NCBI RefSeq assembly: GCF_001512295.1
Contig: NZ_LNUP01000011.1
Span: 751,781-815,780 of the forward strand
Source of the DNA: Pseudomonas sp. EpS/L25
GTDB lineage: Bacteria > Pseudomonadota > Gammaproteobacteria > Pseudomonadales > Pseudomonadaceae
Direction: 5' to 3'
Length of the DNA: 64,000 nt
The notes beneath the pieces are model-generated. The model saw nothing but the letters and a program-made list of their open reading frames with translations. It searched no databases and was not told where the DNA came from. Within the stretch, counting starts at the first letter, position 1. The number at the start of each line of letters is the position of its first letter. Below, piece after piece: positions 1 through 64,000 of this stretch. Made by a program: the position numbers and the translations under genes.

Positions 1-1
1 A

Positions 2-160
2 CTCGGCCTGACCATGGGGCTGTCCTTGACCCTGGGTGCCTACCTGGGAGCGCGCAGTGCCATCGCCGGCGGCGCCAAGTTCATCCGCCCGGTGTTCATC
101 TGCGTGGTGTTGGCCCTGACCGTGAAACTAATCTGGCAACACTGGTTTGCCGCCGCCTAA
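2..160 (+). CDS. TSUP family permease, C-terminal fragment
   Basis: The reading frame is open from the window edge and stops at TAA (158-160), giving the last 52 residues of a protein that begins upstream. It shows a glycine-rich turn (LGARSAIAGG), a short charged loop ending in FIRPVF, and a final hydrophobic helix. This is the usual end of TauE/SafE/TSUP inner-membrane permeases, which move sulfite, sulfonates or other small organic anions. The substrate cannot be told from this fragment. Its last 33 bases overlap the 3' end of the convergent nudC. Family assignment rests on the tail only. Confidence 0.65.
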   Translation, partial: LGLTMGLSLTLGAYLGARSAIAGGAKFIRPVFICVVLALTVKLIWQHWFAAA

Positions 161-955
161 CCGCTCGACCCGGTACAGGTCGATCAGATAGCGGGAGATG
201 GAGAACGGCGGCGGCAGCAGCGGCAGATCCCGCAGGTCGAACCACCGGGCATCCTCGATCTCATCGGGCTGGCAGCGAATCTCACCGGCCAGGTAATCGA
301 CGTGATAGCCGAGCATCAGGGAGTGCGGATAGGGCCAGTTCTGGCTGCCCTGATAGCGCAGGTTGCCGACCGTGACGCCGACCTCCTCCATGATCTCGCG
401 GTGCACGCAGGCTTCCGCCGACTCCCCGGGCTCGACGAAGCCGGCGAGGGTACTGAAGACGCCCGGCGCGAAACGCGGCGAGCGCGCCAGCAGCACCTCG
501 TCGCCACGCGTGATCAGGGCAATCATGCTGGGGGACAGGCGCGGATACTGGGTAAGCTGGCAATTCGGGCATTGCAGGCCACGCTGGCCATTCAGCGCGA
601 AGGTCCGGGTGCCACATTGACCGCAGAAGCGGTGCTGGCGAGCCCAGACGCCAATCTGATTGGCATAGCCCAGCAGCTTGAACAGCGCATGGGGTGATTG
701 CAGCATCAGCGGCCGTAGCGGCTGCCAGCTGCAAGCCTCGATATCGACAAGGGAATCGAGTTCCAGCAGCATCACTCGGCGGGACTGCCACTCGCCCAGG
801 CCATGGTGGTCGCCTTCGAGCCGCTGGATTCGTGGATCTTCTGCAGCGAAGAGCACTTCACCCTCACAGCAGAGAAAGGCCTGGCCGCTATGAACGACCA
901 CCAGGCCGGACGTCGACTGGGACGTCTGGAACCAACCGGGCCGCCACGCCGTCAT
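128..955 (-). CDS. nudC: NADH pyrophosphatase / NAD-capped RNA decapping Nudix hydrolase NudC
   Basis: The product is 275 aa, the usual size for NudC, which hydrolyses NAD(H) to NMN(H) and AMP and removes NAD caps from RNA. A four-cysteine zinc ribbon lies at about residues 111-132 (CGQC, then CPNC). It is followed by a Nudix box from about residue 172 with the REIMEEVG core, and by SQNWPYPHS at about 204-212, the NudC-specific motif. The ATG at 953-955 overlaps the fimL stop as ATGA, so the two are translationally coupled. A longer frame upstream only runs through fimL codons. The 3' end overlaps the convergent TSUP gene. Confidence 0.95.
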   Translation of the reverse strand: MTAWRPGWFQTSQSTSGLVVVHSGQAFLCCEGEVLFAAEDPRIQRLEGDHHGLGEWQSRRVMLLELDSLVDIEACSWQPLRPLMLQSPHALFKLLGYANQIGVWARQHRFCGQCGTRTFALNGQRGLQCPNCQLTQYPRLSPSMIALITRGDEVLLARSPRFAPGVFSTLAGFVEPGESAEACVHREIMEEVGVTVGNLRYQGSQNWPYPHSLMLGYHVDYLAGEIRCQPDEIEDARWFDLRDLPLLPPPFSISRYLIDLYRVERLGGGKPVLPD

Positions 956-2652
956 GCGGCGGCCGAGGTCCAGCCCAGGGCGCGGATGCTCTGGGCAGCG
1001 ATGTCGAGGATTTCCGGCGTGCCGTCCTGATTCTCGGTGCCACCACTCTCGACGAAGAACTCGATGCTGCTGAGAGCGTCCGCCAGGACTTCCAGGGTGG
1101 CAGGCTCGCAAGTCTGCCCCCCTTCGATCATGCAGCGCTGGATGTAGCCGGTGCAGGCACGCACCAACTCGGCGGCGCGGGGGTTACCGAGGAAGAACAG
1201 CGCTCCGCGCACGGTATCGAGCAACGCGGGAACGGTGGCCAGATGCAGGGCATCGCCTCGCGAATCGAGGAAGGCACCGATCGCCCGCTTGGCCTCGCTC
1301 AGGCCGTTGTAGGCCTCGCGATGCAACAGGGCCTGCGCCTCGCCCAGCTGATAGTTGGCGACACTGACCTGCACGTCCTCGGCTTCGAGCGGCACGTCGA
1401 GCAACTTGCCCTGCCCCTCGGGTTGCGCCACCAGGCTCTCCACCAGCAGCAAGGCGTCCGCCAGAGGAACCAGATCCTCCAGGGTCAGGGATTTGTCCTT
1501 CCACTGGGAAAGCGTCGGTACGCATCGCTGCAATACCTCGCCAGCGTTCTGCTGGCCGACCATCTCCAGTGTCTTGCCGAGCACCCCGACCTGGACATAG
1601 AGCCGGGAGAAGTTGTCGGACACCGCCGAGCGACCGGACTCAGAGCCTGCACGGACCTCGCTCTCGATGACGTCGAGCAGGTCCTTGACCGTTTCCAGCT
1701 CTTCGCGAATCGCTGCGGAAAGCGAATGCATGACCGCATGGCCAGGGCCGGCGAGGCGCTTCTTGCCCGCTTCGAGCTGGGCATCGGTGAAGCCCAGGCG
1801 CTCGATACCATAGGCTGCCATCACCTGGCGCGGATGATCGCTATCGACGCCGGCGAGCGCCAGCAGATAGAGAAGCTCCTTGAGGGTGCTGCGCGCCGGC
1901 TCGTGCAACTCGTTGCCGAGCATCTGTCGCAATTCCCGGTCGACCCGGGCGAACAGCTGCTTGCGCTCGCGCGTGGCGGTCAGACGGCCTTGGGCGAAGC
2001 CTTCGGCAGTGGCCGCGGCGACCCACGGCAGGTAGCCGCCGACATGGTCGTGCAACAGGGTCGCGGAGCGCTCCAGCGCACGCGCCATCAGCTTGAGGCT
2101 AGCAGCGGTGTTGACGTCCCGCAGGAAGCCCAGCAGGCCGATCTGGTACATCCGCCGCATGCTACGCGCCTGGTTCTGGCGGTCACGATAGGCCAGCCGG
2201 GTCGTGGCGCTGATCGAAGGCCGCTGATCCAGGCGAACGCTGAAGAAGTAGCTTTCCGGCAATTCCGGCTCGCCACCGGCCAGCCGCAGGGCGTTGATGG
2301 CCGGCAGCAACAGTTCGGGCATTTCATCCTGCCCGCTGCGCAGTTGTTCGAGATAACGCCGCAGCACATGCAGACCGCGACAGATCGACATCAGATGCTC
2401 GTCGTGCTCGGGGCCGGCACCGGCTGGGATGTCATTGGCGATCTGCAGCGTTTCATGCGCCAACAGCTGAGCGCCTGACAGCTCGATGAGCGTCAGGGCG
2501 CCGCGAATCTGGCCGATGCTTTCGACCGCACGTTGCAAGAGGCTGCTGCAATGCCGCTCGACGATGAATCGTTCAAGATGGGATTCAGCTTCCTCAATGG
2601 TCGCGAACAATTGTTCGCGGACCAAGCTCAAAGCTCTCGCTCCGGTCACCAT
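952..2652 (-). CDS. fimL: FimL, ChpA-like twitching motility regulator
   Basis: The product is a 566-aa soluble, helix-rich protein without transmembrane segments. It resembles the N-terminal part of the chemotaxis kinase ChpA but has no kinase or receiver domain. Length, start (MVTGARALSLVREQL) and position directly upstream of nudC match P. aeruginosa FimL. There FimL works with FimV and PilG to activate the adenylate cyclase CyaB, raising cAMP/Vfr output and promoting type IV pilus assembly. The ATG follows AGGAGG and AAGG boxes (rc of about 2657-2670). The stop is coupled to nudC. Function is transferred from P. aeruginosa; no catalytic residue is expected. Confidence 0.85.
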   Translation of the reverse strand: MVTGARALSLVREQLFATIEEAESHLERFIVERHCSSLLQRAVESIGQIRGALTLIELSGAQLLAHETLQIANDIPAGAGPEHDEHLMSICRGLHVLRRYLEQLRSGQDEMPELLLPAINALRLAGGEPELPESYFFSVRLDQRPSISATTRLAYRDRQNQARSMRRMYQIGLLGFLRDVNTAASLKLMARALERSATLLHDHVGGYLPWVAAATAEGFAQGRLTATRERKQLFARVDRELRQMLGNELHEPARSTLKELLYLLALAGVDSDHPRQVMAAYGIERLGFTDAQLEAGKKRLAGPGHAVMHSLSAAIREELETVKDLLDVIESEVRAGSESGRSAVSDNFSRLYVQVGVLGKTLEMVGQQNAGEVLQRCVPTLSQWKDKSLTLEDLVPLADALLLVESLVAQPEGQGKLLDVPLEAEDVQVSVANYQLGEAQALLHREAYNGLSEAKRAIGAFLDSRGDALHLATVPALLDTVRGALFFLGNPRAAELVRACTGYIQRCMIEGGQTCEPATLEVLADALSSIEFFVESGGTENQDGTPEILDIAAQSIRALGWTSAAA

Positions 2653-3071
2653 GGTGCCTTACGCCTCCTGCGCCATTACAACCTCGCAAACGCCACCCAA
2701 GAACGGGATCAAAGGCTTGCTATTCCTGATGAAGCTAAGGTACCCGGATCGTCCTGATCAGGTCACGCCACCGTTTTTCTTCCACCTGCGCATCACTGCG
2801 AAGGCGTTCGAGCGGAACCTGCCGCTCGCGCCGCCGCCCGCCATGTGATCCTAAAAGCACAGCGATCACGTTGATTCGCCATAGGAATCCAGGAAGCGAA
2901 CAAAGTTCCGCGTGCGTCGAAATTCGGTACTTCATTCAGGTCCAAACGGTCAGCGTGCACCATCTTTGTTGAACGATAGCTGAAATTTGTGAAGCCTTTC
3001 TGCTTATTCGGACGAGCGTAAGCACTGGCGACTTGAACCGCCATCCGCTGGAAACGGGATGAACCGTATGA
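2653..3071. other. Intergenic region between dnaQ and fimL
   Basis: These 419 bases hold no convincing gene: short frames exist on both strands but have no ribosome site or recognisable product. The left end must carry the fimL promoter and leader. A 10-bp perfect palindrome, CCTGATCAGG (2753-2762), lies about 100 bases ahead of fimL and could be an operator. The right half is less GC-rich and I see no RNA gene or clear terminator in it. Confidence 0.5.
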
Positions 3072-3806
3072 CTAATCCGCGCGTTCGCCCGCAAGCCAGA
3101 GCGGGGCCTTGCCACAACTCTTCTCGATGGCCGCCAGGCGTACCGCATGGGCTTCGAGATCGGCGGTCGTGGCGCTGATCACCCGAGTGCGGGGGCGATC
3201 GGCCGGCAGCCGCCTGATCGGCATCACATAGTTGCCGTCGCCGTTGCCTTCCTGACCGTGGGCCGCCAGCGACAGACTGGTCTGGCCGCCGGTCATGGCC
3301 AGGTAGACGTCCGCCAGGATCTCGGCATCGAGCAGCGCGCCATGGAGCTCGCGGTTCGAGTTGTCTACGCCATAGCGTTTGCACAGCGCATCGAGGCTGT
3401 TGCGCTGGCCAGGGTGCCGACCGCGCGCCATGACCAGGGTATCGAGCACCGTGCAGTGCTGGGTGATGTCGGCGCGCTCGGGGTGGTTGCCCAGTCGGGC
3501 GAATTCAGCGTTGATGAAGCCCACGTCGAAGGGCGCGTTGTGAATGATGAGCTCGGCGCCTTCGATGAACTCGAAGAAGCTGTCGGCGATCTCGGCGAAA
3601 CGCGGCTTGTCGGCAACGAACTCATCGGTGATGCCGTGGACGGCGATGGCACCTTCGTCGATCTGCCGATCCGGATTGAGATAGACATGGAAGTGACGCC
3701 CGGTCAGGCGCCGCCCGATGACCTCGACGCCGCCGATTTCGATCACGCGGTGGCCGTCGGTAACCGGCATGCCGGTGGTTTCGGTATCCAGAACTACGTA
3801 TCTCAT
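3072..3806 (-). CDS. dnaQ: DNA polymerase III epsilon subunit, 3'-5' proofreading exonuclease
   Basis: The product is 244 aa with all three DEDD exonuclease motifs: Exo I LDTETTG near the N-terminus, Exo II HNAPFDVGF at about residue 90, and Exo III LHGALLDAEILADVY at about 155. DnaQ proofreads during replication as part of the Pol III core with DnaE and HolE. The C-terminal tail that binds the polymerase is present and of normal length. It lies 17 bases downstream of rnhA on the same strand, the classical rnhA-dnaQ pairing, and is probably co-transcribed with it. Confidence 0.96.
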   Translation of the reverse strand: MRYVVLDTETTGMPVTDGHRVIEIGGVEVIGRRLTGRHFHVYLNPDRQIDEGAIAVHGITDEFVADKPRFAEIADSFFEFIEGAELIIHNAPFDVGFINAEFARLGNHPERADITQHCTVLDTLVMARGRHPGQRNSLDALCKRYGVDNSNRELHGALLDAEILADVYLAMTGGQTSLSLAAHGQEGNGDGNYVMPIRRLPADRPRTRVISATTADLEAHAVRLAAIEKSCGKAPLWLAGERAD

Positions 3807-3823
3807 CGTTACCTCTCGCGCCG

Positions 3824-4288
3824 CTAGGCCTTGGCGGCCTGTTTGATCTGTCGTACTTCATCCACCCCACGGTTGGCCAACTGATCGGCCCGCTCGTTCT
3901 CCGGGTGACCGGTATGGCCACGCACCCAGCGCCATTCCACGTCGTGGCGCTGGACCTGCTCGTCCAGGGCCTGCCAGAGCTCGGCATTCTTCACTGGTTG
4001 CTTGGCGGCCGTCTGCCAGCCGCGCTTCTTCCAGTTCACCAGCCACTGGGTGATGCCCTTCATCACGTACTCGGAGTCGGTGGTCAGGCGGATACGGCAC
4101 GGCCGTTTGAGCGCGGCCAGGGCCTGGATGGCCGCCATCAGCTCCATGCGATTGTTGGTGGTGTTGGCTTCACCGCCCCAGAGCTCGCGCTCCGCGCCGC
4201 GAAACTTCAGCAGCGCACCCCAGCCACCCGGGCCGGGATTACCCTTGCAGGCGCCGTCGGTAAAGACCTCGACGATGTCGTCACTCAT
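3824..4288 (-). CDS. rnhA: Ribonuclease HI
   Basis: The product is 154 aa from the ATG at 4288 ([12 protein letters not shown]). A GTG at 4297 would add three residues. RNase HI removes RNA from RNA:DNA hybrids. The acidic catalytic set is visible: D in [12 protein letters not shown] in MELMAA, D in TTDSEY and D in ENERADQL near the C-terminus, together with the WVRGHTGH loop. The 5' end overlaps the stop of the upstream methyltransferase gene by a few bases, which suggests translational coupling. Confidence 0.96.
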
Positions 4289-5057
4289 TGGATTCACTCG
4301 ATTCGCGCCGGGCGATCTTGGCCACCGGCATGGGCACCAGCTTGCCGCGCGGTTCCTTGCGGACCTGAGGCACGGGACGCAGCCCGAACATCAGCTTGCG
4401 GGCCGACAGCAGATAGAAGCCCGCACCCGCGGCCTGCTCGCTGTGGGGGTCGATGTCCCCCTGCTCCATCCAGGCCAGGCGCTGTTGCCACTTGTGGGAT
4501 GAAAGCGGCGGACGATAACACCCGAAGCGGCGTTTCTCCAGCGCGAAGCCCAGCAGCGACAGCCAGTCCGCGACGCGGCTGGCCCCATAGCAGCGGGCCT
4601 TTCGCAGGGCATCGCGCGCCAGGTAGTGCCGCACACCCCAGAGGCTCCAAGGGTTGATACCCACCACCACCAGATGCCCGCCGGGCCTTACGCTCAGCGC
4701 CGCCTCGCGCAGCAGCCGATGGGGTGACAAGGAGAAATCCAGCCCGTGTTGCAGCAGCACCACGTCGGCGGCGTGCTCTCCCAGCGGCCAGGCCCCCTCC
4801 TCGCAGACGATGTCGACATCGCCCAGCGGCGGGCCGATGCGCACGGCGTGCCGCAGCTGGCCGCAATTGGCCGGCGCGGCCGGATGAGGCCCATAGTGGA
4901 CGAGATAACTGCCGAAGTGGCGCTTGAGCTCCTCGTCGATCAGTATCCGCTCCTGCTCCAGCAGCAGTTGCCCCAAGGGGCCGGCCATCCATTCCCGGGC
5001 GGAACTCATGAGCTTGAGCCAGCGCTGATCCACCTGGGCCGAGAATTCATCGTGCAT
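4281..5057 (-). CDS. Class I SAM-dependent methyltransferase, YafS type
   Basis: The product is 258 aa with a methyltransferase fold of the type-11 class. It has an acidic turn ([16 protein letters not shown]), a post-[13 protein letters not shown] segment typical of this family, and [16 protein letters not shown] after the central strand. The substrate is unknown. Genes of this family sit between rnhA and gloB in many gammaproteobacteria (yafS in E. coli), and here it is first in the run methyltransferase-rnhA-dnaQ, divergent from gloB across 90 bases. The glycine-rich SAM motif I is weak, so the exact chemistry is open. Confidence 0.8.
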
Positions 5058-5147
5058 CGTCTGGTCCTCTCATACAGAAGCCGAAACCGTCGCCGTCCTC
5101 GAGACTGCTACCCTGGGAACTCGCGTTCCGACCAGAGAGCTGCCCCC

Positions 5148-5927
5148 ATGTTCGACATCCTTCCCCTGCCCGCTTTCAACGATAACTACATCTGGCTGAT
5201 CAAGGACGCCTCGACGAGACGGGCGGTCGTCGTCGACCCCGGTGACGCCGGACCGGTCCTGGCCTGGCTCGATGGCCATCCCGGCTGGCGGCTGAGCGAC
5301 ATCCTCATCACCCATCATCACCACGACCATACCGGGGGCATAGCCGCGCTCAAGCAGCGTACCGGCGCCCGGGTCACCGCGCCGGCCGACGAAGCCATCG
5401 CCGACGTCGACCTTCCACTCGCGGACGGTGATCGACTGGAAGTGCTCGACGCGACCGTCGAGATCATCCGCGTGCCGGGGCATACCGCTGGTCACCTCGC
5501 CTACTACATCCCTGGCGAACAACCACTGCTGTTCAGTGGCGACACGCTCTTTTCCGCAGGCTGTGGCCGCCTGTTCGAAGGCACCCCGGCGCAGATGCTG
5601 AACTCCCTACGTCGCCTGGCCAGCCTGCCGGACGAAACCCGCGTCTACTGCGGTCACGAATATACCCAGAGCAATCTGCGCTTCGCCCAGGCGGTGGAGC
5701 CGGACAATGCCGCCATCCAGGCTGCCACGGCCGAAACCCAGCGCCTGCGCGCCGCCCAGCGACCCACGCTGCCGAGCACCCTGGGTCGCGAACGTACCAT
5801 CAACCCCTTCCTGCGTAGCGGCGAACCCGGTGTCCGGCAGCGCCTGCAGCAGGAGCTCGGCGTAGCGGCGGACGCGCCGGAGGATACCTTCTTCGCCGCC
5901 CTGCGCGCCTGGAAGGACACGTTCTGA
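5148..5927 (+). CDS. gloB: Hydroxyacylglutathione hydrolase (glyoxalase II)
   Basis: The product is 259 aa, the normal GloB length. It hydrolyses S-D-lactoylglutathione, the product of glyoxalase I, in methylglyoxal detoxification. The metallo-beta-lactamase metal motif [10 protein letters not shown] is at about residues 53-62, with later ligands in GHTAGH and the GDTLF strand, and CGHEYT near residue 168. The ATG is the one giving the family-typical start [16 protein letters not shown]; the frame extends further upstream without homology. The gene is divergent from the methyltransferase gene. Confidence 0.96.
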
Positions 5928-6009
5928 CACGCAATGGCGGGGCCCGGCAAGGAGGCCGTGGCGCCTGGTTTTCCGTCGTCGTACCGGTCACAGGCTCGCG
6001 GGTTGTTCC

Positions 6010-6038
6010 TTGACCCCTCGGGAGGCGGTTCCTAGAAT
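6010..6038 (+). promoter_or_regulatory. Sigma-70 promoter of mltD
   Basis: TTGACC (6010-6015) and TAGAAT (6033-6038) are separated by exactly 17 bases, a strong housekeeping promoter by eye. Transcription would begin near 6045, which excludes the upstream TTG at 6010 as the mltD start and favours the ATG at 6061. Confidence 0.7.
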
Positions 6039-6060
6039 CGCCCATCCTCCAAATCCCGGA

Positions 6061-7692
6061 ATGCCCAGACCGATGCCGCCAGCGACGCCGAAAACCCGCG
6101 AAATAGACGTGCTGGCCACCTCCTTCAAAGTCTCCGCGCTGTGCCTCGCCCTTTTCCTCGCCGGTTGCCAGAGCAACCAGCAACAGCCGGAAAGTGCCTA
6201 CCAGGCTGATCTGGAAATGACGCCGAACAAGATGCAGCGCCCGCCGGAATGGCTGCGCAAGGCGCCGGCGGCGGCCGCCACCAGTGGCGACATCTGGGAC
6301 CGGGTACGGGACGGCTATCAGTTGCAGGGAGCGGGCGAGAACGGGACCAACCCGCGCATCGACCGCCAGCGGCTATGGTACGCCAGTCACGAGGCCGCCC
6401 TGGCCCAATCCTGCAGTCGCGGCGCGCCCTATTTGCACTACATCGTCGAGCGGCTGGAAGAGCGCAACATGCCGCTGGAACTGGCACTGCTGCCGGTGGT
6501 GGAAAGCTCCTTCAACCCCAATGCCCTCTCCCGTAGCGCCGCTGCCGGCCTGTGGCAGTTCATCCCCACCACCGGCGCCTACTTCAACCTGCGCCAGACC
6601 CGTTTCTACGACGGCCGCCGCGACATCACCGCCTCCACCAATGCCGCCCTGGACTACCTGAGCAAGTTGCACGACATGTTCGGCGGCGACTGGCTGCTGG
6701 CCCTGGCCGCCTACAATGCCGGCGAAGGCACGGTCAGCCGGGCCATCGAGCGCAACCAGTCGCTGGGCCTGCCGACCGACTACTGGAACCTCTCCTCGCT
6801 GCCGCCGGAAACCCAGGACTACGTGCCCAAGCTGCTCGCCGTCTCCCAGATCGTGCGCAACCCAGGCGCCTATGGCCTGGCGCTGGAGTCGATCCCGGAC
6901 GAACCCTATTTCGAAGTGGTGGACATCAAGCAGCATCTGGACCTGACCCGGGTCGCGGAGCTGGCCAACCTGGATGCCAACGAACTCTATCGCCTGAATC
7001 CGGCCTACACTCAGCGGGTGGCCATGGACGGTCCCAAGCACCTGTTGGTGCCGGCGGAAAAGGCCAAGCGCCTGATGGCCACCTTGCCCACCATCGCGTC
7101 CGATGCCGAGGTGCAATGGCAGGAATATCGGGTGCGCCGCGGCGACACCCTGCGCACCATCGCCAAGCGCAACAAGGTCAGCGTCGAACAGCTCGCTTCG
7201 CTCAACAAGCTCAGTGGCAACACCCGACTGGCCGCTGGCCGCGAACTGATGATCCCGCGCCGGCAAAGCGGCAACGCCACCACGCCGCTGGAGACCATCG
7301 CGGTGGCCGAAGAGCCGGTGGTGCGCACCTACAGGGTCCGGACCGGCGACAGCCTCTGGTCCATCGCCCGCGCCAACGACGTCGAACTGGCCGATCTCAA
7401 GCGCTGGAACGACCTGGGCAAGCGCGGCCTGAAGGTGGGTGAAACCCTGAAGCTACACGGCAACACCGTGGCGACCCGTACCACCGCCGCTAACGCGGTG
7501 CCGGCGTCCTACACGGTCAAGACCGCCAAGAACAGCAAGGCCGCGCCGACCTACTATAGGGTCAAGGCAGGCGATTCGCTCTACCAGATCGCCAAGCGTT
7601 ACAACATCGGCGTGCAGGCGCTGCAGGACTGGAATCCACGCATCGCGTCCGCGCTGACCCCGGGCCAGACGCTGACGCTGTTCCTCAACTGA
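6061..7692 (+). CDS. mltD: Membrane-bound lytic murein transglycosylase D (lipoprotein, three LysM repeats)
   Basis: From the ATG at 6061 the product is 543 aa. A hydrophobic signal ends in the lipobox LAGC (Cys at about 36), so it is an outer-membrane lipoprotein. The SLT domain holds the catalytic glutamate in [11 protein letters not shown] (about 148), followed by AAGLWQFIP and LAAYNAGEG. Three LysM modules follow ([27 protein letters not shown]), anchoring it to peptidoglycan. E. coli MltD also has C-terminal LysM repeats. A GTG at 6109 is an alternative start. It cleaves glycan strands to 1,6-anhydromuropeptides. Confidence 0.93.
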
Positions 7693-7697
7693 GCCGC

Positions 7698-7717
7698 GAC
7701 CGCTCACCGCAGCGGTC
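7698..7717 (+). terminator. Hairpin downstream of mltD
   Basis: The stem GACCGCT/AGCGGTC (7698-7704 and 7711-7717) starts six bases after the mltD stop. There is no immediate T-run, only a GCTTTT some 15 bases on, so it is a weak intrinsic terminator or an mRNA 3' end stabiliser. Confidence 0.4.
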
Positions 7718-7888
7718 ATCCAGCGCTTTTGTCGAAGGTATCGACCTGCTACCTTACCGCCCCACCCGTGCCTGGCCCCTCAGGGGGACCCGGACAAGAT
7801 CTCGCTCTGCGCCGCGCAGGGCCCTGCCCAACCCGGACGCCAGCCTAGCGGCGGTCGCACCGGATTCAACACAGAAGAGGAAAAAACC

Positions 7889-8689
7889 ATGGGATTTCTC
7901 GCCGGTAAGCGCGTTCTCATCGTCGGCGTCGCCAGCAAGCTGTCCATCGCCTCCGGCATCGCCGCCGCCATGCATCGCGAGGGCGCGGAACTGGCCTTCA
8001 CCTACCAGAACGAGAAGCTCAAGGGACGCGTCGAGGAATTCGCCGCCGGCTGGGGCTCCAATCCCGAGCTGTGCTTCCCCTGCGACGTCGCCGATGACGC
8101 CCAGATCGAAGCCGTGTTCGCCGAGCTGGCGAAGAAGTGGGACGGCCTGGACTGCATCGTGCACTCGGTCGGCTTCGCCCCCGGCGACCAGCTGGACGGC
8201 GACTTCACCAGCGTGACCACTCGCGAAGGCTTCAAGATCGCCCACGACATCAGCGCCTACAGCTTCGTCGCCCTGGCCAAGGCCGGCCGCGAGATGATGC
8301 GCGGTCGTAACGGCAGTCTGCTGACCCTGTCGTACCTGGGTGCCGAACGCACCATGCCCAACTACAACGTCATGGGCATGGCCAAGGCCAGCCTGGAAGC
8401 CGGCGTGCGTTACCTGGCCGGCAGTCTCGGCCCGGAAGGCACCCGCGTGAACGCCGTTTCCGCTGGTCCCATCCGCACCCTGGCCGCCTCGGGCATCAAG
8501 AGCTTCCGCAAGATGCTGGCCGCCAATGAGCGCCAGACGCCCCTGCGTCGCAACGTGACCATCGATGAGGTCGGCAATGCCGGCGCCTTCCTGTGCTCCG
8601 ACCTGGCCTCGGGCATCAGTGGCGAGATTCTCTACGTCGACGGCGGTTTCAACACCACGGCCATGGGCCAGCTCAACGACGACGAGTGA
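7889..8689 (+). CDS. fabI: Enoyl-[acyl-carrier-protein] reductase (NADH)
   Basis: The product is 266 aa of the FabI branch of the SDR superfamily and catalyses the last reduction of each fatty acid elongation cycle. The N-terminal nucleotide motif [13 protein letters not shown] replaces the canonical SDR glycine pattern, as in FabI. The catalytic Tyr-x6-Lys lies in [11 protein letters not shown], and the preceding [12 protein letters not shown] matches triclosan-sensitive FabI enzymes. The C-terminal cofactor loop [11 protein letters not shown] is present. A good ribosome site (AGAGGAAA) precedes the ATG. The gene appears monocistronic, with a strong terminator 150 bases downstream. Confidence 0.97.
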
Positions 8690-8841
8690 TGGCAAACGAA
8701 GAGCGGCTGACAAAACGTAGCGAGCCGTTGTCAGGCGGGTGCGCGCGGCGCGCAGGAGTTGCAGTGTACGAGTGGTACATGAGGATTCCGAGCACTGCAC
8801 GCGCCCGTCTGGCGGACGCGCAGTAGAGTTGTTGGTCGCTC

Positions 8842-8874
8842 GAAGAGGCCGGCGCAAGCCGGCCTCTTCGTTTT
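8842..8874. terminator. Rho-independent terminator between fabI and the FNT channel gene
   Basis: A 12-bp perfect stem (GAAGAGGCCGGC with its complement, 8842-8853 and 8858-8869) has a GCAA tetraloop and is followed by GTTTT. It should end fabI transcripts. The stem also stands directly after the stop codon (8874-8876) of the convergent gene, so it may serve both. Confidence 0.85.
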
Positions 8875-9737
8875 CAGCTGTCGCTGCGCACCTGAGCGTG
8901 GCTGATCAGGGCGAAGATCAGGCTGCCACCGACGATGTTGCCAGCCAGCGTCGGGCCGGCGAAGGCCAACCAGAATTCGCTCCAGGTCGCCTCCCCGGCG
9001 AAGACCAGGTAAGCCACCTCCAGGCTACCCACCACGATGTGAGTGAAGTCGCCCAGTGCCATCAGATAGGTGATGAGCACGATGATCCAGATCCTGGCGC
9101 TCTCCGCGGCGGGCAGCATCCAGACCATGGTAGCGATCATCCAGCCCGACACTATGCCCTTGGCGAACATGCCGGCGGCATCGTTCTCCATGACCTTGGT
9201 GCCAATCTCGATGAATTTGACATCGGTCTCGGCGTCGAACAGCGGCAGGTGCAGGATCACATAGGCCACCAGCATGGTACCCAGCAGGTTGCCGACCAGT
9301 ACCACGCCCCACAGTCGGCCGAGCCGGCCGAAGTTATGCAGTGTGGGCTCGCTCATCACCGGTAGCACCGCCGTCAGGGTGTTCTCGGTGAACAGCTGCT
9401 GGCGCGCCAGGATCACGGCCAGGAATCCCGCCGAATAACCGAAGCTGGCGATGACCTTGGAATAGCCACCCGAGGGCAGATTGGCATTGAGCAGCCCCAT
9501 CGCCATGAGCGACAGGCCCATGGTGAGGCCAGCCGCCAGGGCGGACCAGAACAGCGCGGCGATGGTCCGCTCCAGCTCGTGATCGCCCTGGGTGCGGATG
9601 ATCTCGTGCAACACCACTGCCCGCGGCAACTGACTGTCGTCGACATCCTCCTCTTCTTCCCGAGTCAGCTCCGGGTCATCCGGTCCCGGTTCCTTGCCCT
9701 TGTGGGACTCTTCGGCCTTTCCCCGGTCGTTGCCCAT
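8874..9737 (-). CDS. Formate/nitrite transporter family channel, YfdC-like
   Basis: The product is 287 aa. A long acidic cytoplasmic N-terminal tail (about 45 residues, with a run of Glu/Asp) precedes six hydrophobic helices with the FNT pattern: LAAGLTMGLSLMAMG, a pore loop with GFLAVILARQQLFTENT, and the repeat ALGDFTHIVVGS. The acidic tail and the QLFTENT loop resemble E. coli YfdC rather than FocA or NirC, so the physiological anion is uncertain. It overlaps the upstream small gene as TGATG (shared base 9737), indicating one operon. Confidence 0.85.
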   Translation of the reverse strand: MGNDRGKAEESHKGKEPGPDDPELTREEEEDVDDSQLPRAVVLHEIIRTQGDHELERTIAALFWSALAAGLTMGLSLMAMGLLNANLPSGGYSKVIASFGYSAGFLAVILARQQLFTENTLTAVLPVMSEPTLHNFGRLGRLWGVVLVGNLLGTMLVAYVILHLPLFDAETDVKFIEIGTKVMENDAAGMFAKGIVSGWMIATMVWMLPAAESARIWIIVLITYLMALGDFTHIVVGSLEVAYLVFAGEATWSEFWLAFAGPTLAGNIVGGSLIFALISHAQVRSDS

Positions 9738-9982
9738 CAGCTGGCCTGCTCGTCCCAGAGAAGTTCGTCGTTGTCGCCGATCTCGGTGACTCGATTGAGG
9801 GCGGCATCGGCGGCTTCTTCGGCCTCCGAAGCCAGATCGAAGTGCCGCTCGGTAGCGACCTTGTGGAAGGTCGGTTTCGCGTCGTCCTGGCGCGCCTTGA
9901 CGGCGATGACCGCGGCGAATCCCTGCTCAGCCGGGACGGCGGACGAGATGGCTTCGTGATGAGTGAAGTGCTTGATGGCCAT
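9737..9982 (-). CDS. Small conserved-looking protein upstream of the FNT channel
   Basis: The product is 81 aa, hydrophilic, with no signal peptide or membrane segment and an acidic C-terminal half (EAEEAADAALNRV, DNDELLWDE). I do not recognise a domain. Coupling to the channel gene by a TGATG overlap is the main support that it is real, together with codon use like its neighbours. It could be a cytoplasmic accessory to the channel, but nothing in the sequence shows this. Confidence 0.6.
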   Translation of the reverse strand: MAIKHFTHHEAISSAVPAEQGFAAVIAVKARQDDAKPTFHKVATERHFDLASEAEEAADAALNRVTEIGDNDELLWDEQAS

Positions 9983-10075
9983 GGATGCCCTGGTCTCCCA
10001 ACCTGCGGCGGCCGGACTGGCCGCGCCTGATCAGTAGACTGCTCAAGCGGGAAAACGATCTATGGCTCGAGACGC

Positions 10076-10459
10076 TCAGTTGCCGAGCAGCTTCTGCACC
10101 TGCTGATGCAGGCGTTCCAGCGAGAAAGGCTTGGTAAGCAGGGGAATCCGGCCCAGTAGCGGGGAGCCGGTATCGATGATCTCGGCGGGATAGCCGCTGA
10201 TGAACATGACCTTGAGATCGGGACGTAGCTTGAGCGCCGGCTCGGCGATCATGACACCGGATACGTCGTCGGGTAGCCGGAAATCGGTGATGAGCAGGTC
10301 GAGGCGAGGCCTACCGGCGAGAATGCGGAAGGCTTCCAGGGAGGAAGGTGCCTGGAGAACGGTGTAGCCCAGTTCAGAGAGATAGTCCGCCAGAATCATC
10401 AGTATCTGCGGCTCATCCTCGACGACCAGTACCACCTTGTTCGTTTCCACGCTCACCAT
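10076..10459 (-). CDS. Single-domain response regulator (CheY-like receiver)
   Basis: The product is 127 aa, a receiver domain without an output domain. Key residues are visible: the acidic pair in VVEDEP, the phospho-acceptor Asp in LLITDFRLP (about residue 57), the Ser in MFISGYPAE in place of the conserved Thr/Ser, and Lys in LLTKPFSLERL. The DFRLPDDVSG loop and the TKPF end resemble receivers paired with hybrid sensor kinases. No kinase is adjacent, so its partner is elsewhere and the output is unknown. Confidence 0.85.
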   Translation of the reverse strand: MVSVETNKVVLVVEDEPQILMILADYLSELGYTVLQAPSSLEAFRILAGRPRLDLLITDFRLPDDVSGVMIAEPALKLRPDLKVMFISGYPAEIIDTGSPLLGRIPLLTKPFSLERLHQQVQKLLGN

Positions 10460-10533
10460 CTAACCCCTGTACGCACACGTTCGGCTCCCTTGGACCCAAG
10501 AGACCCGTAAAGTTCCAACTCATCGCGGCAGGT

Positions 10534-10562
10534 ACGGGCCGCTGGCGTTACCAGCGGCCCGT
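10534..10562 (-). terminator. Hairpin terminator after the small secreted protein gene
   Basis: A 12-bp perfect stem, ACGGGCCGCTGG with its complement (10534-10545 and 10551-10562), has a 5-base loop. It starts six bases after the stop codon of the 70-aa gene. No T-run follows on the minus strand, so termination may be inefficient. Confidence 0.55.
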
Positions 10563-10567
10563 CGCCA

Positions 10568-10780
10568 TTACTGCTGTTTCTTCTGGCCTTGCTCGTTGAG
10601 GGTGGTCTTGCCACCGCCGGTCGCGGCGCCTGCGCCCTCACCGGTCTTCTGGCCAGCCGGGGTGCCCATGCCAGCGCTGTTGGCCTTTGGCGGATTACCC
10701 GCGGTTTCGGCGGCGAAGGCAGCGCCACTGACGGCGATCAGACCAGCAAACATCAGAGCAGCGGTTTTCTTTGCGTTCAT
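10568..10780 (-). CDS. Small secreted Gly/Ala-rich protein, function unknown
   Basis: The product is 70 aa from the ATG at 10780, which has a GGAG box (rc of about 10788-10791). The first 23 residues form a clear Sec signal peptide ending in ASGAAFA-like small residues (GAAFAAE). The mature part is low-complexity, polar and rich in Gly, Thr, Lys and Gln, ending in GQKKQQ. No cysteine or domain is visible. It would be a periplasmic peptide of about 5 kDa. Transcribed alone, with its own hairpin terminator. Confidence 0.65.
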   Translation of the reverse strand: MNAKKTAALMFAGLIAVSGAAFAAETAGNPPKANSAGMGTPAGQKTGEGAGAATGGGKTTLNEQGQKKQQ

Positions 10781-11017
10781 GGTGAGACTCCGGGTTGATT
10801 GGACACTGTTTAGGCAGGCCAAGCGCCGATTCGTTCTCTCACCGTGCATACGGGGGCTGTAACCGAATGCGAACTGCCGCAAAAGCCACAACCTTAACAT
10901 GAAAAGCCCGCGCCAGAGCGGTTCCTGGCCAGCGGATACCGTCATTCGGGCTACTGCGCGTTCGTAGCCTGGTGTCCCTGAGGGAAACGGCGAAGACCGT
11001 TTCGCTGCGCGACAGGG

Positions 11018-11779
11018 TCAACCCTGGTCCCCACCGCCAACGGGCAGAACCGTTCCGGTAATGTAGGAGGCTTCGTCGGACGCCAGGAAGAGAATGGCGC
11101 CCACCTGCTCGTTCAGGGTGCCGTAGCGCTTCATCAGGCTGCTGTCGCAGGTCTGGTCGACGATCTGCTGATACCAGCGGCGGTCCTGCGCCGATTCCAC
11201 CCGCTCGTTGCGCGGAATCCGCCGTGGCGGCGCCTGGGTGCCGCCCGGCGCCGTGGCATTGACCCGGATGCCACGGCCAGCGGTCTCGAACGCCAGGCAG
11301 GCGGTCAGGGCATTGACGCCGCCCTTGGCGGCGCCATAGGGCACCCGGTTGATACCGCGGGTGGCGACGGAGGACACATTGACGATGGCGCCCTGCCCTC
11401 GCGCCAGCAGGTAAGGCAGCACCGCATGGCAGCACCAGAGCGTGGGAAACAGTGAACGGCGGATCTCGGCTTCGATCTCGTCGACCTGATAGTGCTCGAA
11501 GGGCTTGGCCCAGAGGGTGCCACCGACGTTGTTGATCAGTACGTCGATCCGTTCCTGCCAGGCGTGCGCCTCGTGGAAGACCCGCTGGCAGCCAGCGGCC
11601 TGCTCGAGGTCGGCAGTCAGGGTAAGGCTGAAATCGTCCTTCAGCTCATGGACCAGCGCCGAGCGATCGATGGCCACCAGTAGCGCGCCTTCCGCCCTGA
11701 GTCGCTCAGCCACCGCTCGGCCGATGCCTTGTGCCGCACCGGTCACCACCACGACCTTGTTGGAAAATCGGCCATTCAT
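11018..11779 (-). CDS. benD: cis-1,2-dihydroxybenzoate (benzoate diol) dehydrogenase
   Basis: The product is 253 aa, a classical SDR. It has TGAAQGIGRA for NAD binding, NNVGG, the catalytic Ser in NVSSVATRG and Tyr-x3-Lys in YGAAKGG. BenD oxidises the cis-diol made by BenABC to catechol with loss of CO2. It is the last gene of benABCD. The start MNGRF at 11779 has a strong AGGAGA box; an ATG six codons upstream overlaps benC and lacks one. The WAKPFEHY and RRIPRN segments are typical of BenD/XylL. Confidence 0.94.
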   Translation of the reverse strand: MNGRFSNKVVVVTGAAQGIGRAVAERLRAEGALLVAIDRSALVHELKDDFSLTLTADLEQAAGCQRVFHEAHAWQERIDVLINNVGGTLWAKPFEHYQVDEIEAEIRRSLFPTLWCCHAVLPYLLARGQGAIVNVSSVATRGINRVPYGAAKGGVNALTACLAFETAGRGIRVNATAPGGTQAPPRRIPRNERVESAQDRRWYQQIVDQTCDSSLMKRYGTLNEQVGAILFLASDEASYITGTVLPVGGGDQG

Positions 11780-11789
11780 GGGGTTCTCC

Positions 11790-12812
11790 TCAGGCAACGT
11801 TACCGGTCGTCACGACCGTGGGCGTGAATTTCTCGTAGTGGAAGCTGGCGGGCTCGACGCCCTGCTCCGCAAGGTACTGGCGAACCGAATCCACCATGGG
11901 CGGTGGCCCGCACAGGTAGATGTCGACATCGCCCCCGTTCAGCGCCTGCGCGGGCAGGTGTCGAGTGACATAGCCCTGATGCGGGTGTCGGGTGGTGGGA
12001 TCGGCGACACAGGTCAGGATGCGCAGCCCGGGCAACCGGCGAGTAAAGGCTTCAAGTTCGTCGACCAATACCAGGTCCTCGTCGCGGGTCACGCCGTAGA
12101 GCAGCTGGATCGGTTGCCCGCAGCCCCGCTCGGCCAGTACCGCCAACATCGACAGGAAGGGCGCGAGCCCGGTGCCACCGGCCAGGAACAACAACGGCCG
12201 GCTGACTTCGCGCAGAAAGAAGCTGCCCAGGGGACCACTCAGGTGCAATTGATCACCAATGCGCGCCTGCGCCAGCCAACCGCTCATGAGGCCGCCAGGA
12301 ACCTGTTTGATGAGGAAGCTGGCCGTAGCCTCTCCGGGCCGGCTGCTGAAGGAGTAGGCCCGGGTCTGGCCGCTACCCGGCACTTCCAGGTTCATGTATT
12401 GCCCCGGGAGAAAGTCCGGCGCGTGATCCAGAGTCAGGCGCAAGGCGATTGCGGCGTCGCCCAGGTGCTCGAGTCCGGCGACGCTGGCCTGGTAAGTGGC
12501 CACGCCGGTCTTGCAGCGTGCCGCGGGCACGGGCACCCGCAGGACGCAATCGGAAGTCACCGTCATCTGGCAGGTCAGCACCTGGCCTTCGGCGGCCTCG
12601 CTGGCACTCAGGGCGTCTTCGAGGTAGTCCTCGCCCAGGGCGTAGTCGCCCTTTTCGCAGTGGCACCTGCAGGTACCACAGACGCCGTCGGAGCAGTCCA
12701 TGGGCAGGTTGATGCGCTGGCGGTAGGCAGCGTCGAGGACCGTCTCGCCGGGGTTGCAGTCGATGAAGCGGGTGACGCCGTCTGCGAACGTCAGGGCCAG
12801 GGTATAGCTCAT
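11790..12812 (-). CDS. benC: Benzoate 1,2-dioxygenase electron transfer component
   Basis: The product is 340 aa with the fusion order of BenC. A plant-type [2Fe-2S] ferredoxin domain comes first (CSDGVCGTCRCHC with the fourth Cys in LTCQM). An FAD-binding domain (RAYSFSSRPG) and an NAD-binding domain (LFLAGGTGLAPFLSML, and CGPPPMVD near the C-terminus) follow. It passes electrons from NADH to the BenAB oxygenase. It lies 12 bases from benB and 10 bases from benD in the ben operon. Confidence 0.96.
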   Translation of the reverse strand: MSYTLALTFADGVTRFIDCNPGETVLDAAYRQRINLPMDCSDGVCGTCRCHCEKGDYALGEDYLEDALSASEAAEGQVLTCQMTVTSDCVLRVPVPAARCKTGVATYQASVAGLEHLGDAAIALRLTLDHAPDFLPGQYMNLEVPGSGQTRAYSFSSRPGEATASFLIKQVPGGLMSGWLAQARIGDQLHLSGPLGSFFLREVSRPLLFLAGGTGLAPFLSMLAVLAERGCGQPIQLLYGVTRDEDLVLVDELEAFTRRLPGLRILTCVADPTTRHPHQGYVTRHLPAQALNGGDVDIYLCGPPPMVDSVRQYLAEQGVEPASFHYEKFTPTVVTTGNVA

Positions 12813-12824
12813 GGCGGCGTCCTC

Positions 12825-13313
12825 CTAGCAGTGGTAGATGTCGATGACCTGGTGGATGTAGTCGTTCTTCAGCACCACCTTCTTGCGGGTGATCAGGGGC
12901 TGCTCGCCGCGCAGGTCCAGGCCATAGAAGGAGGTACCGAAGAAGACGTCGGTGGTGCGATAGCGATGGCTCAGGGTCTGCCAGTTGAAGCGCAGCTCGG
13001 CCGTCTCGGCATCCGCCGCCAGGACTTCCAGGTTGGCGATGAAGTGGGCCGTGCGCGGCTCCGGGGTGCTGGCGCTGGAGCGCTCGGTCTTGATGCGGAA
13101 GATGCGATCTTCCAGACCTTCGCGATTGGGGTAATAGATCAGCGAGATGTGCACCTGGGGGTCTTCGACCAGTTGGTCGTTGTCGTCCCAGGCGGGCATC
13201 CAGAACTGTACCCGGGGGCTGTAGCAGGCGAGCCAGGCGTCCCACTGGCGATCATCCAGCAGCCGGGCTTCGCGATAGACGAAATCGAGGAGCCGACCAG
13301 GGGCGGTGTTCAT
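12825..13313 (-). CDS. benB: Benzoate 1,2-dioxygenase small (beta) subunit
   Basis: The product is 162 aa, the size of ring-hydroxylating dioxygenase beta subunits, which are structural and share the SnoaL/NTF2 fold. The body has [11 protein letters not shown] and [16 protein letters not shown], and ends in [12 protein letters not shown] as in BenB/XylY. The ATG at 13313 overlaps the benA stop as ATGA. A longer frame upstream is antisense noise within benA. Confidence 0.95.
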
Positions 13314-14686
13314 GCGGCGCTCTCCCCATCGGTGGCCACCAGGTTGGCGCGTTCCCGCTCGATGGCCTGTCCCAGGGCCTGGGCCCAATAGGCGTGCTGG
13401 CGCACGAAGAGCCCTTCGTCCTCGGTGCGGGGGCCGGACAGCAGCGGCGCCATGCCCAGCGCCCGGGCGTTGTCGTCCGCGCCCGTTTGCCAGTGCAGCG
13501 CGCCGCGGGAAAGGTCGTTCCACAGATCGGTATTGCCTTGGTAGCCGCTCTGGCAGGCGCGGAATTCCTCCAGGTCGTCCGGCGTGCCCATGCCGCTGAC
13601 GTTGAAGAAGTCCTCGTACTGGCGGATGCGCAGGGCGCGATCGGCGCCGCTTTCTCCCTTGGGCGCGAAGCAGTAGATGGTCACCTCGGTCTTGTCGACC
13701 GCCAAGGGCCGCACCACGCGGATCTGGGTGGAGAACTGATCCATCAGGTAGACGTTGGGGTACAGGCACAGGTTGCGGGTCTGGCCGACGATGAGACCGG
13801 CGCGCTCGGCACCGAGCCGCGCCCGCAGCGCCTCGCGGTGGTGGTACACCGGGCGCACCTCGGGATTGAGCAGCTGGGTCCAGAGCAGGAGGTGGCCCCG
13901 CGCGAAACCGTAGACGCCGCCGACACTCTTGGACCAGCCATTGGCGTCCACGGTGCGGGTGCCCTCGGCCTCGTAGTTGCGCCGCTGCATGGTGGCGGAG
14001 TAGTTCCAGTGCACGGAGCTGACGTGGTAGCCATCCGCGCCGTTCTCCAGCTGCAGCTTCCAGTTGCCGTCGTAGGTGTAGGTGGAATTGCCGCGCAACA
14101 CCTCGATACCTTCGGGCGCCTGGTCGACGATCTGGTCGATGATGACGCGGGTTTCGCCGAGATGGTCGGACAGCTCGGGCACCGCCGCGCTGAGCGAGCC
14201 GAACAGAAAGCCGCGATAGCTCTCGAAGCGGGCCAGGCGGGTCAGGTCATGGGAGCCGTCGCAGTCGAACTGCTGCGGATAGGCGCCGTGCCTGCCATCC
14301 TTGACCTTGAGCAGCTTGCCGCTGTTGCCGAAGGTCCAGCCATGGAAGGGGCAGGTGAAGGAGCTCTTGTTGCCCTGCTTGCGCCGGCAGAGCATGGCAC
14401 CGCGATGGGCACAGGCGTTCACCAGCCCGTGCAGCTCGCCATGCTTGTCGCGGGTGATCACCACCGGCTGGCGGCCGATCCAGGTGGTGAAGTAGTCATT
14501 GATCTCGGGGATCTGGCTTTCGTGGGCCAGGTAGACCCAGCCGCCCTCGAAGAGGTGCTTGAGCTCCAGCTCGAAGAGCGCGGGATCGGTGAAGACACTG
14601 CGGCGGCAGCGGAAGACGCCACGGGCAGGGTCGTCTTCGACGGCGTCGGCAATCTGCCGGGCGAGGCGGTCGAGCATGCTGATCAT
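13310..14686 (-). CDS. benA: Benzoate 1,2-dioxygenase large (alpha) subunit
   Basis: The product is 458 aa, normal for BenA. The Rieske motif is intact (CAHRGAMLC, then CPFHGW about 17 residues on), and so is the mononuclear iron site ([13 protein letters not shown]-x2-H-x4-H). It inserts O2 into benzoate to give the 1,2-cis-diol. The ATG at 14686 ([11 protein letters not shown]) follows GAGGGTGA. It is first in benABCD and lies just downstream of two BenR-like half-sites. Toluate-type substrates processed by XylX cannot be excluded. Confidence 0.96.
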
Positions 14687-14751
14687 GGGGTTCACCCTCG
14701 GTTGTTGTTGTATCAGGCCAACCCAGGGTAGGAGCGGCGGTACCCCGCCAA

Positions 14752-14787
14752 TAGCCGAGCCGTGCGGATCGCTATCCGCGTGGTGCG
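14752..14787 (-). promoter_or_regulatory. BenR/XylS-type operator of the ben operon (two direct half-sites)
   Basis: On the minus strand two copies of CGCA-N6-GGNTA occur at 14787-14773 (CGCACCACGCGGATA) and 14766-14752 (CGCACGGCTCGGCTA). They are 21 bases apart, start to start. The XylS/BenR half-site is TGCA-N6-GGNTA with the same 21-bp period, so only the first base of each differs. The proximal copy ends at a TTGGCG that could be the -35 of benA. The distal copy runs into the benR stop codon. Confidence 0.7.
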
Positions 14788-15740
14788 CCTTCCTCGCGCC
14801 CGCGTTTCCAGGTGGCCGAAGGCAGCTCGCCGAACCTCTTGCGATAGAGCTCGGCGAAGCGCCCCAGGTGCAGGAAGCCGAGATCCAGGGCCACGACGGT
14901 GACGCTGCTGGCACGCGGGTCCAGCAACCGCTGGCGGACGCGTTCCAGCTTGCATTGGCGGATGTAGTCGCCCGGTGCGATGCCGACGTGGCGCTCGAAC
15001 AGGCTGTAGAGTGTGCGGCGGCTGACATTGGCTACCTGCATCAGGCGTGCGACGCTGATCTCTTCAGCGAGGTGTTCGTCGATGAAAGCTTGCAGTCGCT
15101 CGAAGCGGCAGCCGCCGGCGACGAGCGTGGTGGGCGACGACCAGGTGCTGTTCTCCACCAATGCCAGCAGTTTGCTAGCCACCAGGCGCTCGTAAAGCAC
15201 CGAGGTACCGGGCGTGGTCACCTCCTCTGCTTCCTGGCACAGCAACTCCAGCAGCGCCAGGAAGTTGCCCACGGCGGCAGCACCACCGGCCTGGGGCTCG
15301 AAGCGAACACCCGTGGCGGGCAGTGGGTGGCCCTGGGTCAGGCAAGCCGTCTCCAACACCCGCACTGGCAGGGTGAGAATGAATTTCTCGCAGTCCTCCG
15401 AGTAGGTGAGGTCGACCGGCTCGTCGGGATTGATCAGCAGCATCTGCCCCGGCGCATACACCCGCTCCCGCCCTGCCCCGCGCGCCAGGCAGCACCCCTG
15501 GAGTAGCACCTGCAGGTGAAAGACGCTTTCCAGCGCCGGACTGGTGACCTGCACCTCTCCGCCATAGCTCAGGCGGCAGAGATCGAGGCTGGAAAAGCTC
15601 CGGTGCAGGATGCTCGCCCGCGGGCGGCCGCGCACCGGCAGGCGAATGCGGTGCTGGCCCACGTGCTCGTTGACGTAGGCGGATACGGTGGCTACGTCGG
15701 CCTGGGCGAACACCAGGCTGCGCTCGCTGAGCAAGGTCAT
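14772..15740 (-). CDS. benR: AraC/XylS-family activator of benzoate genes
   Basis: From the ATG at 15740 ([11 protein letters not shown], preceded by AGAGGTT) the product is 322 aa. The N-terminal effector domain is followed by a C-terminal AraC double helix-turn-helix: [24 protein letters not shown] and a second with [25 protein letters not shown]. BenR-type proteins bind benzoate and activate benABCD. The gene is immediately upstream of benA on the same strand, 85 bases apart, and its last codons contain part of the predicted binding site. Family and context together make the assignment strong. Confidence 0.9.
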
Positions 15741-15783
15741 GTCGGAACCTCTCTTGTTGTGCTGTTCAGTCGAAGCGAACGGC

Positions 15784-15814
15784 AAAGCCCGGGACGCGAG
15801 GCGGCCCGGGCTTT
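15784..15814 (-). terminator. Terminator of the catBCA operon
   Basis: A perfect 10-bp stem AAAGCCCGGG/CCCGGGCTTT (15784-15793 and 15805-15814) with an 11-base loop starts about 19 bases after the catA stop on the minus strand. The A/T ends of the stem give TTT at the 3' side in either direction. Confidence 0.7.
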
Positions 15815-15832
15815 CAATGGATCGAAGGCGGC

Positions 15833-16762
15833 TCAGGCCTCCAGCGCGCGGACCCGCTCGCGACGTTCTTCGGCGGCCGGTTCGGCGGCGGGCTGCAGCT
15901 CGAAGTCGAACTCGATCTCGGCGAAGCGACCGGCTACGCCCAGTGCCTCGGCCTGCGCCGGGTCATCGCTGAAGGTGATCTCGGCGATCAATTCGTCACG
16001 GGTGGCATAGGCGAAGTCGTCGTGCAGATACTGGTCGCCGGCCAGGTTGATCTGGGTGGTCAGGTGCCGATGCTGGGGTGCGGAAATGAAGAAGTGCACA
16101 TGGGCCGGACGCTGACCATGGCGACCGAGCTGGTCCAGCAACTGCTGGGTGGGTCCATCCGGCGGGCAGCCGTAGCCGGAGGGCACGATGCTCTGGAAGC
16201 GATAGCGCCCTTCGCTGTCGGTGACGATACGGCGGCGCAGGTTGAATTCGGACTGGCTCGGATCGAAGTAGGAATAGGTGCCGCCGGTGTTGGCGTGCCA
16301 GACGTCGACGATGGCGCCGGCCAGCGGCTGACCGTTCACATCGCGCACCACGCCCTGCATGAACAGCGGCGTCCCGGCATCGGTGCCGTCATCCAGACGG
16401 GCGCTACCCTCGCACAGGGGCGCCCCGGCCACGTAGAGCGGGCCTTCGATGGTCCGAGGGGTGCCACCGACCAGGCCACGTGCGGCGTCTTCGGCATCCA
16501 GGCGCAGATCGAGGTAATGCTCGAGACCCAGGCCGGCCACCACCAGCCCCGCTTCCTGGCGGGCGCCCAGCACATTGAGGTAGTGCACCGCCGCCCAGAA
16601 TTCCTCGGTGGTGACGTTCAGGTCGTCGATGATCCTGATGGTATCGGTCAGCACCCGGTGCACGATGGCTTTCATGCGCGGATTGCCGCCGGCTTGTTCG
16701 AAGCCACTGACGGTCTCGAAGAATTTCTGCACGTCGGCGGTCTGGGCGATGCGTACGGTCAT
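15833..16762 (-). CDS. catA: Catechol 1,2-dioxygenase (intradiol, Fe(III))
   Basis: The product is 309 aa, the normal CatA size. It cleaves catechol between its hydroxyls to cis,cis-muconate. The N-terminal helical dimerisation domain precedes the intradiol fold with its iron ligands: a Tyr in GPLYVAG, a Tyr in SGYGCPPDGP and two His in RPAHVHFF. ATG at 16762 (MTVRIAQTADVQ) is the family-typical start. It is last in catBCA, so the operon order is that of fluorescent pseudomonads, and it lies close behind benR and the ben genes. Confidence 0.97.
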   Translation of the reverse strand: MTVRIAQTADVQKFFETVSGFEQAGGNPRMKAIVHRVLTDTIRIIDDLNVTTEEFWAAVHYLNVLGARQEAGLVVAGLGLEHYLDLRLDAEDAARGLVGGTPRTIEGPLYVAGAPLCEGSARLDDGTDAGTPLFMQGVVRDVNGQPLAGAIVDVWHANTGGTYSYFDPSQSEFNLRRRIVTDSEGRYRFQSIVPSGYGCPPDGPTQQLLDQLGRHGQRPAHVHFFISAPQHRHLTTQINLAGDQYLHDDFAYATRDELIAEITFSDDPAQAEALGVAGRFAEIEFDFELQPAAEPAAEERRERVRALEA

Positions 16763-16807
16763 GGTGAGGGTCCTCGTATTGTTCTTGTCAGGCACATTGC
16801 AACGGGA

Positions 16808-17098
16808 TCAGCGGTCGTCGGCGTGGATCGACGACGGATGTCGGCACAGCGCGGAGACCTCGATCTCCATGTAGGGATAGAGCGGCAACTGCATCAGGGT
16901 GTCGTGCAGCGCCTGGGCATCGGGTACGTCGAAGATGCTCACGTTGGCGTAGAGCCCGGCGATACGCCAGAGGTGGCGCCAGGTGCCTTCGCGCTGCAGG
17001 CGCTGGGCCAGCTCCTTCTCGGCGGCCTTGAGCCGGGCGGCCTGGTCGGCGGGCATCTCGGTAGGCAGCTTCACGGTCATGCGGACATGGAACAGCAT
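16808..17098 (-). CDS. catC: Muconolactone delta-isomerase
   Basis: The product is exactly 96 aa, as in characterised CatC. It starts MLFHVRMTVKLP, carries EKELAQRLQREGTWRHLWR and ends with LYPYMEIEVSALCRHPSS, all diagnostic. It isomerises muconolactone to 3-oxoadipate enol-lactone. The start at 17098 follows AGAGGAA. It sits 26 bases after catB and 45 bases before catA. The upstream extension of the frame overlaps catB and is not expected to be translated. Confidence 0.96.
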   Translation of the reverse strand: MLFHVRMTVKLPTEMPADQAARLKAAEKELAQRLQREGTWRHLWRIAGLYANVSIFDVPDAQALHDTLMQLPLYPYMEIEVSALCRHPSSIHADDR

Positions 17099-17124
17099 CT
17101 CGAAGATTCCTCTCTTGAGCGGGA

Positions 17125-18246
17125 TTAGCGACGGGCGAAGCGCGCCAGGCGCTCTTCGTCGAGGGCGATGCCCAGGCCCGGCGCGGTCGGCACCAGGAGC
17201 TGGAAATCCTGATAGCGCGGCGGCTCGACGAGGATGTCCTCGGTCAGCAGCAGTGGGCCGAAGAGTTCGGTGTGCCATTCCAGGCGGTCCAGGGTCGCGA
17301 AGGCATGGGCGCTGGCCAGCGTGCCGATGCTGCCTTCGAGCATGGTGCCGCCGTAGAGGCCGATGCCCGCGGCTTCGGCGATGGCGGCCGCGCGCAGTAC
17401 CGCTCGCGGGCCGCCGGTCTTGGCGATCTTCAGGGCGAAGATGGGCGCGACACCGGCCTGCGCCAGGGCGAAGGCATCGGGCACCGATTCGATGGCTTCG
17501 TCGGCCATCAGCGGGATCGGGCTATGGGCATTGAGGCGGGCCATGCCCAGGCGATCGTGGCGTGGCAAGGGTTGCTCGATCAGCTCGACGCCTACCTCGG
17601 CCAATTCACGCGCGGCCTTGATGGCCACCGCCTCGCTCCAGGCCTGGTTGACGTCGACCCGAACGGAGGCGCGGTCGCCTAGCGCACGCTTGATCGCCCC
17701 GACATGGGCGACGTCCTGCGCCGGGGTCCGGCTACCGATCTTGAGCTTGAAATGGCGGTGGCGACGCAGGTCGAGCAGGCGCTCGGCCTCTTCGATATCG
17801 CGGGCGGTATCGCCGCTGGCCAGGGTCCAGGCGCATTCCACGCCGTCCCGTACGCGCCCACCGAGCAACTCGGCCACCGGCAGGCCCAGGCGCTTGCCCT
17901 GGGCATCCAGGATGGCCGTCTCGACCGCGCTACGAGCAAAGGTATTGCCCCGCACGCTCCGGTCGAGGCGCTGCATGGCGGCGTTGAGGTTGCTGGCGTC
18001 TTGGCCCACCAGCAAGGGGGCGATCCAGGTATCGAGATTGGTCTTGATGCTTTCCGGGCTTTCGCCGGCGTAGCTCAGGCCGCCGATGGTGGTGGCCTCA
18101 CCCAGGCCGACGATACCGTCGCTGCAGTGGAGCTTGAGAATCACCAGCGTCTGACCGTGCATGGTGTGCATGGCGAGCTTATGCGGGCGAATGGTCGGCA
18201 GGTCGACGATCAAGGTCTCCAGCCGTTCGAAGAGGGGACGGGCCAT
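17125..18246 (-). CDS. catB: Muconate cycloisomerase I
   Basis: The product is 373 aa of the enolase superfamily. It converts cis,cis-muconate to muconolactone. Visible active-site features are the KLKIG lysine pair, metal ligands in RVDVNQAW, ELIEQPLP and LMADEAI, and the C-terminal LKIAKTGG lysine. The ATG at 18246 (MARPLFERLETLIVDLPTIRPHK) gives the family-typical N-terminus. It heads catBCA and is divergent from catR across about 100 bases that carry two dyads. Confidence 0.97.
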   Translation of the reverse strand: MARPLFERLETLIVDLPTIRPHKLAMHTMHGQTLVILKLHCSDGIVGLGEATTIGGLSYAGESPESIKTNLDTWIAPLLVGQDASNLNAAMQRLDRSVRGNTFARSAVETAILDAQGKRLGLPVAELLGGRVRDGVECAWTLASGDTARDIEEAERLLDLRRHRHFKLKIGSRTPAQDVAHVGAIKRALGDRASVRVDVNQAWSEAVAIKAARELAEVGVELIEQPLPRHDRLGMARLNAHSPIPLMADEAIESVPDAFALAQAGVAPIFALKIAKTGGPRAVLRAAAIAEAAGIGLYGGTMLEGSIGTLASAHAFATLDRLEWHTELFGPLLLTEDILVEPPRYQDFQLLVPTAPGLGIALDEERLARFARR

Positions 18247-18307
18247 GGGCTCAGTACCACTACGCGCTGTTGTTTGAGCCGAGATTGACGCGTGGAAAGG
18301 CCGCCGT

Positions 18308-18346
18308 CCAATATGGATTGGGTCTGGCTTCATACCCTGGAGGTAT
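18308..18346. promoter_or_regulatory. Putative CatR operator region between catB and catR
   Basis: Two dyads lie in the 101-bp divergent intergenic region: CCAAT-N4-ATTGG (18308-18321) and ATACC-N5-GGTAT (18332-18346). The second contains a LysR T-N11-A box and overlaps the catR ribosome site, a usual place for autorepression. On the minus strand a TTGGAC, a possible catB -35, lies inside the first dyad. The pair is spaced about 24 bases centre to centre. Confidence 0.55.
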
Positions 18347-18347
18347 C

Positions 18348-19238
18348 GTGGAACTGCGGCAGTTGCGCTACTTTCGCGTCTTGGCGAACACTCTGAACTT
18401 CACCCGCGCCGCCGAGCTGCTGCACATCGCCCAGCCGCCGCTGAGCCGGCAGATCCAGCAGATGGAAGAGGAACTCGGGGTGACGCTGGTGGAACGCGGG
18501 CGGCCACTCAAGCTGACCGATGCCGGCCGCTTCTTCAATGAACAGGCGTCGCAACTGCTCGAACAGTTCGAACGTCTCTGCGCCGATACCCGGCGCATGA
18601 GTGCGGCCAGCCGTCGTTTCCTCAGCATCGGCTTCGCGCCCTCGACCCTCTATGGCCAGTTGCCGGAACTGATCCGCCGCCTGCGCGCCCACGGCGACAT
18701 CGAGCTGAACCTCGCCGAGCTGATCACCCTGCAGCAGATAGAGGCCCTGAAGACCGGGCGTATCGACATCGGCTTCGGTCGCATCTTCATCGACGACCCG
18801 GCCGTCACCCAGTTCGTCCTGCGCGAAGATCCGCTGGTGGCCGTACTGCCCCAGGGTCATCCACTGCTGGCTGGGCCGGTGAGCCTGGCCCAGCTCGCCG
18901 AGCAGCCGTTCATCCTCTACCCCGGCTCGCCCCGCCCCAGCTACGCGGATCACGTGCTCAAGCTGTTCGCCAGCGAAGGCCTGACCATCCATGTGGCCCA
19001 GACCCCCAACGAGCTACAGACCGCCATCGGCCTGGTGGCGGCCGGCGTCGGCGTGACCCTGGTGCCGGCCTCGGTACAGCGCCTGCACCGCGACGACATC
19101 GGCTACACCGCCCTGCTGGACTCCCAGGCGACCTCGCCCATCGTGGTCAGCCACCGCACCGGCGACGGCTCGGCGATGCTGCTGGAGGTGTTGGCGGCGT
19201 TGCAGCAACTCGCGCCCGTGCCGGCGGCCTCGGACTAG
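18348..19238 (+). CDS. catR: LysR-type regulator of catechol catabolism
   Basis: From the GTG at 18348 (preceded by CTGGAGG) the product is 296 aa and starts with the classical LysR helix-turn-helix ([33 protein letters not shown]). The rest is a periplasmic-binding-like effector domain. Divergence from catBCA and the typical dyads identify it as CatR, which activates catBCA with cis,cis-muconate. A BenM-like dual role is possible. Its TAG stop overlaps the stop of the convergent chemoreceptor gene. The longer ATG-led frame from 18270 crosses the operator and is unlikely. Confidence 0.9.
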
Positions 19239-20860
19239 ACGGCGAACTCCTGCACCATCCGATTCAGACCGACGGCGAGCCTGGACACTTCCGCGCTGGC
19301 CGTGGCGGTCTGGGTCGCACCCGCCGCGCTCTGGGTCGCGAGATCGCGGATGCTGGTGATGTTGCGATCGATCTCCCGCGCTACCTGGGCCTGCTCTTCC
19401 GCCGCGGTGGCGATCACGGCATTGCGGTCGTTGATCTGGCCGATGGAACCGGCGATCTGCTCCAGCGAGGCATTGGCCAGTTGCGCCACCGCACTGGAAT
19501 CGCCGGCCAGTTGCTGACTCTGCTCCATGGCCCGTACGGCCTGGGACGAGTCATCCTGGATGGCGCCGATCATCTGCTCGATTTCCCGGGTCGACTGCTG
19601 GGTACGATGAGCCAGCGCCCGTACCTCGTCGGCGACCACGGCGAAGCCACGCCCCTGCTCGCCGGCCCGGGCGGCCTCGATGGCGGCGTTCAGCGCCAGC
19701 AGGTTGGTCTGCTCGGCGATGGAGCGAATGACCTCGACCACGGTGCTGATGTCCTGGGCGCGGGACGACAACGCCCGCACCTGCTCGCTGGTGCTGAGCA
19801 CATTGCGGGTCAGGGCCTCGATGGAGTGGACGGTGCGCGCCACCTTGTCCAGGCCTTCCTCGGTCAGGTCCTGGGTGTGGCGGGAGGTGGTGGCGGCATC
19901 GGCCGCGGTGAGTGCCACCTCGTCGACCGCCGAGCTCATCTCGGTCACCGCGCTGGCGGCCTGGTTGACCTCATCGTTCTGGCGAACGAGGCCACGACCG
20001 GCCTCTTCGATCACGGCCGTCATCTCTTCCGCGGCGGAGGCCAGCTGGGTCGAACTGTCGGCGATGTGGGACACGGTCTGGCGCAGATTGTCCTGCATCT
20101 GGGCGAGGGCCTGGAGCAACCCGGCAGCCTCGTCGCGACCGACCACGGTGATCCGCTCGGTCAGGTCCTTGCGGGCGATGCGCTCGGCGATGCGCAGGGC
20201 TTCGCCCACCGGCCGGGTAATGCTGCGGACCAGCAGTAGGGCCAGCACCACGGTCGCCAAAATGGTCAAGCCAATCAAGCCATAGACCCAGGCAAGGCCT
20301 TTCTTGAAGGTCGCTCCCGCGGCCACGCCCGCAGCCTGGGCGCCACGCTCGTTGAAGGTCATCAGCGCAGCGATGTTCTTTTCCAAGGCATTGGTGAGCG
20401 GGCGAATGGAGGTGTTGATCAGGTTGACGGCGCCCGCGTTGTCTCCCGCCCGCAGCTTGGGCTCGAAGGATTCCAGCAATTGGCGATAGGTATCGGCGCC
20501 CTGGACGACGGCGGCATATAGGCGGCGGTCCTCGTCGTTGGCGATGGTCCCTTCGTAGCCCTTGACGGCGTCGAAGAAGGCCGCGCGATAGCCCGGAAAG
20601 GCGGTGATGGTCTGCTCACGCAGGGCGGCGTCCGGCGTGGTGGTCGCCCTCAGGCTCTCCAGGCGCAGCCGCAGCAGCCCGCTGCCCATGCGGGCGGCGA
20701 GCTGGTTGCCTGGCAGCCAGTTGGTCTCGACATCCTGCTCCGCGTCGTACAGTCGATTCATCTGGACCACGGCCACCGCGCCGAGCACGAAGACGATCAG
20801 CACGATGACGGAGAAGAACAGCAGGGCACGCGGTGCGACTTTCAGACTGCGGAGACTCAT
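19235..20860 (-). CDS. Methyl-accepting chemotaxis protein with four-helix-bundle sensor
   Basis: The product is 541 aa: one N-terminal transmembrane helix, a periplasmic helical domain of about 150 residues of 4HB/TarH type, a second membrane helix at about 190-210, then HAMP and a long signalling coiled coil. The hairpin tip [34 protein letters not shown] is MCP-specific (quoted here in part as [19 protein letters not shown]). There is no C-terminal CheR-tethering pentapeptide. Position next to cat/ben genes suggests an aromatic-acid receptor such as PcaY, which has the same sensor type, but the ligand is an inference. Confidence 0.88.
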
Positions 20861-20991
20861 GGAGCGACACCCTTAAAATAGATTGACTAAAGGGCTATCG
20901 ACGCGACAGCGATGACTTGAGTCGGCGGTGATAAGCGGTCAGCGAGCCGCCTCCAGTGGTAGGCCTTTGTGTATCGTCATCCTTTATGGAT

Positions 20992-22344
20992 TCACAGCAG
21001 TCTCAAGGGGTAGTCCACGATCACACGCAGTTGGTCGACGGAGCCGCCGGTGGACGACGAACCCCGGTGCCAGGCCTGGCGCACCCGGATCGAAAGCCCC
21101 TTCGCCGAGCCGGATTGGACGATGTAGCGGCCTTCCAGGTTGAGCTCCCGCTCACGGTCCTCGGCGCCATAGAGACCGCGATAGGCACTGTTGGCAGGAA
21201 CGTCGCTGCCGTCGATGTCGGTGCCCTTGATATAGCGACTCATCAGGCTGAGTCCCGGCACGCCCAGGGTCTTGAAGTTCAGGTCGTAGCGCGCCTGCCA
21301 GGAGCGTTCGCCAGGTGCGTTGAAGTCGGAAAACATCGAGGCGTTGCCGAGGAACAGGCCGCCCCCGACGCGGCCGTTGTCACCCAGGCCGACATAGTCG
21401 AAGGGCGTATCGCCGTCGATCCGTTGCCAGCCGAGGGTGAACGTCTGGGGCCCCTGGCTGTAGGCCGCGGCAAGGCTGTAAGCGGTATTGTCGATGGGAC
21501 CGGCCTTGGCCGCCCCGGTGTCGAGCGTCCGGTAGAGGTTGGCGTCGAAGGTCAGCGACTGGGTACTGGACAGCGGCTTCACCAGATTCACATTGCCGTA
21601 GTACTGGTTCCAGATGTCGTCCAGTTGCGCGGCATAGAGGGACAGGCTGACGCCCTTGATCGGGCTGTACTTGCCGCCGGCGAAGTCGAGATGGTCGGCG
21701 CGCCGCCGCGCGTAACCGGCCCAGAGATCGCCATCGCGGTTGGTGCTGACCTGATCGGTCGCCGAGGTGAAATGCCCAGCTTCCACCCAGAGATCGGCGA
21801 TGTCGGCGCTCGCCAGGCTCCAGCCGGTGGCGGTTTGCGGCAGCAATCGGCTGGTGCTGATGGCGAATACCGGCGCGCTAGGCGTCTGCTGGCCATAGCG
21901 GACCACCGTCTTGGCCAGCCGCAGCTTTACCGCCGCGCCAGCACGGGAATACTCGTCGGCAGGCTGGTTGCCGGCATGCACCGGCAGATTACCGGTCCCC
22001 CGCCGCCCACGACCGCCGTCGAGTTTCAGCCCCAGGTGGCCGAAGGCGTCGACCCCGAGCCCCACGGTGCCGCGGGTGAAGCCGGACTGATAGTCCAGCA
22101 GGAACCCCTGGGTCCAGTCCTTTTGATCCAGGCGCCCATTGCGGCGATCACTGCCGAAGTAGTAGTTGCGGGCGGTCAACGTGAGCTTGCGGTCCTCCAC
22201 GAACCCCTCGGCGAGCACGTCTTCGCCATTCCCCAGCAGTGCCCATCCGCCGACTACCCCTAGGGCCAGCGAACCGAGCAGATTGCCGAGCCCGGGCCGG
22301 TGAGCGTTGACGCCTGTTACAGCCTGTTGAACCAAGCGTTCCAT
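20992..22344 (-). CDS. OprD-family outer-membrane porin
   Basis: The product is 450 aa with OprD/OccD features: alternating beta-strands with aromatic girdles, an NYYFGSDRRNG motif early on, GDLWAGYARRRADHL mid-protein and a C-terminal strand ending in VIVDYPLRLL. The N-terminal signal is unusual, with a polar start (MERLVQQAVTGVNAHRPG) ahead of the hydrophobic core. These specific porins take up amino acids, aromatic acids or metal complexes. It follows the ABC importer genes by 123 bases on the same strand and may be its outer-membrane gate. A benzoate porin role is the alternative. Confidence 0.88.
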   Translation of the reverse strand: MERLVQQAVTGVNAHRPGLGNLLGSLALGVVGGWALLGNGEDVLAEGFVEDRKLTLTARNYYFGSDRRNGRLDQKDWTQGFLLDYQSGFTRGTVGLGVDAFGHLGLKLDGGRGRRGTGNLPVHAGNQPADEYSRAGAAVKLRLAKTVVRYGQQTPSAPVFAISTSRLLPQTATGWSLASADIADLWVEAGHFTSATDQVSTNRDGDLWAGYARRRADHLDFAGGKYSPIKGVSLSLYAAQLDDIWNQYYGNVNLVKPLSSTQSLTFDANLYRTLDTGAAKAGPIDNTAYSLAAAYSQGPQTFTLGWQRIDGDTPFDYVGLGDNGRVGGGLFLGNASMFSDFNAPGERSWQARYDLNFKTLGVPGLSLMSRYIKGTDIDGSDVPANSAYRGLYGAEDRERELNLEGRYIVQSGSAKGLSIRVRQAWHRGSSSTGGSVDQLRVIVDYPLRLL

Positions 22345-22467
22345 GATTTCCTCTGGTCATTGGATACAAATCGCGCGTGTACGCCTGCCCGCCGCGATGG
22401 ATAGCCGTCCGGCTGGCAACAAGGGTGCGAAGGCTCACTCCCTCTTTCGGTGCGATGAATGGGGGTT

Positions 22468-23925
22468 TCAGTTCAGGGCTTCGGCGAGTCGCTCGGCTGA
22501 CGCGGACGGCCATGGGACACGGCTGCTCGGATCGCTCAGCTGAAGGCGTCGGTCGGATACGGCCCGGACCAGGTCCTCGTCGTGGCTGACCAGCAGGATG
22601 GCCGTACCCGCCTCCTTCGCCGTTTCCACCAGCAGCTCGATCATTTCCTGCTGGGTGATGAGGTCCAGTCGCGAGCTGGGCTCGTCGGCGAAGATGAGCG
22701 CTGGATCGAGCAACAGTACCCGCAGCAGTGAGAAACGCTGGAGCTCGCCCCCCGAAATGTTGCCTGGCAGACGGTCCAGCAGGCGCTCGTCGAGGCGCAG
22801 TCGCTGCATCAGCCGCCCGATGCGCGCCGCATCCAAGTGGTGCAGGCGAACCAGATCCGCCAGCAACTGGCGGATCGTAACCGAAGGGGCGAAGGCGGCG
22901 ACCGGGTCCTGGTGGAGCTTCTGGAAGGCGAAGCGGCTCAAGCCGTCCCGGCGCCGAAGCCGACCACCGCTGGGCGCCGCAAGACCGAGGAGGATGTCGC
23001 CCAGCGTGGACTTGCCACAGCCGGACGGCCCCGTCACGCCGAGGATCTCTCCCGGCCTGACCTCGAACGAGAGATCTTCGAACAACTGCCTGCCGCCACG
23101 GCTGGCGCTCAGGCCCTCGACCGTTACCACGGGCTCGCCCTCACCCGGCCGCTGCGGGCGACGGCTCCAATGCGCGGGATCGGCCGCCAGCAGTTGCCGG
23201 GTATAGGCGTGCCGGGGGGCGGCGAGCACCTGCTCCGCCGTGCCCGACTCGATCACCCGGCCCTTGAGCATGATCATCACCTCGCCACCGAGCCGTCGGG
23301 CGACCTCCAGGTCATGGGTGATGATCAGCAGACTACCGCCCTCGGCCAGCAGTGCCTCGAGCAGGCTGATCACCTCGTCGATACGGTCGCGATCCAGCCC
23401 CTTGGTGGGCTCATCGGCGATCAGCAGCGGCGCGCCGCCGGCATGGGTGGCGGCGAAGGCCAATCGCTGCGCCATGCCCCCCGACAGCTGGAAGGGATAC
23501 TTGCGCTCGGCGCCCGCGAGCCCCAGGCGCGCCAGGTCCGTCTTCGCCCTCTGCCGCGCCACTGCGCCCGTGAGTCCCACCACCTGGGTGTAGGTCTCGC
23601 TCACCTGGGCCAAGGCCCTCATGGTCGGGTCCAGGCTCAGCCAGGGCTCCTGGGGTAGCACCGCCAACCCCCTGCCCCACTGGCGGCGGCGCCCAGTCTG
23701 GCGCCCGTCCTCACTGAAGCCGTCCGCCAGGCCTATCCGGCCATGGGCTTCGAGGCCCGCCGGCAGGTTGCCGACGACCCCCTGGGCGAACAGGCTCTTG
23801 CCCGAGCCGGTCTCGCCGATGATCGACAGCACCTGCCCCGGCGCCAGGCTGATGGACAGCGGCTCAACCAGCGGCGTATCGCCGGCGCGGATTGCCAGCG
23901 CCGTGGTGGTCAGCAAGGCGGTCAT
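22468..23925 (-). CDS. Fused dual ATP-binding subunit of a peptide/nickel-type ABC importer
   Basis: The product is 485 aa and contains two complete nucleotide-binding domains, equivalent to DppD plus DppF or NikD plus NikE. The first has Walker A GETGSGKS, signature LSGGMAQR and Walker B LLIADEPTKGLD. The second (from about residue 255) has GPSGCGKST, ISGGELQR and LIFADEPSSRLD. The halves are shorter than separate Opp/Dpp subunits. ATG at 23925 overlaps the permease stop as ATGA. The frame extends upstream but only in antisense-like sequence. Confidence 0.93.
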   Translation of the reverse strand: MTALLTTTALAIRAGDTPLVEPLSISLAPGQVLSIIGETGSGKSLFAQGVVGNLPAGLEAHGRIGLADGFSEDGRQTGRRRQWGRGLAVLPQEPWLSLDPTMRALAQVSETYTQVVGLTGAVARQRAKTDLARLGLAGAERKYPFQLSGGMAQRLAFAATHAGGAPLLIADEPTKGLDRDRIDEVISLLEALLAEGGSLLIITHDLEVARRLGGEVMIMLKGRVIESGTAEQVLAAPRHAYTRQLLAADPAHWSRRPQRPGEGEPVVTVEGLSASRGGRQLFEDLSFEVRPGEILGVTGPSGCGKSTLGDILLGLAAPSGGRLRRRDGLSRFAFQKLHQDPVAAFAPSVTIRQLLADLVRLHHLDAARIGRLMQRLRLDERLLDRLPGNISGGELQRFSLLRVLLLDPALIFADEPSSRLDLITQQEMIELLVETAKEAGTAILLVSHDEDLVRAVSDRRLQLSDPSSRVPWPSASAERLAEALN

Positions 23926-24743
23926 GGCTTGCGTCCTCCGGTGATGAGCAGCAGCGCCAGCACGGTCAGGAAGATCGCGCAGATCGGCAGGGCGATGACG
24001 AAGGGCGCCTCGGCGTAATAGGGCAACAATTCGGTGATCATCAAGCCCAGCTCCGCGGTCGGCGGTCGCACGCCGATGCTGACGAAACCCAGCGCGGCGA
24101 TGGCCATGATGGTCGAGGCGGCGCCGAAAGCGGCGATGGTCAGCAGCACTGGCGCCAGCTGCGGCCAGAGGTGTCGTCGCACGATGTAGACCGGTCCGAA
24201 CCCCAGCAACTGGCTGGCGGATACCGCTGACGAGGCCAGCACGGTGCGCGACAGCGCCCGGGTCATGCGGAAGTACTCCACCCACAAGACCAGCGCGACG
24301 GCGCTATAAAGCGCCACGAAGGAGCCGGGAAACACCGCGACGATCAGCAACACCAGCAGCAGTCCCGGCACGGCCAGGAACAGCTCGGCCACCCCGCCCA
24401 GCAGCTTGTCCACCCAACCGCCCTTCCAGGCCGCCAGGATGCCCAGCAGCAGGCCGGGAATGGCGGCGGTGCAGACACTGATGAAGGCCAGCCCCAGGGA
24501 AAAACGCAGGGCCACCGACAGCCGCGCGAGCATGTCGCGCCCCAGGTGGTCGGTACCCAGGGGATAGGTGCCGTTGGGCGTCGCGAGGATCGCCAGGTAG
24601 TCCTGGCGGGCGATGTCGCCCTGCCAGAGCAGCGGGACGAGCACGGCGAAGGCGATCAGGGCCACCAGCAGGCCCACTCCCAGCGTCCGGGCACCGGTGC
24701 GCGCAGGAGGCGCCGTGAGCACGGCAGCGCTTTCCAGGTTCAT
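23922..24743 (-). CDS. ABC importer permease, DppC/NikC type
   Basis: The product is 273 aa with six predicted membrane helices. The N-terminal cytoplasmic segment leads into a helix and the family signature GTYPLGTDHLGRDMLARL, as in DppC, OppC and NikC. The EAA coupling loop is in the region of LGFGPVYIVRRHLWPQLAPVLL. Its ends overlap both neighbours as ATGA, so the four import genes are tightly coupled. Substrate cannot be read from the permease. Confidence 0.92.
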   Translation of the reverse strand: MNLESAAVLTAPPARTGARTLGVGLLVALIAFAVLVPLLWQGDIARQDYLAILATPNGTYPLGTDHLGRDMLARLSVALRFSLGLAFISVCTAAIPGLLLGILAAWKGGWVDKLLGGVAELFLAVPGLLLVLLIVAVFPGSFVALYSAVALVLWVEYFRMTRALSRTVLASSAVSASQLLGFGPVYIVRRHLWPQLAPVLLTIAAFGAASTIMAIAALGFVSIGVRPPTAELGLMITELLPYYAEAPFVIALPICAIFLTVLALLLITGGRKP

Positions 24744-25675
24744 GCGGGCCTCCCGCGCGGATCGAGCAGATGGTTGGCCAAATCGACCGCCGTATTGAGG
24801 AGGACGAACAGGAGCCCCATCGCCAGGGCCGTGCCCTGTACCATGGGCACGTCGCGCTGGACGATGGCATGGACCAACCCGTGGCCGATGCCGGGCCAGG
24901 CGAACAGTGTCTCCACCACCACCACGCCCTCGATGAGATACACCAGCTGCACGCCCAGATAGGTCACCACCGGCACGCCGATGTTGCGCAGGCCATGGCG
25001 CAGGAAGACGCTGGCACCGCGCAACCCCTTGAGGCGTCCGAAGCCGTAGTAGGCCGAGGCGGCCACCTCGACAGTGGCATCCCGGGCCACGCGGGACGAC
25101 ACCGCTGCCAGTCCCAGGGCGAGGGTCAAGGTCGGTAACACGCTGTGCCAGAAGGTGCCATGTCCGGCCGCCGGGAACAGCCGCCAGGAGATGGCGAACA
25201 GCAGCACGAAGAGCACGCCCAGGACGAATTGCGGCAACGCCCGGATCGCCGTGGTCAGCACCAGCAGAAAGCGGTCCGGCAGACGGCCCGGCCGTAGCCC
25301 GGCCAGCACCCCCAGCGGCGGGCCGATCAGCAAGGACAGGCAGACCGCACCTATGGCCAGGCGCACGGAGCTGCCCAGCTCATGGGCGACCACCTCGATC
25401 ACCGGTTTGCCGGAAACCAGCGAATGCCCGAGATCGAGGGTCAGCAGATCGCCGATCCAGGCCAGGAAGCGCCACAGCAGCGGCTGGTCGAGCGCCAGTT
25501 CCGCTCGCACCGCCTCGGCGGCCGCCGTGTCCACCAGGTCGTAGCCATAGCGTCCGGCGGCGATGCGGTAGGCGGCGTCTCCTGGCAGCAGGCTCATGAA
25601 CAGAAACGTCAGAGCGCCTACCAGCAGAGCCACCAGGCCCGCCTGCAGCAGGCGGAAGGTCAAAAGGCGCGTCAT
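24740..25675 (-). CDS. ABC importer permease, DppB/NikB type
   Basis: The product is 311 aa. It begins with a membrane helix followed by a large periplasmic loop, then five more helices. LALDQPLLWRFLAWIGDLLTLDLG is the typical DppB/OppB/NikB loop (quoted in part as LALDQPLLWRF and DLLTLDLG), and the EAA loop is GLRGASVFLRHGLRNI. ATG at 25675 overlaps the binding-protein stop as ATGA. It forms the channel with the downstream DppC-like subunit. Confidence 0.92.
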   Translation of the reverse strand: MTRLLTFRLLQAGLVALLVGALTFLFMSLLPGDAAYRIAAGRYGYDLVDTAAAEAVRAELALDQPLLWRFLAWIGDLLTLDLGHSLVSGKPVIEVVAHELGSSVRLAIGAVCLSLLIGPPLGVLAGLRPGRLPDRFLLVLTTAIRALPQFVLGVLFVLLFAISWRLFPAAGHGTFWHSVLPTLTLALGLAAVSSRVARDATVEVAASAYYGFGRLKGLRGASVFLRHGLRNIGVPVVTYLGVQLVYLIEGVVVVETLFAWPGIGHGLVHAIVQRDVPMVQGTALAMGLLFVLLNTAVDLANHLLDPRGRPA

Positions 25676-27204
25676 TCGATCCACCGCATCTTGCTCAGGC
25701 CAAAGGTCCGCTCGAAGGGATCTATGGCCGCCCCTTCGACGGCAGTGGACACGGCGAGGGTCTGCCGATACCAGGCCACCGGAATCACCGGCAGTTCCTG
25801 CTGGACCTGGGCCATGGCGATGCGGCGTTGCCGCTGCTGCTCGGCCGGGTCGTCGGTGGCCAGCAGGGACGTCAGCGCCTGGTCGAAAGTGGCATTCTTC
25901 CAGCCCAACGGCCCCCACTCGGCGCCGCCGTGACTGAAATCGTTGAGCAGCGTGACCAGGGGATCAGGTACCAGAGCGAAGTTACGGCCATAGAGCGCCA
26001 ACTGCAGCGAGCCGTCGTGATGGGCCGCCGGGATGGCACTGGAGTTCTGCACTGCGACCTCCACGTCCACTCCCACCTCACGCAACTGCGCCTGCAGCGC
26101 CGTGGCGATCAGCGGCAGCTCCGGGCGATCGGAGTAGGTCAGCAGCTTGAGCCTGAGCGGCGTGCCGTCCTTTTGCAGGATGCCGTCGGTCCTGGGCGTC
26201 CAGCCCTGCCCGGCCAGCAGCTGGCGCGAAGCTGCAGGATCGTAAGCCAGTGGCGCCAGCTGCGGGTCGTGCCAGGCCGGCACGTTCTTGGCGAACAGTT
26301 GGGTCGCCCCCGTCCCCGGCGCACGCAACACGGCGGCGGCAACCCCTTCACGCTGGATGGCGAGGCTGAGCGCCCTGCGTACCTCTGCCGAGGCTGTGGC
26401 GCCCGCGCCGGAATTGGGAGTCAGCAACACCACCCGGGGCACTGGCTCGATCAGCACCTTGAGGCTGCTGGAGCGCCTAAGTCTGGCGATGCTCGGCGGG
26501 TCCAGCTGGAACACCAGCTCGGCATCGCCGCTCTCGGCCATCAGGGTGCGCGTCTCGCCGCGGCCAGCGGCCAGATAGGTCGTCCTGCCGATCTGCGGCC
26601 GCGGGCCCCAATAGCCGTCGAAGCGCTCCGCGGCCAGTCGCTGGGGCGGCTCCAGAAGCGTCAGCCGATAGGGGCCGGTCCCGATGATCCGCTGTACCCT
26701 GCCCTCGGCGTCGTAGGACGCCGCCGCGAGGATATTGGTGGAGGAATGGGCCAGCAACGCCAACAGCGGCTTGAAGGGCTTGCCGAGCTGGATCACCACC
26801 TCGTTGCCTTGCGCGGTGACCGCCTCGATGCCGGCCTGCCGGAGCACCCCGGGCTTGCCCCGCGCGGCATTCAGGGCAGCCGCGGCGACCTCTGCCGTGA
26901 GGTCGCTGCCATCATGGAATTTCACCCCCTGGCGCAGGGTCAGGCGCCAGGTCCGGCCATCCGCCGACACCTGCCACGCCTGCGCCAGACCCGGAGCGGG
27001 CTGCCCCTGGGCATCCGCCTCCAGCAACGTCTCCGCGATCTGCATGCGCTGGAAGACGAAGCCGGAGATCGACGGGTCCAGGCCACCGATCTCGAAGGGC
27101 CCGACCACGTCGAATACCCGGTCCTGGGCAAAGGCACCCGGCAAGGCCAGGAGGGTCAGCGTCGATGCGGTAACGGCGGTACGGATGAAGCGCGGGATAG
27201 GCAT
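25672..27204 (-). CDS. Periplasmic substrate-binding protein, SBP_bac_5 family (peptide/nickel type)
   Basis: From the ATG at 27204, preceded by AAGGA, the product is 510 aa. A Sec signal ends at about LALPGAFAQ. It has family-5 landmarks: WQVSADGRTWRLTLRQGVKFHDGS, GTGPYRL and FDGYWGPRP. Oligopeptide, dipeptide, opine and nickel binders all share this fold; there is no lipobox. It is the first gene of the importer operon, about 175 bases downstream of a Zur-like palindrome. That context makes a zinc complex or metallophore a candidate ligand, which is inference. Confidence 0.9.
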   Translation of the reverse strand: MPIPRFIRTAVTASTLTLLALPGAFAQDRVFDVVGPFEIGGLDPSISGFVFQRMQIAETLLEADAQGQPAPGLAQAWQVSADGRTWRLTLRQGVKFHDGSDLTAEVAAAALNAARGKPGVLRQAGIEAVTAQGNEVVIQLGKPFKPLLALLAHSSTNILAAASYDAEGRVQRIIGTGPYRLTLLEPPQRLAAERFDGYWGPRPQIGRTTYLAAGRGETRTLMAESGDAELVFQLDPPSIARLRRSSSLKVLIEPVPRVVLLTPNSGAGATASAEVRRALSLAIQREGVAAAVLRAPGTGATQLFAKNVPAWHDPQLAPLAYDPAASRQLLAGQGWTPRTDGILQKDGTPLRLKLLTYSDRPELPLIATALQAQLREVGVDVEVAVQNSSAIPAAHHDGSLQLALYGRNFALVPDPLVTLLNDFSHGGAEWGPLGWKNATFDQALTSLLATDDPAEQQRQRRIAMAQVQQELPVIPVAWYRQTLAVSTAVEGAAIDPFERTFGLSKMRWIE

Positions 27205-27252
27205 GGTGTTCCTTACGAGCGACTGTCTCATCGCAGCCCGAGCCGCGATAAA

Positions 27253-27311
27253 AAGGGCAGAAAGTGGCTGGCTCTACGGGCCCAGGGTACCGACGGGGCC
27301 GTCCTGCCCTT
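27253..27311 (-). promoter_or_regulatory. Leader stem-loop with T-run ahead of the importer operon
   Basis: In the 5' leader of the binding-protein gene (minus strand) AAGGGCAG (27311-27304) pairs with CTGCCCTT (27260-27253), followed at once by TTTATCG. Together this gives a CTGCCCTTTTTA end. A smaller GACGG-CC-CCGTC hairpin lies inside. The shape is that of a conditional terminator. I recognise no known riboswitch core in it. Confidence 0.4.
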
Positions 27312-27379
27312 CGGCTGCCAATCCGTCACCCGGGCGATCCGGCCTGCGCCCGATCTGAGCCAGCCCACTAAAGACGCAC

Positions 27380-27392
27380 GTTATATCATAAC
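27380..27392 (-). promoter_or_regulatory. Zur-like operator overlapping a -10 box
   Basis: The minus strand reads GTTATGATATAAC, a perfect GTTAT-N3-ATAAC dyad differing by one base from the gammaproteobacterial Zur consensus GTTATAATATAAC as I know it. The embedded TATGAT is a good -10 hexamer, so a bound repressor would block transcription. Only the importer operon lies downstream. Confidence 0.6.
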
Positions 27393-27614
27393 AATTTCAT
27401 TGAGTTAGTAACCCAGGCGTCGACGCAACATCCTGAAACAACAGTCTTTTCCGTCGAGCCGGACCGTTCCTGTCAGGTCACCATTACCAGCGGGATGTCT
27501 TCAAAAAGGGCCGATCCAGGCGATCAGCCGTGAGAGCGACGCCTGGACTCGGACCAAGGGAAACCGTCATGCCCCAAGCGGGGACGGCCCACCATCGCTA
27601 ATGGTGCGGCTCGA

Positions 27615-28187
27615 TCAGGCGGCTACGCTCAGCCCGCTGCTGGAGCCGCTGGAGGTACCGTAGCTGCCAATGCTCTGGTACTGGCGCAGAACTGCCTGAA
27701 CCAGCTGACCGTAGGGAGTCGAGGTGGCCTGGGTGGTCGTATCGCTGGACGTCTGAGCCTCGCTCGACTTCGGCGGCGGGGGTGGCGGCAGGCGTCCGCC
27801 GTTACCTCCGCTGCTGGCCAGGCTCTCGCCTGAACCTTGGGCTTCACCCGCGGGCGGTGGCGCGAATACCGAAGCGAATTCGTTCTCGCCCACGCTACCG
27901 TCGCCATTCTGGTCCAGCATGCCGAGCAGCTTGTCGACGTCGATGTCACCGCTGGCAGCATCGCTGTCCTGGCTGTCACTGGCCGCGCTGGCGGCAGTGG
28001 TGAGCTCGCTCTTGCTGATGGTGCCATCGCCGTCACTATCGAGCTTGGTGAACAGCTTCTTGAGCGGATTGTCGTCATCGCTACCACTGATGCCACTGTC
28101 CGCCCTGCCGCTACTGTTGCAGTTGCCTTTGATCGCGCTGGCACTGCCGTAGTAGCTGGAGTAGCCACTGCCTATTCCGCTGATCAT
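27615..28187 (-). CDS. EF-hand calcium-binding protein
   Basis: From the ATG at 28187, preceded by CAGGAG, the product is 190 aa without a Sec signal. Two canonical EF-hand loops are present: DSDGDGTISKSE (about residue 50) and DQNGDGSVGENE (about 92). The rest is low-complexity: Ser/Gly-rich at both ends and a PPPPPP stretch in the middle. The N-terminus MISGIGSGYSSYYG resembles start regions of similar proteins in Xanthomonas and Pseudomonas, from memory. Such two-hand proteins are calcium sensors or buffers, and some are exported effectors. Its role here is unknown. Confidence 0.8.
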   Translation of the reverse strand: MISGIGSGYSSYYGSASAIKGNCNSSGRADSGISGSDDDNPLKKLFTKLDSDGDGTISKSELTTAASAASDSQDSDAASGDIDVDKLLGMLDQNGDGSVGENEFASVFAPPPAGEAQGSGESLASSGGNGGRLPPPPPPKSSEAQTSSDTTTQATSTPYGQLVQAVLRQYQSIGSYGTSSGSSSGLSVAA

Positions 28188-28291
28188 GGGAATTTCTCCT
28201 GGAAGGTACGAGACGTAGGTATCCCGCACGCTCCAGTATCCGGTCGCCACGTATCGGCGATTTACCGCCTTTGTATGCCCATCGATACAAC

Positions 28292-28472
28292 CTAGTGTGG
28301 TGTTTCAGAAGTTGACTGCACAATTTGGCGGCGCTTTTTCGCCGCAAAGGCGGACCTCCCGGGCGTTGTTGCCACTCCTCGCCATAGCCCTGCCATGACT
28401 CGTCCCGGCGCCCAGCCCAAGCCAAAAACTCACTCGCCAGTTCTTGCGCGAACTTCTGAAACACCACACTAG
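28292..28472. mobile_element. MITE-like element, 181 bp, with perfect 22-bp terminal inverted repeats
   Basis: Bases 28292-28313 and 28451-28472 are exact inverted copies of each other over 22 positions. Both ends carry CTAG at the outer edge, so the element may be 173 bp with TGTGGTGTTTCAGAAGTT ends and a 4-bp CTAG target duplication of the IS5-group YTAR type. The inside has no transposase gene and contains a local hairpin (GGCGGC...GCCGCC-like around 28330-28350). It is probably a non-autonomous derivative of an IS. The right end overlaps the stop codon of the sensor kinase. Confidence 0.8.
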
Positions 28473-29536
28473 GACGGCGGGCGATGCATCGTCACCTGGC
28501 AGGTCAGGCCGCCCCCTGGCGTTTCCTCCAGACTCAGCTCGCCGCCCATGTGCGCCGCTGCCTCGCGGGCGATGGCCAGCCCCAGCCCCGTACCACCGGA
28601 AGACCTGTTGCGTGAGCCTTCGAGGCGATAGAAGGGTTCGAACACCGCCTCATGCAAGGCCGCAGGAATGCCCGGCCCGTGATCGACGATGCGAATGACC
28701 AGGCGATCGGATCGCTCTACCAGGTGGATTTCCGCGTGGCCCGCATAGCGCAGGGCATTCTGCAGCAGATTGGTCAGGCACGAACGCAGCGCCATAGGCG
28801 CTACCCACAAGGGCACGCACGTACCCTCGACGGACACCTGGGCGCCCTCCTCCTCGGCATCCTCGGCCATGGCCTCGACCAGCGCCTGGACGTCACACAG
28901 CACCGGACACTCCTCGCGATGCTGTTCCCGCAGATACCTCAGGGTGCCATCGAGCAAGGCGATCATGTCGTCCACGTCCTGGCTGACCCGGGCATGCAGC
29001 CGGGGATCGTCGATGTCTTCGATGCGCAGCTTCACCCGGGCCAGGGGCGTGCGCAGGTCGTGGGAGATGGCGGTGAGCATGCGGCCACGCTGCTGGATCT
29101 GCTCGAGCAGGTGCTGATGCATGCGATTGAGCGCCCGGGCGGCTTCGCGGGTTTCCCAGGGGCCGGTGACGGGAATGGGCGAGCCATCGAGATTGTGGCT
29201 CAGCTGCTCGGCGGTCTGCGTCAACTGGCGCAGGGGCCGGGTCAACAAGCGCGCGCCCAGCCAGGCTGCGATCACCAGCGAGCCCAGCTGGAACACCAGC
29301 GGCCCGCCCAGCAGCCACTCCACGCGTCGCCACCAGTTGGGCTCCTTGTCGGGAAGACGTTCCGGTGGCGGCGGTGGCCGCTCGAAGGGCGCTTCCCGCA
29401 TCGCCAGCGGAGGTCGGGGCGGCGGTCGGTCGCGGAACTCATGGCGGAACCAGAAGAAAGCCAGCAGGTGTCCAAGCAGGATGGCCAGCAGGAACACGCC
29501 GAACAGCCGCGCGAACAGGGTATCCAGGCGCCGCAT
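28469..29536 (-). CDS. Sensor histidine kinase of a two-component system
   Basis: The product is 355 aa: one N-terminal membrane helix, a short proline-rich periplasmic loop (PPPRPPL, PPPPPERLP), a second helix at about 82-98, HAMP, then HisKA with the phospho-His in AISHDLRTPLARVK (about residue 160). The HATPase_c motifs follow: NLLQNALRY (N box), DHGPGIP (G1) and GGTGLGLAI (G2). The TAG stop (28469-28471) lies within the right end of the MITE, so the last residues may have been altered by its insertion. The paired regulator is directly upstream. Confidence 0.92.
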   Translation of the reverse strand: MRRLDTLFARLFGVFLLAILLGHLLAFFWFRHEFRDRPPPRPPLAMREAPFERPPPPPERLPDKEPNWWRRVEWLLGGPLVFQLGSLVIAAWLGARLLTRPLRQLTQTAEQLSHNLDGSPIPVTGPWETREAARALNRMHQHLLEQIQQRGRMLTAISHDLRTPLARVKLRIEDIDDPRLHARVSQDVDDMIALLDGTLRYLREQHREECPVLCDVQALVEAMAEDAEEEGAQVSVEGTCVPLWVAPMALRSCLTNLLQNALRYAGHAEIHLVERSDRLVIRIVDHGPGIPAALHEAVFEPFYRLEGSRNRSSGGTGLGLAIAREAAAHMGGELSLEETPGGGLTCQVTMHRPPS

Positions 29537-29538
29537 GA

Positions 29539-30279
29539 CTAGGCGCCTATCTGCTTGGCATCGAACAGATAGCCTTCCCCGCGCACCGTCTTGATCAACT
29601 GGGGCGAGCGGGGGTCATCGCCCAGCTTCTGTCGCAAGCGGGACACCTGCAGGTCGATGCTCCGATCAAAGGCCTCGATGGCGCGGCCCCGCGTGGCATC
29701 GAGCAGCTGCTCCCGGCTCAGGACGTGGCGTGGGTGTTCGATGAACACCCACAGCAGCCGCACCTCGGCATTGGACAGAGGCACCATCACGCCCGCGGGC
29801 GAATGCAACTGATGCAGGACCCCGTCCAGCTTCCAGCCATCGAAGCTGACACAGGTCCGCGGCGCCTTGCGCGGGGCATGGCGATTGTCCTGCGTCCGCC
29901 TTAACACCGACTGGATACGGGCCACCAGCTCCCGCGGCTCGAACGGCTTGGCCATGTAGTCGTCGGCGCCAAGCTCCAGCCCGATGATCCGGTCGGCAGG
30001 CTCGCACTGGGCGGTCAACATCAGGATGGGAATGCCGCTGTCCCGCCGCAGCGCGCGGCAGAGGGACAGGCCGTCCTCCCCGGGCAGCATCAGATCCAGC
30101 ACGACCAGGTCGAACGCCTCTTCCGCCAGAGCCTGGCGCATCTCTCGCCCATCGCCCACCCCCCGCGCAAGGATGCTGAACCGCGCCAGATATCCGCAGA
30201 TCAACTCACGAATCGGCGGATCGTCGTCCACCAGCAGAATGCGGGACGTCCAGCGCGGGGATTCGGATGGAAGCGACAT
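29539..30279 (-). CDS. OmpR-family response regulator
   Basis: The product is 246 aa from the ATG at 30279 (MSLPSESPRW, with an AGGTAA box). An ATG seven codons upstream is possible but has no clear box. The receiver has VDDDPP, phospho-Asp in VVLDLMLPGEDG, Thr in MLTAQ and Lys in MAKPFEPREL. A winged-helix output domain follows, with RSIDLQVSRLRQKLGDDP and IKTVRGEGYLF. It lies two bases before the kinase gene start and is co-transcribed. Closest known relatives are OmpR/TctD-like regulators, and the target genes are unknown. Confidence 0.92.
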   Translation of the reverse strand: MSLPSESPRWTSRILLVDDDPPIRELICGYLARFSILARGVGDGREMRQALAEEAFDLVVLDLMLPGEDGLSLCRALRRDSGIPILMLTAQCEPADRIIGLELGADDYMAKPFEPRELVARIQSVLRRTQDNRHAPRKAPRTCVSFDGWKLDGVLHQLHSPAGVMVPLSNAEVRLLWVFIEHPRHVLSREQLLDATRGRAIEAFDRSIDLQVSRLRQKLGDDPRSPQLIKTVRGEGYLFDAKQIGA

Positions 30280-31187
30280 CGTAGTTACCTGAACAGTCAT
30301 ACGACTAGGACGGGCATGCTAGCGCTCCACGCAGGTCCTAGCCACGGCTAGGCTTGTACGGTTGTGTAAAGGTGGTGAGCCCATGGATACGCCGGTTTCG
30401 ACGCCTCGCGGAAACAACGCGAGCCAGTATGCGAACCGGCCCGTCATCACTGCTCGGGCGTACAGGATTCTTGATAGACTCTTGGGGCCATCCTGGCGGA
30501 AACGAGCAAACCGTCGATTATCGTCGCCCGCCGCCCTTCCGCCGCTCATTACCCGCCGATGCGTCGTTCGTCATTCACCACCTGCTGTCCCGACCAGTCG
30601 GGCAGATCCTCCCAGACCAAACCCACATTGTCGGTCGTGCACCTGAGCCTAACTGGGGAACAGTCGTAACGGTCCCCCAGCCCTCTAGCGAAAAAGAGGG
30701 TCACGGCATGCGTGAGAAAAGTGCGCGCAATGCAGGGATTCGCAGGGGACTTTCAGCTTGCCGCATCCCTACTCCGCTCCAGTAGCGGCGCCGGCTGGAG
30801 CCAGGTGCAGGGCTGCAGAAAAAGCGAACCCTTTAGCCCGCAGGCGTGGCGGGGGGACGACTACGCGCGCTGGGGGTAGTCCAGACGACTGCCCTCTCGC
30901 CCGCATTTACACAGCCGCGAATCGCTTGCTAGGCGTTACCTTACCTATCCTTGGCCCACAAAAAAGCCGCCCGAAGGCGGCACTCTTGAATAGCGAATCA
31001 GCTAATGAGTAAGAGTCGGACAACACCAATTTCTAAGCGCGATCACCTGTAAAAACAACTCAGCCTTTCTAGGCAGAATCTCATCCCTATACGTAAGCAC
31101 TCAGAGCCCCTCACAAAATTCCTTCATGTTTAAAGCCTAGCCAAAGCAGATCTACCTCTCAAATTACAATTATATCTCACAACCCAT
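30280..31187. other. Long non-coding stretch with several stem-loops
   Basis: About 900 bases hold no gene I can support. The left part is GC-rich and structured. A nested hairpin at 30391-30440 pairs GCCGGTTTCG with CGAACCGGC outside and CTCGCG with CGCGAG inside. Two adjacent hairpins lie at 30653-30680 (CTGGGG/CCCCAG) and 30681-30700 (CCCTCT/AGAGGG). From about 30985 the sequence turns AT-rich, matching the SDR genes beyond. The beginning must carry the promoter of the two-component system. No tRNA or known small RNA was recognised. Confidence 0.5.
30957..30981 (-). terminator. Rho-independent terminator of the SDR gene pair
   Basis: The stem GCCGCC/GGCGGC (30966-30971 and 30976-30981) with a CGAA tetraloop is followed on the minus strand by TTTTTTGTGG. 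Only minus-strand transcripts, coming from the SDR pair, meet the T-run after the stem. Confidence 0.8.
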
Positions 31188-31961
31188 TTAGTATTCACCA
31201 TCCGATTCAAGAATATTTCCAGCATGCCTACCTGCAGTCCAACCCCCATCGCAAGTCATAGTACTGCCGGTGACGATAGAAGAGTCATCCGATATGAGAA
31301 ACTCAATTACGGCAGCGATCTCATCGGGACGTCCAATCCTTCTGGTTGGCGCAAAAGACGCAATCTCATCGCGAAGCCATTGCAGCTCTGGAGAGTTGAG
31401 GTGACTTACTCCCTCTGTATCAACATAGCCCGGGCAAATTGCATTCGCCCGAATACCCAACAATGCGTAATCCACCGCAATCGTCCTAGTAAGCCCCAAG
31501 ACTCCAGCTTTGGACGCTGAGTATTGAGTCGCCCCTGTCAACGCCTGCAGCCCAACAACGCTTGAAACGTTACATATGGATCCATGGCGCCTTTTCATCA
31601 TTGCCTTCAAACAATGCTTTGACATTAAAAAGGTGCCTGTGAGATTCAAGTCAATTATTCTCTGCCATTCGGCAAGCTCCAGTTGGTGAGCATGCCCACC
31701 ACCGCCACTGCCCGCGGCATTGACAAGCCCATCAATTCGACCAAACTGCTCTATCACTTGAGCGATAGATGCTGAAACCGACTCTTCGCTGGCCACGTCA
31801 GTCTGAAAATAACCAGCGTGAGATGAGCTATCTTTGGGACGATTCAGATCGACAATAACTGGTAGAAACTCTTTCTTCCTCGCAAATCGTTCAACGGCTG
31901 CAGCACCAATCCCCGAACTACCCCCCGATATAACGACCACCTTTTGATCAACGGCATTCAT
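31188..31961 (-). CDS. SDR-family oxidoreductase, accessory gene
   Basis: The product is 257 aa, a classical short-chain dehydrogenase/reductase. It has SGGSSGIGAA for the cofactor, NAAGSGGGGH, catalytic Ser in NVSSVVG, Tyr-x3-Lys in YSASK, and CPGYVDT. An acidic residue after the second strand (VDLNRP) suggests NAD(H). The glycine-rich loop after NAAG is longer than usual. Its codon use is visibly more AT-rich than that of the flanking core genes. It overlaps the upstream SDR gene as ATGA. Substrate unknown; alcohol, sugar or oxo-acyl chemistry are all possible. Confidence 0.82.
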   Translation of the reverse strand: MNAVDQKVVVISGGSSGIGAAAVERFARKKEFLPVIVDLNRPKDSSSHAGYFQTDVASEESVSASIAQVIEQFGRIDGLVNAAGSGGGGHAHQLELAEWQRIIDLNLTGTFLMSKHCLKAMMKRRHGSICNVSSVVGLQALTGATQYSASKAGVLGLTRTIAVDYALLGIRANAICPGYVDTEGVSHLNSPELQWLRDEIASFAPTRRIGRPDEIAAVIEFLISDDSSIVTGSTMTCDGGWTAGRHAGNILESDGEY

Positions 31962-32704
31962 TTTGCGCTAAACCCCCCATCTACCATGACATTAGTACCC
32001 GTGACAAAGGACGACTCATCCGAGCATAGCCAATAAACCGCCTTGGCTACCTCTTCTGGGTTCGCAATTCGCCCGAGAGGATGTTGAGCTTTCAATGCAG
32101 TCTCAAGACCTGGATCTCTACTGATCATACCCGCTTGCATAGGCGTCATAGTGGCACCAGGACTGACAGAATTCACACGAACACCAGCCGGTGCAATCTC
32201 TAATGCGGCCGACTTTGTCAGCCCGATGATTGCATGCTTGCTGGCAACATATGCTGATATTCCTGGCATTCCTACTACACCGCCAATCGAGGAGCAGTTC
32301 ACGATGGCGCCTGATTGTTGCTCGGACATGATCTTCATTTCGTGACGCAAACAACTAAACATACCAACAAGATTCACATCCAATACAGTCCTGAAATTCT
32401 CAACAGACATAACAGGTATATTATCAGGGACACCAAGAATTCCTGCACAGTTAAAAGCAGCGTCTAACCGTCCATGCCGACTGCTAAATTGCGCAAAAAG
32501 ATTTTCTACTTGACCTTCATCACAGACATCAGCAGCAATAAAGCTGTGAGGAAGCGGCCCTGCCAAATCAGAGACTATTGACTCACCCCGTGCGACATCT
32601 CTACCGCAGATGACGACTGTCCATCCTCGGTCCGCAAAAATCGCTGCGCAGGACTGACCAATACCCGATGTGCCTCCAACGATCAGAACGGTTTTCCCTG
32701 ACAT
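31958..32704 (-). CDS. SDR-family oxidoreductase, first gene of the accessory pair
   Basis: The product is 248 aa with GGTSGIGQSC, a C-terminal-of-strand-2 Arg (ICGRDVARG) suggesting NADP(H), NCAGILG, catalytic Ser in NCSSIGG and YVASK, then SPGATMTPM. A GAGGGGAAG ribosome site precedes the ATG. The pair is AT-rich, has no adjacent regulator or transporter, and stands between a structured non-coding region and phage debris upstream of dusA. The two enzymes probably act on one substrate in sequence or as a redox pair, but there is no direct evidence for this. Confidence 0.82.
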   Translation of the reverse strand: MSGKTVLIVGGTSGIGQSCAAIFADRGWTVVICGRDVARGESIVSDLAGPLPHSFIAADVCDEGQVENLFAQFSSRHGRLDAAFNCAGILGVPDNIPVMSVENFRTVLDVNLVGMFSCLRHEMKIMSEQQSGAIVNCSSIGGVVGMPGISAYVASKHAIIGLTKSAALEIAPAGVRVNSVSPGATMTPMQAGMISRDPGLETALKAQHPLGRIANPEEVAKAVYWLCSDESSFVTGTNVMVDGGFSAK

Positions 32705-33084
32705 CTTCCCCTCTCATATTGAAATCAGTGTGCTTACCCATACAGTTAGCACATCTATTGGATATCGCTATTTACAGGGTCGAGTAGACCATGCATCACA
32801 CGTCGGTGCCAGCATCGGCGCCTATCGATGGTTGTTTTTCAGATATCAAAATGCCACCCTTGAAGAGCTGGCAATACAGCCCCGAGCACGTACGCGTCAG
32901 CGGTTGATCGCTTCTGCTAAGAAGCTTCTACTGGGCACAATCCGTCAAGCGCATCGCTTTGCAGGTTTTGCCGCGCTTGAGGCCGCGCTGTAGTGTTGTT
33001 TCCGTTCGCTGCTGCCTATTTCGACTCTTTGCTTTCAGATCCGATCCCTGTGGCTGGAGGAGCGATAGCTACCTACTAAAGCGC
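32705..33084. other. Gap between the SDR pair and the portal remnant
   Basis: These 380 bases contain the SDR promoter region at the left and a possible short plus-strand frame ending at 32993 (last residues AHRFAGFAALEAAL). The frame has no convincing start or ribosome site and matches no family I know, so it is more likely eroded phage or island sequence. No RNA gene or terminator was seen. Confidence 0.4.
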
Positions 33085-33613
33085 CTACGCTAAGTCGTAT
33101 TGACGAAACCGTATGACGTCGTCACCTAACCAATCGTTGGCCTGAGCCAGCCGCGCCTGCAGTGGCTCCAGCTCATTGGTAGCGTAGATCTCCGCTGCTT
33201 CCCTGATCGAGTCCAATACCCCGGCATTCTGCGGCACGATCCCCTATCACCTGCGGCGGGATCCGCAGGCCGGCGAGCATGTCGTCGCGAGTGGCGCTCT
33301 TGATGGCGTTGAATTCGTTCTTCGCGGCCCTTCGCTGACCGGGATCAGCTGGATGCCGTCCTTCTTGCCGTTGGGAGCGTAGACGAACAGGTTGCAGAAA
33401 TTGCCCGGGCCCCTTGCCGAGCGCAGCGCGGTGCGCAGGGAGTCGGATATCTTTCTTTTTCTGTGCGACATCGGTCATGCAGAAGATGAAGCCGGCCTGA
33501 ATACCGTTGTAGTAGTACTGCGGGAAAACAGCATGGCCGACTCGTTCAGCGGTGCTGACTGCATGGCGGTGGGCTGTTTGCGAGAGGTCCCGTACAAGAT
33601 TGGTAGTGACCAA
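33085..33613 (-). pseudogene. Decayed P2-like phage portal protein gene
   Basis: Portal protein segments follow one another on the minus strand but in different frames. LNESAMLF comes first, then YYYNGIQAGFIFCMTD, then GPGNFCNLFVYAPNGKKDG, then RDDMLAGLRIPPQVIG, and finally EAAEIYATNELEPL with QANDWLGDDVIRF near the stop at 33085. At least three frame changes are needed, and the N-terminal half of a normal portal is missing. No capsid or terminase genes accompany it, so it is an orphan remnant of a P2/gpQ-type prophage. It shows that the region upstream of dusA once carried a phage. Confidence 0.82.
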
Positions 33614-33805
33614 ACGAACCTGTGCATCCCACGTCGAAGGATGCTAAAGCACGACCTTAGGCCTACCGTCGTAGGCTAGGCTTTCCTGATAGACTCAGCC
33701 TCGACCTCCCGCATGCTGTGGACCTGGACCGTGCCCCCCGTTCTGCCGTCTTTTGGCTACGAGCCGTCAGCGGTCCCCTTCCGATTCAGCTCATGCCCCT
33801 TTGCG

Positions 33806-33855
33806 CTTGTTACCTTGCAAAAACGGCTCTGGCCAAATAGCTGCAAGGTAGCAAG
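33806..33855 (+). promoter_or_regulatory. Large stem-loop in the dusA leader
   Basis: CTTGTTACCTTGCA (33806-33819) is complementary to TGCAAGGTAGCAAG (33842-33855), 13 of 14 positions plus one T/G pair, around a 22-base loop. It ends 25 bases before the dusA ATG. No T-run follows, so it is more likely a leader structure or protein site than a terminator. Confidence 0.5.
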
Positions 33856-33880
33856 ACAGGCTCCACATAGACGTACCAAG

Positions 33881-34891
33881 ATGCTAGCCGAAACCGCCTC
33901 AACCCCAGTCATCACGCGCCCTGAGCCATCCCGCCGCTTCTCCGTGGCGCCCATGATGGACTGGACCGATCGTCACTGCCGTTATTTCCACCGCCTGCTC
34001 TCGCAGCATGCCCTGCTCTATACCGAGATGGTCACCACCGGTGCCCTGCTGCATGGGGACGCCCAGCGCTTCCTGCGCCATGACGAGACCGAGCATCCCC
34101 TGGCGCTGCAACTGGGTGGCAGCGTGGCGCAGGAGTTGGCCGCGGCGGCGCGGCTGGGCGAGCAGGCGGGTTATGACGAGATCAACCTGAATGTCGGCTG
34201 CCCCAGTGACCGGGTGCAGAACAACCTGATCGGCGCCTGCCTGATGGCCTATCCCGAGCGGGTGGCCGACAGCGTCAAGGCGATGCGCGATACCGTGGCC
34301 ATTCCGGTGACGGTCAAGCACCGCATCGGGATCTCCGGCCGCGACAGCTACGAGGCGCTACGGGACTTCGTCGGCCAGGTCGCGGAAGCGGGCTGCCGCA
34401 GCTTCACCGTGCATGCGCGGATTGCCATCCTCGAAGGGCTGTCGCCCAAGCAGAATCGGGAGATCCCGCCGCTGCGCTACGAGGTGGCCGCGCAGTTGGT
34501 GCAGGATTTTCCGGATCTGGAGTTCATCCTCAATGGCGGCATCAAGAACCTGGAGACCTGCCGCGAGCAGTTGCAGGTCTTCGACGGTGTGATGCTGGGG
34601 CGCGAGGCGTACCAGAACCCCTATCTGCTGGCCGAAGTGGACGCCGCGCTGTATGGCGCGGATCGTCCGCAGGTCAGCCGGCATGAAGTCATGCTGCAGC
34701 TACGCCCCTACGTCGAGGCGCATCTGCAACAGGGCGGCGTCGTCCATCACGTCACTCGTCATGTTCTCGGCCTGGCGCAGGGTTTTCCCGGCGCGCGGCG
34801 CTTCCGTCAACTGCTGTCCACCGAGTTGCATCGCAGCCCTGATCCGCTGCGCCTGTACGACGAGGCCACTGAACTTCTCAGGGGCCATTGA
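33881..34891 (+). CDS. dusA: tRNA-dihydrouridine synthase A
   Basis: The product is 336 aa. It reduces U20/U20a in the tRNA D-loop with FMN and NADPH. Family features are [16 protein letters not shown] near the N-terminus, [12 protein letters not shown] with the catalytic Cys, VTVKHRIG, and GGIKNLETC with GREAYQNP for FMN. The ATG at 33881 gives a short leader before RFSVAPM; the ribosome site is weak. The 5' end of dusA is a known integration site for prophages and islands, and island remnants lie directly upstream. The gene itself is intact. Confidence 0.95.
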
Positions 34892-34937
34892 GTCACGTCT
34901 CCACGATATCCATTCGTTAACCGAAGGAAAGACTGCC

Positions 34938-35864
34938 ATGAGCAAGCTGGAACAACTCAAGCAATACACCACGGTCGTTGCCGACACCGGCGACCTGGAC
35001 GCCATTGCGCGCCTCAAGCCCTACGATGCCACGACTAACCCCTCGCTGCTGCTCAAGGCGGCTGCCCTGCCCCGCTACGAAGACCACCTGCAGGCCGCCT
35101 TCAGCGGCGCCGGTGGCGACATCGGCCTGGCCTGCGACCGTTTCGCCGTGGCCGTGGGTGGCGAGATCCTCAAGCTGATTCCCGGCCGCATCTCCACCGA
35201 GGTGGACGCACGCCTGTCGTTCGACACCGCAGCCACCCTGGAGCGCGCCCATCGGCTGATCGAGCTCTATGAGAAGGCCGGTATCGGCAAGGACCGCGTG
35301 CTGATCAAGATCGCCTCCACCTGGGAAGGCATCCGCGCCGCCGAGCAACTGGAGAAGGAAGGCATCCAGACTAACCTGACCCTGCTGTTCTCCTTCGCCC
35401 AGGCCGCGGCCTGCGCCGATGCCGGCGTGTTCCTGATCTCGCCCTTCGTCGGCCGTATCTACGACTGGTACAAGAAGGCCGAAGGCCGTGATTACGAAGG
35501 CGCCGAGGATCCGGGCGTGAAGTCGGTGACGCGCATCTACCGTTATTACAAGGCCAACGGCTACAAGACCGTGGTCATGGGCGCCAGCTTCCGCAACCTG
35601 AACCAGATCGAACAACTGGCCGGCTGCGATCGCCTGACCATCAGCCCGGAACTGCTGCAACAGCTGTCGGACGCCCAGGGCGACCTGCCGCGCGTGCTGA
35701 CCGCCGACACCAATGGTGGCGAACCCAAGCAGCAGCTGAACGAGGCGGCCTTCCGCTGGGCGCACAACGAGGATGCCATGGCGACCGAGAAGCTGGCCGA
35801 AGGTATCCGCCAGTTCGCGCGGGATCAGGAAAAGCTGGAAGTACTGCTGCCCGGCAAGCGCTAA
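34938..35864 (+). CDS. tal: Transaldolase (TalB type)
   Basis: The product is 308 aa, the size of the TalA/TalB class. It moves a dihydroxyacetone unit between sugar phosphates in the non-oxidative pentose phosphate pathway. The Schiff-base Lys is in [12 protein letters not shown] (about residue 130), the N-terminal motif is [14 protein letters not shown], and [12 protein letters not shown] is typical. GAAGGAAA precedes the ATG at 34938. It follows dusA by 46 bases on the same strand. Pseudomonads lack phosphofructokinase, so this enzyme matters for pentose supply. Confidence 0.97.
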
Positions 35865-35876
35865 GCGCCGACCAGG

Positions 35877-36359
35877 TCAGTGCCTTTCCAGGGCACTGAC
35901 CAGATCGCGAAAGGCATTGCGGTTGGATTCGTTCAGACCCATCAACACCCGATGGGCTTCCAACACGCGACTGCGCACCTCGGCCTCTGACTGGTCCTGC
36001 GGTGGCAGGTCGGTCAGGCACTCGGGGCAAGGCAGCACGGTCTCGACGATATTGAACACCTGATCGAAGCCCATGGAATCCAGCAGCCGCAGGATGTCCG
36101 GGTTGTTCGTCGTCAGCATGGGCAACAGCCCGATACGTTGGCGCGAGAGGATGGACAGCTTGGCCAGCAGGCCCAGGGTGGTACTGTCGATACTCTGCGT
36201 CTCGGTCAGGTCGATGACGATGGACGAGAAATTCAAGGACGAGAAGATGTGCTCGATTGTCGCATCCAGCGCCGAGCAGAGGGTCAGGCGCACCTCGCCG
36301 GTGAATTTCAGGACGAAGGTGCCGTCCTGCTCGGCAAATTGGATTTTTCCGGTGCTCAT
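35877..36359 (-). CDS. rssC: STAS-domain anti-sigma factor antagonist, RssC-like
   Basis: The product is 160 aa. The N-terminal STAS domain has the phosphorylatable-Ser region IDSTTLGLLAKL (about residues 57-68) after VIDLTETQS. A C-terminal helical extension of about 55 residues follows, with a CPEC pair that could bind metal or be redox-active. The start overlaps the phosphatase gene stop as ATGA. In pseudomonads this pair, next to tal, corresponds to rssB-rssC, which affects RpoS level. The assignment rests on context and domain order. Confidence 0.78.
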   Translation of the reverse strand: MSTGKIQFAEQDGTFVLKFTGEVRLTLCSALDATIEHIFSSLNFSSIVIDLTETQSIDSTTLGLLAKLSILSRQRIGLLPMLTTNNPDILRLLDSMGFDQVFNIVETVLPCPECLTDLPPQDQSEAEVRSRVLEAHRVLMGLNESNRNAFRDLVSALERH

Positions 36360-37540
36360 GCCAGATTCCTGCTCAACACCAGCAAAGCGATATCGTCAGG
36401 CATGTCGTTGACCGCTGCCAGCTCAAGGGCTTCACTCAGGCCTGCCAGTGTACCGCCGGCGCGGCGGACGTATTCGGGCAGGCTGCGTTCTTTCTCTTTC
36501 AAATTGTCTCCCGGTAGCAGATCGAAGATGCCATCCGAAAAGAGGGTCAGGCTGAAGCGCTCCGGCAACGCCATCTGGTAGTCATTGTAGGTAGCCTCCT
36601 GGAACAGGCCCACCGGCAACCCCTTGCCTTCCAGGAAGCGGGTCTCGTCCGGCGTGTGCAGGACCGGCAACGGCAGGTGACCACCGATGCTGTAGCTCAG
36701 GGTCTCGGTGGTCTCGTCGATCACTCCGCCCAGCATGGTCACGTGTTTGCCCAATTTGCAATCGAGCAGACCCCGATTGATGTGGCCGAGCACATCCGAC
36801 GGCTTGAATTCGGGTAGCGTACCGTTGCGCTTGGACTCGTACAGCAGCCGGGTGGTCATGAACTTGAGCAGCACCGTGACGAACGCCGACGAGGCGCCGT
36901 GCCCGGAAACGTCTGCCAGGTAGAAGGCGACGCGATGCTCGTCGATACGAAAGTAGTCGACGAAATCGCCGGACAGGTACAGCGACGGGATGATCTCGTG
37001 GGCGAACTTCAGCCCCTCGGTTTCCCAGGGTGTCACCGGCAGCATGTTCATCTGCACGTGGCGACCGGCGTTCTGGTCTTCCTGCAGCAGGCTCAGGCTG
37101 GCCTGCAACTCGCGATTGGTATTCTCCAGCTTGACCCGGTAGCGATCGTTCTCCAGGCGCAGCCGGGCACGATCCAGCGCCCGGTTCACCGAGTGCTCGA
37201 GCACCACCAGGTCTTCCAGCGGCTTGATCAGGTAATCGGCGGCGCCCAGGCGCAGGGCCTCGACAACATCGCTCATCACCCCCGCGCCGGACAGCACCAG
37301 CACGGGCGTATCGATGGAGAGTTCACTGATCCGGCGCAGCAGCGTCAGCCCATCGACCTGCGGCATGCGCAGGTCGCAGATGATGAGATCAGGCTGTTCA
37401 CGCTCGAAGATCTGCAGGCCCTGCTGGCCATTGCTGGCCTGCAGGACATTGAAGCCACTGTCCTCGAGATAGTCGGCGAGGCTGAGGCGAACCACCTCGT
37501 CATCGTCAATGATCAAGAGCGTGGCAGGCGTATTAGACAT
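36356..37540 (-). CDS. rssB: Response regulator with PP2C-type phosphatase output, RssB-like
   Basis: From the ATG at 37540 (MSNTPATLLIIDDDE) the product is 394 aa; a codon five upstream is also possible. A receiver domain (DDDE, phospho-Asp in LIICDLRMP, Lys in LIKPLEDL) leads through a coiled coil (about 125-165) to a PPM/SpoIIE phosphatase domain with DFVDYFRI, ADVSGHGASSAF and LFSDGIFDL. It should dephosphorylate the STAS partner encoded next to it. In Pseudomonas, RssB proteins with this output domain control RpoS stability, unlike the E. coli form with its degenerate output. Confidence 0.82.
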   Translation of the reverse strand: MSNTPATLLIIDDDEVVRLSLADYLEDSGFNVLQASNGQQGLQIFEREQPDLIICDLRMPQVDGLTLLRRISELSIDTPVLVLSGAGVMSDVVEALRLGAADYLIKPLEDLVVLEHSVNRALDRARLRLENDRYRVKLENTNRELQASLSLLQEDQNAGRHVQMNMLPVTPWETEGLKFAHEIIPSLYLSGDFVDYFRIDEHRVAFYLADVSGHGASSAFVTVLLKFMTTRLLYESKRNGTLPEFKPSDVLGHINRGLLDCKLGKHVTMLGGVIDETTETLSYSIGGHLPLPVLHTPDETRFLEGKGLPVGLFQEATYNDYQMALPERFSLTLFSDGIFDLLPGDNLKEKERSLPEYVRRAGGTLAGLSEALELAAVNDMPDDIALLVLSRNLA

Positions 37541-37743
37541 AGAGGATCCAGGCATGCACCCGAACGGCTAACCGGCGGACGCTATCCGACACGGGCCACG
37601 GTGATTACGACACGGCGAGACACTACTCCCATCCACCCAGGCGTTCAAGCTTGCCAACGGGATGGATTTTCTTTACAGGGTGCCTTTCTTGAGTTTATAC
37701 CTCAAGCCTGACGCTATCCATCCTCCCACGCAGTAGGATTGCC

Positions 37744-38043
37744 ATGAGTACCAGTGACCGCTCTTACAGTGAAAAGCGCGACTTCATTCGCATGAATGTC
37801 GATTCCCAGGCCATCCTCAAGGTGGGAGACCAGAGCTTCGATGCCCGCTGCGTCGATATGTCCAGCACCGGCTTCCAGATCGAAGCGGAAACCGCGCTCT
37901 CGGTCGGTGACCGGGTGACGGTGATCATTCCCTCCAGCCATGCCGAACTCAAGGGCCTGGAGGCGGATGCCGAGGTGCTGCGCGTCCAGGCCACCGACTC
38001 TGGCAAGCAGTTGCTCGGGCTGTCGGTACTCGAGATGCGCTAG
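37744..38043 (+). CDS. PilZ-domain protein (c-di-GMP receptor)
   Basis: The product is 99 aa, essentially one PilZ domain. Both binding motifs are present: the RxxxR-type pair in EKRDFIRMNV at the N-terminus and DMSSTGFQIE (D/NxSxxG) at about residue 39. It should bind cyclic di-GMP in the cytoplasm; the output partner is not visible. It is divergent from rssB across 200 bases and followed by a strong bidirectional terminator. A CTTGAG-N7-CTCAAG dyad lies at 37688-37706 ahead of it. Confidence 0.88.
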   Translation: MSTSDRSYSEKRDFIRMNVDSQAILKVGDQSFDARCVDMSSTGFQIEAETALSVGDRVTVIIPSSHAELKGLEADAEVLRVQATDSGKQLLGLSVLEMR

Positions 38044-38056
38044 CCGCGACGGTAAC

Positions 38057-38089
38057 GAAAAAAGGCAGCCCCATGGCTGCCTTTTTTCG
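38057..38089. terminator. Bidirectional terminator between the PilZ gene and mlaA
   Basis: GAAAAAAGGCAGCC and GGCTGCCTTTTTTC (38057-38070 and 38075-38088) form a long stem with a CCAT loop and A/T tracts on both sides, so it can end transcripts arriving from either convergent gene. Confidence 0.9.
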
Positions 38090-38107
38090 TTTCGCCCGCG
38101 CCGTGCG

Positions 38108-38809
38108 TCAGAAATCGTCTACCACATGGCCATCGTTGACCTTGAATTCGCGGGTCTGCAGATAGGCGTTGCGGATGAACACGTACTTGTCACCGGTGAT
38201 CAGGCGCTCGGCTTGCAACAGGCCGGCGCGCGTGTCGACGGTGCTGAGGGCGAAGGCGCTGTTGCGGACCGCCACGTCATCCACATAGGGATAGGCGCTG
38301 CTGTAGCTATCGGGGATACGGCCGAGGCCGTCACGTACGCTGCTGGGGCCGAAGAACGGCAGCACCAGGTAGGGACCGCTGCTGGCGCCCCACTTGCCCA
38401 GGGTCTGGCCGAAATCCTCGTCGTTGCGCTGCAGACCGGCCTTGGTCGCCACGTCCACCAGGCCGAGGCCACCCAGGGTAGTGTTCATCAGCAGCCGCGC
38501 GGTATCCACCCCGGCGTGCTCCACCTTGCCCTGTAGCAGGTCGTTGGCCAGGTTACGCACGTCCCCCAGGTTGTTGAAGAAGTTGCTCACGCCCGTCTGC
38601 ACGAAGCCCGGCGTGAAGCGCTGGTAGCCCTGGGCGACCGGCTTGAGCGCATAGGTGTCCAGGGTATCGTTGAACACGAAGATCTTGCGGTTGAAGCCTT
38701 CCCACGGATCGGGATTCTCGGTTTCCGCCGCCATTGCCTGACCGGCAAACGCCAGAGCTGTCGCCAGCAGCGCTCCCCAGACCCTGGAACCCCGTCGCTC
38801 GACCGTCAT
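38108..38809 (-). CDS. mlaA: Outer-membrane phospholipid transport protein MlaA (VacJ)
   Basis: The product is 233 aa. MlaA removes phospholipids from the outer leaflet of the outer membrane and passes them to MlaC. The family core is present: DPWEGFNRKIFVFND, ALKPVAQGY, NFFNNLGDVRNLANDLLQGK and LPFFGPSSVRDGLGR. The N-terminal signal ends in AFAGQAMAAE and has no lipobox cysteine, so it would be a soluble or integral form rather than the E. coli-type lipoprotein. A TATAAT (38856-38851 on the minus strand) about 45 bases upstream is a likely -10. Confidence 0.93.
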   Translation of the reverse strand: MTVERRGSRVWGALLATALAFAGQAMAAETENPDPWEGFNRKIFVFNDTLDTYALKPVAQGYQRFTPGFVQTGVSNFFNNLGDVRNLANDLLQGKVEHAGVDTARLLMNTTLGGLGLVDVATKAGLQRNDEDFGQTLGKWGASSGPYLVLPFFGPSSVRDGLGRIPDSYSSAYPYVDDVAVRNSAFALSTVDTRAGLLQAERLITGDKYVFIRNAYLQTREFKVNDGHVVDDF

Positions 38810-38904
38810 CGCTTCTCTCCTAGTTGCACTCAGACGCCTGAAAGGCGCCGATTATAGTCACAGCTTCGCTACTTTGGATCAGTGGCCGAACTCAGTCACT
38901 CGAT

Positions 38905-38929
38905 CTTTGACCAGTCGTTGCGGTCAAAG
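38905..38929. promoter_or_regulatory. Inverted repeat ahead of the DUF4404 gene
   Basis: CTTTGACC-N9-GGTCAAAG (38905-38912 and 38922-38929) is a perfect 8-bp dyad ending 23 bases before the ATG. Its left arm contains TTGACC, a good -35, so it could be an operator or a hairpin at the transcript start. Confidence 0.45.
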
Positions 38930-38952
38930 AATCCGGACACAGGAGAAACGCC

Positions 38953-39222
38953 ATGACCACGTCTCATCTGCAGGAACAACTCGACGAACTCCGCCACCAG
39001 CTGGATCAGGATCCGCCGTCTTCGCCCGAGGACCGGGAAAGCCTGGAGCTCCTGATCCGCGACATCGAATTCCAACTGGCCAACGAGGACGCCACCCATA
39101 CCAGCGACAGCAGCCTGGTGGACGGCGTCAATCTGGCGGTGGAGCGCTTCGAAGTCAGTCACCCCACCATGGCCGGTACACTCAGGTCCATCATGAACAG
39201 CCTGAGCAGCATGGGCATCTGA
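38953..39222 (+). CDS. DUF4404 family protein
   Basis: The product is 89 aa, soluble and helical, with a heptad-like first half (LQEQLDELRHQLDQD) and the family-typical VERFEVSHPTMAGTLRSIMNSLSSMGI end (given in part: FEVSHPTMAGTLR). The function of DUF4404 proteins is unknown. ACAGGAGA gives a good ribosome site. The TGA stop is immediately adjacent to the stop of the convergent queF, with no base between them. Confidence 0.82.
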   Translation: MTTSHLQEQLDELRHQLDQDPPSSPEDRESLELLIRDIEFQLANEDATHTSDSSLVDGVNLAVERFEVSHPTMAGTLRSIMNSLSSMGI

Positions 39223-40050
39223 TCACTGCCGAACGTAACGTTCGATCCCGGGCTGGATATCGTCGCTGCTGCGGTAGGGATTGATATCCAGCCCACCCCG
39301 TCGCACGTAGCGGGCGAATACCGTGAGCCGCTCTGGCTGGAGTACCCGCCAGAGATCCAGATAGATGCGTTCCACGCACTGCTCGTGGAAGTCGGCGTGC
39401 TGGCGGAAGGCGACCAGGTAACGCAGCAGGCTCGCTGGATCCAGCGCCAGCCCTGCCTCGTACTCGACGACCACGGTCCCCCAGTCCGGTTGACCGGTGA
39501 CCGGGCAATTCGACTTCAGCAGATGACTATAGAGGCGCTGGCCGTCCCGCGTCTCACCGACAGCCAAGGCCTGCGCCTGCGGCTCCGCATAGCGGTCCAC
39601 GATGACGTCCAGGTCGTCTATGCACTGGCCGGCAGGCCGCTGGATGCCCCGGGCGGCCCAATCGTCCAGTGATAGCAGCGTCACCCCGACCGTGGCGCCA
39701 GCGGCTGCGCTCAGATCCCTGGCCAGAATGGCTTCGAGTTCGGCCAGGCTAGCGAACACCGACTGGTTCAGGGAGTTGAGATACAGCTTGAACGACTTGG
39801 ACTCGATGATGTTCGGCGACGCCGCCGGGATGGCGAATTCGGCGATAGCGACCACCGGCTTGCCCGACGGCAGCAGCCAGGACAGCTCATAGCAGGTCCA
39901 GACATCCACACCGCGGAACGGCAGCGCCTCCGCGCTCAGGCCTAGCTCCGCCCACTTGGGCGCCCGTGGGATGGGATAGAGCAAAGCCGGCTCGTAGTGG
40001 CTGACGTACTCGGTGCTCTTGCCCAGGGGCGATTGTTCTACGCTCTGCAT
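39223..40050 (-). CDS. queF: NADPH-dependent 7-cyano-7-deazaguanine reductase
   Basis: The product is 275 aa, the long (tandem) QueF form found in gammaproteobacteria. It reduces preQ0 to preQ1 in queuosine synthesis, a rare nitrile reduction. The catalytic Cys is in [16 protein letters not shown] (about residue 184), and the substrate motif [14 protein letters not shown] is at about 84-97. The ATG at 40050 has a GAAAGAG box. A TTG further upstream would overlap the ABC permease stop. Queuosine at the tRNA wobble position affects decoding of NAU/NAC codons. Confidence 0.96.
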
Positions 40051-40064
40051 GACTCTTTCGACAC

Positions 40065-40844
40065 TCAATGACGCATGCCACGCCCGCTGACGAGCAGGCG
40101 AATGCTGACCAGATAAAGCACGACCACGGCGAACAGCATGAAGGCGATCGCCACCCCGATGCGGATGTCCGACACGCCAAGGATGCCGTAGCGGAAGGCG
40201 TTGACCATGTGCAGGATGGGGTTGACCAGGGATACCTTCTGCCAGAACTCGGGCAGTAGGTCGATGGAATAGAAGACCCCGCCCAGGTAGGTCAGAGGCG
40301 TCAGCACGAAGGTCGGCACGATGGAGATGTCGTCGAAGTTGCGTGCATAGACGGCATTGATGAAGCCGCCCAGGGCGAAGATAGCCGCGGTCAGGACGAT
40401 CACCAGCAGCATGATGCCGATGTGGTGCACCTGCATGTGGGTGAAGAACAGTGACAGCAGGCTGACGATGGCCGCCACGGCCAGGCCGCGCAGGATGCCG
40501 CCCATGGCGTAGCCGATGAGAATGACATGGGGCGAGACCGGCGAGACCAGCAACTCTTCCACCGAGCGCTGGAACTTGCTGCTGAAGAAGCTGGAGACCA
40601 CGTTGCTGTAGGCGTTGGTGATCACCGACATCATGATCAGGCCCGGCACGATGTACTGCATGTAGGTGAAGCCCCCCATGCCCCCGATGCGGTTGCCGAT
40701 CAGATTACCGAAGATCACGAAGTACAGGACCATGGTGATCGCCGGGGGCAGCAGCGTCTGTGCCCAGATGCGGGTGAAGCGGCGTACTTCGCGGTGGACG
40801 ATGGTCCGCAGCGCCACCATGTTGGCTTGGAATTCGGTACTCAT
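40065..40844 (-). CDS. ABC-2 type exporter permease (YadH-like)
   Basis: The product is 259 aa with six membrane helices of the ABC-2 type. The landmarks are [40 protein letters not shown] and a conserved [12 protein letters not shown]-like segment (here [14 protein letters not shown]). It forms an export channel with the ATPase encoded just upstream, overlapping it as ATGA. The pair corresponds to YadG/YadH and to genes adjacent to queF in pseudomonads. Substrate unknown; drug, lipid or polysaccharide roles are seen in this family. Confidence 0.9.
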
Positions 40845-41773
40845 CGGGCGACCTTGGCTAGATTCTTTTCCACCAGGGAGACGAACAGCTCCTCCAGGCG
40901 GTTGGCTTTGTTTCTCAGGCTCTGGACCTGGATGCCGGCGGCGTCCAGTTGGCGGAACAGCGCATTGACGCCGCTGGCCTTGTCGATCTGCACCTCGAAG
41001 GAGTGATCGCCCAGCAGTCGGGTCGGATAGCCTTCCAGTTGCGGCGCTGCCGTCAGCGGCTGGACCACATCGACGATGAAGGTTTCGACGTTGAGCTTCT
41101 GCAGGAGCTTGCGCATGCTGGTGTGCTCCACCAGTTCACCATGGTCGATGATGGCGATGTTGCGGCAGAGCTGCTCGGCCTCTTCGAGATAGTGGGTGGT
41201 GAGGATGATGCTGGTCCCCTGCCCGTTCAGCTCGGCGAGGAAACTCCACATGGAGCGGCGTAGCTCGATGTCCACGCCAGCAGTGGGTTCGTCGAGGATC
41301 AACAGGCGCGGCTTGTGGATCAGAGCGCGAGCGATCATCAGGCGGCGCTTCATGCCGCCGGAGAGCATGCGCGAGGGCGTATCGCGCTTGTCCCATAGCC
41401 CGAGCTGGGTCAGGTATTCCTCGGCCCGCTCGCCAGCGATCCGCGCCGGGATACCGTAGTAGCCCGCCTGCGTTACCAGGATGTCGAAGGCCTTCTCGAA
41501 CTGGTTGAAATTGAATTCCTGGGGCACCACCCCCAGACACCGCTTGAGACCCGCTGGATCCTTGTCCAGGTCGTTGCCGAACACCGAGACCTCGCCGCCC
41601 GACTTGTTGACCAGGGTCGAGAGGATGCCAATGGTGGTCGACTTACCGGCCCCATTCGGACCGAGCAGCGCAAAGAAATCACCTTCGACCACATCGAGGT
41701 CGATGCCCTTGAGGGCGGTGAAGCCGTTGTTGTAGGTCTTGGTCAGACCACGAATGGAGAGAGCTAGACTCAT
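40841..41773 (-). CDS. ABC-2 exporter ATP-binding subunit (YadG-like)
   Basis: From the ATG at 41773, preceded by GGGAGG, the product is 310 aa. It has Walker A GPNGAGKST, Q-loop VVPQEFNFN, signature LSGGMKRRL, Walker B LLILDEPTAGVD and the H-loop His in TTHYLEEAE. A C-terminal extension of about 90 residues is typical of exporters with a DrrA/CcmA-like subunit. ATGA coupling to the permease shows they work as one exporter. The upstream extension of the frame has no homology. Confidence 0.93.
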   Translation of the reverse strand: MSLALSIRGLTKTYNNGFTALKGIDLDVVEGDFFALLGPNGAGKSTTIGILSTLVNKSGGEVSVFGNDLDKDPAGLKRCLGVVPQEFNFNQFEKAFDILVTQAGYYGIPARIAGERAEEYLTQLGLWDKRDTPSRMLSGGMKRRLMIARALIHKPRLLILDEPTAGVDIELRRSMWSFLAELNGQGTSIILTTHYLEEAEQLCRNIAIIDHGELVEHTSMRKLLQKLNVETFIVDVVQPLTAAPQLEGYPTRLLGDHSFEVQIDKASGVNALFRQLDAAGIQVQSLRNKANRLEELFVSLVEKNLAKVAR

Positions 41774-41915
41774 GTGCCTCCCGGCAAGAACTGATTGGCA
41801 AAGAAAAGTGCTACTTCCTATAACCCCGGCAGAGGGCAAAGGTTCGATCCTAGTCGAACCAGACAATATCGGACAGTGCCCCTATACTGCGCAGCCGCTT
41901 TTTCAGGAGACACCC

Positions 41916-42326
41916 ATGGCCACTTCCTATCTCGATCACCACGTTGCCCTCCTCGCCCAGCTGCGCGCGGTCCTGGCCGACGTCGGTACGGCCGAGCAGG
42001 TGCCCTCGGAGAATCACGCGCTGTTCCTCGATCGCTTCGATGAGCTGGTCGCCGGGCTGCCCAAGGCACCCGAGGAATACGCCTATCTCGGTCAGGATCT
42101 GCTCAGCCAGATCTTCAGCCGCTATCCGCAGATCGCCCATCGCGTCCCGCGCGACCTGCTGTGGTTCTTTGGTGGCGACTGCCTGCACTTCATGCCGGAC
42201 GAAGAACTGGCGCTCTATCAGCATTTGGACGAGCGCCGCCATGAGGCGGAATCCCGAGGCGAAACCTTCGACTGGGCGCAGGAGCAGCGACTGATGGCGT
42301 TGCCGGATGACGCAGCACGCCACTGA
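41916..42326 (+). CDS. Conserved hypothetical protein, probably PA2817 family
   Basis: The product is 136 aa, soluble, with CAGGAGA ahead of the ATG. It is rich in His, Glu and aromatic residues (SYLDHHVALLAQLRAVLAD, PRDLLWFFGGDCLHFMPDEE in part) and without a signal or membrane segment. I recognise it only as a conserved pseudomonad protein seen near queF and this exporter in P. aeruginosa. Nothing in the sequence shows a catalytic site. It is followed seven bases later by a strong hairpin. Confidence 0.7.
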   Translation: MATSYLDHHVALLAQLRAVLADVGTAEQVPSENHALFLDRFDELVAGLPKAPEEYAYLGQDLLSQIFSRYPQIAHRVPRDLLWFFGGDCLHFMPDEELALYQHLDERRHEAESRGETFDWAQEQRLMALPDDAARH

Positions 42327-42332
42327 AACGCC

Positions 42333-42363
42333 GGAGGGCTATCGACCTGATCGATAGCCCTCC
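42333..42363. terminator. 13-bp perfect hairpin between the PA2817-like gene and nfuA
   Basis: GGAGGGCTATCGA and its complement (42333-42345 and 42351-42363) enclose a 5-base loop. It lies seven bases after the stop of the plus-strand gene and 21 bases beyond the stop of convergent nfuA. No clear T-run is present on either side. Confidence 0.6.
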
Positions 42364-42384
42364 ATGGCCACGAGAATTGCTCTA

Positions 42385-42969
42385 TTAGTAGTAGGCGTTT
42401 TCGCGATTGGTGTGGTCGGTCACGTCGCGTACGGCGGTGAGTTCGGGGATCCGTTCCAGCAGGGTGCGCTCGACCCCATCCTTGAGGGTCAGGTCGACCT
42501 GGCCGCAACCCTGGCAGCCGCCGCCGAAACGCAGCACGGCAACGTTGTCGTCGACGATATCGACCAGGCTCACCATGCCACCGTGGCTGGCGAGCCCGGG
42601 GTTGATCTCGGTCTGCAGGTAGTAGTCGACGCGCTCGTTGAGCGGGCTGTCCTCGTTGACCATGGGCACCTTGGCGTTGGGCGCCTTGATGGTCAGCTGA
42701 CCGCCCATGCGGTCGGTGGCGTAGTCCACCAGGGCGTCTTCGAGGAAAGGCTGGCTGATGGCGTCGATATAGGCGGTGAAGCTCTTCAGACCGATGGGCT
42801 GGTCATCGGGCTTCTCTTCGCCAGGCTTGCAGTAGGCGATGCAGGTCTCGGCGTACTGGGTGCCGGGCTGGGTGATGAAGATACGGATACCGATCCCGGG
42901 GGTGTTCTGCTTTTCCAACAGGTCGGCCAGGTAATCCTGAGCCGCGTCGGTAATGGTGATGGCGCTCAT
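42385..42969 (-). CDS. nfuA: Fe-S biogenesis protein NfuA
   Basis: The product is 194 aa from the ATG at 42969, with GGAG five bases upstream; a GTG two codons earlier is possible. The N-terminal degenerate A-type carrier domain ([12 protein letters not shown]) is followed by the NifU-like domain with the cluster-binding CxxC in [11 protein letters not shown] (about residues 151-154). It carries a [4Fe-4S] cluster to targets, mainly under oxidative or iron stress. Transcribed alone, toward a strong hairpin. Confidence 0.96.
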
Positions 42970-43054
42970 GGTCACTCCTCAACAGGTGTGACAAGTTTAC
43001 GCCACCCCACCCCTGGACGAAAGCCCTAGTGAAACAGTCGGATAATCGACGCTA

Positions 43055-43241
43055 AGCCTGTTCAAAGGCTGGCTCGAAGGGTGAGCACCAGCGAATCAAA
43101 GACCTGAGGAAGCGAACCGGGCTCGCGTGCGAGTTTACGAGGGGTGAATGAGCATTCCGGCGGGGCCGCCTAGGTAGGGCTGGCGATCCAGGGTCTTGCC
43201 AATGCCGCCTGGCCGTCGTGCAGCAGCCTGTGAACAGGCTT
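43055..43241. repeat. 11-bp inverted repeats bounding a non-coding stretch
   Basis: AAGCCTGTTCA (43055-43065) and TGAACAGGCTT (43231-43241) are exact inverted copies 165 bases apart. The right copy also folds on itself (AGCCTGT-GA-ACAGGCT, 43226-43241) and abuts the stop codon of the diguanylate cyclase gene. The stretch between has no gene. It may be a small mobile-element relic or a terminator region. Confidence 0.4.
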
Positions 43242-44213
43242 TCAGTCCAGGCTGTGCACGAAGCTGGTTACTCGATTGCGCCCGCCATGCTTGGAATCGT
43301 ACAGCGCCTTGTCGGCCTGCTGGATCATCTGTTCGTGGTTGCCCAGCGGCACGGAGAGGTCGGTGATGCCAATGCTGATGGTGAAGTTCAACGGCGTTCC
43401 CAGCACGTCCAGGCGCATCGCCTCGACGGCTTCGCGCAACCGCTCGGCGAGCAGCCGCGCACCGTCGACGCCGGTATCGAGCAGCACGATGCCGAACTCC
43501 TCGCCGCCGTAGCGGCCAGCGATGTCGGCGGTGCGGACATGGGTCTTGATCATCCCGGCCAAGGCCTTGATCGCCTGGTCGCCCACGGCGTGGCCGTAGA
43601 TGTCGTTGATGCGCTTGAAGTGATCGATGTCGAGCATCATCAGGGCCATGCGGCCGCCATAGCGCTGGTGCCGGGCGAATTCCTCGGTGAGGCGCTCCTC
43701 CCAGTAGCCGCGATTGGCCAGGCCGGTGAGCCGGTCGGTACGCGACAGTTCCTGCAGCTTGTCGTTGGAAAGCTCCAGCTGGCGCTTGTTGATGGCGACG
43801 TCGGTAACGTCGTAGATCACCACGCAGATGTGAGCGATGGCGCCGGTGGAATCGCGCAACGGCAACAGGGTCACGTTCTGGTACATGAAGGCTTCCACAC
43901 CGGTGATCGGCTGGTAGCTCTTGAAGTGGACCAGGTAGGGGCGCTGCTCCCAGATCGAGAACGCCCGGGTCCCCAGCAGGACCACACTCTCGGCCTTGGC
44001 GCGGAACCAGGCTTCGTCGATCTCGGCGAAGACGGCGAACAGCGATTGCTGGCTGACCTCGCCGAGAATCCGCCCGGAATGGTTTTCCATGAAGCTGTTC
44101 CAGACCTCGATGCGGTACTCGAGGTCGAGCACCACGACGCCGACGTCGATGTTCTGCACGATGTCCAGTAGCCAATGGAGCTCATTGATGTCGATCTGTG
44201 CGGCCATGCTCAA
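43242..44213 (-). CDS. Diguanylate cyclase with N-terminal PAS domain
   Basis: The product is 323 aa: a PAS domain (about 10-135, IVQNIDVGVVVLDLEYRIEVWN in part IDVGVVVLDLEYRIEVWN), a short helix, and a GGDEF domain. The active site is RYGGEEFGIVL, with the inhibitory RxxD site RTAD five residues ahead, so product feedback is expected. DIDHFKRINDIYGH is typical. It makes cyclic di-GMP from GTP. It is coupled to the receiver/CheC-like gene by an ATGA overlap. There is no membrane segment, so the PAS domain senses an internal signal. Confidence 0.92.
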   Translation of the reverse strand: MSMAAQIDINELHWLLDIVQNIDVGVVVLDLEYRIEVWNSFMENHSGRILGEVSQQSLFAVFAEIDEAWFRAKAESVVLLGTRAFSIWEQRPYLVHFKSYQPITGVEAFMYQNVTLLPLRDSTGAIAHICVVIYDVTDVAINKRQLELSNDKLQELSRTDRLTGLANRGYWEERLTEEFARHQRYGGRMALMMLDIDHFKRINDIYGHAVGDQAIKALAGMIKTHVRTADIAGRYGGEEFGIVLLDTGVDGARLLAERLREAVEAMRLDVLGTPLNFTISIGITDLSVPLGNHEQMIQQADKALYDSKHGGRNRVTSFVHSLD

Positions 44214-45214
44214 CTCATCAGGTAGCCGATCTTGCGGGTGATGCGCTTCACCGAGTCCTCGGTGAACAGCAGCAGCAGATCGAAGTGGACGTTATGGCCT
44301 TCCAGGCTGTAACTGAGTTCGACCGCCAGGGTCTTCTTCCAGCGGGTCTTGTTGACGACGATGAGCTCGTCGATGGACGCATGGTGACCGAGGATGGTGG
44401 GATGGCCTTGGGAGAAGCGGATGTCGAACTGCTCCGCGATGCCGGCGAGGCAGGCGCCGATGATGATGCTCGACAGGTCCAGCAGCATCTCGATGTCGCC
44501 GGACTCCCCTGCCTCGCGCCAACGCACCAGGCGTGACATGTCGTGGAGTTCGGAGTCATGGAAGATCAGCAGGGCTTCGCCGGCGATACCCTCGCCGATG
44601 TAGCCCTGGCACACCGCGCTGAGTCGATCCTCGCGCTGGGCATCCACCAGCGTCATGTGCAGCTCGCTGACTTCCAGGATGTTGACGTTGGGAATCGGCA
44701 GCTGGACGAACACATCCAGCGCCTTGGCCAGCAGGGCCCCGGCGCGGCCCATGGAGACGTTGACCACCTCGCGCAGGGCATCGCGGAAACTGACCTGCAA
44801 TTCCGGGCGCTCGATCGGCTCGGTGGATTCCGCCGCTGCCGCCGCATTGGCGCTATAGAGGCCATGGCGCTCGAGCACCTTGGCGAGTTCGCCAGGATCG
44901 GCCGGTTTGCGAATGAAATCCAGAGCGCCCAATTCGCGGACGCGAGCGACGGCCTGCTCCTGGACGTCGCCCGAGACCACGATCACCTTGACCGGCAGGC
45001 CTTCGCTACGGATGGCCGCCAGGGTGCCGTAGCCGTCCAGGATCGGCATGGTCAGGTCCAGCAGCATGACCTGGCCGAGCCCCTGGCGCAGTGCGGTCAG
45101 GGCCTCTTCGCCATTGGTAGCCTGGGTGATGGATACGGCCCAACCCTCCGGCAGGGAGCGAACCAGCTGCTTGCGCGCCATGTTCGAGTCGTCACAAATC
45201 ACCAGAGGAATCAC
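44210..45214 (-). CDS. Response regulator with CheC-like phosphatase domain
   Basis: From the GTG at 45214 (AAGGTGG box) the product is 334 aa. The receiver has CDDSNMAR, phospho-Asp in MLLDLTMPILDG, Ser in VVSGD and Lys in FIRKPADPG. A linker rich in Ala is followed by a CheC-like domain of about 190 residues. Its first helix keeps the motif D-x3-E-x2-N-x3-G (DALREVVNVSMG). The second helix is degenerate (EMLLDLSSIIIG). It may dephosphorylate a receiver, possibly its own, and control the diguanylate cyclase encoded next. Confidence 0.83.
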   Translation of the reverse strand: MIPLVICDDSNMARKQLVRSLPEGWAVSITQATNGEEALTALRQGLGQVMLLDLTMPILDGYGTLAAIRSEGLPVKVIVVSGDVQEQAVARVRELGALDFIRKPADPGELAKVLERHGLYSANAAAAAESTEPIERPELQVSFRDALREVVNVSMGRAGALLAKALDVFVQLPIPNVNILEVSELHMTLVDAQREDRLSAVCQGYIGEGIAGEALLIFHDSELHDMSRLVRWREAGESGDIEMLLDLSSIIIGACLAGIAEQFDIRFSQGHPTILGHHASIDELIVVNKTRWKKTLAVELSYSLEGHNVHFDLLLLFTEDSVKRITRKIGYLMS

Positions 45215-45241
45215 GGCCACCTTCCATGACGCAGTTTTGAC

Positions 45242-45272
45242 GCACAGTAAACGTCGGTCACTGCACAGTAAA
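45242..45272. repeat. Direct repeat upstream of the receiver/CheC-like gene
   Basis: GCACAGTAAA occurs at 45242-45251 and 45263-45272, 21 bases apart, about two helical turns. It lies 28-58 bases upstream of the GTG start of the regulator gene, a sensible place for an activator site. No matching protein is known to me. Confidence 0.4.
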
Positions 45273-45451
45273 GCAGGTCGTGCCGCGCCTGCACGCCACT
45301 GGCGCCGGACGCCGCGTCCCGCTGGCATGAACGGCGCCCCAGGGCTGCATGAGCGGCACTCATCTTCAGCGGATGCTGGCCACCGGCCTGGCCCCGGCTT
45401 TTGCTATGCTGCCGCCCTTCGCCAGTATCTCTTCATCTTTCTGGAACGCCC

Positions 45452-49162
<3,711 letters not shown>

Positions 49163-49249
49163 TCCGGCAGACGCCTCAGGTAACAAAAACGCGCTCCTTT
49201 TCGCTGGCGTCCCTACTAGGGTGTAGGGACTTCCAACGACGAGGATCGC

Positions 49250-50383
49250 GTGCCCATGAGAGGCCTTACCCTAGCCGCCTGCAGTCTCCTGCTCGGTTTT
49301 GCCACCCTGAACGCCAGCGCCGCGCCCCAGGCACTCTCCCAGGAGCAGTGGCCCTTCACCGCCACGCCCCGGGCTACCCTGAACGCGCCCTGGGCCATCG
49401 CCTTCCTGCCGGATGGCACCGCCCTGGTCACCGAGAAAGGCGGCGTCCTCAAGCACCTGAACGTGCAGACCGGCAAGGCCCAGGACATCGGCGGCGTGCC
49501 CAAGGTGGTCGCCGCCGGCCAGGGTGGGCTGGGCGATGTCATCCTGCATCCGCAGTACGCCAGCAACCGACTGATCTACCTGAGCTATGCCGAGGCCGGC
49601 GAAGATGGCACCCAGGGTGCTGCAATCGCCCGGGCCAGGTTGACGCTGAAGGAAGACGGCAGCGGCTCGCTCAGCGAGCTCGAGGTGATCTGGCGGCAGA
49701 CGCCCAAGGTCACAGGCAATGGTCACTATGGCCATCGGATGAGATTCGGGCCGGATGGCAAGCTGTGGATCACCTCGGGCGAGCGGCAGAAATTCACGCC
49801 GGCGCAGGACATGACCGGCAACCTCGGCAAGATCATCCGTCTCAACGACGATGGCAGCGTCCCAGCGGACAACCCCTTCGCCCAGCAAGGCGGCGTAGCA
49901 GCTCAGGTGTGGTCGCTGGGCCATCGCAATCCGCTGGGCGTCGCCTTCGACGCCCAGGGTCACTTGTGGGAACAGGAGATGGGCCCCCAGGGCGGTGACG
50001 AGTTGAATCTGATCCAGCGCGGCGGCAATTACGGCTATCCGGAGGTCTCCAACGGCGACCACTATGGCGGCAAGCCGATCCCGGATCACTCGACCAACCC
50101 GAAATTCATCCCGCCGAAGATCACCTGGACGCCGGTGATTTCTCCTGCGGGCCTGATGATCTACGAAGGCAATCGTTTCCCTGCCTGGAAGGGCAATGCC
50201 TTCATCGGTGGCCTATCGTCCAAGTCGCTGGTGCGGATCGAGCTCAAGGGCGAAGAGGCGCGGGAGGTGGAGCGCTATGCCATGGGCACGCGCATCCGCG
50301 ATGTCGAGGAAGGTCCCAACGGCAGTCTCTGGGTCTTGGAAGACGGCGCCAACGCGCGACTGCTGGAGCTGCAGCCGAAGTGA
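49250..50383 (+). CDS. Periplasmic PQQ-dependent sugar dehydrogenase (Asd/YliI type)
   Basis: From the GTG at 49250 the product is 377 aa; the ATG at 49256 is an alternative. A Sec signal ends at ATLNASAAP. The mature part is a six-bladed soluble glucose dehydrogenase-like propeller. Its motifs are LNAPWAIAFLPDG, the catalytic His region GNGHYGHRMRFGPDG, WSLGHRNPLGVAFD and EMGPQGGDELN. Such enzymes oxidise aldoses with PQQ and calcium. The natural sugar and electron acceptor are unknown. It follows metH and appears monocistronic. Confidence 0.9.
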   Translation: MPMRGLTLAACSLLLGFATLNASAAPQALSQEQWPFTATPRATLNAPWAIAFLPDGTALVTEKGGVLKHLNVQTGKAQDIGGVPKVVAAGQGGLGDVILHPQYASNRLIYLSYAEAGEDGTQGAAIARARLTLKEDGSGSLSELEVIWRQTPKVTGNGHYGHRMRFGPDGKLWITSGERQKFTPAQDMTGNLGKIIRLNDDGSVPADNPFAQQGGVAAQVWSLGHRNPLGVAFDAQGHLWEQEMGPQGGDELNLIQRGGNYGYPEVSNGDHYGGKPIPDHSTNPKFIPPKITWTPVISPAGLMIYEGNRFPAWKGNAFIGGLSSKSLVRIELKGEEAREVERYAMGTRIRDVEEGPNGSLWVLEDGANARLLELQPK

Positions 50384-50418
50384 CGGCCAGGGTCGCTCCT
50401 CTATGGGCGACCCTTGAC

Positions 50419-50721
50419 TCAACGCAGCTCGGAAGGCGAGCGGCGGACGATCTTGATGGAGTGCTTGATGTCGGGCTTGCGCGTCACGCTGATCGGCCGC
50501 TTGGTGACGGTGTCCAGGGTGATGTTCCAGAAGCCGGTGCTGGGCACGGTAATGCGCGCCGGAAAGGTGTCGAAGGCGCCGCCGTGGTAACTATGGCGGC
50601 CGCCATTCTTGAAGCTGCGGAAATTGGCATCGTTCATCAGGCGGATGTTGCACACCCCCGAACTCTGGATGACGACCAGGTCGCCCTCGTTGAGATGCTC
50701 GCGCTGGTGGATGAACTTCAT
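50419..50721 (-). CDS. DUF1883 domain protein
   Basis: The product is 100 aa and starts MKFIHQREHLNEGDLVVIQ, the DUF1883 signature. It continues with CNIRLMNDANF, a GGxxxYHGG stretch and FPARITVPSTGFWNITLD, a small all-beta fold. The function of this family is unknown; in some proteins it is attached to TIR domains, but here it stands alone. It is convergent with the sugar dehydrogenase gene and divergent from the RlmN-like gene. Confidence 0.85.
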   Translation of the reverse strand: MKFIHQREHLNEGDLVVIQSSGVCNIRLMNDANFRSFKNGGRHSYHGGAFDTFPARITVPSTGFWNITLDTVTKRPISVTRKPDIKHSIKIVRRSPSELR

Positions 50722-50807
50722 GACGGGTCCTCGTCTTGCAAAGGGCTAGGATAGCATCCCTGCCCTGGCCTATTATCGCCGCCCGCCCCCCGACCTGCCG
50801 TTTTCCC

Positions 50808-51836
50808 ATGCGTATTTCCGATGTCGTCCAACTGCTCGCCGATGCCGGCGCCAAGCCCAAGCACAGCGCCCGCATCCTACGCGCCTGGTGTCAGGGCCTG
50901 CCACTGGATACCGGCACCCGGCGCCAGCACGCGGAGAACTTCCTGCCACTGGAGGTGCGCAAGGCCATCCCCGAGCTGACCGCGCGGCTGGAAGGGCTGG
51001 CACGGATCACCTCGGAGCACCCGGGTGCCGATGGCTCGGCGCGGATGCTGGTGACCCTGGCCGACGGCCAGGCGGTGGAAAGCGTGCTGCTGCCCCGCGA
51101 CGGTCTCTGCGTGTCGTCCCAGGTCGGCTGCGCGGTGGGCTGCGTCTTCTGCATGACCGGCAAGAGCGGCCTGCTGCGCCAGGTGGGCAGCGCCGAGATC
51201 GTCGCCCAGGTCGCTCTTGCCCGCCGGATAAGGCCAGTGAAGAAGGTGGTGTTCATGGGCATGGGCGAGCCGGCCCACAACCTGGACAACGTGCTGGACG
51301 CCATCGACCTGCTGGGCACGGCCGGCGGTATCGGCCATCGCAACCTGGTGTTTTCTACCGTCGGCGATCCGCGGGTGTTCGAGCGCCTGCCCCGGCAGGC
51401 CGTCAGACCGGCGCTGGCGCTGTCGCTGCACAGCACCGATGCCGAGCGTCGGGCCCGGCTGCTGCCCAGGGCGCCCCGCTATGAGCCGGGCGAGCTGATC
51501 GAACAGGGCGAAGCCTATGCCCGGCTTATCGGTTATCCGATCCAGTACCAGTGGACGCTGCTCGCCGGCATCAACGACAGCCAGGAGGAGATGGATGAAC
51601 TGCTGCGGCTGATGAAGGGCAAGTACGGCGTGCTCAACCTGATTCCCTACAACAGCCTGGAAGTGGACGACTACCAGCGCCCGGACGGCGAGCGCATCGT
51701 GCAGATCGTGCGCTACCTGCACAGCCGCGGTCTACTGACCAAGGTGCGCAATTCGGCCGGGCAAGACGTCGATGGCGGCTGTGGCCAGTTGCGGGCCCGC
51801 GCCGAAGTGCTGCGGCCGCGTCGGGTCACCGCCTGA
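50808..51836 (+). CDS. Radical SAM RNA methyltransferase, RlmN/Cfr family paralogue
   Basis: The product is 342 aa from the ATG at 50808 (MRISDVVQLLADAGAKPKH). The radical SAM cluster motif is CAVGCVFC (about residues 108-115). The GMGEP turn, the NLVFSTVGD strand and ALSLHSTDAERR follow. The C-terminal Cys in AGQDVDGGCGQLR corresponds to the methyl-carrying Cys of RlmN/Cfr. It differs from canonical RlmN in its shorter N-terminus. Pseudomonads carry this second copy between metH and cysI. Target nucleotide unknown; 23S rRNA or tRNA adenine C2/C8 is the family chemistry. Confidence 0.88.
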   Translation: MRISDVVQLLADAGAKPKHSARILRAWCQGLPLDTGTRRQHAENFLPLEVRKAIPELTARLEGLARITSEHPGADGSARMLVTLADGQAVESVLLPRDGLCVSSQVGCAVGCVFCMTGKSGLLRQVGSAEIVAQVALARRIRPVKKVVFMGMGEPAHNLDNVLDAIDLLGTAGGIGHRNLVFSTVGDPRVFERLPRQAVRPALALSLHSTDAERRARLLPRAPRYEPGELIEQGEAYARLIGYPIQYQWTLLAGINDSQEEMDELLRLMKGKYGVLNLIPYNSLEVDDYQRPDGERIVQIVRYLHSRGLLTKVRNSAGQDVDGGCGQLRARAEVLRPRRVTA

Positions 51837-51937
51837 CCGATCGTCCCGCGAGCGCCTCCGCCTATCAGGTCCGGCGGAACGTCCGGGTGGCACGCCCCTC
51901 AGACTGCTTTCGCCACTTTAAGAGGGAAGCTTTCGCC

Positions 51938-52342
51938 ATGCAGGACCGCAGCTATCGCCATGATCCTTTCATCGCCGGCCTGAAGGAGCGCCTCCCGGAA
52001 GAGTTGCGGGACTCCTTCACGGAGGAGCAACTGGAGGCATTGAAGCTGGCGTTCGGCACGCGCAGCTGGGGCAAGCACAGCATCGACCTGCGCGGCACCC
52101 TCAAATTCTGGCATCGCCGCTATTACTTCGTCGTCCTGGCCGGGCGCAACTACCGGCAGCTCTCGCGCCTGGAGCAGGAGCTATCGCTGCTCGGCAAGGC
52201 CACGATGCTGGCGGTGATCCTGCTGGCCTGCGGCCTGGTCGGGCTGGTGTTGCTCTATCTGCTCAAGTCCGCGCTCGGCATCGACATCCTGCCGGATTAT
52301 CACGTGGGACTTTGGGACTGGTTCAAGGGTCTGTTCGAGTAG
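51938..52342 (+). CDS. Small membrane protein, function unknown
   Basis: The product is 134 aa. The first 85 residues are cytoplasmic, basic and aromatic (LRGTLKFWHRRYYFVVLAGRNYRQLSR in part FWHRRYYFVVLAGRNYR). One strongly hydrophobic helix follows at about 92-112 (AVILLACGLVGLVLLYLL), then a short tail with WDWFKGLFE. The ATG at 51938 has an AGAGGGAA box. I recognise no domain with certainty. It is a type II-like or tail-anchored inner-membrane protein, conserved near the RlmN-like gene as far as I recall. Confidence 0.65.
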   Translation: MQDRSYRHDPFIAGLKERLPEELRDSFTEEQLEALKLAFGTRSWGKHSIDLRGTLKFWHRRYYFVVLAGRNYRQLSRLEQELSLLGKATMLAVILLACGLVGLVLLYLLKSALGIDILPDYHVGLWDWFKGLFE

Positions 52343-52393
52343 CACGGATTCGCACGACCCTGGCAGGGAGGCTTGCCTACCGGGAGACCTCCT

Positions 52394-53416
52394 ATGCCCC
52401 ACCTGAATCGCCGCCAGACCCTCGGCCTGCTCGCCGCCAGTGCTGCCCTGCCCTTGCTGGGCAGCTATCCGCTCCGCGTCCTCGCGGCGAACACCGAGTA
52501 TCTCGCCCTGGTCGAGAAGGAAGCGCCTGGCGTCGGCTTCTACCGCCTTACCGACGGCGAGCGCGTCGGCAGCCTGGAGCTGCCTGCGCAACCCCACGAG
52601 ATCGTCGCCGATCGCCAAGGGCGCTATGCCTATGTCGGCCAGTACGGAGTCAAGAGCTGGCAGGCGCCTGGCGAAGGGGGGCATCAGGTCAGCGTGATCG
52701 ATCTCGCCGAACGCCGCCTGGTGAGATCCATCGAGCTGTCGCCCTATCACCGCCTGCACGGCATGCGCCTGGATGACCAGGGTCGCCTCTATGTGCTCAG
52801 CGAGACCGATTCGCTGCTCATCCGCTTCGACCAGCCCGCGACTGCCGAGTACCCCAGCCAGATCGTCCCGGTGGGCGGCACCCGCAGCCACTACTTCGTA
52901 CTGACCCGTGACGGGCGCCGTGCCTATGTCGCCGATACCCTGAGCGGCCTGGTGATCCTGGTGGATACCCACAATCCCGCCGTCCTGCCGGTGAAAAGAC
53001 TGCTTGGCCAGGCGCCAGAAGGCTGCTGCCTGAGTCCGGACGAGCGCGTCTTCTATGTGCTGGATCGCTTCGCCGGCATCCTCCATGCGCTGGACGCCCG
53101 CGACCTCGCCCCCATCAGCCAGGCCAGGTTGCGCGGAGAAGCCGTACGCGTAGTCGCCCTGCCGGATGGTCGGCTGCTGGTCTCCAACCTGGCGGACAAG
53201 AGTCTGTCACTGCTCAGGCCCGACACCCTGGCCGAAGTGGCCTATCTGCCCATGGGCAGTGCCGTACCGGGGCTCAACCTCGCCCCCGACGGCGAGCGCC
53301 TGTTCGCGGCACTGGAAGACAACCAGCTGGCGGTGGTCGATCTGCGTAACTGGCGCGAGGTCCGGCGCTTCGCCACAGGTAAGGCGCCCGACACCGCCGT
53401 GGCCTTCCGCAGCTGA
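52394..53416 (+). CDS. Beta-propeller (YVTN-like) protein with Tat signal, linked to efe genes
   Basis: From the ATG at 52394 (GGGAGA box) the product is 340 aa. The N-terminus has a twin-arginine signal, NRRQTLGLLAASAALPLL, so it is exported folded. The mature part is made of repeated beta-propeller blades with YVTN-type turns (GRYAYVGQYG, GRRAYVADTLSGLV, GERLFAALEDNQLAVVDL). No cofactor site is obvious. It lies 150 bases upstream of efeU on the same strand, but a promoter with a Fur-like site stands between, so a shared role in iron uptake is uncertain. Confidence 0.75.
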   Translation: MPHLNRRQTLGLLAASAALPLLGSYPLRVLAANTEYLALVEKEAPGVGFYRLTDGERVGSLELPAQPHEIVADRQGRYAYVGQYGVKSWQAPGEGGHQVSVIDLAERRLVRSIELSPYHRLHGMRLDDQGRLYVLSETDSLLIRFDQPATAEYPSQIVPVGGTRSHYFVLTRDGRRAYVADTLSGLVILVDTHNPAVLPVKRLLGQAPEGCCLSPDERVFYVLDRFAGILHALDARDLAPISQARLRGEAVRVVALPDGRLLVSNLADKSLSLLRPDTLAEVAYLPMGSAVPGLNLAPDGERLFAALEDNQLAVVDLRNWREVRRFATGKAPDTAVAFRS

Positions 53417-53468
53417 GCCCAAAAGCGCGCGCCAGTCGTCTTTGTGCAGACCTGGCGAGCGGTCGCAC

Positions 53469-53487
53469 GAGAATCATCCTCATTTAA
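53469..53487 (+). promoter_or_regulatory. Putative Fur box of the efe operon
   Basis: GAGAATCATCCTCATTTAA matches the 19-bp consensus GATAATGATAATCATTATC at about 12 positions, including both AAT/CAT cores. A TGTGATACAA just downstream (from 53511) could be an extended -10. Position, 80 bases ahead of an iron permease gene, is what makes it credible. Confidence 0.5.
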
Positions 53488-53565
53488 CAAACCGAATCAT
53501 TGTGATACAAAGTGCCGATTGCGAAGGGCGTTCGCTCTTTCTCTTCTCAGGCGGTGATCCACTCC

Positions 53566-54423
53566 ATGCTCGTCCCTTTCCTGATCATGCTCCGCGAAGG
53601 TATCGAGGCGGCGCTCATCGTTGGCATCATCGCCAGCTATCTGCAACGCACCGGGCGCGGCCACTGGATGCCGGCGGTGTGGATCGGCGTGATGCTGGCG
53701 GCAGCCCTTTCGCTCTTCGTCGGCGCCGGCCTGCAGCTGGCCAGCGCCGAGTTTCCACAGCGCCAGCAGGAGCTGTTCGAAGCGGTGGTCGGTCTGGCCG
53801 CGACCGCCATTCTGACCTCCATGGTGTTCTGGATGCGCAAGGCAGCGCGTTCCATCAAGAGCGAACTGCACGAATCCCTGGAGAACGCCCTGTCCGCCTC
53901 GCGTAACCAGGTCTATGCCCTGATTGGCATGGTGTTCCTGGCAGTCGCCCGTGAAGGGCTGGAAACCGTGTTCTTCCTGCTGGCCATCTTCCAGCAGAGC
54001 GCCGGTCCGGGTGCCCCGCTGGGTGCCCTGCTGGGGCTGATCATCGCCATCGCGGTGGGTTATGGCCTCTACACCGGCGGCGTGCGACTGAACCTGGGCA
54101 AGTTCTTCCGTTTCACCGGGCTGTTCATCCTGTTCGTCGCGGCCGGCCTGTTCACCAACTCGATCAAGGCGCTGCATGAAGCCGGCTTGTGGAATTCGCT
54201 GCAGCAGGTGCTGTTCGACTGGAGCCACGTGCTGCCCGCCGACGGCCCGGTTGGCACGGTGCTGGCCGGCATGTTCGGTTACCAGGACACCCCGACCGTG
54301 AGTACCCTCGGCGCCTACCTGCTGTTCCTCGCCGTCACCCTGCCGCTGTTCTTCCGCACTCCGGCACCGTCGCGCCCGGCCGCGTCGAATCCTTCCACCG
54401 CTTCGCTGGAGCGCCAGCCGTGA
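53566..54423 (+). CDS. efeU: EfeU/FTR1-family iron permease
   Basis: The product is 285 aa from the ATG at 53566 (MLVPFLIMLREGIEAALIVG in part LIMLREGIEAALI). Both iron-transporting REGxE motifs of the FTR1 family are present: REGIEA near the N-terminus and AREGLETVFF at about residue 130. Seven membrane helices are expected. It imports iron across the inner membrane, with EfeO and EfeB supplying it. The stop overlaps the efeO GTG start. The gene is intact, unlike the frameshifted copy in E. coli K-12. Confidence 0.95.
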   Translation: MLVPFLIMLREGIEAALIVGIIASYLQRTGRGHWMPAVWIGVMLAAALSLFVGAGLQLASAEFPQRQQELFEAVVGLAATAILTSMVFWMRKAARSIKSELHESLENALSASRNQVYALIGMVFLAVAREGLETVFFLLAIFQQSAGPGAPLGALLGLIIAIAVGYGLYTGGVRLNLGKFFRFTGLFILFVAAGLFTNSIKALHEAGLWNSLQQVLFDWSHVLPADGPVGTVLAGMFGYQDTPTVSTLGAYLLFLAVTLPLFFRTPAPSRPAASNPSTASLERQP

Positions 54424-55619
54424 ACGCACCGAACGCCAACCTGCCGAAGAAAACCTCGCCGGCACTGCGCCTGGCCCTGTTCGGCTCCGCGAGCCTACTG
54501 ATCGTGGCGGCCGCGGCCTTCTACTACGCCTCGCGCTCGGCGGGCGAGCGTCACGCCGCCGTGGCCGACGGCGAAATCAAGGTCGACATCCTGGCCAATC
54601 GCTGCGAACCTAATGCCCTCGAAGTGCCCGCGGGACCGGCCCGCTTCCGCATCGTCAACCGCTCGGACCGCGCGGTTGAGTGGGAGATTCTCGACGGCGT
54701 CCTGGTGGTCGAGGAGCGCGAGAACATCGCCCCCGGCCTCAGCCAGGTAATCAACGCCACCCTGGCCCCCGGCGACTACGCCATCACCTGTGGCTTGCTG
54801 AGCAATCCACGGGGGACGTTGAAGGTACTCCCCACCGCCGCCTCGGAAGCCGCCAGCAAGGCCGGCCCGACCCTGACCCAATTCATCGGGCCGCTGTCGG
54901 AATACCGCGTCTACCTGAATCAGCAGAGCCGCCTGCTGTTGCAGGGCATCAGCGCCCTGCAGCAAGCCCTGGCCACCGGCGACCTGAACCAGGCACGTAC
55001 CGCCTACGCCGCCGCCCGCCTGCCGTACCAGCGCCTGGCCGCCACCGCCCAGCGCTTCGCCGAGCTGGACAATCGCCTCAACGCCCGCGCCGACTACTAC
55101 GAAAAGCGCGAGCAGGATCCCGCCTTCGGTGGCTTCCACCGCCTCGAACAAGGGTTGTTCGCCGCCAACAGCACGGCCGGGCTGGAGCCCGTCGCCGCGC
55201 GCCTGCAGCAGGACGCCGTCGCGCTGCGCGACGCCCTGCTCGGCCAGTCACTGCCGCCGGAGCAACTCAGCGGCAACGCTGCGCGCCTGCTGCACAATCT
55301 GGCCACCACGCGCATTTCCGGTGAGGAAGAGCGCTACAGCCAGCTCGTGCTGCCCGGCTTCGCCGCGAACCTGGACGGCACTCGCAAGATCATCGACCTG
55401 CTGCGGCCGCTGTTGAGCAAAGGCCACCAGGACCTGCAGCAGCGACTCGACAGCCAGGTCCAGGCCTTCGCCACGGCCCTGGGCGATCAGCGGCGTCCCT
55501 ATGCCAGCCTCTCCAGCGAAGAACGCAACCGTATCGCCGCAGCGGCCCAGGCCCTGGCCGATACCCTCGACCAGGTAGCCCCTGCCCTCGGCCTCGCCGC
55601 GACCAAGACCTCGTCATGA
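54420..55619 (+). CDS. efeO: EfeO: cupredoxin plus imelysin-like (M75) iron-binding protein, membrane-anchored
   Basis: From the GTG at 54420, overlapping the efeU stop, the product is 399 aa. An uncleaved-looking hydrophobic helix (about 17-37) precedes the EfeO cupredoxin domain ([38 protein letters not shown]). An M75/EfeO domain follows from about residue 150 with the HxxE motif [10 protein letters not shown]. It binds ferric iron or copper in the periplasm and feeds EfeU. The frame upstream of the GTG is antisense-type. No Sec cleavage site is evident, so it is probably tethered. Confidence 0.93.
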
Positions 55620-56905
55620 AGAAACCTTCCGATCAGCCCAATATCGACCGTCGCCGGCTGCTGGGCGGCCTCGGCGCCACCGGCCTGGCCCTGGCCGGCG
55701 CCGGACTCTGCCCGATGCATGCCCAGGCCGCCAGCACCGCCGAGGTGACCCGTGCCCCCGGTAGTGCCAACACCCATCAGCGTCAGGAGTTCTTTGGCCG
55801 GCACCAGAGCGGCATCGTCACTCCGCGCCCGGCGGCCGGCATGGTCGTGGCCTTCGATGTCCTGGCCAGCGATCGCGAAGACCTGGAGCGGCTGCTGCGT
55901 ACCCTCGACGAGCGCATTCGCTTCCTCATGCAGGGCGGTCCCGTGCCCGAGGTGAACCCCAGGCTACCGCCACTGGATTCCGGCATCCTCGGCCCCGTGG
56001 TGACGCCCGACAACCTCACCATCACCGTCTCGGTGGGCGAATCCCTGTTCGACGACCGCTTCGGCCTGGCGGCGGCCAGGCCCAAGCACCTGCAGCGCAT
56101 GACGGGTTTTCCCAACGATGCCCTGGAAGCGGACTGCTGCCATGGCGATCTCTGCCTGCAGTTCTGTGCCAATACCCCCGACACCAACATCCACGCCCTG
56201 CGCGACATCGTGAAGAACCTGCCCGACCTGCTGGCGATCCGCTGGAAGCAGGAAGGCAGCGTGCCCGTGCAGGACCCGGTACCCGGCAAGCCCGTGGAGA
56301 GCGCACGCAATTTCCTCGGCTTCCGCGATGGCTCGGCCAACCCCGACTCCACCGACCAGCGGGCCATGGACCATATCGTCTGGGTCCAGCCTGGCAACGG
56401 CGAGCCCGCCTGGGCCGCCCAGGGCAGCTACCAGGCGGTACGCATCATCCGCAACTTCGTCGAGCGCTGGGATCGCACGCCGCTGCAGGAGCAGGAAGCC
56501 ATCTTCGGTCGGCGCAAGGCCAGTGGCGCGCCCATGTCGGGCGGTCACGAAACCGACGTACCGGATTACGCCAGCGATCCCAAGGGCCAGGTCACGCCGC
56601 TGGACGCCCACATCCGCCTGGCCAACCCACGCACCCCGGAGAGCCAGCGCAATCTCATCCTGCGCCGGCCCTTCAACTACTCCAACGGCGTGCGCAGGAA
56701 CGGCCAGCTCGACATGGGCCTGCTGTTCATCGCCTACCAGGCCGATCTCGAGCAGGGCTTCATCGCCGTGCAGAAGCGCCTGGATGGCGAGCCGCTGGAG
56801 GAATACATCAAGCCCATCGGCGGCGGTTACTTCTTCGTCCTGCCGGGCATCACCGATCCAAAGGATTACCTCGGCCGCAGCCTCTTGGCCGCTGCGCAGT
56901 CTTGA
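55616..56905 (+). CDS. efeB: EfeB: Tat-exported Dyp-type heme peroxidase
   Basis: The product is 429 aa. The Tat signal is [18 protein letters not shown]. The Dyp-type signature GxxDG occurs as [12 protein letters not shown] at about residue 240, and the heme region includes [13 protein letters not shown]. EfeB oxidises ferrous iron or extracts it from heme-type substrates for EfeU. ATG overlaps the efeO stop as ATGA. The enzyme is exported folded with its heme. Family assignment is secure. Confidence 0.95.
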
Positions 56906-56926
56906 ACCCTCGACAGGAGAAGTCGA

Positions 56927-57742
56927 ATGAAACGCTCGTTCCTCGCCGTTGCCCTCGGTCTGGCGCTCAGCGCGCCGGTGTTCGCCGCCAATTCGCCACT
57001 GGACCTGGTCGGCCCCATCTCCGACTACAAGATCTACGTCACCGACAACCTGGCCAAGCTCACCGAGCAGACCGAGGCCTTCACCGCGGCGGTCAAGCGC
57101 GGCGACCTGGCCACAGCGCGTAAGCTCTATGCCCCGACCCGGGTGTCCTACGAGCAGGTGGAGCCCATCGCCGAACTCTTCAGCGACCTGGACGCCGCCA
57201 TCGACTCACGGGAAGACGATCATGAGCAGGGGGTGAAATCCGAGGACTTCACCGGCTTCCACCGCCTGGAATACGCCCTCTTCACCCAGAACACCACCGA
57301 AGGCCAGGGCCCCATCGCCGACAAGCTGCTGAGCGACGTCAAGGACCTGCAAAGCCGGGTCGACGGTCTGACCTTCCCGCCGGAGAAGGTGGTGGGCGGT
57401 GCTGCGGCCCTGATGGAAGAAGTCGCGGCCACCAAGGTATCGGGCGAAGAAGAGCGCTATAGCCACACCGACCTCTATGACTTCCAGGCCAACGTCGATG
57501 GTGCCAAGAAGATCGTCGACCTGTTCCGCCCACAAATCGGGAAGCAGGACAAGGCGTTCGTCGCCAAGGTCGACAAGAACTTCGCCACCGTCGACAAGAT
57601 CCTGGCCAAGTACAAGACCAAGGATGGCGGCTTCGAGACCTACGACAAGGTCAGCGAGCGTGATCGCAAGGCTCTGGTCGGCCCGGTCAATACCCTGGCC
57701 GAGGATCTGTCCACCCTGCGTGGCAAGCTGGGCCTGAATTAG
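56927..57742 (+). CDS. efeM: EfeM-like periplasmic M75 protein without cupredoxin domain
   Basis: The product is 271 aa with a clean Sec signal ([19 protein letters not shown]). The mature part is the EfeO M75 domain alone: [23 protein letters not shown] in part [19 protein letters not shown], the metal HxxE motif [10 protein letters not shown], and [21 protein letters not shown] in part [15 protein letters not shown]. It is closer to E. coli EfeO in this domain than the upstream efeO product is. It follows efeB by 21 bases, so the operon encodes two metal-binding M75 proteins. Confidence 0.9.
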
Positions 57743-57751
57743 GTACCCCAT

Positions 57752-57772
57752 GGGCGGTGTCCGGCACCGCCC
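57752..57772 (+). terminator. Hairpin after efeM
   Basis: GGGCGGTG/CACCGCCC (57752-57759 and 57765-57772) with a 5-base loop starts nine bases after the efeM stop. It lacks a T-run (followed by CTCCCC), so it may act with Rho or as a 3' barrier. Confidence 0.5.
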
Positions 57773-57799
57773 CTCCCCACCGCTTATCGCCAGAATAGA

Positions 57800-57811
57800 T
57801 TTATATATAAA
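57800..57811. promoter_or_regulatory. AT-rich palindrome in the cysI promoter region
   Basis: TTTATATATAAA is a perfect 12-bp palindrome in an AT-rich island of about 50 bases, 134 bases ahead of cysI, in otherwise GC-rich sequence. It is a likely activator or UP-element region. A CysB site is expected for cysI but I cannot define it by eye. Confidence 0.4.
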
Positions 57812-57944
57812 GAAACATCGCTTTTAAGCATATAGCCCTGCTGCTATCGTTCACGGCCTAGAAAAGTCGCTAGCGCCCTCCTTGTGAGGTGCCGAAGACT
57901 TCGATCACGCGCAGCCGTGCGCGCCGCCTGACAGCAGGATGACC

Positions 57945-59603
57945 ATGTACGTTTACGATCAGTACGATCAGCGGATCGTCGAAGAACGTGTCGCTCAGTT
58001 TCGCGACCAGACCCGCCGCTTCCTGGCCGGAGAGCTGGGTGGCGAGGAATACCGCCCGCTGCGCCTGCAGAACGGCCTCTACATCCAGCGCTATGCGCCC
58101 ATGCTGCGTGTCGCCGTGCCCTATGGTCTGCTGAACACCACCCAGGTGCGCAAGCTGGCGCAGATCGCCCGCGACTACGACAAGGGCTACGCCCACATCA
58201 GTACCCGCCAGAACTTCCAGTTCAACTGGCCGGAGCTGGAAGACGTGCCCGAGATCCTCGCCGAGCTGGCCAGCGTGCAGATGCACGCCATCCAGACCAG
58301 CGGCAACTGCATCCGCAACACCACCACCGACCAGTTCGCCGGCGTCGCCCATGACGAACTGATCGATCCGCGCCCCTGGTGCGAGATCATTCGCCAGTGG
58401 TCGACCTTCCACCCCGAATTCGCCTTCCTGCCGCGCAAGTTCAAGATCGCCGTCAACGGCGCCGCCCTGGATCGCGCTGCCATCGAGGTGCACGACATCG
58501 GCCTGGAAGCGGTGCGCAACGAGGCCGGCGAGCTGGGCTTCCGCGTGCTGGTCGGCGGCGGTCAGGGCCGTACCCCGCATACCGGTGAATTCATCCGTGA
58601 ATTCCTGCCCTGGCAGCACCTGCTCAGCTACCTGGAAGCCACCCTGCGGGTCTACAACCGCTACGGTCGCCGCGACAACAAGTTCAAGGCGCGCATCAAG
58701 ATCCTGGTCAAGGCCCTGGGTGCCGAGGTCTTCGCCGAGAAGGTAGAAGCCGAATGGGCCCACCTCAAGGACGGCCCCATCACCCTGACCGAGGCCGAGG
58801 TAGCGCGGGTTTCCGCTTTCTTCGTCGATCCGCCCTATGCCGAGCTGCAGGACCTGGACGAGGCCCTCGCCCGCCTGGACGCCGAGCATCCCGGCTTCGC
58901 CCGCTGGCGCCAGCGCAATACCTTCCGCCACAAGCGTCCGGGCTATGTTGCCGTGACCCTGTCGCTCAAGCCCACCGGCGTAGCCCCGGGTGACGTCACC
59001 GACCGCCAGTTGGACGCCATGGCCGACCTGGCCGATCGCTACAGCTTCGGCGAGCTACGCACCTCGCACCAGCAGAACGTCATCTTCGCCGACGTCCGCC
59101 AGGACCAGTTGCTGGAACTCTGGCACGAGCTGCGCGAACACGGCTTCGCCACGCCCAACATCGGCCTGCTGACCGACATGATCTGCTGCCCGGGCGGTGA
59201 CTTCTGCTCCCTGGCCAACGCCAAGTCGATCCCCATCGCCGAAGCCATCCAGCGCCGTTTCGACGACCTGGACTACCTGTTCGACATCGGCGAGCTGGAC
59301 CTGAACATATCCGGCTGCATGAACGCCTGCGGCCACCACCATGTCGGCCACATCGGCATCCTCGGCGTGGACAAGAAGGGCGAGGAGTTCTACCAGGTTT
59401 CCCTCGGCGGCGACGCCGGCCGTGATGCCACCCTGGCCAAGATCCTCGGTCCCTCCTTCGCCCAGGACCAGATGCCCGAGGTGATCGGCAAGCTGATCAA
59501 CGTCTACGTCGAGCAACGCACCGAAGACGAGCGCTTCATCGACACCTACCGTCGTATCGGTATCGACCCCTTCAAGGAGCGCGTCTATGCAAAGAATCAT
59601 TAA
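57945..59603 (+). CDS. cysI: Sulfite (nitrite-type) reductase hemoprotein
   Basis: The product is 552 aa from the ATG at 57945, with AGGA five bases upstream; an ATG two codons earlier overlaps that box. The siroheme/[4Fe-4S] ligands are in CPGGDFCSLA (C-x5-C) and CMNACGHHH (C-x3-C). STRQNFQFNWP and GNCIRNTTTD are typical substrate-site segments. It reduces sulfite to sulfide with six electrons for cysteine synthesis. In pseudomonads it is a single-subunit, ferredoxin-linked form next to a DUF934 gene, as here, with no cysJ flavoprotein adjacent. Confidence 0.95.
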   Translation: MYVYDQYDQRIVEERVAQFRDQTRRFLAGELGGEEYRPLRLQNGLYIQRYAPMLRVAVPYGLLNTTQVRKLAQIARDYDKGYAHISTRQNFQFNWPELEDVPEILAELASVQMHAIQTSGNCIRNTTTDQFAGVAHDELIDPRPWCEIIRQWSTFHPEFAFLPRKFKIAVNGAALDRAAIEVHDIGLEAVRNEAGELGFRVLVGGGQGRTPHTGEFIREFLPWQHLLSYLEATLRVYNRYGRRDNKFKARIKILVKALGAEVFAEKVEAEWAHLKDGPITLTEAEVARVSAFFVDPPYAELQDLDEALARLDAEHPGFARWRQRNTFRHKRPGYVAVTLSLKPTGVAPGDVTDRQLDAMADLADRYSFGELRTSHQQNVIFADVRQDQLLELWHELREHGFATPNIGLLTDMICCPGGDFCSLANAKSIPIAEAIQRRFDDLDYLFDIGELDLNISGCMNACGHHHVGHIGILGVDKKGEEFYQVSLGGDAGRDATLAKILGPSFAQDQMPEVIGKLINVYVEQRTEDERFIDTYRRIGIDPFKERVYAKNH

Positions 59604-60087
59604 GGGCGATCAGCTGGTCACCGACAACTGGCACCTGCTGCCCAAGGACGTCGCCCTGGCAGACGTCCCCAACAGCGACGACGTGATCATCCCGGCCGCG
59701 CTGTGGCTGGAGCACGGCCATGCCCTTACCTGCCGCGATGGCAAGCTGGGCATCTGGCTGGACAGCGACGAAGAGCCCGAGAGCATCGCCGGCGACCTGG
59801 AGCATTTTGCGCTGATCGCCATCAACTTCCCCGCCTTCGTCGATGGCCGTGGCTATTCCTATGCCCGCCTGCTGCGCGAGCGCTTCGGCTGGACCGGCGA
59901 GCTGCGCGCCATTGGCGATGTGCTGCAGGATCAGCTGTTCTTCCTCAAGCGTTGCGGCTTCGACGCCTATGTAATCCGCGCCGACCGCGATCCGGAAGCG
60001 GCACTCAAGGGTCTGCGCGACTTCAGCGAGACCTATCAAGCCGCGGTCGACGAGCCCCAGCCACTGTTCCGCCGTCGCCAGGCCTGA
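59587..60087 (+). CDS. DUF934 protein linked to cysI
   Basis: The product is 166 aa. It overlaps the end of cysI by 17 bases and is translated in another frame, so the two are coupled. It has the DUF934 core: INFPAFVDGRGYSYARLLRER in part FVDGRGYSYARLLRER, GELRAIGDVLQDQLFFLKRCGF in part AIGDVLQDQLFFLKRCGFD. DUF934 genes almost always follow this type of sulfite reductase and are thought to assist it, perhaps as an electron-transfer partner or assembly factor. No cofactor motif is visible. Confidence 0.9.
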   Translation: MQRIIKGDQLVTDNWHLLPKDVALADVPNSDDVIIPAALWLEHGHALTCRDGKLGIWLDSDEEPESIAGDLEHFALIAINFPAFVDGRGYSYARLLRERFGWTGELRAIGDVLQDQLFFLKRCGFDAYVIRADRDPEAALKGLRDFSETYQAAVDEPQPLFRRRQA

Positions 60088-60104
60088 TCGGCCCTCGATC
60101 AGAC

Positions 60105-60136
60105 AAAAGAAAACCCGCCGCGGCGGGTTTTCTTTT
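60105..60136. terminator. Bidirectional terminator after the cysI operon
   Basis: AAAAGAAAACCCGCCG (60105-60120) is followed directly by its exact complement (60121-60136), a 32-bp perfect palindrome with A- and T-tracts on the outside. It serves both the cysI operon and the convergent oxidoreductase gene. Confidence 0.92.
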
Positions 60137-60148
60137 GCTTGCTCGGCG

Positions 60149-61141
60149 CTAACCCAGGTTGACCACCACACGCCCCACCATTTTTCCGGCCAGGATCTGG
60201 CTGATGGTATCGGGAAGCTCCTGCAGGCCGATCTCCCGGGTCAGGCTGTCCAGGTCGTCCAGTTTCCACTGCACCGATAGCTTGTCCCAGAGGGCAGCCT
60301 TGGCCATCAGCGGCAACTCGACGGAATCGACGCCCAGCAGATTCACCCCGCGCAGGATGAAGGGAAAGATTCCGGCTTCGAATTTGGTGCCGGCGGTCAT
60401 CCCGCAGCAGGCCACGCTACCGCCGTATTCCAGCGACTTGATGACGTTGAACAGGATGTCGCCACCGACCGTATCCACCGCGCCCGCCCACTGCTGATCC
60501 AGCAACGGCTTGCCGACGCCATCGGCCAGGGTCGCCCGGTCGAGGATCTGCCGGGCGCCGAGGCGATGCAGCCACTCGGCGCGTTCCAGCTTCGCCGTGG
60601 ACGCCGCCACGTGATAGCCGAGCCTGGCCAACAACTTGACCGCCAGGCTGCCCACGCCACCGCTGGCGCCGGTGACCAGCACCGTGCCCGCCTCGGGGGT
60701 CAGCCCCATCTGTTCGAGCTTCTCGACGCACAGCGCCGCGGTCAGGCCAGCGGTGCCCAGCACCATGGCCTCGCGCAGGCTCAGGTTGTCCGGGCGGCGA
60801 ATCACCCAGGCGGCTGGCACACGGATGTACTGGCCGAAGCCACCGGCAGTGTTCATGCCGAGGTCGTAGCCGGTGACGATGACCTCGTCCCCCACGGCGA
60901 ATTCAGCCGCGCTGGAAGCCTCCACCACGCCAGCCGCATCGATGCCGGGGGTATGGGGATAGCGCCGGGTCACGCCGCGGTTGCCGATGGCCGACAGCGC
61001 GTCCTTGTAATTGAGTGAGGAGTAACGCACCCGGACCAGCACCTCACCCGCAGGCAGGTCGTCCAGGGTGCGGCTCACCACCTCCTGACGGAAGGCACCG
61101 TGGGGCCCTTCGGTCACCCAGAGTGCCTGGAAATCGCTCAT
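60149..61141 (-). CDS. acuI: MDR-family acrylyl-CoA reductase-like oxidoreductase (AcuI/YhdH)
   Basis: The product is 330 aa of the zinc-free medium-chain dehydrogenase group. The NADPH motif is VTGASGGVGSLAVKLL at about residue 150. SSLNYKDALSA near the N-terminus, RRYPHTPGIDAAG and SLEYGGSVACCGMT are typical of YhdH/AcuI. The family reduces acryloyl-CoA to propionyl-CoA and similar toxic enoyl compounds. The gene is 51 bases downstream of sohB on the same strand and ends at the bidirectional terminator. Confidence 0.88.
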   Translation of the reverse strand: MSDFQALWVTEGPHGAFRQEVVSRTLDDLPAGEVLVRVRYSSLNYKDALSAIGNRGVTRRYPHTPGIDAAGVVEASSAAEFAVGDEVIVTGYDLGMNTAGGFGQYIRVPAAWVIRRPDNLSLREAMVLGTAGLTAALCVEKLEQMGLTPEAGTVLVTGASGGVGSLAVKLLARLGYHVAASTAKLERAEWLHRLGARQILDRATLADGVGKPLLDQQWAGAVDTVGGDILFNVIKSLEYGGSVACCGMTAGTKFEAGIFPFILRGVNLLGVDSVELPLMAKAALWDKLSVQWKLDDLDSLTREIGLQELPDTISQILAGKMVGRVVVNLG

Positions 61142-61192
61142 CGCTGTTCCTCCCTCGAAATCTTGTTATGGGGTCGGCAAGCCTTGTGTAGC

Positions 61193-62218
61193 TCAGCGCC
61201 AGCGGGTCGACTCGGAGAGCCGCTCCCACCAGGTAGTCACCAGCCGATCCACGCCGAGGCTGGCCGCCATGCCCAGGCGTTCGGGCAGCGACTTCTTCTC
61301 GACGAAGCGTACGGCAAAGACATCCACGACCTGCGCGCGTTCGGCCAGGTACTCGTCACTGGTGCGCAGTTCGTCCACCAATTGCTTGCCCAGGGCGGCC
61401 TGGCCCAGCCAGACCTCGCCCGTGGCGACCTCTTCGATGTTGAGCTGCGGCCGGTAGTGAGCGACGAAGTTCTTGAACAGTTCGTGGGTGGTTTCCAGGT
61501 CGTCCTGGAATTTCTCCTTGCCCTTTTCGTCGTTCTCGCCGAACACCGTGACGGTGCGCTTGTATTCGCCGGCGGTGAAGACTTCGAAGTCCACGTCATG
61601 CTTCTTCAGCAGGCGATGGACGTTGGGCAACTGGGCGACCACGCCGATGGAGCCGAGGATGGCGAAGGGCGCGCTGAGGATGCGGTCGCCGATGCAGGCC
61701 ATCATGTAGCCACCACTGGCCGCCACCTTGTCGACGCAGATGGTCAAAGGCACGCCGGCCTGGCGGATACGTGCCAGTTGCGAGGCGGCCAGGCCGTAGC
61801 TGTGCACCAGTCCGCCACCGCTCTCCAGCCGCACCACCACCTCGTCCTTGGGTGTAGCCAGGGTAAGGATGGCGGTGATCTCGTTGCGCAGGTGCTCGTT
61901 GGCCGTGGCCTTGATGTCGCCGTGAAAGTCCAGCACATAGACCCGCGATTTGCCGGTTTCGCTCTTGCGCTTGCTCTTCTCGGCCTTGGTTTCGCGCTTG
62001 CGCAGCGCCTTGAAGGCCTCCTTGCCCAGCACGCTCTGCTGCAATCTCAGGCGCAGGTCGCGATAGACGTCGTTGAGCTTCTGGACCTGCAGCTGTCCGC
62101 CCGCTCCACGGCGATTACGTCCGCGAATGGCCGCGGTGAAGAGCAGCACGGCGAGGATCGCCACCACCAGGGTGACGGTTTTGGCCAGGAAACTGGCATA
62201 GTCGGCAAGAAACTCCAC
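61193..62218 (-). CDS. sohB: SohB, S49-family inner-membrane signal peptide peptidase-like protease
   Basis: From the GTG at 62218 (AGGAGAG box) the product is 341 aa. One N-terminal membrane helix (TLVVAILAVLLFTAAI) is followed by a basic coiled-coil region (about 55-85). The S49 domain has VVVRLESGGGLVHSYG, catalytic Ser in KVAASGGYMMAC (about residue 187) and GSIGVVAQLPN. It faces the periplasm and degrades misfolded or signal peptides. An upstream frame extension has no homology. Confidence 0.93.
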   Translation of the reverse strand: MEFLADYASFLAKTVTLVVAILAVLLFTAAIRGRNRRGAGGQLQVQKLNDVYRDLRLRLQQSVLGKEAFKALRKRETKAEKSKRKSETGKSRVYVLDFHGDIKATANEHLRNEITAILTLATPKDEVVVRLESGGGLVHSYGLAASQLARIRQAGVPLTICVDKVAASGGYMMACIGDRILSAPFAILGSIGVVAQLPNVHRLLKKHDVDFEVFTAGEYKRTVTVFGENDEKGKEKFQDDLETTHELFKNFVAHYRPQLNIEEVATGEVWLGQAALGKQLVDELRTSDEYLAERAQVVDVFAVRFVEKKSLPERLGMAASLGVDRLVTTWWERLSESTRWR

Positions 62219-62480
62219 GGACTCTCCTAGAATGGCGGCAGCAATGCCCTGCCCAGCATACCGAGTCGCCAGGCCGATAGAAACTCGGCAGCCACCGGCC
62301 GGCCATCCGGTCAGGGCAATGGCTTCGTCGGGCTGGTTCGAGGCCTGCCTCCCTGGCATTCAAACAAGCGTATGAATATTCGTTGACAGGGCACCTGTCG
62401 CCCCCTACCCTCGGTCGAGTATCCCAGCCAGGGCCACCACGGACCTGGCCTCATCGAAGAAGACCACAAGGACCCTCGCC

Positions 62481-62792
62481 ATGAGCGCAGCCGATGCCAT
62501 CGCTACCCTGAAGAGCAAATTCGACCCCTCCGCCGCGGCCGGCCTGGATCTCACCTATCAGTTCGACGTCGAGGGCGGTGACAACTACTACGTGGTCATC
62601 AAGGACGGCACCTGCGACGTCCAACAGGGCGACGCTGCCGATCCGGATTGCACCCTGATCATGGACCAGGCCACCCTGGCTGGCATCGTCAGCGGCGAGA
62701 CCGACGGCATGCAGGCCTTCATGTCCGGCAAGCTGCGCGTCGAAGGCAACATGATGCTGAGCATGAAGCTGGGCGAACTCTTTCCCAACTAA
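62481..62792 (+). CDS. SCP2 sterol-binding-domain protein
   Basis: The product is 103 aa, one SCP2 domain. The family pattern is clear: FDVEGGDNYYVVIKDGTCDV in part FDVEGGDNYYVVIKDG, CTLIMDQATLAGIVSGETDG in part ATLAGIVSGETDGMQAFMSG, and GKLRVEGNMMLSMKLGEL in part KLRVEGNMMLSMKL. Such proteins bind hydrophobic ligands such as fatty acyl chains in the cytoplasm. The bacterial role is undefined. It is monocistronic with its own terminator. Confidence 0.92.
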   Translation: MSAADAIATLKSKFDPSAAAGLDLTYQFDVEGGDNYYVVIKDGTCDVQQGDAADPDCTLIMDQATLAGIVSGETDGMQAFMSGKLRVEGNMMLSMKLGELFPN

Positions 62793-62806
62793 ACGCCAGT
62801 CATGAA

Positions 62807-62835
62807 AAAAGCCGGGCAATCGCCCGGCTTATTTC
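62807..62835 (+). terminator. Rho-independent terminator of the SCP2 gene
   Basis: GCCGGGC/GCCCGGC (62811-62817 and 62822-62828) with a 4-base loop is preceded by AAAAAA and followed by TTATTT. The A-tract makes it usable for minus-strand transcripts as well. Confidence 0.85.
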
Positions 62836-63027
62836 ATGCTCTTTTTAAGACCCTGAATCAAGTGTAAATCGAACCAGCTATTGCCGCCCTCAGAGGGTGG
62901 TTTGAGCTATAACTGACCCATTGAAGCAATTCGCGCCGCCAACAGCCACCCGCCAACTCAGCCCCTAAAAACTATTGCGTCATTTAGGGCAGACTCGACC
63001 GCACGAATGTCTGACTCTTCATTACTG

Positions 63028-63374
63028 CTAAGAGCGGTAGTTTCTCCAGATGAAGTAGTTAGGATTAGCTTGTACTCGCATACTGGGCTTAATAGCGCGA
63101 TACATTTTAATACCGAGAACAAGCAAGCCCACACCTATCGTAGCCATCAGCCAATGAGACTTTAGATCGCCAACCCCAATAAAGAAGAGTGCAAGACCAA
63201 CGAAAAACACAATCACAGCGTTGGATTTTGATGGAGTTTTATCGGCTGAACCAACCTTTACGGAGCTGACCGAGGCCATTGCATAGGTTTTCTGATTCAC
63301 AATGAATCGCGTATTCGTAACCTTAATACTGCTTGACGTATAAAAGGTTTTTCCAAACTGACTTCGCTTTCCAT
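63028..63374 (-). pseudogene. DUF6232-type small membrane protein gene with an apparent frameshift
   Basis: The main frame runs from a GTG at 63300 (90 aa): VNQKTYAMASVSSVKVG, then two hydrophobic helices. Homologous-looking sequence continues upstream without a start (FYTSSSIKVTNTRFIVNQ). An ATG at 63374 with an AAGGA box begins MESEVSLEK in a different frame. The frames would join if the A5 run (63348-63352, T on the plus strand) had six bases, giving a 115-aa product. This is a 1-base loss, a sequencing error, or less likely recoding. AT-richer than its neighbours. Confidence 0.65.
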
Positions 63375-63519
63375 GCTGTCCTTACCTGATAGCAAAGGAA
63401 CAAAACTATCATCTACACCACGCGATTCAAAACCCAACAAAGGGGCTGAGCCTGACGAAAGGGCATAACGTCAGGCTGAGCGCGTTTCGTTGCAGCTGTA
63501 CCCAGGACTAGACATGCAG

Positions 63520-64000
63520 TCAGGGCCGCCGGGGCGGTGCGGGCGGCGCGAGATTGCCATCCCAGCCACCGCCGAGCGCCGCGATCAGTTGCACGCTGGC
63601 ACTGAGGCGACTGCCTAGCAGGGTCAGGTTGGTGCGCTCGTTGCTCAGGGCGGTAGTTTGCAAGGTGACCACGTCGAGATAACCGATCAACCCGGCACGG
63701 TACTGATTCTCCGCCAATTGCAGGGCCCGCCGGGCGGCATCCAGAGCCTCCTGGCGCACCCCGGCCTCGTCCTCGTAGGTGCGCAACTGCACCAGGTAGT
63801 CCTCCACCTCGCGGAAACCGTCGAGTACGGTCTGGCGATAGCCGGCGACGCTGGCGTCGTAACTGGCCTCGGCCGACTCCACCTGAGCCCGGCGCAGGCC
63901 ACCATCGAACAACGCCAGGGCAAAGGACGGCCCGATCGACCAGAAGCGATTCGGCGTACTGATCAGATTGCCCCACTGGCTGGCGCTGTAGCCACCGCTG
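63520..64000 (-). CDS. NodT-family RND efflux outer-membrane factor, C-terminal part
   Basis: The frame is open to the window edge, so the N-terminus lies beyond 64000. The visible 159 residues have SASQWGNLISTPNRFWSIGPSF in part TPNRFWSIGPSFALALFDGG, the AEASYDASVAGYRQTVLDGF repeat in part YDASVAGYRQTVLDGFREVEDYL, and ENQYRAGLIGYLDVV in part, typical of OprM/NodT trimeric channels. The C-terminus is LGGGWDGN followed by a proline-rich tail. It forms the outer-membrane exit of a tripartite RND or EmrAB-type pump; the pump genes are outside the window. Confidence 0.92.
   Translation of the reverse strand, partial: SGGYSASQWGNLISTPNRFWSIGPSFALALFDGGLRRAQVESAEASYDASVAGYRQTVLDGFREVEDYLVQLRTYEDEAGVRQEALDAARRALQLAENQYRAGLIGYLDVVTLQTTALSNERTNLTLLGSRLSASVQLIAALGGGWDGNLAPPAPPRRP

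Follow-up and report, generated by a model that had tools for sequence, protein, structure and literature searches.

Gene organization of the locus

What is imported by an ABC importer of the peptide/nickel type that is encoded next to an outer-membrane porin and behind a candidate Zur-binding site? This question is raised by a five-gene run on the minus strand of the window, the 64,000-nucleotide stretch of Pseudomonas sp. EpS/L25 DNA analyzed here. We assign a probability of roughly 60% to the reading, drawn from sequence comparisons, that the operon would be a Zur-repressed zinc-acquisition system importing zinc bound to a small chelator.

The run spans 20992-27204 and comprises, in this order, the genes of a binding protein, a pair of permeases, a fused double ATPase, and an OprD porin. 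The first gene (25672..27204, minus strand) encodes a NikA-like family-5 periplasmic binding protein of 510 amino acids (Pfam SBP_bac_5, E = 2.6e-68), the predicted model of which had a mean pLDDT of 92.4. Its start was taken at MPIPRF, with an alternative in-frame ATG at 27231, and a signal peptide was recognized by inspection. It is followed on the same strand by a NikB-like inner-membrane permease (24740..25675, 311 amino acids; Pfam BPD_transp_1), a NikC-like inner-membrane permease (23922..24743, 273 amino acids; Pfam BPD_transp_1), and a fused double ABC ATPase with NikD/NikE-like halves (22468..23925, 485 amino acids; two Pfam ABC_tran stretches), in which the Walker A and signature motifs appeared intact in both halves by inspection. 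All three junctions among these four genes are 4-base overlaps. A gap of 123 bases separates the ATPase gene from that of the OprD-family porin (20992..22344, minus strand, 450 amino acids; Pfam OprD, E = 9.6e-145), which we infer to be transcribed as one unit with the other four. The porin was closest to Porin D, which we take to be the protein also called OccD1 (PDB 2odj, 3sy7, and 4foz, at 474-466 bits), followed by the histidine porin OpdC at 300 bits and by others at 243 bits or less.

The putative Zur box, GTTATGATATAAC, lies at 27380..27392 on the minus strand, 175 bases upstream of the start codon (27204) of the binding-protein gene, and matches the GTTAT-N3-ATAAC dyad exactly. The initial annotation had described such a dyad ahead of a five-gene run, and the exact dyad, the gene order, and the Pfam domains were all confirmed. 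It had also placed the dyad over a TATGAT -10 box; these letters do lie inside the dyad, but a sigma-70 consensus scan of 20850-27700 found no promoter-like site. A terminator-like hairpin at 27509..27529 (minus strand), between the upstream EF-hand gene and the dyad, fits a transcription unit separate from the EF-hand gene; it comes from a consensus scan that returned 2 sites, against 3.4 expected in shuffled sequences. As previously stated for this locus, neither metallophore synthesis genes nor a TonB receptor were seen beside the operon, between 17000 and 31000.

Similarity of the subunits to curated and solved transporters

We compared the subunits with curated families and solved structures. 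The nearest solved relatives of the binding protein were NikA in the single-sequence search and Bacillus halodurans NikA and CntA in the profile search; by fold, dipeptide- and oligopeptide-binding proteins scored nearly as high as NikA. None of the curated cut-offs was reached among the listed matches. For the Nik models, the scores and cut-offs in bits were 184 and 393 (NikA), 217.7 and 600 (NF045468), 219.3 and 447 (NikB), 154.9 and 358.45 (NikC), 248.4 and 318.7 (NikD), and 208.2 and 332.55 (NikE), and CntA scored 132.6 bits against a cut-off of 800, so that the NikA and CntA equivalogs were rejected as assignments. The best NCBIfam matches of the individual parts were likewise below threshold, namely Opp2B for the permease at 24740-25675 (266.9 bits, cut-off 350), Opp2C for the permease at 23922-24743 (163.5 bits, cut-off 300), and the NikD model already given for the fused ATPase. 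For each part in the inner membrane or periplasm, the top two curated relatives, all below cut-off, were nickel or staphylopine transporters and not Dpp or Opp systems.

Two positions were examined in a 66-sequence alignment of the window with 65 of the 77 listed locus sequences. The residue aligned with the metal-binding H416 of NikA, named in the title of PDB entry 3qim, is a histidine in the window. Across the alignment, only 6 of the 66 rows have a histidine there, and the residue differs between members of the genus; a NikA-style role of this histidine as metal ligand was therefore discarded. The second position, presumably R137 in NikA and R140 in CntA, is occupied by serine in the window and by arginine in 16 of the 66 rows, all from Rhizobiaceae or Phyllobacterium.

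The closest solved relatives of the binding protein, NikA and CntA, are carriers of metal chelates, and the cargo may be a zinc chelate, either a product of other organisms or a common metabolite complex such as that of histidine, as opposed to free zinc or a plain peptide. An opine of the cell's own making was searched for in 13 genomes of the genus. PF10100 was found in none of them (no positive control matched), and PF03059 exceeded its cut-off in none, with matches below the cut-off in 6 (one control matched). The absence of opine-synthesis families above cut-off in these 13 genomes, together with the low CntA score, weakens the option of an opine cargo.

Gene neighborhoods and alternative cargoes

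Several relatives lie among genes of zinc homeostasis. In Pseudomonas sp. S31/S37, these are dksA2, a pyrC2-like gene, hisI2, and hemB. The operon of Paracoccus aestuarii adjoins a Fur-family regulator gene and znuA; the relatives in this species share 49% identity and have a box with one mismatch some 36 bases upstream. In Pantoea ananatis, a divergent zigA stands beside the operon, in Pseudomonas matsuisoli divergent dksA-like and CobW genes do so, and in Pseudosulfitobacter a CobW/COG0523 gene and a DUF6525 gene precede it. No zinc gene was found beside the operon in four of the eight plasmid contexts examined (two of them from one strain), which were taken from 130 records.

Zinc might instead be the signal and not the cargo; Zur would then control the scavenging of some metabolite, such as a peptide or an amino acid, that the cell can no longer make or salvage when zinc is lacking. 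Enzymes of metabolic bypass routes belong to Zur regulons, and the operon of Pseudomonas sp. S31/S37 adjoins hisI2, pyrC2-like, and hemB paralogues. The porin's closeness to Porin D and next to OpdC and the fold scores of peptide-binding proteins would also suit such a cargo. In addition, family-5 importers carry many solutes, and transporters of cluster C may have solutes other than nickel, according to the accessible text of PMC5387054. However, the best curated relatives, albeit below cut-off, are nickel and staphylopine transporters. Furthermore, 15 of the 103 loci begin with a receptor-sized gene, and Pfam confirmed three of these genes as TonB receptors; this arrangement is more in keeping with a chelate in short supply than with a peptide. 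We consider this explanation unlikely.

A nickel or cobalt chelate, taken up under Zur when zinc is short, is a less probable cargo still. The subunits do score best against nickel-transporter models, and genes linked to nickel occur near some operons, with HupE/UreJ adjoining that of Aliagarivorans, larB near that of Pseudosulfitobacter, and HypD within a few kilobases of the Azomonas-type locus. However, all the listed scores fall under the curated Nik cut-offs, the equivalent of NikA H416 is not kept, and zinc neighborhoods surround several relatives.

Zur boxes in the genome and in related operons

The genome contains a FUR-family gene (38 bits against the Pfam cut-off of 23.1), the best NCBIfam match of which was Zur, at 107.8 bits and thus below the cut-off of 167. 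This Zur-like gene adjoins a divergent znuA (Pfam), with an ABC ATPase gene downstream. The exact dyad occurs five times in the 5.435-Mb genome, compared to zero occurrences of the reversed pattern used as a control. The other four copies are found before znuCBA, a dksA paralogue, zigA-folE2, and a DUF4440 gene, and three of these loci are recognized kinds of Zur target. With one mismatch allowed, 21 matches were obtained against 28 in the control, which is noise; within the genome, therefore, only the exact dyad carries weight, and a regulon scan at one mismatch was set aside.

Loci with a tblastn match numbered 104; one (L099) was dropped for want of a usable start, leaving 103 rows, the window included, in which some loci had been fetched twice. 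The non-redundant set was drawn from the 102 loci that exceeded 380 residues and consisted of 58 representatives at less than 80% identity. The scan of named genomes covered the best 80 of 82 relatives, and counts of OprD refer to these 80 named loci plus the window. A strict box was defined as the dyad with at most one mismatch or an exact alphaproteobacterial 15-mer.

Twelve such operons, counting that of the window, were found in 13 genomes of the genus, and 11 of them had the exact dyad upstream. Strict boxes preceded 23 of the 58 non-redundant loci, again counting the window, as opposed to 0.54 expected from dinucleotide shuffles; no such box was present in the region tested at the other 35. 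Of the 25 loci with an identity of 65% or more, 15 reached the strict threshold. All 16 Rhizobiaceae and Phyllobacterium rows had the exact alphaproteobacterial box, and each of the 8 plasmid loci examined had a box upstream with no more than one mismatch, in a scan run without a control. The initial annotation had made its case depend on the presence of the dyad at orthologous operons, and the counts in the genus and in the non-redundant set did not refute it. Where a receptor-sized gene stands first in the operon (15 cases), no box within one mismatch preceded that gene either in 13, including all 9 named Burkholderiales, indicating that zinc control is not universal in the importer family.

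Zur control of the operon is strongly supported by these comparisons. Although about 0.6 exact dyads would be expected genome-wide from the base composition of the window alone, the reversed control, the genes behind the other four copies, the conservation, and the shuffles contradict a chance match or another regulator's site ahead of an ordinary peptide importer, which we hold to be most improbable.

Proposed mechanism and outer-membrane partners

According to the zinc-chelate reading, zinc-loaded Zur would occupy the dyad at 27380-27392 and block transcription when zinc is plentiful, and would leave it when zinc is scarce, so that the five genes are expressed. The OprD-type porin would then be the outer-membrane entry for a small complex of zinc and an organic ligand, the NikA-like protein would bind this complex intact once it is in the periplasm, and the fused ATPase would drive its import through the two permeases. 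We know of no earlier zinc route through an OprD porin. The proposal that a porin and a family-5 importer work together under zinc control gained support from the conservation of the box and from the zinc-homeostasis neighbors of several relatives.

The outer-membrane partner differs among the relatives, being either OprD or a TonB receptor. More tentatively, and at somewhat less than even odds, the operon may belong to a widespread, mostly proteobacterial importer family, many members of which are under Zur, for zinc on chelators that the cell mostly does not make itself (a borrowed zincophore, zinc-histidine, or plant nicotianamine). Such a family would keep a constant inner-membrane machine and exchange its outer gate, with an OprD-type porin in some Pseudomonas and a TonB-dependent receptor elsewhere.

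An OprD-linked family-5 operon in a Zur regulon did not turn up in the PMC searches made. A Zur-regulated oprD may already be noted somewhere: a footnote to Table 3 of PMC6103462 defines oprD as an outer-membrane porin, and no row with oprD was found in that table in the accessible text. The OprD-coupled Pseudomonas variant, the breadth of the family, and the exchange of outer-membrane partners appear to be new, as we did not find them in print.

Little is understood of how zinc chelates enter Gram-negative bacteria; for P. aeruginosa, the route of the pseudopaline complex from periplasm to cytoplasm is described as unknown in the accessible text of PMC10393844. The present data point to an inner-membrane importer that belongs to the chelate-carrying type and is under zinc control. 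Zur boxes accompany it in Pseudomonas, Rhizobium, Paracoccus, and Pantoea, and a single purified protein would be enough to look for its ligand. A link between zinc and the OprD family is known in P. aeruginosa through CzcR and carbapenem entry (PMC10393844), and zinc control of an OprD-type porin would give a second. A loose annotation as nickel or dipeptide transporter would thus become, from sequence data, a directly testable zinc route.

Comparison with known systems

The operon resembles NikABCDE in its family-5 binding protein, two permeases, two ATPase units, and fold. It differs in scoring below the NikA to NikE cut-offs, in the H416 equivalent that the family does not conserve, in the fusion of the ATPases, and in its Zur box; NikABCDE is controlled by NikR. 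CntABCDF, the family-5 chelate importer that takes up staphylopine with zinc and other metals, is related through CntA, which was among the top PDB profile matches. Unlike that system, the genus had no opine dehydrogenase or nicotianamine synthase above cut-off, and the window has serine at the CntA R140 position. ZnuABC and AztABC would share Zur-controlled zinc acquisition with the operon, and znu systems are also present in this genome; however, their binding proteins belong to cluster A-I and bind zinc directly (PMC5387054, accessible text), in contrast to the family-5 protein here. Uptake of pseudopaline by P. aeruginosa (ZrmA/CntO) would resemble the operon as a zinc-responsive route for a zinc chelate in Pseudomonas; it differs in proceeding through a TonB receptor and in relying on an opine of its own. 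No inner-membrane import system is reported for the pseudopaline gene clusters in the accessible text of PMC7438024.

A close parallel is Pden1341-1344 of Paracoccus denitrificans, a "Ni/dipeptide" importer that is Zur-bound, zinc-repressed, and without an assigned substrate in the accessible text of PMC5387054. There, it was upregulated 12.6- to 16-fold in zinc-depleted and 7.7- to 9-fold in zinc-chelated medium, and Zur bound its promoter in a gel shift. Both systems have a cluster C (family-5) binding protein, two permeases, an ATPase, and an upstream Zur box; in contrast, the published operon lacks an OprD porin, and its linked genes are one of COG0523 and two hypothetical ones. Pden1341-1344 is probably an ortholog of the operon in the window, judging from the gene order and the box in the Paracoccus aestuarii and Pseudosulfitobacter relatives. 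In the midpoint-rooted tree, these relatives grouped with the clade of the window with a support of 99/96.

Operon structure and promoter region

The minus strand of the window carries a compact gene run (20992-27392) in which the importer genes are followed by an OprD porin gene. The coordinates and the Pfam confirmation of all five products bear out the run described in the initial annotation, namely a binding protein (25672-27204), a first permease (24740-25675), a second permease (23922-24743), a fused double ATPase (22468-23925) and the OprD porin (20992-22344). The four importer genes overlap by four bases at each junction, and a gap of 123 bases separates the ATPase gene from oprD. An exact GTTAT-N3-ATAAC dyad, GTTATGATATAAC, is located on the same strand at 27380-27392, 175 bases upstream of the first start codon. 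Of the TATGAT -10 box proposed to lie under this dyad, the letters are indeed present, but a consensus scan found no sigma-70-like promoter at the operon. Farther upstream on the minus strand (27615-30300) are genes for an EF-hand protein and for a two-component system, with no sign of operon membership.

The dyad as a Zur box

Exact dyads occur five times in the 5.435-Mb genome, as opposed to zero for the reversed control pattern, and a genome-wide scan allowing one mismatch gave results at noise level. The four besides the window's were found just 5' of znuC-znuB-znuA, of zigA followed by folE2, of a DUF4440/SnoaL-like gene, and of a DksA paralogue gene whose product, by inspection, has lost most of its zinc-finger cysteines (families of these genes assigned by profile). 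Genes of the znu, dksA-like and zigA/folE2 kinds are among the Pseudomonas Zur targets in Table 3 of PMC6103462. The genome encodes a Zur-like protein whose best NCBIfam match is Zur, with a score below the curated cut-off; its gene is flanked by a divergent ZnuA gene on one side and an ABC ATPase gene downstream.

The initial annotation made its proposal depend on the dyad being present upstream of orthologous operons. Twelve of the 13 genus genomes encode the binding protein, and the dyad is exact 5' of 11 of these 12 operons, window included; the twelfth has a degenerate dyad and a binding protein 43% identical. On these sequence comparisons, Zur control of the window operon is close to certain, and the finding is easy to test experimentally.

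The genome apparently has two znu systems, znuCBA with its exact dyad (own-genome locus L001:7708-7720) and a znuA divergent from the zur-like gene (L158), where no exact dyad was found. The DUF4440/SnoaL-like gene behind the exact dyad at L002:7633-7645 (own genome) is followed by a TerC-like gene (by eye), and in Pseudomonas sp. S37 a frame resembling the DUF4440/SnoaL-like one (by eye) adjoins hisI2 and hemB. The DUF4440/SnoaL-like gene is a candidate little-known zinc-starvation gene.

Conservation beyond the genus

The binding-protein gene was detected in 20 of 248 sampled genomes of the family (E 1e-100 or better) and, at E 1e-70, in 16 of 398 sampled genomes of the phylum and 6 of 385 from another of its classes. 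The best 80 of 82 named-genome loci span Pseudomonas (including Pseudomonas oryzihabitans, P. rhizoryzae and P. asuensis), Rhizobiaceae, Acetobacteraceae, Burkholderiales, Vibrio, Psychrobacter, Azotobacter and others, and include a single verrucomicrobium. Outside Pseudomonadota, Persicirhabdus sediminis, a verrucomicrobium, has a copy of the system at 38% identity (L107). In nearly all 80 the genes for the binding protein, the fused ATPase and one or both permeases stay together, the second permease often having no separate call in gene prediction.

The best upstream dyad was exact in 25 of 103 rows and one mismatch off in 16, compared with 0 and 5 for the reversed control. Among 58 non-redundant representatives, window included, the exact dyad occurred in 11 (0.015 expected in shuffles) and a strict box, with at most one mismatch or an exact alphaproteobacterial 15-mer, in 23 (0.54 expected); 35 representatives lacked a strict box. 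The exact alphaproteobacterial box preceded all 16 Rhizobiaceae/Phyllobacterium rows in the alignment and was two mismatches off in the Aureimonas row. All eight plasmid loci examined, of 130 records found, had a box departing from the dyad or from the 15-mer by no more than one mismatch, in a scan that had no control; in seven the distance to the binding protein was 300 bases or less, and in the eighth the box preceded the CobW gene.

Zinc-related genes adjoin several relatives of the operon. In P. matsuisoli it runs divergently from a dksA-like gene, beyond which lies a CobW/COG0523 gene; its other flank holds a threonyl-tRNA-synthetase-like gene and a hexapeptide-repeat gene that by eye resembles one for a carbonic anhydrase. 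Pseudomonas sp. S31 and S37 have a dksA2-like gene, a pyrC2-like amidohydrolase, hisI2 and hemB next to it, and a betaproteobacterial MAG has a CobW gene immediately 5'. Among plasmids, a Fur-family regulator and znuA lie immediately 3' in Paracoccus aestuarii, where a second copy lies near a zinc binding-protein gene; zigA is divergent in Pantoea ananatis, and CobW and DUF6525 lie 5' in Pseudosulfitobacter. Four of the eight plasmid loci have no adjoining zinc gene, and in two of these iron or heme transport genes adjoin the operon.

In two probably alphaproteobacterial genomes, an EamA-type transporter gene (L139:3823-4737, Pfam-confirmed; L140, by eye) separates the gene for the binding protein from those for the permeases, and a CobW/COG0523 gene is found upstream; in other systems, EamA proteins have been linked to the export of opine zincophores. 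A HupE/UreJ gene, of a kind usually linked to nickel, lies immediately 5' in Aliagarivorans (L109:7352-7921, Pfam) and Vibrio (L091 and L096, by similarity).

Precedents

For pden1341-1344 of Paracoccus denitrificans, labelled a Ni/dipeptide ABC transporter, PMC5387054 reports that zinc-depleted medium raises expression 12.6-16-fold and zinc-chelated medium 7.7-9-fold, that a Zur box lies 26-40 bases 5', and that Zur binds the promoter in gel shifts; its authors describe this as somewhat unusual and assign no substrate. Since Paracoccus and Pseudosulfitobacter relatives group with the window clade with support in a midpoint-rooted tree, orthology is likely, as judged via these relatives rather than the pden1341-1344 sequence itself. 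Opine-zincophore clusters also contain family-5 importers (PMC7438024), and zinc control of such an importer is thus already known. The OprD-coupled Pseudomonas variant and the breadth of the family were not found in the portions of literature searched, and the OprD-linked operon is a fresh variant of a known, little-studied kind. Caution on novelty is due because a table footnote in PMC6103462 defines oprD, with no oprD row found in the part of the table seen.

Outer-membrane partners and cargo

The window porin is closest to Porin D and next to the histidine porin OpdC, and since two further porins of the genome share 57-58% identity with it, it is an extra copy. An OprD porin lies 3' of the operon in 11 of the 80 named loci, all Pseudomonas, whereas a receptor-sized gene lies immediately 5' in 15 of 103 loci (Pfam confirms three of them as receptors, one by way of a duplicate record of the Azotobacter locus). 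Two of these 15 genes, in Azotobacter vinelandii CA and P. cuatrocienegasensis, are preceded by a box that is exact or one mismatch off; at the nine named Burkholderiales loci no such box precedes the gene. Such an exchange of partners suggests that the cargo may be a specific small compound. In an Azomonas-type locus, a gene for the hydrogenase-maturation protein HypD (L033:960-2093, Pfam) is situated a few kilobases away from the receptor-led operon.

The cargo is most likely a zinc chelate, the main rival being a peptide or metabolite. The nearest solved relatives of the binding protein were Brucella and E. coli NikA in a single-sequence search and B. halodurans NikA and S. aureus CntA in a profile search. 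NikA proteins also led the fold comparison, with nearly equal scores for many family-5 proteins, peptide-binding ones included. None of the five operon proteins reached a curated cut-off among the families listed (best 25 of 196 matches for the ATPase, one match for the porin). Unlike NikA, which has a metal-binding histidine, the importer family does not conserve the aligned residue. At the position of Arg137 in NikA and Arg140 in CntA, the window has serine, and only the 16 rhizobial rows of the 66-row alignment have arginine. At columns 152-154 of this alignment (P0001 reference numbering), histidine occupies 152 in 47 of 66 rows, and the 16 rows that carry an E-x-R motif all belong to Rhizobiaceae or Phyllobacterium, a split that suggests two ligand-binding modes in the family.
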